A stretch of DNA of 35,071 bases. Origin: Coleofasciculaceae cyanobacterium RL_1_1 (GTDB lineage Bacteria; Cyanobacteriota; Cyanobacteriia; Cyanobacteriales; Geitlerinemataceae). This document shows, in pieces, positions 1-35,071 of the stretch; the stretch's first letter is position 1, and each line of letters starts with the position of its first letter. The translations under genes were made by a program, and so were the position numbers. The stretch spans positions 1 through 35,071 of the forward strand of contig JAAUPN010000012.1 of the NCBI GenBank assembly GCA_012033105.1, in the 5' to 3' direction. Below the pieces are notes generated by a model that saw only the letters and a program-made list of their open reading frames with translations, did no database searches and was not told the origin of the DNA.

Positions 1-164
1 GCTGCTACGAAGGCGATGATGTAGCAGATGGTCGCGGTGAGTAGCGTAGGAATCATCAGTGTTCCGAACCAACCGACGTAAAGGCGGTTGTTGGTGCTGG
101 TGACCCATTCGCAGAAGCGCGACCACACGGAAGCGCTTTGCGTTTGTTGAAGGGTGGTTGTCAT
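1..164 (-). CDS. psbA: Photosystem II D1 protein, N-terminal part (runs off window start)
   Basis: This leftward gene begins at the ATG complement at 162-164 and runs off the left edge, so only 54 codons are visible. The translation opens [14 protein letters not shown] and continues through [18 protein letters not shown] and MIPTLLTAT, the highly conserved start of D1, the reaction-centre protein that carries the photosystem II donor and acceptor cofactors in the thylakoid membrane. The first membrane helix starts around residue 32. Residues 46, 48 and 53 are I, Y and V, where common D1 copies have T, F and I, so this may be one of several psbA variants. The residues that define D1 isoforms lie outside the window. 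Identification is secure; the isoform is not. Confidence 0.95.
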
Positions 165-231
165 GATTGAAGGATTGCGGTTGTTTTGTTTGATCGTGTT
201 TTACGACTTGCCAAAACGTTTGCGTTTGGAA

Positions 232-271
232 TGTATGGTTACACCTTAATCCCTTTGTAACGCTTTGTAAA
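232..271 (-). promoter_or_regulatory. Candidate psbA promoter
   Basis: Reading leftward, TTACAA (255-260) and CATACA (232-237) are separated by 17 bases, and a second possible -35 box, TTTACA, lies at 266-271. The resulting leader to the psbA ATG would be about 60 nt. The match to a sigma-70 type consensus is moderate and the -10 choice is uncertain. This is inference from spacing and position only. Confidence 0.4.
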
Positions 272-377
272 GTAATTAAAGGGACTTACTTCTGATGTAT
301 CTGATATTGAGGGCTTATCGGTTGATCTGCGGCGCGTACAGAGTTGCAGGGTGTTATCCGATCGCGCTCACCTAACC

Positions 378-422
378 AATGACGCTCAAGGCTGTGAAGC
401 ATTCACGGCCTTGAGCGTCATT
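378..422. terminator. Long hairpin between psbA and the first PEP-CTERM gene
   Basis: A near-perfect inverted repeat of about 21 bp begins AATGACGCTCAAGGC and ends GCCTTGAGCGTCATT, with a very short loop and one G-T pair. It lies just beyond the 3' end of the leftward PEP-CTERM gene and upstream of psbA, so it probably ends that transcript. Neither side has a long T run, so it may act mainly as an RNA 3'-end stabiliser. The rest of the 165-469 spacer, outside this hairpin and the psbA promoter, shows nothing recognisable. Confidence 0.6.
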
Positions 423-469
423 AAATTTCGTCACCACAGCCTTGCAAAAGGCTCACATCCAATCAGGGT

Positions 470-1282
470 TTAACCGATCTCTTTGGCTGTGTTACGACGA
501 CGGCTGGTCAAGAGTGAACCGGCAACCAAGCTTAAACCAAGGACTGTCGCAGGCTCGGGAATCGAAGCAGGTGTGGCGTCAGTTGTTCCGAGGATTTTCC
601 AGTCAGGGCCTTGGTAGGAACTTTGACTAATCATCCGGTATCCAAAAATAGAATTGCTAGATGTCAAACCAAAATCCGTCAGGCTCAAGCCAATGGAAGA
701 GACTTTTTGAGCGCCGCCAATTTCCTGTGTATCGATACTATATCCAGCATCACCCCAGTTGTTTGATCGAGGTAGATTGATCAAATTGCCAATCAAATTT
801 CCTTTATGATCAATGGCCTGAATGTCAAGTTTGCTATTCTGCCCCCGCTCCCAAACCAAGATGTTGTCAACAGCTTGATCAAACATCACATCAATGGCAA
901 AGTTACCACTATCTTCCGTATCAATAATACTGTTAAGGTTGAGATTTCCCAAAGCGATAACAGCACCTGAATCAGTGAGCTTTTCTTGCTTCAGACCAAC
1001 GGTCGCTTTGTCTCCTAAGTCTGCACTAGCAGCACCTGTATTACTTCCTGTCCATAGATCATTGCTGATAATTTTGGCATTTTCAACCATCGAGAACTTG
1101 TTGATTGTTATGCCATCAAACTCAATTGAATCTAGCCAGATGTTACCTTTCCATTTGTCGTTTCCTGTCAGTTCGGCGGTGTAGTTTGTCGTAAAATGAA
1201 ACCCTATAGCTTGGGCTGAGGGTGCGAAAATTCCGGTTAAGGCGAGAGCTGTAGCAACAGTTGCAAAAGATTTGGTGTTCAT
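470..1282 (-). CDS. PEP-CTERM sorting-domain exported protein
   Basis: The product is a secreted protein of about 270 residues. From the chosen start the N-terminus MNTKSFATVATALALTGIFA is a signal peptide ending near SAQA. The C-terminus carries a PEP-CTERM sorting signal: SIPEPATVLG, then a hydrophobic helix, then the basic tail SRRR. In this family an exosortase (EpsH/XrtA type) recognises the PEP motif and the protein is cleaved or anchored at the cell surface, often with exopolysaccharide. The middle has no domain I can name. An upstream in-frame ATG at 1330 adds 16 residues in front of the signal peptide and is less likely. A second PEP-CTERM gene lies about 0.9 kb upstream. No exosortase gene is present in the window. 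Confidence 0.85.
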   Translation of the reverse strand: MNTKSFATVATALALTGIFAPSAQAIGFHFTTNYTAELTGNDKWKGNIWLDSIEFDGITINKFSMVENAKIISNDLWTGSNTGAASADLGDKATVGLKQEKLTDSGAVIALGNLNLNSIIDTEDSGNFAIDVMFDQAVDNILVWERGQNSKLDIQAIDHKGNLIGNLINLPRSNNWGDAGYSIDTQEIGGAQKVSSIGLSLTDFGLTSSNSIFGYRMISQSSYQGPDWKILGTTDATPASIPEPATVLGLSLVAGSLLTSRRRNTAKEIG

Positions 1283-1445
1283 GCTGGAAGGATATTGGGT
1301 CTCTATCCAACTATGATCATAAAATTTCATGAAATTGTCTACCGTAGAAATACGGCTTTACAGACTTTTTAAACATTAAAAATGACTGATAATCTACGGA
1401 TTTATTAGAGGTATAGATTGATCAAATTTAATTGATTCTATTGTG

Positions 1446-1943
1446 CTAAGGAATCTCAGTAGTTGTACTAGGATCGACTGCATCGATCGTGGCTAAATTT
1501 CCGCCCACAACCCAACCTTCTTCACCAGAGCTGGAGCGAATTCGCTGCCATGCTCCGGCATCTTTCTCTTCTAATACGGTTACTTCAACATCAAAGGCTA
1601 CACCTCCAACGCTTGTGGCTTCATAGCTAGGTTCAGCTCGAATGACGAGACCGTCTGGCCAGACAACTTTGGCTTGGTAGAGACCCGGAGTTGGTGTGGG
1701 GGTTGGTTTAGGTGTGGGAGAGTTGCTGGATTGGGGGGAAGCGGTTGGGCTAGAGGTTGGGCTAGGGCTTGGAGTCGCGATCGCAGTGGTAGAGGAATGG
1801 GCGCTAAAGTCAGGCTTGGGGGGGAGTGCCGTCAAGCGAGCTACGAGATAGAGGGAGGCCGCAACACTACCGCCAACCACGAGCAAAATGGCGATCGCAA
1901 ACCCAAGGACGAGCTGTGCAAATCCCGAGAACATCTTTTTCAT
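1446..1943 (-). CDS. Membrane-anchored SH3-domain protein with Pro/Ser/Thr-rich linker
   Basis: The 165-residue product has an N-terminal membrane anchor (about residues 8-35, rich in L, V, A and I). A low-complexity linker of S, T and P follows at about residues 45-87, including PTPKPTPTPTPG. The C-terminal region, about 88-155, resembles a bacterial SH3 domain: LVIRAEPSYEATSVGGV, VTVLEEKDAGAWQRIRS and EEGWVVGGNL. Such domains in envelope proteins usually bind peptidoglycan or peptides. It sits between two PEP-CTERM genes on the same strand, but the gaps are over 150 nt, so a shared operon is not evident. The ligand is unknown. Confidence 0.75.
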   Translation of the reverse strand: MKKMFSGFAQLVLGFAIAILLVVGGSVAASLYLVARLTALPPKPDFSAHSSTTAIATPSPSPTSSPTASPQSSNSPTPKPTPTPTPGLYQAKVVWPDGLVIRAEPSYEATSVGGVAFDVEVTVLEEKDAGAWQRIRSSSGEEGWVVGGNLATIDAVDPSTTTEIP

Positions 1944-2080
1944 AGTGATTTTATAGCCGTATGCGACATCCGAAGACCAGACCTTATAGAGGTTAGAGCA
2001 AAATTGATCCGTTACGGTTCTCTGTCTGTATCAGGTTTACTGCATTGTTCTGCCAGACGACTCTAGTTCCGGGTTTACGC

Positions 2081-2104
2081 AAAAAAGGAGCGCGATCGCG
2101 CTCC
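2081..2104 (-). terminator. Intrinsic terminator with a HIP1 core
   Basis: The 18-bp perfect palindrome GGAGCGCGATCGCGCTCC at 2087-2104 is followed, on the minus strand, by six T residues (2086 to 2081). It lies about 60 nt after the stop of the leftward PEP-CTERM gene at 2166-3008. The centre of the stem, 2092-2099, is the HIP1 octamer GCGATCGC. Confidence 0.75.
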
Positions 2105-2165
2105 TGGGGGAGAGATTAAGTTTGTGGGGTCAACGGTCGCAAACGCAGCCTAGTGTCAAAGGGTT

Positions 2166-3008
2166 TTACTTACGCTTACGGCTTGCGATCAGGGAACCCA
2201 CAGCCATAAGACCTAGGACGCTGGCGGGCTCCGGAACGGACTCGGTCGGGGGAAGTTTCGGGGGAACCTTGCCTTGAAACGCAACTTCGTAGTTACCGCT
2301 GTGCGAGACTCCATCGCCCGCCTCGACTAAACCTGAGTTGGTCGCTTCAAAGCTCCACAGGTAGTCTGTCACACCATCATAGGTGTACTTAACAATTTCG
2401 CTGATTTGGACGGGCTTGGCATTCGCACCCTTATACTCAGCGCGAAGGAAATTTTGGAAGAGCGAGGGCAACAGGCTCGCCGCACTATAGTGACCCGCCA
2501 GACCAATGCTTACTTCACCGGTTGCATTATCTTGATTGACGTAGGAGATGTTCGGATCACTAAAACGCGCCTTGTGAGCGTCGCTGAACAGGGCATAGTA
2601 GCTGTTGTTCGTTTCCGTGATACCAGAAATCGTGGTGTACTTCAACATTAGTTGGGTCAACCACTTTTTCCCGAAAACATCCCAATCGCTCTTGGTTAGG
2701 CTACTGAAAGTGATCGCCTCACCGTTGAGCGTTCCGGCTAAGGTCACCGCTGCTCCAAACGTACTATCGCTGGCGGCACGCAGTTCAACGTTACCACCGG
2801 GGGAGGTTGCATCGCCTGCAAGGACGGAATCCGCGCTACCACTGCCCGTGCAGTCGTAGGTATTGGTTGCGTTGGCACAGTAGAGTTTGTAGTCGCTAGA
2901 GCCAAGGGTTGCGCCAGTGATGCTGCCCGCTTGAGCCGATCCGGCAAACAGGGAGGCGAGGCCAAGGGCTGAGGTTGCGAGGAAGAAGGATTTAGTGAAC
3001 TTAGCCAT
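2166..3008 (-). CDS. PEP-CTERM sorting-domain exported protein
   Basis: The product is 280 residues. It begins with a signal peptide, MAKFTKSFFLATSALGLASL, ending near GSAQA, and closes with a PEP-CTERM signal: SVPEPASVLGLMAVGSLIAS plus the tail RKRK. A proline-rich stretch (KVPPKLPPTE) precedes the sorting motif as a spacer. Two cysteines near residues 44 and 53 could form a disulfide. By family logic it is exported and processed by an exosortase at the cell surface. The middle domain matches nothing I can name with confidence. It has a good candidate promoter about 190 nt upstream and an intrinsic terminator downstream, so it is probably transcribed alone. Confidence 0.87.
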   Translation of the reverse strand: MAKFTKSFFLATSALGLASLFAGSAQAGSITGATLGSSDYKLYCANATNTYDCTGSGSADSVLAGDATSPGGNVELRAASDSTFGAAVTLAGTLNGEAITFSSLTKSDWDVFGKKWLTQLMLKYTTISGITETNNSYYALFSDAHKARFSDPNISYVNQDNATGEVSIGLAGHYSAASLLPSLFQNFLRAEYKGANAKPVQISEIVKYTYDGVTDYLWSFEATNSGLVEAGDGVSHSGNYEVAFQGKVPPKLPPTESVPEPASVLGLMAVGSLIASRKRK

Positions 3009-3197
3009 GATGGGGTCGATCTCCAGGATTCTTAAGGTCAGAGTGTTAGGTGTTCAGCAGAGTGTTCAGTTCGTAGGAGTTTGCTCTCTATGTCAGCCGA
3101 AGCTTGATGGAGCGGTCAGAGAACAAACCCAACGAGCGATGATGGCTTTGCGGGTGTTCCCCGGGAACGACACAACCTGATTGCCGAATCTGTTGCC

Positions 3198-3226
3198 ATT
3201 ATAAACAGAATGAAGGAAGTTCTAAA
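3198..3226 (-). promoter_or_regulatory. Sigma-70-type promoter for the PEP-CTERM gene at 2166-3008
   Basis: On the minus strand TTTAGA (3221-3226) and a perfect TATAAT (3198-3203) are separated by 17 bases. Transcription would start near 3190, giving a leader of roughly 180 nt before the ATG at 3008. The rest of the 3009-3541 spacer holds only this promoter and the acs terminator. Confidence 0.5.
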
Positions 3227-3403
3227 TAAAGTTCTTGTAGAGTTTTAGCGCTGTTTTATAAAGTTTAGATGAAGCCAAAAACAAGTCAAAAGAAATAATC
3301 ACTGAAATGCCTCAATCCTTTCCCTCACAAGCTTTCCGTGCGATCGCCTCAATGTGCTGAGTGACGGTGAGATCTCGATTACAATCACAAGTGTTCGTAC
3401 AGA

Positions 3404-3438
3404 TTAAAACCCCGATCTTCACTTAGAAAATCGGGGTT
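3404..3438 (-). terminator. Intrinsic terminator of acs
   Basis: The arms AACCCCGAT (3408-3416) and ATCGGGGTT (3430-3438) form a 9-bp GC-rich stem with a 13-nt loop. On the minus strand the stem is followed by TTTTAAT. It lies about 100 nt beyond the acs stop codon. Confidence 0.7.
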
Positions 3439-3541
3439 AATACGGTGATTGTTCGACTAAGTTTTGCGACATGCCGCGATCGCGCGATGAGTAATCCGTA
3501 GTTTTACGAGCATGAGCGATCGCGTGTGCGTGTTCCCGCGA

Positions 3542-5506
<1,965 letters not shown>

Positions 5507-5737
5507 GGTGTATCAGTTTTGATTAAGAGTTGTGGTTAAGGGTTGGGGGCGATCGCAGTAGATCTCCGGTTGATATGGCCTCCATCTAACTATTTCATCG
5601 CGACTTGCGATCGCGGGAGCCGAGTTACGATCGTTTGCAATCCTGTGGCTCCGCAACGCCTATGATGTCACGACAAACCCGCTATATTTAACCGGCTTAG
5701 GCGTTATTCTCTCGCCGAAATCTCGCCGAAATCTCGT

Positions 5738-6588
5738 TTAAATATCACTACGCCGGAAAAACGGTAGCAAAGATTCGTTAATCTCCTGTGTCCAATGCTC
5801 TTGGGGAAAGTGACCCGCTTCGGGCAGTTCCACCAGCGCTGCATCACCCAGTGCAGCAACAAACTCACGCACCCCATCGCTACCGAGCCAGGGATCATTC
5901 ATTCCCCAAATCACCAAAACTGGCTGCGACCACCCCGCAAACCCGGTTGTCATCTCGCCGATCGCATCGGTTAATCGTAGCCCCCGCAGGGCATACATCA
6001 GCGATCGCCCCGCCGATGATGTTCGCAGCCAGGGACGGCGATACACGTCGAGATCTTCATCCGGAATCGTAAAGCCACTGCCATCTTCGAGCAGCCGATC
6101 GATCGCGAGTGGATCTTGGGTCAACATGTCGCCGACAGCGGCCAGGTCATTTGCTGCATTTTGAATGGCAGTTTGGCGCTAGCTGTGATCGGCGTGTTTA
6201 GAATGGCGATCCGATCGACGCGATCGCGATGACGCAACGCAAATTGGAGACCAACATTGCCGAGAAAGCCCTGCACAACGAGGGAAACACGATCCAGCTT
6301 CAGCACATCCAGAAACTCAACCAGTGCCGCGATATAGGCATCCGTGGAATAGTTAAAGCGATATTTCTCTGGCATTTCCGACTGACCGAATCCCAACCAG
6401 TCCGGCGCGATCGTCCGCAATCCAGCGCTAGCATAATCGGCAAGCATCCCGCTCCAGGTGTAGCTACGCGAGGGAAGACCGTGTAAAAACAAAATCGGGG
6501 TGCGATCGAGCGGAGCATCGGGAATTGATTCGCGATAAAACCACTCAAAATCACCCACTTTTACGAGATTTTCATTAATGCTAGCCAT
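5738..6588 (-). CDS. Alpha/beta hydrolase, haloalkane-dehalogenase-like (frame-disrupted)
   Basis: The N-terminal part reads from the ATG at 6588 with LFLHGLPSRSYTW (oxyanion region) and PDWLGFGQS, and stops at 6121. The C-terminal part continues in another frame to 5740 with VLVIWGMNDPWLG (acid region) and the histidine motif EAGHFPQEHW. The two join near 6134-6138, where restoring one G (CTGTC to CTGGTC on the coding strand) gives a continuous chain of about 283 residues reading WPLVGDMLTQDP, as expected for the family. The nucleophile elbow reads VVQGFLGN, with glycine where dehalogenases have Asp. Cyanobacterial and plastid relatives, as I recall them, share this, so dehalogenase activity is unlikely. 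The substrate is unknown. The break could be a sequencing error or a real mutation. Confidence 0.8.
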
Positions 6589-6662
6589 AGGAAATCAAAG
6601 ATTTTAAAACTCTAAAAACTCTAAATTTGTCAGATATTCAGAAATATTGACCGACATTCAAC

Positions 6663-6706
6663 AAAAAAGCCGGAAACTTGGTCGATATCGCCCAGTTTCC
6701 GGCTTT
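6663..6706 (-). terminator. Intrinsic terminator of the petC-petA operon
   Basis: A 13-bp perfect stem, AAAGCCGGAAACT (6666-6678) with AGTTTCCGGCTTT (6694-6706), is followed on the minus strand by a run of T residues. It lies about 75 nt after the petA stop. Confidence 0.8.
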
Positions 6707-6780
6707 CGTTCAATTGACTCGAGCATAGGCTCGGAAGCTGATGGAACGATCGCCCGTAGAGAACGATCGCTCACCCAGCA

Positions 6781-7764
6781 TTAGAAGTTCATTTCCGCAG
6801 CTTGAACTTTCTCGATTTGCTTCTTCTTCATCACAAGGAAGATTTGCGCGATCGTCACCAGCGCGAAGAATGCGAGCATTCCTTGGATACGGCCTGCGCT
6901 TTGTAGAACGATTTCACCATCGACTTGACCAAAACCGCCAACGTTCGGATCGGTCGTGATGACTTCACCCACTTCCACGGCTTGACCTTCAGAGACGATC
7001 GGCTCAGGACCCGGCGGAATTGCTTCCACCACATCACCAGCACTGGTTTTGATCGTAATGCTGTAACCACCATCATCCGATTTGGTTACCGCTGCGATCG
7101 TCCCTGCCGCCGTTGCCTTCGAGGCAATGTTATTGCTGTTCAGACCCGTGGGGTAAATTTGACCGCGTCCACGGTTGCCGCCAACGTGAACCGAGTATTT
7201 GCCGAAGTGAGCAGTTTTATCGGTACGCGGATCAGGTGAAAGCACCGGGAAGACGATCTCTTGGTATTGGTCACCCGGCAACGGGCCAACGATGATCACG
7301 TTCTCAGAATCAGCATTGTATTGCTGATAGAACATGCCTTCGGTTTCTTCTTTAATATCGTCCGGGATACGATCTTCCGGCGCAATTTTGAAGCCTTCGG
7401 GCAGCATGATAACAGCGCCAACATTCAGGCTGCCTTTGCTACCATCGCCAAGGACTTGCTGGGCGTCGAGATCGTAGGGGATTTCGACCACAGCCTTAAA
7501 GACGGTATCCGGTAGGACGGCTTGAGGCACCTCAACTTTCGTCGGCTTCTTAGCCAAGTGGCAGTTGGCACAGACAATTCGGCCCGTGGCTTCACGCGGG
7601 GTGACCGGAGCCGTTTCTTGCGCCCAGAATGGGTACGCATTGGCGGCTTGGGGGAGAGCGAGATCGCTAGCGAAAAAGAGGACGATGCCGAGGACTGCAA
7701 CGATCGCGCTAGAACAAGCGCGACGTAGACCCGAGGCGATCGCCGTTTCAAAACGGTGGTTCAT
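6781..7764 (-). CDS. petA: Cytochrome f of the cytochrome b6f complex
   Basis: The 327-residue precursor of cytochrome f carries electrons from the Rieske centre to plastocyanin or cytochrome c6 in the thylakoid lumen. A signal peptide of about 43 residues ends at AANA. The mature chain starts YPFWAQ, whose tyrosine amino group (Y44) is the unusual axial haem ligand. The haem-binding motif CANCH is at residues 65-69. The C-terminal membrane anchor [18 protein letters not shown] is followed by a basic stromal tail. It lies 109 nt downstream of petC on the same strand, the classic cyanobacterial petCA order, and a terminator follows. The frame is intact and the length typical. Confidence 0.98.
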
Positions 7765-7873
7765 CGATCAAGACTTAACGTGACTGAAGGTTTTTAACGG
7801 AGTAACTATATAAGGATGATGCGATCGGGTTAGCCAAAGCTAACGTGATCATCACACCGGACGTAATTTAAGA

Positions 7874-8413
7874 CTACGACCACCAAGGCTTTTCGCCAGT
7901 ACGGAAGTCGGTTTCCGTCCACTGGGTCAGGACAACGGCATCATCCTCAACGCTGGTATGTGCCAGAGCCAGAGACAGCGGAGCCGGACCACGAACGACT
8001 TTACCTTCGTTGTTGTACTGCGAACCATGACAGGGGCAGATAAACTTATCGGCACTGGCGTTCCAAGGAACGACGCAACCCAGGTGGGTACAAACTGCGT
8101 TGAGACCGTAATCGCGAATCGCGTCTTCACCATCCACAATCAGATAGGTCGGGTCACCTTTGAAGCCTTGAGCGAGAACGCGATCGCCCACACTATGACT
8201 TGCGAGAAATTCGCTCGCTTTAATGTCGTTGCCCAGCGCGTCTTTTGCTGTCAGGCCGCCACCTGTGCCGCCACTCGACGGAGGGAGGAAGTATTTAACG
8301 ACAGGATAGAGAGCGCCGAGAGCAACCCCAGTTACTGACCCGAAGGTCAAGAAGTTCATGAATTGCCGCCGCCCCATGCTGGGGACGTCTGCCGATCCGG
8401 ATGCTTGAGCCAT
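7874..8413 (-). CDS. petC: Rieske iron-sulfur protein of the cytochrome b6f complex
   Basis: This 179-residue protein carries the 2Fe-2S cluster that accepts electrons from plastoquinol. A short stromal N-terminus containing twin arginine (MGRRQF) precedes one membrane helix (about 21-43), consistent with Tat-dependent insertion. A glycine-rich flexible hinge, SSGGTGGG, follows. Cluster ligands lie in CTHLGC (C108, H110) and CPCHGS (C126, H129), with C113 and C128 forming the conserved disulfide. It is the first gene of the petCA operon. A start at 8413 gives the standard N-terminus. Confidence 0.97.
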
Positions 8414-8885
8414 TGAAGATTACGTTTGTATTATTCTGCGATTTTGACTTGAAGAATTTCCCTGCGTTACCGTCACGAACATTGATGATAAATCCGGGGA
8501 GTCTTGCGAGCGACGGTGGATCGCTGTGACGACCGTATAGTAAGGCAAGCAGGGATCGAAAGTCCTGCGTGATAGAGCAAAAAAATTGATTGCAATTAAC
8601 GCCAGATCATAGTATCACGTCATAGATCTTCACTTCGTGATAGGTTGTCGCAAATTGCAGTTTTAGTGCGCCTGAGTCGCGATTACTCAATGGCTATATG
8701 GTAGCAAGCATCGCGGTGGCGTGCAGTGCTTAGACTTTATGATCGTGGAGCGTGTACTGTGATCGGGTCTGGACAATCTGACTCGTTTCTGCGTCAGTTC
8801 TGTGCGAATCGCCCGTTTTTTGCTACTGGTTTGCAGCGGCAAATTGGTTCAAACCGTCAATAATGTTGGGGATTGGGACACAAAA
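8414..8885. other. Divergent regulatory spacer between petC and the DUF3067 gene
   Basis: This 472-bp spacer separates two diverging genes and must hold both promoters. On the plus strand a weak pair TTAGAC (8730-8735) and TGTACT (8753-8758) has 17-bp spacing and could serve the rightward gene. On the minus strand TACTAT near 8536 is a possible -10 for petC, without a clear -35. I see no tRNA, hairpin with T run, or further coding stretch. Confidence 0.35.
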
Positions 8886-9194
8886 ATGACACCGGAAGAG
8901 TTGTATGAATTGATTGTGGCGAAGTGGGGGAAGTCCTACGATTTGCAGGTGCGACGCATCCAAGGGACGATTTATGTACAGGTGATGTGGAAGTACCTAG
9001 AGCAGGCGTCATTTCCACTGACGGATGATGAGTATTTCGATCGCATCACGACGGTAACAAACTACATTAACGGCTGGAATAACGCTGAGTCGGTGCGATC
9101 GTTTATCGAAGAAACAAAGGAGCGACCACGTTTGGGTAAGGCCGTGAGCATTCCGATCGATCTCGGTGGCCGCGAGTCAGAATGGGATCTATGA
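8886..9194 (+). CDS. DUF3067 family protein
   Basis: The 102-residue product, from the ATG at 8886, starts MTPEELYELIVAKWGKSYDL and continues with RRIQGTIYVQVMWKYLEQASF and ITTVTNYINGWN. I recognise this as the DUF3067 family, small soluble proteins of cyanobacteria and plastids with no established function. An in-frame ATG at 8802 would add 28 residues unlike the family, so the internal start is preferred. The gene diverges from petC and converges tail-to-tail with the rhomboid gene, only 8 nt away. A link to cytochrome b6f is only a guess from location. Confidence 0.75.
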   Translation: MTPEELYELIVAKWGKSYDLQVRRIQGTIYVQVMWKYLEQASFPLTDDEYFDRITTVTNYINGWNNAESVRSFIEETKERPRLGKAVSIPIDLGGRESEWDL

Positions 9195-9202
9195 GTCGGG
9201 TA

Positions 9203-10903
9203 TCAGAGTGCGGGCTGACGTAGCCGCATCCCGATCGGCGCGACCAACCAGGCCACCACAAAGCCGATCGCCGCGCCCGAGAGGTGACAGGTCGCACACA
9301 CCTGCGGGTTGAGAATATCAAAGCCGGATTGCAGGACAAATAAGATCGCGACCGTTTGTAGATTTTGGCGTGCCGTGACCGCTTGATCACGCTGATAGCC
9401 ACGCCACAGCACCGCCCCGATCGCGCCAAAAACTCCCATCACGGCTCCCGACGCACCGACGACAAACCGCAGATCCGCATCCAACCCCAACGCCACGGTC
9501 ATCACCACTAGCCCCATCGACCCGACACCGCTGGCAAGATACACCAACGAATAGCGCAGCGTTCCCAGCCAGCGCTCGGCGAGCTGACCGAGGACGAACA
9601 GGCCAAGCATATTGGTAAGGAGATGCAGCCAGCCGAAATGTAAAAACGTCCCTGCCAGTAAACGCCAGGTTTGTCCATTTTCGATCACTGCCGCCGGGAC
9701 AACCGCTCCGAGGGCGTATAGCACAAAAGCATTTTGACTGCCGCCTAGCATGAGTTCTAGAGCAAACACGAGGCAGTTTAGGCCGATCGCAATGCTGGTG
9801 ACGAGAGGAAAGTAAAGCGGACGGTGAAAACCGTAGCGAACTTCTTCGACAAAACGCCGTTCGAGTTTGAGCAGGAGTTCGCTTGTTTCGGGTTTGAGGG
9901 GAGTGTGGGGGAGGGGCGGTAGTGGTTCGAGGAGGGGGGTGAGGTGTGGGGAGGAGCTGGAGAGGCGAAAAAGCTGAAGAAAGCTGCGATGCAAGCGCTC
10001 GATGATGCGAAGACGTAGGGGACGCTCGGTCAGGAGGGAGAGGGAGAGCCGATCGCGTGCCAAGCTGGCATTAACACGGGCGATCGAGCGCCAGCGATCG
10101 CGAGCCGCGTCGGGTACATCGAGCAAGCGGCTCGCGATTAGGGCATCGATGGCCTCAAGATCGCCGGTATAGGCAAAGGCAAACAGCCAGGTGCGATAGG
10201 TGCGTGGGCGAATGGTGGAGGCTTCGAGGCGAGTCGCGAGCCGATCGCACTCTGCGACCAGGCGATCAATCTGACCCGTTTCGCCCAAACCATGGAGATA
10301 CAGCATGATCAGGTTAATATCCTGCTCCGTATTCGCGGAGGGGTTGGCGCTGTTGTTGTGAGTTTGGGCTGGGGTTTGAGCGAGGGTTTGAGCTGGGGCA
10401 TGGGCTTGGGTGTGGGCTTTGAGCCACGCGAGCAAACCGACCCAATCCGCCTCGATCGCGTAGATCAAGCCCGTCGTTAAACGCCCCGTGATTGTGTCCA
10501 GGTTGCGATGGGCTTGCAGGCGATCGCTTGTGACCGCCGCACCGACGCGATCGCCCGCCGCCACGATCGACCAAATTTTCGCCCGCTCCGGCCAATCATC
10601 AAACGGATGCAGCACCGCCGCGATCCGACTCCAGATCGCGGCTCTCCCGTAGCGCTCACTTTGAATCGCGGTGCTAGCTTGCTGCGCGGCAATGGTCGGA
10701 GCAACGATCGCCAGCAGCCAGATCCCGAAGCCAATCCAACCACTAATACGCGGATAAAGAATCAACCCCATCACCGCTGCAACAAATACACCCGCTGCTG
10801 CTATCAGCCAGCCGGTTTGACGCTGGGGATCTTTCAGCACCCGAATAATAAATAGGATTGCGGAAATCCATGCAAGCCAAAGCAGCAGTTGATTAATGGT
10901 CAT
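9203..10903 (-). CDS. Rhomboid-family intramembrane serine protease with long N-terminal extension
   Basis: The product is 566 residues. The C-terminal third (about 365-560) is a rhomboid domain that cleaves transmembrane segments within the lipid bilayer. Hallmarks are FLHFGWLHLLTNMLGLFVLG, the catalytic serine in GASGAVMG (about S485) and the catalytic histidine in CATCHLSGAAIGF (about H540). The N-terminal part has two or three membrane helices (about 5-25, 30-52 and 58-75). A cytoplasmic, mostly helical region of about 280 residues follows, with A/L-rich segments that may be TPR-like, and a low-complexity stretch of repeated AHAPAQTLAQTPAQT. This makes it two to three times longer than simple rhomboids. 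The substrate is unknown. Confidence 0.85.
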   Translation of the reverse strand: MTINQLLLWLAWISAILFIIRVLKDPQRQTGWLIAAAGVFVAAVMGLILYPRISGWIGFGIWLLAIVAPTIAAQQASTAIQSERYGRAAIWSRIAAVLHPFDDWPERAKIWSIVAAGDRVGAAVTSDRLQAHRNLDTITGRLTTGLIYAIEADWVGLLAWLKAHTQAHAPAQTLAQTPAQTHNNSANPSANTEQDINLIMLYLHGLGETGQIDRLVAECDRLATRLEASTIRPRTYRTWLFAFAYTGDLEAIDALIASRLLDVPDAARDRWRSIARVNASLARDRLSLSLLTERPLRLRIIERLHRSFLQLFRLSSSSPHLTPLLEPLPPLPHTPLKPETSELLLKLERRFVEEVRYGFHRPLYFPLVTSIAIGLNCLVFALELMLGGSQNAFVLYALGAVVPAAVIENGQTWRLLAGTFLHFGWLHLLTNMLGLFVLGQLAERWLGTLRYSLVYLASGVGSMGLVVMTVALGLDADLRFVVGASGAVMGVFGAIGAVLWRGYQRDQAVTARQNLQTVAILFVLQSGFDILNPQVCATCHLSGAAIGFVVAWLVAPIGMRLRQPAL

Positions 10904-11081
10904 ACGGTTGACACGGATAACATCGTTGTCTCGTCACTCTAGAATTCCTTAGACATCCAGAGACATCCAGCGCGATCGCCTCACCAATGGTATTATGCCG
11001 GTCAGTGTTTGGCGGTTGTCGCTGTCTTGAGCCGCCACGATCGCGCGAACGCGACATCACATCCTCTTTTTTCTCCACTGA

Positions 11082-11723
11082 ATGAGTATCGAACTCCGCA
11101 GCTACGTCTACCTCGATCGGCTGCAATCGCAACACGCAGCCTACATCGGAACCGTGGCGCTGGGCTTTTTGCCGCTACCCGGCGATAGCTCGCTGTGGAT
11201 CGAAATCTCTCCCGGCATCGAAATCAATCGCATCACGGATGTAGCCCTCAAAGCAACCGCCGTGCGTCCTGGCGTACAAATGGTCGAACGACTCTACGGC
11301 CTACTCGAAATTCATTCCTCGAATCAAGGGGAAACCCAGACCGCAGGGCGGGCAATCCTCGAATCCCTCGGCGTCAACGAAAACGATCGCCTCCGTCCCA
11401 AAATTGTCTCCAGCCAGATCATTCGTAACCTCGATCCCCACCAAGCCCAGCTCATCAACCGCACCCGACGCGGCCAAATGATCCTCGCTGGACAAACCCT
11501 CTACGTCCTCGAAGTCGTCCCGGCTGCGTTTGCGGCTCTGGCGGCGAATGAGGCCGAGAAAGCCGCTCAGATTAATATCTTGCAGGTGACGGCGGTGGGA
11601 AGTTTCGGGCGGCTATATCTTGGGGGAGAAGAGCGTGATATTTTGGCGGCGCAGCGAGCAGTTGAAATGATCCTGAGCAATATTTCAGGGCGCGAACATG
11701 GTAGCCAATCCGGCCAAGAATAG
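11082..11723 (+). CDS. ccmP: Carboxysome shell protein CcmP (tandem BMC domains)
   Basis: The 213-residue length, the opening [14 protein letters not shown], and two consecutive BMC-like halves (about 1-100 and 105-205, the second ending [13 protein letters not shown]) fit CcmP, the tandem-BMC trimer of the beta-carboxysome shell. In known CcmP, two trimers stack face to face around a gated central pore formed by Glu69 and Arg70. Here E69 and R70 (VQMVERLYG) fall at exactly those positions. It probably passes larger metabolites such as RuBP or 3-PGA across the shell. It stands alone, away from any visible ccmKLMN cluster, as is usual for this satellite gene. A rhomboid gene diverges from it upstream. 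Confidence 0.88.
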
Positions 11724-11782
11724 CGCGATCGCCCACACTCGCCATGATCGCACCCCAGCTCATGAATGACCATTAATTCAAG

Positions 11783-12496
11783 ATGCGTATTTTGTTAGTG
11801 GAAGATGATTTTGATATCGCCGATGCGCTGCATGAAGCCTTAACCGCGCAGCGCTACACCGTCGATCACACACCGGATGGTCTCGATGCCCTCAATTTTT
11901 TGGAGGTGTATGACTACAACGCGATCGTCCTGGATGTGATGTTGCCCGGTATGGATGGCGTCGCGCTCTGTCAGCGGCTACGTCAGCAGGGCAACCTAAC
12001 GCCGGTCTTGATGCTAACGGCACGAGATACGAGTCAAGATAAAGTCGCAGGCTTAGACGTGGGGGCGGATGATTATGTGGTGAAGCCGTTTGATCTTGAT
12101 GAACTCTTGGCGCGGGTGCGGGCGTTGTTGCGTCGGGGTGTGGATCGATCGACACCCCTGTTAACCTGGGAACGGTTATGTTTAAATCCCACGACGATGG
12201 ATGTGCATTACGCCGACGAGCAGCTTTCCCTGACGCCAAAAGAATATAGCTTGATGGAGTTATTTTTACGTCAGCCCGATCGCATCTTTAGCCGTGGCGT
12301 GATTCTCGAAAATGTTTGGTCGCTTCAGGACGATATCCCCAGTGAAGATACGGTCAAAGCTCACATTCGCGGCTTACGTAAAAAGCTTAAAGCTGCCGGT
12401 GCGCCTGCCCAACTCATTGACACCGTTTATGGCGTGGGTTACCGACTCAATCCCCGCTTTAGCTGCGCACCGGGGCAAGAATTCGAGTCTGATTAA
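11783..12496 (+). CDS. OmpR/PhoB-type response regulator
   Basis: This 237-residue regulator has an N-terminal receiver domain: acidic pocket EDD at residues 7-9, phospho-acceptor D51 in VLDVMLPGMDG, T79 and K101 in VVKPFD. A C-terminal winged-helix DNA-binding domain follows (about 140-228), with LTPKEYSLMELFLRQPDRIF, the recognition helix around EDTVKAHIRGLRKKL, and the wing DTVYGVGYRL. The next gene overlaps its 3' end and encodes a histidine kinase, so the two form a two-component system with coupled translation. The arrangement recalls cyanobacterial RppA/RppB and NrsR/NrsS, but orthology is not established. Confidence 0.93.
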   Translation: MRILLVEDDFDIADALHEALTAQRYTVDHTPDGLDALNFLEVYDYNAIVLDVMLPGMDGVALCQRLRQQGNLTPVLMLTARDTSQDKVAGLDVGADDYVVKPFDLDELLARVRALLRRGVDRSTPLLTWERLCLNPTTMDVHYADEQLSLTPKEYSLMELFLRQPDRIFSRGVILENVWSLQDDIPSEDTVKAHIRGLRKKLKAAGAPAQLIDTVYGVGYRLNPRFSCAPGQEFESD

Positions 12497-14150
12497 GGCG
12501 CGATCGAGCTTATCTGATCCGCTATTTCGTCGGCTTTACCGTCAGCTCCTATTGTCCTATTTGATGGTGATCATCACGATTTTTGGCGTTGTTGGAGTAA
12601 CGCTCTATCGGCGAGTCACGACCCGTTTGTATAAGCAATTTGATCGGGAACTGGCGATCGCCAGTCAAACCGGAATCAAGATCTTCCCCCTCGTCCACCA
12701 CGAATACCATGAACATTTAGCAGAGCGTCGGTTGAAAAATCTCCGCCCTGTGGCTCGGGAAGCGGGACATTCCGGCGGCTCTAATCTGGGGGTGGAAGAA
12801 TTACTCAATGCCTATCGCGATGGTGTTGATTCTGGCGAAACTCCGATCGTGGAAGTCATCGAAGCTCCCACTCTCGCTCCTCTCCCAACGTCAAGTTTTT
12901 ATCCCCGAGGTTTTAGCCTGACCAACTTCTCGGAGCAAATTAAGGCATTGCTGGATGATGATGATGAGTACAATGACGACAAGTACGACAATGACGACGA
13001 GTTCGATGACGACGAGTACGACAAGTACAACGATGACGACGAGGTTGATGAAACACTCTCGGCGATCGATCGATCCATCGACCTAAATAACCTCACCCTG
13101 GAATGGTTTGACCTCGATCTTCAGCGGATGTTGATCGAAAGTGACCCCCAGGGAGGGATCAAATCCACGAGTCCCCCCGATCCGCGACAGGTGGATCGAG
13201 CCGTTAGTGACGCGGCGTTGGTGCGCCGCTGGACATCTCCGGTTTATGACACCGATCTCCGCTTGCTGGGCTATGTGCGTGCCTCCGGCTCGATCGTCTC
13301 GATTCAGGCCGAACTCAATCGATTGGCGCTCGAATTATGGTTTGGGGCTTTACTGGCGCTCAGTTTGGCCGCGCTCAGTGGGCAATGGCTCACCCGACGT
13401 GCCTTAACGCCGATCGTTCAAAGCTTCGAGCAACTGCGACGCTTCACCGCCGACGCTTCCCATGAATTGCGATCGCCCCTCACTTCGATCGCCACCTCGA
13501 TCGCCACCCTCCAGCGCAGTCCCACAGATACTCCCCTCGCTGACTGTCGGCGTAACCTCGCCCGGATCAACCAGTCCAGCGATCGCATGACCCTCCTAGT
13601 CGAAGATTTGCTATTACTTGCTCGATCAGATGGTGGACTCTCCAGCGCCACCGAGGTCAATCGACGTTTTTCCCTCGATGAGCTATTGGATAATCTCGTC
13701 GATGAACTTGAACCGATCGCCGATCAACACAACATCGAACTAGAGTTCGATGCCCCTGAGTCACATCCCGCAGGCCGGTCTACCAGTGTTGCCACCTGGG
13801 ACATTCAAGGCAACCCTCAACACCTCCACCGCGCCTTTTTCAACCTGATCGATAACGCCATCCACTACACCCCCGCCGGTGGAACCGTCTCGATCGCCTT
13901 AAAACGTCTAGATAGCAAACTGATGGTGCAGATTCGTGACACCGGCATCGGCATCGCCGCGCAGGATTTACCCCATATTTTTGATCGGTTTTGGCGGGCA
14001 GATGAAGCACGATCGCGCCGCACCAATGGCAGCGGTTTAGGTCTGTCGATCGTCGCCACGATCATCCGTAAACAGGGCGGACGTATTGAGGTGAAAAGCA
14101 CGATCGGGCAAGGCACGGAGTTTCAGATCTGGCTCCCAGAGTCGGTTTGA
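12429..14150 (+). CDS. Sensor histidine kinase with Asp/Tyr-rich extracytoplasmic loop
   Basis: From the ATG at 12429 the product is 573 residues and overlaps the regulator gene by 68 nt. Membrane helix 1 is about residues 41-60 and helix 2 about 302-320, enclosing an extracytoplasmic sensor region of about 240 residues. That region carries an extremely acidic tract (about 176-208) reading DDDDEYNDDKYDNDDEFDDD and beyond. The cytoplasmic part has the H-box FTADASHELRSPLTS (H345), the N-box FFNLIDNAIHYTP, and ATP-binding boxes DTGIGIAAQDLPHIF and GSGLGLSIV. The acidic loop suggests cation sensing. No start closer to the regulator stop is better, because later ATGs fall inside helix 1. The frame could also be opened farther upstream at 12312. 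Confidence 0.9.
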   Translation: MAWVTDSIPALAAHRGKNSSLIKARSSLSDPLFRRLYRQLLLSYLMVIITIFGVVGVTLYRRVTTRLYKQFDRELAIASQTGIKIFPLVHHEYHEHLAERRLKNLRPVAREAGHSGGSNLGVEELLNAYRDGVDSGETPIVEVIEAPTLAPLPTSSFYPRGFSLTNFSEQIKALLDDDDEYNDDKYDNDDEFDDDEYDKYNDDDEVDETLSAIDRSIDLNNLTLEWFDLDLQRMLIESDPQGGIKSTSPPDPRQVDRAVSDAALVRRWTSPVYDTDLRLLGYVRASGSIVSIQAELNRLALELWFGALLALSLAALSGQWLTRRALTPIVQSFEQLRRFTADASHELRSPLTSIATSIATLQRSPTDTPLADCRRNLARINQSSDRMTLLVEDLLLLARSDGGLSSATEVNRRFSLDELLDNLVDELEPIADQHNIELEFDAPESHPAGRSTSVATWDIQGNPQHLHRAFFNLIDNAIHYTPAGGTVSIALKRLDSKLMVQIRDTGIGIAAQDLPHIFDRFWRADEARSRRTNGSGLGLSIVATIIRKQGGRIEVKSTIGQGTEFQIWLPESV

Positions 14151-14191
14151 GCCGTCGTTGCGCTTGAGCAATCGAAACTAGCCGATCACCT

Positions 14192-14286
14192 TCAGGACTT
14201 ACGCAAACTATTGAAACTCGTAGGGGCGTCATGGCAATGCGCCCACGGTATTACGTGGTTTTAGCCGGTCAGTGCGTAAGTCCTGA
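14192..14286. mobile_element. MITE-like element with 14-bp terminal inverted repeats
   Basis: Perfect 14-bp inverted repeats, TCAGGACTTACGCA (14192-14205) and TGCGTAAGTCCTGA (14273-14286), bound a 95-bp non-coding element between the kinase and the RTX-like gene. The CAGGACTTACGCA end is, from general knowledge, a recurrent motif of cyanobacterial small insertion elements. The flanks (acct and cctt) could hide a 3-bp target duplication, but this is ambiguous. No transposase is present, so it would depend on one elsewhere. It may also fold into a hairpin and influence transcription between the two genes. Confidence 0.65.
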
Positions 14287-14379
14287 CCTTTCCGAGTTCT
14301 TCACTTTTGCAACCTAGAGTAAGGCGTAACAAAACACACGTTCCACGCCGCAACTCACACCCACTCACCGCAAAGTTTC

Positions 14380-15390
14380 ATGCTCGATACAGAAATGACA
14401 ATAATCGCCAGCTCCGAAGCGCCGCAACTCGCGAACGATGCTGACATGTTGCAATCTGCGATCGGAACTGCGCCGATCGCACTGGTTCCTCAGCCGCATA
14501 GTTCGTACGACGATGATCGTTATGACGACGATGATGATCGTTACGACGATGATCGCTACAACAACGGCAGCTATAGCGACGACTCATACGATGATTGATG
14601 ATCGTTATGACGACGATCGCTACGACAACGGCAGCTATAGCGACGACTCATATCTAAAAGGACAAACTGACGATCCCGATCGCAGTCGTCAACCGCGCGT
14701 GTATGACGAATCCCGGATTAACGAAGGTTATCTCGGCTCAGATCGTGACGACGATCGCGATGGTGACGATCGCGACGACACGCAATTTGGCTTCACCGGC
14801 AACGATCACCTGCGCGGTAATGGCGGCGATGACTGGATGTTCGGCAACCAAGGCCGCGATATTCTCACCGGCGGTGTCGGCGCGGACATGATCTTCGGTG
14901 GCCGTGATGAAGATTGATCGACGGTGGCGACGGTGATGACTGGCTATTCGGAAACCTTGATGAAGATCGCATCCAGGGTGGTGTGGGTAACGATGTCATC
15001 TTCGGTGGCCGCGATGAAGACACGATCGATGGTGGCGACGGCGATGATTGGCTGATTGGCGACATCGATGAAGATGTGTTGACCGGTGGCGCGGGTGCAG
15101 ACATCTTCGTCCTCCAACGTGATCCCGACGATTTTGACGGTGATGATGATGACTTCGACGACATTAACGATGATGACTTTGACATCATCACGGACTTTCA
15201 AGCTGGCATCGATCAGCTCGGACTCACCCCAGACCTCCCCCTCACGGCCTTGCGTTGGGAAGACGGTGTCGGCCTGAATGCGGGTCGCACAGTGATTCGC
15301 TATGCCCCGACCGGAGAGGCGATCGCCGTACTTAACCAGTTCAGCGCCGCCAATCTCACGGAAGCAAACTTCACACAGTGGTCGCTCTAA
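14380..15390 (+). CDS. RTX-like acidic calcium-binding protein (two compensating frame breaks)
   Basis: Read as one unit this would be about 336 residues. It begins MLDTEMTIIASSEAP without an N-terminal signal peptide, as in type I-secreted proteins. A tract of YDDDRYDDDDDRYDDDRYNN type follows. Nonapeptide repeats come next (LTGGVGADMIFGG, IDGGDGDDWLFGN, IDGGDGDDWLIGD, LTGGAGADIF), then DDFDGDDDDFDD and a typical closing segment DIITDFQAGIDQLGL. Such GGxGxDxUx repeats bind calcium and fold into a beta-roll outside the cell. The reading frame shifts by +1 at the TGA near 14592-14598 and back at about 14913-14917. Repeat spacing shows an extra T at the first site and a missing base at the second. 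Read literally there are three short frames, 14380-14598, a middle one to 14917, and 14914-15390. The acidic kinase gene lies just upstream. Confidence 0.75.
14539..14652 (+). repeat. Tandem repeat of about 64 bp coding Asp/Tyr tract
   Basis: Copy 1 (14539-14602) and copy 2 (14603-14652, shorter) share a core around GGCAGCTATAGCGACGACTC with few differences. Corresponding points lie 64 bases apart, not a multiple of three. The extra base is a T in GATGATTGATGATCG near 14595. Removing it restores a 63-bp, 21-residue unit and a continuous frame. Confidence 0.8.
14891..15057 (+). repeat. RTX coding repeat of 108 bp, first copy lacking one base
   Basis: The segment starting ATCTTCGGTGGCCG occurs at 14891 and 14998, 107 bases apart. 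The segment GGTGGCGACGG within the same unit occurs at 14923 and 15031, 108 bases apart. The first copy therefore lacks one base between 14904 and 14923, placed by the reading frame at about 14913-14917. Thirty-six residues equal four nonapeptides. Confidence 0.85.
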
Positions 15391-15418
15391 CACCGTTCTG
15401 AACCTAGTTACTCGCTCC

Positions 15419-15451
15419 AGAAGTCGGACTTTTTGGAAAAGTCCGACTTCT
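15419..15451. terminator. Perfect 15-bp hairpin after the RTX-like gene
   Basis: AGAAGTCGGACTTTT (15419-15433) and AAAAGTCCGACTTCT (15437-15451) form a perfect stem with a 3-nt loop, 28 nt after the RTX-like stop. No T run follows, so termination is inferred from position and stem strength. Confidence 0.6.
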
Positions 15452-15525
15452 CATGTCTCTTCTCACGTCTCTATCAGCCCCCCAATATTCCTTTCCCCTC
15501 TGAAGTCCTCGTGACTCAATCCATC

Positions 15526-15807
15526 ATGGACATTAAAAATATCCGTAAGCTTCACCGCAAAATTGCTCCGTTTATTTTTTTGCCGCTTCTCCTCACCGCA
15601 CTTACGGGCGTCAGCTACCGCATCGGGAAATCTTGGCTGGGTCTTGGTGATGATTTTGGTGAAGCCATGATGTTTATTCATCAAGGCACGTGGCTCGGCC
15701 CCCAATTGCGACCGTTCTATGTTTTGCTGAATGCCCTGGGCGCGATCGGTATGATCATTACAGGAGTCATCATGAGTGGCCTATTTTTGAGTCGTTCTAA
15801 AGCCTAG
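15526..15807 (+). CDS. Small PepSY-associated-type membrane protein
   Basis: The product is 93 residues from the ATG at 15526. It starts MDIKNIRKLHRKIAPFIFLP, a pattern typical of the first helix of PepSY-associated transmembrane (PepSY_TM) proteins, where a basic RKLHRK segment precedes a hydrophobic helix (about 14-30). A second helix is at about 64-86 (LLNALGAIGMIITGVIMSGL), followed by a short basic tail. Between them lies FMIHQGTWLGP-like sequence (MMFIHQGTWLGPQLRPF). Short two-helix versions are common in cyanobacteria; their role is unknown. A GTG at 15511 is an alternative start adding five residues. A hairpin separates it from the RTX-like gene. Confidence 0.65.
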   Translation: MDIKNIRKLHRKIAPFIFLPLLLTALTGVSYRIGKSWLGLGDDFGEAMMFIHQGTWLGPQLRPFYVLLNALGAIGMIITGVIMSGLFLSRSKA

Positions 15808-15855
15808 GGCGATGGCTGCTTCCTAATAGGGAGCAGAGTCAAGACTGACGATCGC

Positions 15856-15871
15856 CCATCAAGCTTGATGG
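15856..15871. terminator. Palindrome after the PepSY-type gene
   Basis: The perfect 16-bp palindrome CCATCAAGCTTGATGG lies about 50 nt after the stop at 15807, with weak extension on both sides. No T run follows. It may act as a terminator or 3'-end structure. Confidence 0.3.
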
Positions 15872-15951
15872 CGGGTGCTTGCCATTGCTTATCCCGTAAT
15901 TGACATGTACTCATCCCTCAAACGAGACGATTTCAGTCTTACTGATTACCG

Positions 15952-17211
15952 ATGCCGATGTCTGATCCACGCCACGAACTCGATCGCCTACTCAACGATC
16001 GCCTGGAAGGTACGCGCGTCCAGGCTTTTTGGCGTGAACTGCTAACCCAGAGCGGCCATATTCTCATCCTTAAACTCCTGGCAGATGCCGTCAGCACCGG
16101 TTTATTCTCCGTTTTTATCGACTTAGGAGACTGGATCTTTACGATCGGTATCTGCATTCAGGCGGCGTGTCTGTCTCAGCGCAAGGTTAACGCCGTGTGG
16201 GGCAATTTTATTGGTGTTGGGATTTATACACTGATTGATTGGCCGCTGGATGGAGAGGGGTTTTGGGCTGATCCCAATCACCAAGTTTTTTGGCTGTTCG
16301 CAACCATCGTCGCCTGCCTGCATTGCTTGCAGCAGCATGGCAGTGTCACCGTCGCACGGATTGGACTGGTGGCTGAAAATATGACGCGATCGATGTTGGT
16401 GCTCGCGTTTTATCTCGTGGTCAGCCGAGCGGATGGAGAATTGGAAATCACGTCCGGCGGTCTGTGGCGCTTTTTTTGGGAAGACCGCCATGAATTTCTC
16501 GTTTGGAGTAGTATCACCATCGGTCTGCTGCTCGGTATGCAAGCAGTCCAAATCCAAACCCAGCGCCAAAAAATCCGCCAGACCACGAATATTTTGCGCG
16601 ATCTCGCCGCTTGGGGCATGGAGGACTATGCTGTCACGACGGCGATGCGTGATCCGGGTGCGCTGGATTTGCAGCGTCGCGATCGCGCCATTGTCTTCAT
16701 GGACGTGCGTAGTTTTACCCGGTGGTGTGAAGTCACGTCTCCCGATCGGATTGCGACGCTCCTCGATCACTACTATCAAACCGTTGAAGCAGCGGCTAGC
16801 ACCATGCGCCCGCTCAAGATATCGTTTACCGGCGATGAAGTAATGGCAATCTACGCCTCACCGCAGCAAGCCATAGAAGCTGCCTGCGCGATGCAGATTG
16901 CAGCACAATCCGTCCTAGCCGATCACGATCTAGGGGCGGGCTGCGGCATTCATTGGGGCAAAACGATCGAAGGCTTATTTGGCGGCGATCGAACCCGAAC
17001 TTACACCACGATCGGCGATACCGTTAACACCGCGAAACGCATTGAGGGCAAGGCTGCGGCGAATATGATTGTGGTGTCGGATGCCGTCTATCAGGCGATT
17101 GATGGTGAGGCTCCGAGGGGCTATCAGTTTATGAAGCGATCGCCGGAAGCTGTAAAAGGCAAAGCCGATCCGTTAATACTGTGGCAGCTTCAAACTTTAA
17201 AGCACAATTAA
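15952..17211 (+). CDS. Class III adenylate/guanylate cyclase with N-terminal membrane domain
   Basis: The 419-residue product has a hydrophobic N-terminal half with about five or six possible helices (roughly 35-58, 62-75, 84-96, 112-128, 147-160 and 183-200). A helical linker and a C-terminal class III cyclase domain (about 245-415) follow. Catalytic features are metal-binding aspartates in FMDVRSF (D251) and FTGDEVMAIY (D295), a substrate-side lysine (K289), and the transition-state pair N359 and R363 in TIGDTVNTAKRIEGKA. It should therefore make cAMP, or possibly cGMP, as a homodimer at the membrane. The membrane part resembles an integral sensory module of unknown ligand. A second ATG at 15958 is equally possible. 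Confidence 0.9.
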   Translation: MPMSDPRHELDRLLNDRLEGTRVQAFWRELLTQSGHILILKLLADAVSTGLFSVFIDLGDWIFTIGICIQAACLSQRKVNAVWGNFIGVGIYTLIDWPLDGEGFWADPNHQVFWLFATIVACLHCLQQHGSVTVARIGLVAENMTRSMLVLAFYLVVSRADGELEITSGGLWRFFWEDRHEFLVWSSITIGLLLGMQAVQIQTQRQKIRQTTNILRDLAAWGMEDYAVTTAMRDPGALDLQRRDRAIVFMDVRSFTRWCEVTSPDRIATLLDHYYQTVEAAASTMRPLKISFTGDEVMAIYASPQQAIEAACAMQIAAQSVLADHDLGAGCGIHWGKTIEGLFGGDRTRTYTTIGDTVNTAKRIEGKAAANMIVVSDAVYQAIDGEAPRGYQFMKRSPEAVKGKADPLILWQLQTLKHN

Positions 17212-17377
17212 CTTTTTAAAGCGCAAAGAAAGCGCAATTGCGTTATCAATCATCGATGTAGCACCATTCGAGTGTCACGATCGCTTAAGAAACGCGACGG
17301 AAATGACCGAGAGACAAAAACACGATTGTTATACTTGAACAACAGGAATATTTTTCAATACTGACGAGATAAAACAG

Positions 17378-17782
17378 ATGAAATTGCACCAATTTGGACT
17401 CCCGGCCACACTGTTGACGATCGCCTCGCTGATCTCGATCGCCGCTCCTGTAAAAGCTGCCGAGATCGAAACCCGCGCTCGTGACACCGTCGAGATTGCC
17501 CAGCGCGTCGGTGAGCGCCCCGGCGATACCTGCCGCATGGTCGTTGAAAGCAGCACGCTTTACGTGGAATCAGACGGCACGTCCACCCAAATCGCCAACA
17601 TGCTCGAAGACGAGATGGTTAACCTGATGGAAACCGTCACGGCTGACGATGGCACGGTCTGGTTTTATATCGAAGACTCCGTTGGCAACATGGGTTACAT
17701 GCCCGCCTACATGAGCGGTACACGCCTCGCCAATCTGAGCTACTGCGCCGAAACCCCGATGACCTTCCCCGCCGCTTGGTAA
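17378..17782 (+). CDS. Secreted SH3-like protein
   Basis: This 134-residue protein starts with a signal peptide (MKLHQFGLPATLLTIASLIS, cleavage near VKAAEIE). The mature part has TCRMVVESSTLYVESDGTST, MVNLMETVTADDGTVWFYIE and GNMGYMPAYM, a pattern like a compact bacterial SH3 fold. Two cysteines (in DTCRM and SYCAE) could form a disulfide in the periplasm. No partner gene is evident. It ends just before a strong bidirectional terminator shared with the VKOR gene. The ligand is unknown. Confidence 0.65.
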   Translation: MKLHQFGLPATLLTIASLISIAAPVKAAEIETRARDTVEIAQRVGERPGDTCRMVVESSTLYVESDGTSTQIANMLEDEMVNLMETVTADDGTVWFYIEDSVGNMGYMPAYMSGTRLANLSYCAETPMTFPAAW

Positions 17783-17813
17783 ATCAGCTCGGATCATCGG
17801 TGATCGTCAACTC

Positions 17814-17873
17814 GATCATAAAAAGAGGGCGGACAGCTTTACGACGAGTGCTGTCCGTCCTCTTTTTATGATC
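17814..17873. terminator. Bidirectional intrinsic terminator
   Basis: Two 24-nt arms (17814-17837 and 17850-17873) pair over their whole length with one G-T wobble. The GC-rich core is GGACAGC with GCTGTCC, and A5/T5 runs flank it, so a U run follows the core on either strand. It sits between convergent genes. Confidence 0.85.
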
Positions 17874-17930
17874 GGGTAATTGGTTAATCGGTCTTTATTG
17901 TCGATTCAATTGTTTTCGGGACACTTGTTT

Positions 17931-17970
17931 TCAGAACACTTTGAGAGCGTTGAGCGGAGTCGAAACACGG
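17931..17970 (+). repeat. Dispersed 40-bp repeat, copy A
   Basis: The 40 bases starting TCAGAACACTTTGAGAGCG and ending GTCGAAACACGG recur in inverse orientation at 33739-33778 with two mismatches. This copy lies just beyond the 3' end of the VKOR gene. It is non-coding and has no target duplication that I can see. Confidence 0.75.
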
Positions 17971-18026
17971 TTTTCAATCAAGTAGAGCAGAACTTGATCC
18001 GTACATCTTCGCCAAGCTAGAACGAA

Positions 18027-18938
18027 CTACTCCTCCACGCCAAAATCCGTTGAGCCTGTGTACCCCGAGAGTTGTGCTAACTCCTGGAGAGACTGCACCC
18101 CAAGATGCATTTCACCATTAATTTTCCAGGTGGGATAGCTCTCAATTTGCTCGGCTTGGCAGCGATCGGGTTGAGGATTTGTACCGTTTGGATCACACTC
18201 GACATAATCCAACTGGCTCGACGCCGCCTGACCAAATAATTGCTTTTGATCACGGCAGTGACCACACCAAAATGCACCAAACATTCGGATATCCGAAGCC
18301 TTGAGATATTCAGCCAGCTCGATGTTTGCCGGTTTAGAAACCGTCGTGATCGCATACCCGTTTGTTTGATCATTCGGATTGGTATTGAGCGGCGCATACA
18401 GAGCAAACGCACCGATCAGCGTGATCGAAGCAATAATCACACCCCGAAAACCAACCGCGCCGAGATCCTCCCAATCATGACCGACGATCGCCAAGCCAAA
18501 TAAACACAACGCGGAAATCGCAGACCCCACGCAGTACAGACAAAACGCCTGAATCTCAAAGACCATAATCGACATTAGATAGCCACTAAAAACGGCCATC
18601 GCCGTACCGCCGATCGACAGCCCCAGCCAGGTCTGATCATTAATCAGGGTACGCTGCGTTTTTGGCGCATCGGCCTTCAACAGCCACGGCGCGATCGCCA
18701 TTGCTAACATCGCCACATAGGCCAGCAGACCCAACGCCGACAAAGGAATCGAGCCAAATACCGTTGCGTAGGGACTTTCAAGCACCTTATCGCAACCTTC
18801 GACCGGGCAAACAACGCTTCCTTTAAGTAAACGGGCTGCCGTTAAATAACCCGTATTGACAATGCCCAGCGTTGTGATCGTGGCGATCACAAAGCGAGAA
18901 TTGCGCTGAATCCAGGTCGGTTGACGTTTGCGGAGCAT
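18027..18938 (-). CDS. VKOR-family quinone reductase fused to a thioredoxin-like domain
   Basis: From the ATG at 18938 the product has 303 residues. An N-terminal VKOR domain of about five helices contains the shuttle-cysteine pair in GSVVCPVEGCDKVLES and the active-site pair in FCLYCVGSAIS. A C-terminal thioredoxin-like domain follows, with the redox motif FWCGHCRDQK and further cysteines in VECDPNGTNP and RCQAEQ. The protein oxidises cysteines in lumenal or periplasmic substrates and passes electrons to quinone. The homologous plant LTO1 and the Synechocystis fusion protein support photosystem II assembly. An upstream ATG at 18983 adds 15 residues (MTNRGDLIRVPYSLT) that look less typical. 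The length is normal. Confidence 0.92.
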   Translation of the reverse strand: MLRKRQPTWIQRNSRFVIATITTLGIVNTGYLTAARLLKGSVVCPVEGCDKVLESPYATVFGSIPLSALGLLAYVAMLAMAIAPWLLKADAPKTQRTLINDQTWLGLSIGGTAMAVFSGYLMSIMVFEIQAFCLYCVGSAISALCLFGLAIVGHDWEDLGAVGFRGVIIASITLIGAFALYAPLNTNPNDQTNGYAITTVSKPANIELAEYLKASDIRMFGAFWCGHCRDQKQLFGQAASSQLDYVECDPNGTNPQPDRCQAEQIESYPTWKINGEMHLGVQSLQELAQLSGYTGSTDFGVEE

Positions 18939-19171
18939 AGTTAATGAGTAGGGAACACGTATCAAGTCACCGCGATTTGTCATCGAGTCCTATTTCCCCG
19001 ATGACAAAACACTTACGTTGACCTTGCTATTTTATCTAGTTGACACCGCCGACATGACCAAATCGACTTCGCTTGATTTACTTCGCTCAACTTGACTGCG
19101 CTGCACAGCAGAGACAGACCCTTTAGAGGCGGTGCGGCGCGTGGCTCAAGCCAATCTCAGATCAATCAGCG

Positions 19172-19437
19172 CTAGGCTGCACGTTGCTGCCGAAGCTGTT
19201 TGCTTTTCAGCTCAGAGACAACGCGCGTAATGTCGAGAACTTCAGAAGGCTGCCATTTTTGGTCAGCATCCAGTCAGAGCCGCTACGAGTCCAGATGTAA
19301 CCATGAGTTTTCAGAAACTCGTTCACTTCTTTGCGCTGAGTAGCACTCTGAGGGTTGATGCATTGCTGCCAAAACTCAGCAGAAACAGAACCGACGGGAA
19401 TTGATTCATACTCGGACATAGATCCAGATGCGCTCAT
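19172..19437 (-). CDS. Small conserved-looking hypothetical protein (frame-disrupted)
   Basis: From the ATG at 19437 (or 19419, MSEYES) the frame reads VGSVSAEFWQQCINP, KEVNEFLKTHGYIWTRSGSD, then ends early at 19207. Adding one G at about 19264 (coding CTGACC to CTGGACC) continues it as DQKWQPSEVLDITRVVSELK and a basic, glutamine-rich tail to the stop at 19172-19174, about 88 residues in all. The extended version is hydrophilic and helix-prone, more gene-like than the truncated one. I do not recognise the family. The gene has a long upstream spacer and follows tRNA-Asp on the same strand. Confidence 0.55.
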
Positions 19438-20012
19438 AGGTTTTGTGGTGACGTGGTGGTGAAAGATTAGTGTTGGGTTAGCGTGCTGACGATGATTGAG
19501 TCGATGCAATTACTCAAACGAGGTGGGAGCAATTGCGGTTTATGGGCTTCGTCGGGCAAGACTTCAGATCCTAAGACTGTCAATCAAACGCCTCTAAGCT
19601 GATGTTTGAGTCGTGAGCTAGGGCTAACAAGGTTGAACTTTGTTGTAGATAGCTTTACGTTTTTTAACTATTCGCATCGTAACGTATTGCAAGGGGGACG
19701 TCACGCATTCTATGGTCTCGCCGACCGTGACCTCGCCGGAATTTTGTCGCAAGGCAGGGCAAACGCAGACTCCAGGGCTTTGGCAAAAAAACAGTTAATT
19801 TGAAGCCTGAGCTTGTCGAAGGCTGGCGATTTTCGTAGGAAGTGGCCGCACTTCGACAAGCTCAGTGCTCAAACTCTGACTTGATTTGCTATGAAAGATT
19901 GAGTATACGTTTGCCCTGGCTTCCCCAAGTCTGCTTGAGATAACCAAGGTTAATGTCTGCCTTTCGCGCTTAGTGGCGGTCTAATGACACCAGATGCTTA
20001 TGATTGTTAGAA
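19438..20012. other. Non-coding spacer between tRNA-Asp and the small gene
   Basis: I see no convincing coding frame in this 575-bp stretch. It holds the 15-bp inverted repeat at 19807-19865. On the minus strand there are AT-rich segments near 19660-19690 that could hold the promoter and a long leader for the small gene, but no boxes with good spacing stand out. Confidence 0.4.
19807..19865. repeat. REP-like inverted repeat (CTGAGCTTGTCGAAG)
   Basis: Perfect 15-bp arms, CTGAGCTTGTCGAAG (19807-19821) and CTTCGACAAGCTCAG (19851-19865), enclose 29 bases. The CTTCGACAAGCTCAG motif is, from general knowledge, widespread in intergenic DNA of many bacteria. The element is non-coding. Confidence 0.75.
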
Positions 20013-20086
20013 CGGGACTGACGGGGCTCGAACCCGCAACTTCCGCCGTGACAGGGCGGTGCTCTAACCAATTGAACTACAGTCCC
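20013..20086 (-). tRNA. tRNA-Asp (GTC anticodon)
   Basis: The minus strand folds into a 74-nt cloverleaf. The acceptor stem pairs GGGACTG with CAGTCCC and has discriminator G. The D-arm contains GTTCAATTGGTTAGAGC. The anticodon arm CCGCC/GGCGG has loop CTGTCAC, giving anticodon GTC. The T-arm contains GCGGGTTCGAGCCCCGT. The 3' CCA is not encoded. Confidence 0.96.
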
Positions 20087-20273
20087 TCAAGCGCTTTCAG
20101 TCGGTCGCAACTGCGCCCTTTCCGAATGCAGGATCTAATATGCCCTAGTTTCTCCGTAATGTCAAATATTTTTTCGATCTTTGTTCGGAGGGGTGGTTCC
20201 TACTTTGTGCGAGGGCGCGGTTCGAGATTCGTGATAGCGTGAATCAAATGCTGTGTAGGTTGATGAGGAAGGT

Positions 20274-20722
20274 ATGCTGAGACGGCTGTTGGTCGGTTGT
20301 CTGACGGTATTGCTGACGATCGGATGGTGTCCTGCGATCGGCTGAATCCGAACGCTGATCTTCCATTAGAAAGGGCGCTCTTGCGTCAGGCTCAATTGGG
20401 GCAGGAGCAGCTCCTCGGTCAATTGCGCTTAGATCCAGCGCCGATTTTGCATGTTCGTCACATTCGCGTGCAATCGCGACGTGATCTGCTGATCCAGGAA
20501 TTTCCCAGTTATGCCGTTCGTGGGGTTTACGATCTCGATGTCGAGTTTCCCCAGCGGACGCTGACCCGACAGCGTCAGCCCTTTGAGGTGTTCCTTCAGC
20601 CCCAGGCAGAGGGTACGACGTGGCGTTTAGCGAGGCTTGATGATACGGTGAATCCGCCGCAGTGGAGAACGTATTTGCTATCGGGTGGTGATTACGATGC
20701 TGCGGATTTTGCGGGGAGTTGA
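20274..20722 (+). CDS. Exported hypothetical protein (frame-disrupted)
   Basis: An ATG at 20274, preceded by GAGGAAGG as a ribosome-binding site, opens a signal peptide MLRRLLVGCLTVLLTIGWCP and then hits TGA at 20343. Restoring one G at about 20336 (GCGATC to GCGGATC) joins it to a continuing frame that reads DRLNPNADLPLERALLRQAQ, then PAPILHVRHIRVQSRRDLLI, YDLDVEFPQRTL and TTWRLARLDD, to the stop at 20722, about 149 residues. The beta-strand-like pattern suggests a small secreted domain. I do not recognise the family. A shorter unbroken alternative could start inside this frame, but it would lose the export signal. Confidence 0.6.
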
Positions 20723-20957
20723 CGGGCGATCGGGCGATTAGTGTCAACGTGTGGCAGTGTTTGATCCCTAGCTTGAGGATTTAGACGCAATCATCACTCA
20801 ATCGTGCGTGGTGGATTGTGCTTGGCCGTGCTGGATGATGGGGGGAGCGATCGATGCTGGAATGTCTTGTCAGAAAATCTGTGAAGATTTGCGAGAGGAT
20901 AACGGCAATTCAACGGAGTTGGACGAGGAAGCGACGTAGAATGAACAGCCAAACCTT

Positions 20958-20986
20958 TTGTCTAAACTTGTAAAAATACGGATACT
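20958..20986 (+). promoter_or_regulatory. Candidate promoter of the PCP_red gene
   Basis: TTGTCT (20958-20963) and GATACT (20981-20986) have 17-bp spacing, with four of six matches each to the sigma-70 consensus. Transcription would start within a few bases of the GTG at 20992, implying a leaderless or nearly leaderless mRNA. Confidence 0.35.
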
Positions 20987-20991
20987 GCGAC

Positions 20992-21159
20992 GTGAGCGAT
21001 ACACCCACATGGACACCGGAGGCAGAAGCACTCCTCAAAGAGATTCCGTTTTTTGTACGCCCTGCTGCACGCAAGAAAATCGAAAAGTTTGCTCGTGACC
21101 AGAATGAGTCTGAAATCACTCCGGATGTTTATGCCCGAGCGAAAGCAAAGTTTAACTAG
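20992..21159 (+). CDS. Small PCP_red-domain protein (light-independent protochlorophyllide reductase C-terminal type)
   Basis: A GTG start at 20992 gives 55 residues: VSDTPTWTPEAEALLKEIPF, then VRPAARKKIEKFARDQN, ITPDVYARAKAKFN and the stop TAG. The W-T-PEAE-LL--IPFFVR--ARKKIE-FA pattern is the PCP_red domain, normally at the C-terminus of ChlB of dark-operative protochlorophyllide reductase, and found as stand-alone small proteins in cyanobacteria. The stand-alone function is unknown; a role in tetrapyrrole or photosystem biogenesis is only suspected. The non-ATG start and small size make it easy to miss. No ribosome-binding site is seen. Confidence 0.85.
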   Translation: MSDTPTWTPEAEALLKEIPFFVRPAARKKIEKFARDQNESEITPDVYARAKAKFN

Positions 21160-21408
21160 TGGCAACGGATAGTAGCGGGTTGCTGACTTTAAACTTTAAC
21201 GTTAGTCCGGCCTCGCCCATTCCTAGCGGCAATTCTCAATGTAATTCTCAAGGGGGAGCGAGTTTTCGTCCGGTCAGCGATCGAGCGATGGGTGACGACT
21301 TGTATAAACCTTGCGATTAGAGGTTGTCGGGATCGTCCGTTTTTCAGTTGAGCATTGCTGAATTTCTATTCATTTCATGGGTGCGACGATCGCACTCTCC
21401 CACTGACT

Positions 21409-23183
21409 ATGAGTTTTGATGCTCTGTTAACCTTGGGCGTTATTGCCATCGTGCTTATTGCCCTGGTGCGTAATATTGCACCGCCTGACCTAGTCTTTCT
21501 GGGGGCGACATCTGTACTCGCTGCGTTTGGTGTGATTTCCCCCAAAGAAGCGTTTGCCGGATTCGCAAATGAAGGCGTGCTGACGGTTGCGGTGTTGTTT
21601 GTTGTGGCCGCAAGTTTACGCGATACGGGTGTTCTGGATACGGTGGGGTATTACCTCCTACGCAATACCAATACCAAAACCGGTGTGCTGGGTCGGTTAT
21701 CGGTCATTGTGATCTCATCGTCGGCATTTTTGAACAACACGCCGATCGTGGCGATGTTCATGCCGATCGTGCTGGATTGGTGTCGTCGCCATCGGATTTC
21801 ACCGTCACAACTGCTGATCCCCCTATCCTATCTCGCGATTCTGGGCGGCACCTGCACGCTGATCGGCACATCCACCAACTTGGTGGTGAATGGATTGATG
21901 ATCGAAAATGGCTTGCCGGGGATGTCACTGTTTGAACTCGGGTGGGTTGGGATACCCTGTGCTGTGGTTGGCGCTCTGTATCTGGTCTTTTTTAGCGATC
22001 GGCTCCTGCCCGAACGGAAGGATTTAATTTCCCAACTGAGCGACTCACGCCGAGAATATTTGCTCGAAATGCAGGTTCTCAGCGATTGCCGTCTCGTGGG
22101 TCAAACGGTCGAAGCGGGTGGGTTACGGCATCTACCCGGTTTGTTCTTGATCGAAATCGATCGCGGCGATCAGATTGTTGCGCCCGTCGGCCCCAATGAC
22201 GTGATCCGTGCCAACGATCGACTGGTGTTCACCGGTATCGTCAGCAGCATCATCGAACTTGAGCAAATCCCCGGCCTAATTCCCCTTGCTGATCCGGCCT
22301 ACGAGGTTTCCCCTAAACAAAAACGCAACCGCAGCCTATACGAAGCCGTCATTTCGGGAACCTCTCCCCTGAATGGCAAAACCATTCGATCGGCTAATTT
22401 TCGGAGTACCTACGGTGCAGCCGTGGTCGCCGTCCATCGGAGTGGTAGCCGCATCAAGAAAAAAATTGGTGATATTGCGCTACAACCGGGCGATACGTTG
22501 CTGCTCCAGACGAATCCGAGCTTCCTGAAAAACATCGCGATGATCCGGCCTTTTTCTTGATTAGTCGTGTGGATGAATGGCGTCCGTTGCGTCGCGATCG
22601 GGCATGGGTCTCGATCGCATTGTTTACGGCTTTGCTCATCTTGATGACAACAGGGACTATCTCCACGGCAGTGGCGGGCTTATTGGTCGCAGTGGCTAGT
22701 ATCGGGTTTGGTTGTATCTCGGTGTCGGAAGCGCGTCGTAGCGTCGAATGGGAAGTCCTGGTGACGATCGCCGCCGCCTTTGGGGTCGGAACCGCGATGC
22801 AAAATTCCGGCGCGGCCACATCACTCTCCGAGCTAGTCGTCCGTGTTACAGCTCCCTTGGGAGTTATGGCGGCCTTGACCTCAATCTACGTCATGGGGTC
22901 ATTACTCACGTCGTTGATTACGAACAATGCGGCAGCAATTTTGATGTTTCCGATTTGCTTGGAAACCGCGCAGCTCTTTCAGGTGGATTCGCGACCCTTT
23001 CTGATGGTGTCGATCATGTCCGCATCAGCGTGCTTTATGACCCCGATCGGCTATCAAACCAACATGATGGTGTACGGCCCTGGTGGTTATAAATTTGCCG
23101 ATTTTCTTCGCATCGGTGTACCCATGAATCTTATTTTGGGTACGATGGTGGTGGTTCTGGCTCCATTCTTCTGGCCATTCTAG
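21409..23183 (+). CDS. SLC13-family permease with central TrkA-C domains (frame-disrupted)
   Basis: The N-terminal part from the ATG at 21409 has membrane helices with SSSAFLNNTPIVAMFMPIVL and LGGTCTLIGTSTNLVVNGL, the paired motifs of the SLC13/ArsB-like anion transporter fold. Two soluble TrkA-C (RCK_C) domains follow (about residues 215-380; VLSDCRLVGQTVEAGGLRHL and NGKTIRSANFRSTYGAAVVA). This frame ends at 22560. The second half reads on in another frame from about 22533 (HRDDPAFFLISRVDEWRPLR) through more helices with LLTSLITNNAAAILMFPI and ASACFMTPIGYQTNMMVYGP to 23183. Restoring one A in the A5 run at 22528-22532 joins them, about 591 residues, the normal size. It probably imports an anion such as sulfate with sodium. 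Confidence 0.87.
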
Positions 23184-23314
23184 ATCGCTAAGTTAACCGT
23201 CAGAATGCAAACAATCAGGACATCTCTAGCTATGGCATATCCAAGCCGTTGGAGCCTCGATCGTTAAGCTGGGCAATCTAGGCAGGCGGTTCCTGATGTT
23301 GCTGTTTGAGCTTA

Positions 23315-23350
23315 GAATCCCCTCGCCTTTAGGCAAGGGAGGATGTCGAG
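23315..23350 (+). mobile_element. Probable IS200/IS605 right-end relic (omegaRNA-like hairpin)
   Basis: The sequence GAATCC, then the hairpin CCCTCGCCT-TT-AGGCAAGGG (one mismatch), then AGGATGTCGAG, resembles the 3' end of IS200/IS605 elements that carry tnpB. There such a hairpin ends in GAGGATGTCAA-like sequence and forms the end of the guide omegaRNA scaffold. No tnpA or tnpB is present, so this would be a leftover end. It lies only about 40 bp upstream of the glycerate kinase start and might affect its leader. Confidence 0.4.
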
Positions 23351-23387
23351 TATCATGCTCGCAGTCGTGTGGTGAAGGAGATGGTGA

Positions 23388-24494
23388 GTGATGCCGATTG
23401 GAACGACACAATTTTCAAACTTTCCGTACTATGAACGACTCGATTTGCTCCTAGCGGCAAGCTGTGCCAATGGCTATATCAACCCGGCGAAACAGTCTGA
23501 ACTCGTGCGCTGTGAGTTGACGGAGCCGCTGCGGGCTCATGCTTTTGGCATCAAGGACAGCAATATGGAGGTGGCTATTGCTCGTCGTACCGATCTATTT
23601 AACCGTTTTTTACAGGATGATCGGCTGTGTCAATTGCCGCTCTATCACTACGACAAAACGTTGTGTTTGCGGACGTTATGGCGCTTTTGGCTGCCTCTAG
23701 CGCTCGATCTCAATGATTTACGGGTGCAGGTGCAGCGCCCGATCGTTCAGGGGGTTTTAGGTGGGCAAGGCACGGGAAAAACGACGCTAGCTCAGGCTCT
23801 GAGCTTACTACTAGAGGAATTGGGCTGGGCAACGATCGCCCTCTCGATCGATGATCTTTACAAAACGCACGCCGAGCGGGAACAGCTCAAGGCCAACGAT
23901 CCACGCTTTATCCGCCGTGGCCCCCCCGGAACCCATGACATCGACCTGGGATTAAGCCTGCTCGATCGCGTCCAGTCCCAACAATTCCCCATTGACGTAC
24001 CGCGCTTCGATAAGTCGCTTCATGCGGGAGATGGTGATCGCATTGAGCCGCGACAGGTCAATCAAGCCGATCTTGTCTTGTTTGAGGGGTGGTTTGTCGG
24101 GGCGGAACCGGTGGATGCCGCAGTCTTTGAAGACGCTCCCGAGCCGATCGTCACCGACGCCGATCGCCAATTTGCCCGAGACTGTAACACCAAGCTGCAC
24201 GACTATCTCCCGCTCTGGCAACGTTGCGATCGCATTGCAGTCCTCAACCCGGTCGACTATCGCCTCAGCCAACAGTGGCGACAGCAAGCCGAACATGATG
24301 CGATCGCCCTAGGTAAAGCCGGAATGAGCGATGCGGAGATTGCTACCTTTGTCGAATATTTCTGGAAAGCCCTCAACCCCGATCTGTTCATCACACCACT
24401 GATTGAACGATCGCACCTAGTCGTTTGCATCGAGTCCGACCATAGCGTCGGAGATATTTACGGCAAGCTAGCATCAATCTCGCCACAAAATTGA
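23388..24494 (+). CDS. glyK: D-glycerate 3-kinase (photorespiratory)
   Basis: The 368-residue product has a Walker A motif GGQGTGKTT (lysine about 131), followed by LSIDDLYKTHAEREQLKAN, RRGPPGTHDIDL and LFEGWFVGAEP, the set seen in plant and cyanobacterial GLYK of the P-loop kinase superfamily. The enzyme phosphorylates D-glycerate to 3-phosphoglycerate, the last step of the photorespiratory cycle, returning carbon to the Calvin cycle. A strong ribosome-binding site, AAGGAG (23375-23380), lies 7 nt before the GTG at 23388 and 10 nt before the ATG at 23391; either start is possible. Length is normal and the frame is intact. Confidence 0.93.
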   Translation: MMPIGTTQFSNFPYYERLDLLLAASCANGYINPAKQSELVRCELTEPLRAHAFGIKDSNMEVAIARRTDLFNRFLQDDRLCQLPLYHYDKTLCLRTLWRFWLPLALDLNDLRVQVQRPIVQGVLGGQGTGKTTLAQALSLLLEELGWATIALSIDDLYKTHAEREQLKANDPRFIRRGPPGTHDIDLGLSLLDRVQSQQFPIDVPRFDKSLHAGDGDRIEPRQVNQADLVLFEGWFVGAEPVDAAVFEDAPEPIVTDADRQFARDCNTKLHDYLPLWQRCDRIAVLNPVDYRLSQQWRQQAEHDAIALGKAGMSDAEIATFVEYFWKALNPDLFITPLIERSHLVVCIESDHSVGDIYGKLASISPQN

Positions 24495-24527
24495 CCGCCC
24501 CTCCCCTGTTGAGTTCAGAATTGCATC

Positions 24528-24761
24528 ATGCAAGTCGATAAACCGAACCGTGAACCCCTATCTGAACGAGATCATCAGGCTTTGCAGCAACTCCGCCAAC
24601 AAATTGAACAGACGATCGCCTGTGGATCGATCTCGCGGAAGCAACACACGGCGATCCTGGCTCAGATCTACGCCGATGGGGTGGTGACGGAGCAAGAATG
24701 CAAACTGTTTCGGCTCATGCAAGAAAAGATCTGGTGTGGCGATCTCTACATTGAGCCGTAG
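24528..24761 (+). CDS. Small hypothetical protein downstream of glycerate kinase
   Basis: This 77-residue soluble protein starts MQVDKPNREPLSERDHQALQ. A helical, glutamine-rich middle follows (QLRQQIEQTIACGSISRK), then HTAILAQIYADGVVTEQECK and FRLMQEKIWCGDLYIEP. The layout of two short helical segments resembles a small regulatory fold, but I recognise no family. It begins 34 nt after the glycerate kinase stop on the same strand, so cotranscription is likely. It converges on the next leftward unit. Confidence 0.65.
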   Translation: MQVDKPNREPLSERDHQALQQLRQQIEQTIACGSISRKQHTAILAQIYADGVVTEQECKLFRLMQEKIWCGDLYIEP

Positions 24762-24842
24762 CACCAGGGTGTAGGGCTGACGTGGTGCGATCGCCCCAGT
24801 TCGGCGTTGTCGCTGGGCAAGCGTCATGGGAGATCGGCCCCA

Positions 24843-25539
24843 CTAGCGACGATTGGCGACCGTCATCGCTTCCGGCATATTGAGCTTGATATCGCGAACC
24901 TTACGTTCCAGCGCCCGTGTCCGCCGCAACTGATCACGACGTAAGACGGTTTCGTTATTGTCAAACCCGGCAGCTTCAAGCTGACCGTTGAGCGGATTAT
25001 AAAAGCTGCGGACGCGAGCTTCGACGATCGTAGCTACCGGTTTCAGATTGCGCTGACGTACAACTTTGAGATGTTGACCAAAGGCCGGAAATGCACCCCG
25101 CGCTTGAATCGACAAATCAGCAGCGGAAAGATATTCGAGAGGGGATAAGTCCGGTTGCTCTCGAATAAAATCGACAGCTTTTCGCGGATACGCTGTAGCT
25201 CTTGATCGTCGGCTAACTCAGGGCTCAGGGCTGTGTTTTGGCTACTAAACGTACCGACGTTGTAATTAGCATTACCGGGGTCGGTGTGTCCGTACCAGGC
25301 TGCCGTCCGCACACCGTCAATCGTTCTCGTTCCTTCTGCCATACCGATCGCGATCGCGCCAGGAGCATCCACTTGACCAAACCAAAAATCCGTAAAGGGT
25401 TCGGCAAGGGTGACCGGATTCGATACGTTTGTCGATAAGTTGACCGATTCTGCGGTGGTCGGCACAACAGGTTCTCCAAAAATACCCGCGCGAGGGTATG
25501 GAATAGCGTAAAAAAGCTAGCAGCAGTATTTAAACTCAT
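24843..25539 (-). CDS. Hypothetical cyanobacterial protein (two frame breaks)
   Basis: The start MSLNTAASFFTLFHTLAR at 25539 leads to a frame change near 25485-25490 (restore one G in CGCGGGTATT). It continues EPVVPTTAESVNLSTN, FTDFWFGQVDAPGAIAIGMA, GTRTIDGVRTAAWYGHTDPG and NYNVGTFSSQNTALSPE. A second change near 25178 (AAAGCTG to AAAGGCTG) gives VDFIREQPDLSPLEYLSAAD and QARVR-like helical sequence, ending NMPEAMTVANRR at 24843. The whole is about 232 residues. The WFGQVDAPGAIAIG and WYGHTDPG motifs look familiar from uncharacterised cyanobacterial proteins. I cannot name the function. It follows an equally disrupted small gene by a few bases, suggesting an operon. Confidence 0.6.
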
Positions 25540-25544
25540 GATGA

Positions 25545-25834
25545 TTATGGATGGTAGGTTGCAGCCGTGTTAATGACCCGTGCGAACGGTTGATCCCGAT
25601 CCAGAGCTGTGGCGATCGCTCGGGTATCGTCAAAAAAAAGATGGGAGTTCGACGAAAACGGTCTGTTTAGATTTTTGGATAAGAGCCAGGACGGTTCCTA
25701 GCATCATCAAACTCACGTAAAACAGGAAGTGAGGCGAGGTTCGCCGTTGAACGACAGAGTGTGGGATAACCGTTGACTCAAAACTCGGCGCTGAGAACCG
25801 GTGAGCTGCACCTAAGGAACAGACGAGCAGTCAT
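25545..25834 (-). CDS. Small membrane-type hypothetical protein (two frame breaks)
   Basis: Read leftward from the ATG at 25834, the frame begins MTARLFLRCSSPVLSAEF and stops. Removing one T from the T4 run (25780-25783) continues ESTVIPHSVVQRRTSPHFLF, then the helix YVSLMMLGTVLALIQKSK and TVFVELPSF. Removing one T from the T8 run (25632-25639) continues DDTRAIATALDRDQPFARVI and ends NTAATYHP at a TAA at 25545-25547, about 95 residues. The next gene's ATG is only 5 nt after this stop, as in an operon. The coding look of all three pieces is the evidence; the start and family are uncertain. Confidence 0.45.
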
Positions 25835-26114
25835 GTCACCACTGCGATCGCCGACAACTTTGAGCTAGACAATCCGGACAAATATCGTATCACAAGATAC
25901 AAAAATAGCGATCCCCGAGGTTTTCTGGAATTTTTTCGTCATGATAAACGCGATCTTCTCTCCCTGGCAATTTTGGGGATCGCTAAAACGGTGTGATCCC
26001 GAGTTCGCCAACGCACGGCACAATGAATCAAAAAAACGTAAACTTTTACAAAGCGACTCCGATCGTAACGAGATCGTGATGCGTCGCTCCTTCTGGTCGC
26101 CAAGCCTAAACTTC

Positions 26115-26357
26115 ATGTCTGAACTTCCTTCCTCTCCCTCCGTCTCGGAAGACGCGATCGCCGAGACGCCCCCCTCTCCCGAGGCAGTCTCTTCGTCCAC
26201 GCCCCCGATCGCATCCCCCTCCGAACCGAAGCCCAGCTACGTCAAACTCGCCATGCGAAACATGGTGCGCAAGGGCAGTAAGTCACTCTTTCACTTTGGG
26301 TTAACCACGGCTGGACTGCTGGGCGTTTTAGTGGGTCTTGCCTACCTAACCCGCTAA
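26115..26357 (+). CDS. DUF3285 family small membrane protein
   Basis: The product is 80 residues from the ATG at 26115. An acidic, Ser/Pro-rich N-terminus (MSELPSSPSVSEDAIAETPP) is followed by the conserved core PSYVKLAMRNMVRKGSKSLF and a single C-terminal helix (FGLTTAGLLGVLVGLAYLTR). I recognise this as DUF3285, found across cyanobacteria, often just upstream of ybeY as here. Function is unknown; the helix suggests a membrane-bound protein. ybeY begins 44 nt downstream. Confidence 0.82.
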   Translation: MSELPSSPSVSEDAIAETPPSPEAVSSSTPPIASPSEPKPSYVKLAMRNMVRKGSKSLFHFGLTTAGLLGVLVGLAYLTR

Positions 26358-26401
26358 CGCTCTCCTATTTTCTGTCCTTACATCATCGCCCTCGATCTAC
26401 G

Positions 26402-26938
26402 ATGTCTATCCCGCACCAATCGATCTCCTGTGAAATTGACATTATTGTGAGTCCGGAGACCCACGCGAGCCAACTCGAAGCCAGCGGCGAACTCGATGTG
26501 CCGGATCTTTGGGTCAATCGTCTTGAGCAGTGGTTGATCTTACTGGCGGATGACTTACCTCCGGCGATCGCCTATGAAGTTAGCCTACAGTTCACCGATG
26601 ATCAGGAGGTACGCGAACTTAATGCGGCCTATCGTCAGCAGGATCGCCCGACAGATGTTTTGTCCTTCGCAGCGATCGATGCAGATTTACCGCGATCGCC
26701 CGATCTACCCTTTTGTCTGGGGGATATCATTATCTCAGTGGAGACCGCCGAGCGACAGGCCGCCGAACGTGATCACACGCTCACCGAGGAGCTAATCTGG
26801 CTCGCTGCGCACGGTCTACTTCACTTACTGGGTTGGGATCATCCCGATGAAACCAGTTTACGCACCATGCTTGAACAACAGGATCGGTTACTCCAGGCGA
26901 TCGGCTACTCGATTCAGTACGACGAATCTATTCCGTAA
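26402..26938 (+). CDS. ybeY: rRNA maturation endoribonuclease YbeY
   Basis: This 178-residue metalloenzyme acts in 16S rRNA 3'-end maturation and ribosome quality control. The zinc-binding motif HGLLHLLGWDH has its three histidines at H137, H141 and H147. Upstream family features are ELNAAYRQQDRPTDVLSFA and CLGDIIISVETAERQAAERD. The length is normal for cyanobacteria, with a short N-terminal extension. It is followed by dgkA about 150 nt downstream, an order common in cyanobacteria. Confidence 0.95.
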   Translation: MSIPHQSISCEIDIIVSPETHASQLEASGELDVPDLWVNRLEQWLILLADDLPPAIAYEVSLQFTDDQEVRELNAAYRQQDRPTDVLSFAAIDADLPRSPDLPFCLGDIIISVETAERQAAERDHTLTEELIWLAAHGLLHLLGWDHPDETSLRTMLEQQDRLLQAIGYSIQYDESIP

Positions 26939-27084
26939 AATTACAGGTATAGGATTGTTCTGCAAAACCTGACGATGATCCGATCTTCAGCCAACCGATT
27001 TTCGGCGCAGTGTTATTCTGCAAAGACTGTGCGTGAGGTGCTGCAACGACCCTGCTCTATTTGACTCGATATTAGAGGCTCGCT

Positions 27085-27579
27085 ATGCCGTCTTCGCAAC
27101 CACCACCATCATCAAGACCGCCAGGAATAACAGATCGAGTGGTGTTGCCATTGCCCGAATTCACAGCGAAGATCGTACGATCAAACCAGTCCTCCTGGAA
27201 AGTTGCCACCAATGTCTTTGTCAGCTTTCGCTATGCCTGGAGCGGTATCACCTACTCCTTTCAGACCCAACGCAATTTTCGGGTTCATGTGGTTGTGGGT
27301 CTGTGTACTCTGAGTCTCTGCCTGTGGTTGGGACTCCCGAGTACAACAATGGCGATCGTCACGTTAACGATCGGCGTTATTTTGGCCTTAGAACTGCTCA
27401 ATACCGCGATCGAGGCCATCGTCGATCTATGCGTGGGGCAGACCTATCACAATCTGGCAAAAATCGCGAAAGATTGTGCAGCTGGCGCGGTGTTACTGGC
27501 CGCGATCACAGCGATTGGCGTCGCCTGTGCCTTAATTCTTCCAGCTCTCATGGATCGCCTGTTCGCGCTATTGAGGTAG
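27085..27579 (+). CDS. dgkA: Diacylglycerol kinase family membrane protein
   Basis: The 164-residue product has an N-terminal soluble stretch of about 45 residues and then the small DgkA/undecaprenol kinase fold: FRYAWSGITYSFQTQRNFRV, two helices (about 70-110), the catalytic glutamate motif LELLNTAIEAIVDL, AKIAKDCAAGAVLLAAI, and a third helix. It phosphorylates a lipid alcohol (diacylglycerol or undecaprenol) at the membrane with ATP. It follows ybeY, as in many cyanobacteria, and precedes GDPD by 78 nt on the same strand. Confidence 0.92.
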   Translation: MPSSQPPPSSRPPGITDRVVLPLPEFTAKIVRSNQSSWKVATNVFVSFRYAWSGITYSFQTQRNFRVHVVVGLCTLSLCLWLGLPSTTMAIVTLTIGVILALELLNTAIEAIVDLCVGQTYHNLAKIAKDCAAGAVLLAAITAIGVACALILPALMDRLFALLR

Positions 27580-27657
27580 TGTCGGCTCCGGGCTCCGATC
27601 TCACCTCGCTTGATATCATCGTCTTTCGACCTTCCTCTCGGTCTCTTGGTGCATCCC

Positions 27658-28470
27658 ATGACCTCAGAAACCCAGGCCGTTCCCCAATCATCTCCCAAGC
27701 CATCGATCTTGCCTCCCTTTGTGGATGTGATCGCCCACCGGGGCTACTCTGCCGGTGCGCCGGAAAATACAATTATTGCCTTTGAACAAGCGATCGAGTT
27801 GGGAGCACGTTCGATCGAGCTTGATATTCAGTGGACGCGGGATAATGTCCCGGTTGTGACGCATGATCCCAGTTTGGGACGCACGATCGCCGGGATCGGC
27901 AGGATTGCCGATTTAACCTGGACAGAACTCCAGGAATGTGATGCGGGGAGTTGGTTTAATGCCGAATTTAGCGATCAGCGGGTTCCGAGCTTTGAGCAGG
28001 TATTGCAGCATGTGCAACGCTTGCCAGGTCAATTATTCCTCGATCTCAAACCCTATTGTCAGTGGTCTGATGAACGGATCGCACTGTTATTGGAGTTGAT
28101 TGATCGCTACCACTGGCGTGATCGCAGTGTGGCTTGCTCGTTCGATCCGGATGTGGCCGATCGCTTTAATGCAGATATTCTTCACCCGATGGCGATCGGC
28201 TACAGCCTCACGAGCGCGGAGAGCTTTGACGAACTCCTGCCACGCGCTACTACCGCCGGTGCTGCGCTGGTCTCTGCCTACGATATGTTGTTGGCCGATC
28301 CGGACTTAATTTGGGAAGCCCATGCCGCTGGGCTTGAAATTGTCGCCTGGACGGTAGATCAACTGGAAGACTTGCAGCGGCTCTCAGACTTTGGCATCGA
28401 TCGCGTGATCACAAATCGCCTGTTACCCAAAACGATAGCGATGACAACCATCGAAACAGCAGAACCTTGA
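27658..28470 (+). CDS. Glycerophosphodiester phosphodiesterase
   Basis: The product is 270 residues from the ATG at 27658. GDPD domain signatures are VIAHRG (H27, R28), APENT, the metal-binding pair ELD (E54, D56) and VVTHDPSLGRT (H69), FLDLKP, and WTVDQLEDLQRLSDFGIDRV near the end. It hydrolyses glycerophosphodiesters to glycerol-3-phosphate and an alcohol, using a divalent metal in a TIM barrel. No signal peptide is present, so it is probably cytoplasmic. It follows dgkA closely, so a lipid-turnover operon is plausible. An upstream in-frame start at 27610 is less likely. Confidence 0.92.
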   Translation: MTSETQAVPQSSPKPSILPPFVDVIAHRGYSAGAPENTIIAFEQAIELGARSIELDIQWTRDNVPVVTHDPSLGRTIAGIGRIADLTWTELQECDAGSWFNAEFSDQRVPSFEQVLQHVQRLPGQLFLDLKPYCQWSDERIALLLELIDRYHWRDRSVACSFDPDVADRFNADILHPMAIGYSLTSAESFDELLPRATTAGAALVSAYDMLLADPDLIWEAHAAGLEIVAWTVDQLEDLQRLSDFGIDRVITNRLLPKTIAMTTIETAEP

Positions 28471-28525
28471 TCAAAGTCGCCCACCGCGACATTGGAGTCA
28501 ACACGCAAATCGATGGATCGCCGAA

Positions 28526-28566
28526 CGTCAGACCTTTGAGCTTTCCAGAAACTCGCAGGTCTGACG
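28526..28566. terminator. Hairpin between convergent GDPD and phosphorylase genes
   Basis: The 10-bp arms CGTCAGACCT (28526-28535) and AGGTCTGACG (28557-28566) enclose a 21-nt loop between two convergent genes. No T run is visible on either side, so it is terminator-like by position only. Confidence 0.5.
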
Positions 28567-28601
28567 AAATCTGCTTAGACGTTAAGAGTTTGCCCAGAGA
28601 A

Positions 28602-31148
28602 TCAAGCCCGGTTCGTGGGCATTACCCAGGAGGGGATGCTGTGGTAGGAGACGCAGCGAAAGCCCCCGGAAGCCGCTGGAATCATAGGAAATGTGGTTGT
28701 GTAGACGGCATTGTTACCATCTTGGCCTTGATAATCCATCGGGATCGGCGAACCATCGACGATATTGCCCGAATCATCGATCGCCCCTTGGTACAGTTCC
28801 ACACGTACATCCTCCGGCTTCAATCCCGCCAGATTAATCCGCGCTTTTACCGGGATCTCTTGCAAGACTTGAACGTCCGATGCTTGAGCGATATCGATGT
28901 GTTCGATTTTAATGTCGTACCAGCGTTCCGCTATCATGTGCTTCCAGTGCGCCAAGTCCTTAGCCGGTTGGAAATTATTGGCAGACATGGCATGACAGCG
29001 ATCGCTCACCGGGAAGTAAGCTTGACGCGCATAATCCTTCACCATACGTGCTGTATTAAAGAACGGGCAGTTCAAGCGAATCGCATCCTTCATCTTGGCC
29101 ACCCAGCCGCGCGGTAAGCCATTATCGCGATCGTAAAACAGCGGGATCACTTCTTGCTCGAACAGATCGTATAGATCATTCGCTTCGACCTCATCTTGAT
29201 AGTCGGGATCGTCATACATTTCACCATGACCGATCGCCCAGCCCGTACGGACATAATCCGCCTCATCCCACCAGCCATCGAGGATACTCAAATTCGGCAG
29301 GCCGTTCATCGCCGCTTTCATGCCGCTCGTTCCCGACGCCTCACGCGGACGGCGCGGCGTATTCATCCAAACATCACACCCGGCCACCATAACCCGCGAC
29401 ATTTCAATGTCGTAATTCGGCAGAAAGACGAGGGAGTCCTGCATGTTCTCCTCATGGATGAAGTGAACAATCTTACGGATCAGTTCTTTGCCTGGAATAT
29501 CCTTCGGATGAGCTTTACCCGCAATCACAAACTGCACCGGGCGATTTGTATCATGCATGATGCGCTTGATGCGATCGACATCGCGCAAAAATAGCGTCGC
29601 TCGTTTATACGTGGCAAACCGTCGGGCAAAGCCGATCGTCAACGCCGACGGATTGAGCGCTTCTGAAGCAGACTTCAGCTCCATCTGGGATGCACCCCGC
29701 TCCTTAGCACACTTCACCAACCACTCACGGGAAAACATCACCAACTCTTGGCGACGCTGCTCATGGTTGCGCCACAGTTCCTCATCGGGGATTAAGTCGA
29801 TGCGCTTCCACAACTCGGTGTTATTTGTGCCGCTCATCGCCCAGTCTTCGCCCAGATAGCGGCTATACAAATCCTGCGTTTCCTTCGCAACACAGGACTG
29901 AGCATGAACGCCATTCGTCACCGCAAAGATCGGCACTTCTTCCGTCGGTACGCCTTCCCAGAGATGCTGAAACATCCCGCGCGAGACCTCGCCGTGGAGC
30001 TGTGCCACGCCGTTAATCGAGCTGGACATGCGAATCGCCAGGATCGCCATATTCAACGGCGCACTGAAATCACCGGTATTTTCACGACCGAGGGCGAGAA
30101 ATTCCTCACGCGGTAAGCCGAAAATATTGGCATACTCCCCGAGGTAGTACATCACCATGTCTGGCGGAAACAGATCGAAGCCCGCAGGAACCGGCGTGTG
30201 CGTCGTAAATAAGCTGGACGAGATCACCATCTGGCGTGCCTCTTCAAAGCTCAGACCCGACGTTTGAACCAGCATTCGGATGCGTTCAAGCGCCATAAAG
30301 GCGGCATGGCCTTCATTCATGTGGTAGGCCGTAACATTCAAGCCCAGGGCATCGAGGAGACGGACGCCACCGATCCCCAGCATGATCTCCTGGTGCATCC
30401 GTAGGTCTTTGTCACCGCCGTAGAGCTGGTCGGTGATGTCTTGGTCGTAGCGGTTGTTTGGCTCGATGTTGGTGTCGAGCAGGTAAAGGGCGACGGTTCC
30501 GACGTGAACTTGCCAAGCGCGGGCATAGACGCGGCGACCGGGGTAGTCGATCGAGATGCGCAGCTCGGAGCCGTCGGCATTTTTGATCAGTTCGAGAGGC
30601 AGGTTGTAAAAGTCGTTAATCGGGTATTTTTCTTGCTGCCAGCCATCGGCGTTGAGGTACTGGGCGAAGTAGCCTTCTTGGTAGAGCAGACCGATCCCCA
30701 CCAGTGGCAAACCTAAATCACTGGCGGATTTGAGGTGATCCCCGGCCAGGACGCCGAGGCCACCGGAGTAAATCGGTAGGGATTTAACAAGGCCAAATTC
30801 GGCGGAAAAATAGGCATAGCATTCGTCGCTGTCTTCGGCGGATTTGCCCCGCTGGGTTTTATACCAGGTGCGATTTGTGAGGTAGCGATCGAGTTCTTGG
30901 GTGGCGCGGTGTATGTGCGCGATGAAGCCTTCATCAGCGGCAGCGGCACGGAGTCGATCTTGGGAAATTGTCCCGAGCATCAGAACGGGATTGTGGTTGC
31001 TCGATTCCCAGAGGTCGCGATCGAGGCGTTGAAAAAGCCCTTTGATCTCGTTATTCCAATCCCAGTAGAGGTTGTGCGCGAGTTTGCGAAGTGGCTCAAG
31101 ACTGGCGGGAATGGACGGCGAGACGTTGAACTGAAATATCGGTTGCAT
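28602..31148 (-). CDS. glgP: Alpha-glucan (glycogen) phosphorylase, GT35
   Basis: This 848-residue PLP-dependent enzyme releases glucose-1-phosphate from glycogen. Visible features are SAEFGLVKSLPIYSGGLGVL near residue 115, YHMNEGHAAFMALERI, TTHTPVPAGFDLF, VTNGVH, the nucleotide and phosphate region IGFARRFATYKRATL, and the PLP lysine in EASGTSGMKAAMNG (about K611). This is the shorter, GlgP-like subfamily (alpha-glucan phosphorylase of the TIGR02094 type), not the mammalian-like long form. It acts in the cytoplasm in mobilising storage glycogen at night. The frame is intact. The upstream neighbour diverges, so it is probably transcribed alone. Confidence 0.94.
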   Translation of the reverse strand: MQPIFQFNVSPSIPASLEPLRKLAHNLYWDWNNEIKGLFQRLDRDLWESSNHNPVLMLGTISQDRLRAAAADEGFIAHIHRATQELDRYLTNRTWYKTQRGKSAEDSDECYAYFSAEFGLVKSLPIYSGGLGVLAGDHLKSASDLGLPLVGIGLLYQEGYFAQYLNADGWQQEKYPINDFYNLPLELIKNADGSELRISIDYPGRRVYARAWQVHVGTVALYLLDTNIEPNNRYDQDITDQLYGGDKDLRMHQEIMLGIGGVRLLDALGLNVTAYHMNEGHAAFMALERIRMLVQTSGLSFEEARQMVISSSLFTTHTPVPAGFDLFPPDMVMYYLGEYANIFGLPREEFLALGRENTGDFSAPLNMAILAIRMSSSINGVAQLHGEVSRGMFQHLWEGVPTEEVPIFAVTNGVHAQSCVAKETQDLYSRYLGEDWAMSGTNNTELWKRIDLIPDEELWRNHEQRRQELVMFSREWLVKCAKERGASQMELKSASEALNPSALTIGFARRFATYKRATLFLRDVDRIKRIMHDTNRPVQFVIAGKAHPKDIPGKELIRKIVHFIHEENMQDSLVFLPNYDIEMSRVMVAGCDVWMNTPRRPREASGTSGMKAAMNGLPNLSILDGWWDEADYVRTGWAIGHGEMYDDPDYQDEVEANDLYDLFEQEVIPLFYDRDNGLPRGWVAKMKDAIRLNCPFFNTARMVKDYARQAYFPVSDRCHAMSANNFQPAKDLAHWKHMIAERWYDIKIEHIDIAQASDVQVLQEIPVKARINLAGLKPEDVRVELYQGAIDDSGNIVDGSPIPMDYQGQDGNNAVYTTTFPMIPAASGGFRCVSYHSIPSWVMPTNRA

Positions 31149-31572
31149 ATCGTCTGTAATTCTCTCTATCGCTGAATGCGGCGTTAGTTAACGGAGTCGT
31201 CAAGGTGAAGCGTAGCGCGACCGACCAGATCGCTGAGACACAACGCCCCATTACCTAATAAATGATGTCCGTCTTAATTTTGAAGCCCGATCGCGGATCT
31301 GGCCCCGGAGCTTAATAGAAGCTTATTCATTGTGATTTCATTACACATACCGAAACGCTATAGACCGAGCCCTGCGATGTAGATGTAGGGTTAAGCCCAA
31401 GCAGGAGAAGAACGGAAACTTTTTCGGTCTGTTTGCGATCTCAATAGCGGTTATGGGTGGTCACCGTGCTGCATTTTCCAGGCTGAACTATCCTCGAAGA
31501 GGAAGACAACTGTTTTTGTTGCGTCTCCGTTTCATTGCTACTGTATCTGTGCCGTAAGAGTGGTATATCCAT
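31149..31572. other. Divergent spacer between glgP and the DUF928 gene
   Basis: This 424-bp spacer holds the promoters of two diverging genes. I see no gene or strong terminator. A TGTG-N9-CACA element (31331-31347) loosely resembles a CRP-type site, but its spacing is off by one, so I do not call it. AT-rich segments near 31310-31350 are possible promoter locations. Confidence 0.35.
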
Positions 31573-32432
31573 ATGTCCCCGCGCCAATCCTTTGCCTTGC
31601 GCCTTGCCACGACGTTGTTTTGTTTCTCCGGAATACTGATCACGTCTCCGGCTCAGGCCGTCTTCTTTAATCCACCCGGAAATCAGATTCCATCGTCAAT
31701 CGGCGGAAATTCCCGTCGGGGTGGCTGTGCGGTTGATGAAGTGGAAACAGAAGTGGAAGCACTGGTGGCGCCGGTGGAGGCGGAACAAACGGTTGCGTTT
31801 TTGCCGATCGTACCCAATCCGAGTCGTGTGGTCGCGCTCACAACCCAAGCCTCAACCCCTCTTTGGGTTTACGTACCGCCGACCCGCGCCCAGAGCGCTG
31901 AATTTTCACTGTTTGATAACGTGACGAATCGCTTTGTGTATTCCGGCAGATTTGCGATCGAGACGACGGGCATTTACCAAATTAATCTTCCCGATCGCCT
32001 TGAACTCAACGTCGATCAACCCACAGCCCCCCAAGATTACACCTGGTTTATTGACCTGGTCTGCGAACCCAATAATCCAGCCGCGAATTTATCCCACACG
32101 GGAACACTAAAACGAGTAGCGCCGAATTCTTTGAGTCCGGATTTTGAGTCATCGTTAGATCAGGCTGTTGATCCGCTCGATCGTGCCAACGTGTACGGCA
32201 ATTATGGGCTGTGGCTGGATCTGGTGGCGGCTGTCGTCGAGAAACGTGAGACGATGGCGCTGGCGGATGTGATGCGGTTGATACGGCCTGGTACGGTGTG
32301 TTAGAGGTGGCCTTGCCCGTCGCTGAACGCGATGATATCGATCGCGATCAACAGCTCAAATTACTCCTAGATGCGGATCTATTCACGGCTGAGATGACCG
32401 AAATTTCCTTAGAGCCAGATACGGACTTCTAA
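31573..32432 (+). CDS. DUF928 family exported protein (frame-disrupted)
   Basis: A signal peptide (MSPRQSFALRLATTLFCFSG, cleavage near AQAVFF) opens a protein with RRGGCAVDEVETEVEALVAP, TTQASTPLWVYVPPT, FSLFDNVTNRFVYSGRFAIE, QDYTWFIDLVCE and DRANVYGNYGLWLDLVAAVV, the DUF928 pattern of cyanobacterial exported proteins. The frame stops at 32304, but restoring one G near 32271 (GTGATG to GTGGATG) continues DAVDTAWYGVLEVALPVAER and LLLDADLFTAEMTEISLEPD to TAA at 32430-32432. The full length would be about 286 residues. Function is unknown; such genes often accompany CHAT-domain proteins, none of which is here. A glycosyltransferase follows. Confidence 0.8.
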
Positions 32433-32518
32433 ACGGGATCGTCTTGAAGCCTGAACGCCTGACCGTAATCTGGCAAGGTTCTATTCGCTCCAATCTGTAT
32501 GATCCGTGTGAATTTGAT

Positions 32519-33485
32519 ATGACCGTAGCTTCGGAAGGGCTTGCGCTATCTCCCATGACCCCATGGCCCCAGGTATCCGTTATTGTTCCGGCATATAACG
32601 GCGAGCATGATATCCATGAAACGATCGACTGTCTGCTGGCGCAGGACTATCCGAGCGATCGCGTCGAGTTTCTCATCGTCGATAATCACAGCCGCGATCG
32701 AACCCCTGACGTGATCGAACGGTACGCCCGCGATCACGACAACCTGTTTTTACTCCGTGAAGATCAGATCCAAAGCTCCTACGCCGCTCGCAATACTGGC
32801 ATTCGTCACGCCAAATACGATCTGCTCGCCTTCACCGATGCCGATTGTCTCCCCGAACCCCACTGGCTACGCGACCTAATGGCTGCATTTCGCGATCCCG
32901 AGATTGGCCTCGTCGCCGGTCAGATCTGTGCCCTGACGCCGCAAACACTGCTCGAACGCTTCGCCGAACAGAACGAAGTGCTATCGCAAAAGTACACCCT
33001 CGCCCATTCGTTTTGTCCCTACGGTCAAACGGCAAATCTCGCGGTGCGGCGAGCGATTTTCGATCGCGTCGGTCTCTTTCGCCCGTACCTCACCACGGGG
33101 GGCGATGCGGATTTTTGCTGGCGGGCTTTGCGGGAAACGGAAACTCGTATTGAGCTAGCACCAACAGCGATCGTGCGTCACCGCCACCGCTCAACTCTAG
33201 AAGAACTCCGCAAACAGTGGTATCGCTACGGGGTCTCGAATCGCTATTTGCATCAGTTGCATGGTACTGCGTTGGCGCGATCGCGAGGTGCTAGGGGATA
33301 TGGTGCGTCCTTTGTTACGTTGGTTGTTGAGAGAAGTGCCACGCGAGATGGTGCGATCGCTGCGCGGGCAGGGTAGTTGGGTAACATTTTGGTCAACGCC
33401 AATTTTGTTGTATACCGGCTATTGGCGATCGCGTGGACAGCAGGAGGCACAGTTGCCGGATAAGGCTCACGAAATTGCTATGTAA
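32519..33485 (+). CDS. Family 2 glycosyltransferase (frame-disrupted near C-terminus)
   Basis: The GT-A domain starts VSVIVPAYNGEHDIHETIDC, with the nucleotide-binding VEFLIVDNHSRDRTPDVI and the metal-binding DAD in LLAFTDADCLPEPHW. It continues with GLVAGQICAL, LTTGGDADFCWRAL and RKQWYRYGVSNRYLHQLHG. The frame then degenerates after about 33260, ending at 33376. A continuing frame reads EVLGDMVRPLLRWLLREVPR and SLRGQGSWVTFWSTPILL, ending DKAHEIAM at 33485, so one extra base (or four) lies near 33262-33285, within a HIP1-containing stretch. The start may be 32519, 32555 or 32444. It transfers a sugar to an unknown acceptor, plausibly for cell-envelope polysaccharide. Confidence 0.83.
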
Positions 33486-33557
33486 AATTGTCACATCATT
33501 TTGTCGTCACGTAACTATAGCAAAAAACGATTTTCTTAGGACTCATCGAAAAAAGCT

Positions 33558-33617
33558 GAGAGCACTGAGCGGAGTCGTTGGCGTAGCCTTCGCGCAGCGA
33601 ATAGTGCGGTTTTCAAC
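33558..33617 (+). repeat. Dispersed repeat, degenerate copy with internal insertion
   Basis: GAGAGCACTGAGCGGAGTCG (33558-33577) matches the middle of the 40-bp repeat, and GTGCGGTTTTCAA (from 33604) matches its right flank at copy A. Between them lie 26 bases including GCGTAGCCTTCGCGCAGCGA, a motif common in cyanobacterial intergenic repeats. Confidence 0.5.
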
Positions 33618-33738
33618 TTAGACGAGAGTATCCTAATACAATCGGTTTCTGCTATATCGTCACGTAACTTTAAATGTAATCTTATAGTTGGTTCAATCAA
33701 AAACAAAACACATTGACTCTGCTCTGCTTTTTGGCGAA

Positions 33739-33778
33739 CCGCGTTTCGACTTCGCTCAACGCTCTCAAAGTGTTCTGA
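33739..33778 (-). repeat. Dispersed 40-bp repeat, copy B
   Basis: On the minus strand this copy reads TCAGAACACTTTGAGAGCG and ends GTCGAAACGCGG, differing from copy A at 17931-17970 by two bases in 40. It lies about 120 bp upstream of the methyltransferase start. Confidence 0.75.
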
Positions 33779-33895
33779 GAATAATTGAATTGACTCTAAC
33801 TCTGGTTTGATTTTGGAAATTTGTCGCACTGATTCCCGTATTATTCGCTACGCTCATCATCCATTCTTCGCCACTACTGCATTACCGAAAAATTC

Positions 33896-35071
33896 ATGCC
33901 CCGACCGATAGGAATCGATTTATTTGCTGGCGCGGGTGGGATGACCCTCGGATTCGAGCAAGCCGGGTTTGACCTGATCGCAGCGATCGAAGTTGATCCG
34001 ATCCATTGCGCCGTCCATGAGTACAACTTTCCTGAAACAACGGTGTTTTGTCGCAGCGTGGCGGAGATTAGCGGGCAAGAGATTCGCGATCGTTTGGGGA
34101 TTGGCGATCGAGACATCGACGTTATTTTCGGTGGCCCGCCCTGCCAAGGATTTTCGCTAATTGGCAAGCGGGCATTAAATGATGAGCGCAATCAATTGGT
34201 GTTTCATTTTTTGCGCGTCATTGATGAGCTAAAGCCGAAATACTTTGTCATGGAAAATGTCAAAGGTATGGTCACCGGCAAACACAAGCAAGTGATTGAA
34301 GACATTATTCAATCAGTGACCCAAATGGGATATCAGGTCACCCAACCTTATCAAGTTTTAAATGCCTTTCATTACGGTGTCCCCCAGGATCGAGAACGGC
34401 TATTTTTACTCGGCTCCCGTCACGATTGCGACCTTGCACACTATCCAACACCGCAAACCAAGCCCGCAAAAACCAAGCGAAAACTCGCAAAAACCTTCAG
34501 GACTTGCCCCCAACTCCAACCGTAGCTGAGGCGTTATTTGATCTACCGGATGCTGATCAAATTCAGGTTTTATGGGAACAAGATTGGGTTGACATTCAGC
34601 TAGAAGAACCGAGCCGCTATGCGTCAATTTTACGGGGAGAACATACCGATCCCGACGATTATTCCTATCTCCGATCGTGGAATCCCGAACGTATGACATC
34701 CAGCACGCGGACGAAACATACACCCACCTCGATCGCACGCTTCGCCCAAACCATCCCCGGCCAAGTCGAACCGATCAGCCGCTTCCTCAAGCTCGATCCC
34801 GACGGCATTTGCAACACTCTCCGAGCCGGAACCCCCAGCAGTCGCGGTGCATTCACCTCACCCCGCCCGATCCATCCGATCGTCCCGCGCTGCATCACCG
34901 TCCGCGAAGCTGCCCGCCTCCATTCCTATCCCGACTGGTTTCGCTTTCACGTCACCAAATGGCACGGCTGCCGTCAGATTGGCAATTCTGTCCCGCCCTA
35001 TTTGGCGCGGGCTGTCGCTCGCGAAATCCTCAGCGCCTTACAGCATCAACCTGTTAAACCTCGCACCAAGC
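33896..35071 (+). CDS. DNA (cytosine-5) methyltransferase (frame-disrupted; runs off window end)
   Basis: Motif I is IDLFAGAGGMTLGFEQAG. Motif IV, GGPPCQGFSLIGKR, holds the catalytic cysteine (about C83). Motif VI is FVMENVKGM and motif VIII is VPQDRERLFLLG. The target-recognition region follows, then motif IX-X (REAARLHSYPDWF and IGNSVPPYLARAVAREIL) in another frame. Restoring one G near 34500 (CAGGAC to CAGGGAC) joins the two halves as LPPTPTVAEALFDLPDAD. The sequence is open at 35071, so the last residues are missing. There is no restriction enzyme gene beside it in the window. The general look recalls the cyanobacterial CGATCG methyltransferase M.Ssp6803I (slr0214), which acts in the HIP1 octamer, but the target is unproven. 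Confidence 0.87.

Follow-up and report, generated by a model that had tools for sequence, protein, structure and literature searches.

A frame-broken C5-cytosine methyltransferase gene, probably of the CGATCG type, at a contig end of a HIP1-rich cyanobacterial draft genome

The methylase gene at the contig end

The window, i.e. the whole stretch of 35,071 bases that was analysed, is an entire contig (C336), one of 349 in a draft genome that totals 4.20 Mb and is 86.55% complete. Two plus-strand frames at its end encode a C5-cytosine methyltransferase: an ORF of 209 amino acids (33896-34525), and then a second frame (34426-35070) that is open at its 3' end. Both frames match PF00145 in a Pfam profile search, with complementary parts of the profile, and the motif strings are likewise divided, I, IV, VI and VIII being found in the first frame and IX and X in the second (Table 1). 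A C5 methyltransferase with the main motifs and a start at 33896, as given in the original prediction, is thus present. The names obtained from NCBIfam were those of superfamilies only and hence specify no target.

The frame break that had been placed near 34500 was also seen. When the DNA is aligned with the closest relative fetched (locus L001), the window has one base fewer at 34475-34500, where the exact position of the missing base is unplaceable at such divergence. The first ORF is truly coding to about 34475-34500 and the remainder of it is out of frame. Furthermore, the 3' end of the gene is absent, as the contig stops at 35071, upstream of the stop codon.

Table 1. Features of the methylase gene in the window. 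Motif numbers are our own assignments.
Feature	Position	Strand	Presumed identity	Evidence
N-terminal part of C5-cytosine methyltransferase	33896..34525	+		PF00145 profile 4-188, E 3.1e-56; TIGR00675 dcm, E 2.5e-49
DLFAGAGG	33917..33940	+	taken to be C5 motif I, S-adenosylmethionine binding	motif string
GGPPCQGFS	34130..34156	+	taken to be C5 motif IV, with the catalytic Cys	motif string
ENVKGM	34253..34270	+	taken to be C5 motif VI	motif string
QDRERLF	34385..34405	+	taken to be C5 motif VIII	motif string
Frame-break zone, one base fewer than L001	34475..34500	+		DNA alignment with L001; net -1
C-terminal part, second frame: target recognition domain and motifs IX, X	34495..35070	+		PF00145 profile 182-323, E 2.3e-14
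NTLRAGT, most conserved run of the target recognition region	34813..34833	+		alignment, 82 rows
RCITVREAARLHSYPDWF	34888..34941	+	taken to be C5 motif IX	motif string
GCRQIGNSVPPYLARAVA	34966..35019	+	taken to be C5 motif X	motif string

Relatives and family placement

The best of 80 fetched relatives was L001, from Oscillatoriales cyanobacterium PH2015_06S_54_30 (RDYZ01000214.1). Its methylase is a single intact frame of 466 amino acids, whereas the window copy is broken and cut; read through as one protein, the window copy is 84.7% identical to it over 391 residues. Taken separately, the N-terminal ORF has 84% identity with L001 (residues 1-205), and in the C-terminal part 164 of 204 residues agree. 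The DNA upstream is collinear between the two loci from window position 27840 onwards in the DNA alignment. A DUF928 gene and a glycosyltransferase lie upstream of the methylase in L001, and an IctB-type transporter gene lies directly downstream.

ORFs of 415-488 amino acids were found at 79 of the 80 fetched loci. Additionally, 39 genomes including the window's own were searched for the methylase. The best match reached at least 59% identity in 25 of them and 48-54% in 11, and there was none of at least 48% in the remaining 3. In the 35 other genomes whose best match reaches 48% or more, the frame is open for 411-480 amino acids, compared to 230 here.

For the tree and for conservation, the window protein was compared with 79 fetched loci and 2 further rows. 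Locus L007 was omitted on account of its split ORF (232 amino acids); its methylase shares 67% identity with that of the window, and the contig, labelled Candidatus Gracilibacteria, is probably a mis-binned cyanobacterial one. In the tree (84 rows, midpoint-rooted between very long branches) the window protein and L001 are paired with support 100/100 within the family of fetched loci. For the genome's two other C5 methylases, the tree program warns that their placement is uncertain.

A second ortholog in the genome was considered and rejected, since none was seen and the next best match of the genome's own is only 42% identical. Further C5 methylase genes are found on contigs C252, C155, C249 and C37, and the one on C249 is also in two frames.

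The two halves of the methylase are under strong purifying selection to a similar degree. Measured against L001, dN/dS was 0.088/1.00 for the N-terminal half and 0.109/1.30 for the C-terminal half, with dS near saturation.

Restriction genes and the CGATCG target

No restriction partner of the methylase had been visible in the original prediction. This held for the one restriction-enzyme family checked, PDLC03404, which has no match anywhere in this 86.55% complete assembly. The contig ends at the methylase gene. Within these bounds, namely one restriction-enzyme family, an incomplete assembly and a contig end, the methylase looks orphan. Vsr was found in none of the 39 genomes, that of the window included, though the related C5 methylase is common there.

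Restriction-linked relatives do occur. PDLC03404 is present in two of the 39 genomes (G024 and G028), in both cases directly after the methylase (loci L239 and L240), so that the methylase family occurs both alone and as restriction-modification pairs; the grouping of these two cyanobacterial rows in the tree is unsupported (51/93). In Pseudomonas donghuensis (L043) a Vsr gene (PF03852) and a type II restriction-enzyme gene (PADLOC PDLC03404) flank the methylase, an arrangement that we take to be XorII-like. In Stutzerimonas (L078) a PDLC03404 restriction enzyme adjoins it. The L043 methylase is about 60% identical to that of the window over 386 residues, and 69% identical in the target recognition core. 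Neither of its two partner genes, PDLC03404 and Vsr, has a match in the window's genome, which speaks against membership of an XorII-like restriction-modification system. The restriction-enzyme ORFs of L043 and L078, called type II by PADLOC, were given no name by Pfam and NCBIfam, and the methylase neighbour in L057 was given none by Pfam, NCBIfam or PADLOC. A PDB search with the L043 restriction enzyme found nothing.

In the excerpts of Elhai 2015 (PMC4390886) used here, most cyanobacterial CGATCG methylases are described as m5C enzymes orthologous to DmtC, and the m5C DmtC orthologs are placed in one group with XorII. The excerpts of PMC6604393 state that M.Ssp6803I (slr0214) makes m5C at the first cytosine of CGATCG and that it stands outside any restriction-modification system. 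Judging from these excerpts, M.Ssp6803I of Synechocystis PCC 6803 and DmtC of Anabaena PCC 7120 resemble the window gene in being C5 methylases of HIP1-rich cyanobacteria for which no restriction partner was found. They differ in that the window gene shows a frame break in the assembly and a cut end. The presumed target of the window gene is drawn from these papers and from conservation among the sequences compared.

The window protein groups with cyanobacterial orthologs and shares their conserved target recognition region, in a set that has DmtC and M.Ssp6803I themselves outside it. The interval that separates motif VIII from motif IX has 160 positions, of which 39 are conserved in 95% or more of the 82 rows. 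In the target recognition core, identity is 92% with L001 and 66-69% with three proteobacterial rows. Family, orthologs and the conserved recognition region agree with the methylase type that had been proposed, and from these we infer CGATCG as the target. The gene would accordingly be named a resident cyanobacterial C5-cytosine methyltransferase of the DmtC / M.Ssp6803I type, which would most likely methylate CGATCG, the HIP1 core, without a restriction partner.

A target other than CGATCG is unlikely. C5 methylases are very common, with 4849 plasmid and 1344 phage records matching the N-terminal half, and the direct comparison includes no tested enzyme, both of which leave room for a different specificity. 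This is countered by the identity of the recognition core to L001 and to the proteobacterial rows, by the PDLC03404 enzyme that adjoins the methylase in two of these three rows as well as in G024 and G028, and by the abundance of HIP1, which fits CGATCG.

HIP1 abundance

HIP1 (GCGATCGC) had been noted as abundant here, and is so. The window has 41 matches, compared to a mean of 2.04 in 100 shuffles, none of which was as high, and the genome has 4632 sites in 4.20 Mb, compared to 85 for the reversed pattern. The resulting density of 1102 per Mb is normal.

It has been proposed that CGATCG methylation helps to create and maintain HIP1 (excerpts of PMC4390886). Among the 39 genomes, HIP1 density does not cleanly track the presence of the methylase, and the link between the two is loose. 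One genome (G013, 91% complete) has 1399 HIP1 sites per Mb, yet no methylase match of at least 48%. Two others are HIP1-poor (G032 with 104 and G005 with 214 per Mb), yet have the methylase.

Frame breaks across the assembly

Frame breaks were counted with ORFs from two genomes of the same genus, G001 and G002, taking proteins whose matches in the window's genome (G000) jump frame. Sixty other contigs, with 97,617 matched bases, had 22 breaks, and the window, with 18,840, had 8. As controls, G000 ORFs gave 2 in 112,213 on G002 and 1 in 15,203 on G001, and the two relatives compared with each other gave 0 in 11,889 (G002 on G001) and 0 in 11,847 (G001 on G002). The break rate is thus 13 times that of the controls (30 in 116,457 versus 3 in 151,152; conditional binomial p 1.5e-8), or about one break per 3.9 kb of matched coding sequence. 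All three control sites are in genes whose partner is itself broken in this assembly (L145, L143 and L147). A net loss of one base, modulo 3, fits 24 of the 30 breaks, and the identity flanking the breaks stays high, often 70-95%. A smaller first census, now superseded, had found 7 sites in the window (20.2 kb), 2 in other contigs (8.6 kb) and none in relatives (32.0 kb); the window count rose from 7 to 8 with different rules and references.

The window rate exceeds that of the other contigs. Besides the methylase break, counted at 34483, the window sites are 6136, 22530, 25155, 25480, 28662, 32271 and 33288. A few, 28662 and 32271 for example, may reflect natural variation at the ends of genes. 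The one near 33288 breaks the glycosyltransferase directly upstream of the methylase. Three intergenic stretches of the window are dispersed repeats, two (33516-33657 and 33681-33798) with many matches in G001 and G002 and one (14186-14292) with many in G001.

When the reference proteins of ten broken genes were scanned, leucyl-tRNA synthetase (leuS, broken) and the glycyl-tRNA synthetase beta chain (glyS, broken twice) were among those identified above the cut-off. Additionally, rpoC2 changes frame around profile position 250, its two halves overlapping by 4 bases. This overlap resembles that of coupled genes, and the rpoC2 split taken by itself may be natural. A gene of the same genome for a Dam-family adenine methylase (L241:1411-2561; G000 contig C189) is also split between two frames. 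The Synechocystis GATC methylase, a possible ortholog of the split gene, is called essential in the excerpts of PMC6604393.

Error or loss

The break is most readily explained as an error of assembly or sequencing, because similar frame breaks occur throughout the assembly. At the assembly-wide rate a break in a gene of about 1.3 kb is unsurprising, and the error reading is further preferred because normally indispensable genes are broken as well. We therefore favour, with a probability of roughly 0.9, an ordinary, apparently orphan methylase of the DmtC / M.Ssp6803I type, likely acting on CGATCG, whose break is a draft-assembly error. The error would amount to a net loss of one base, the missing end of the gene would be that of the contig, and in the living organism the methylase is most likely intact. 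Of the two outcomes that had been put forward for this gene, loss of HIP1 methylation in the strain did not find support, given about one break per 3.9 kb with indispensable genes included, and an error in an otherwise ordinary core methylase is the better reading on the same grounds.

If the break were real, the strain would have lost its methylase recently and its genomic CGATCG sites would be without 5mC. We regard this as quite unlikely. The break is present in the deposited sequence, mutated copies have been reported from Scytonema hofmannii ('frame shift (or sequencing error)') and Calothrix PCC 7103 (excerpts of PMC4390886), and slr0214 mutants of Synechocystis are viable (excerpts of PMC6604393). 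However, the high break rate of the whole assembly, the similarly strong selection on either side of the break and the lack of a second ortholog in the genome (the next own match being 42%) that could explain a relaxed copy all argue against it. A genome in mass gene decay, as in some symbionts, in which the break would be one of many true pseudogene mutations, would agree with the spread of breaks over many contigs. It was rejected as highly improbable, as leuS, glyS and rpoC2, all normally indispensable, are among the broken genes, HIP1 density is normal and the identity flanking the breaks is high. Least credible is programmed ribosomal frameshifting joining the two frames; A-rich stretches near the break would suit it, but the frame is single and long in L001 and in 35 of the 38 other genomes searched, and many more breaks occur in this assembly. 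This explanation was rejected too.

Conclusion

Were the gene truly and recently inactivated, which we consider very unlikely, the strain would be a natural CGATCG-methylation-minus cyanobacterium still dense in HIP1, and a comparison with a close relative could test the role of 5mC in HIP1 maintenance. With the draft-assembly error as the preferred reading, single broken genes in this assembly should not be read as biology, and the methylase is an ordinary one, from a known family that is resident in cyanobacteria.
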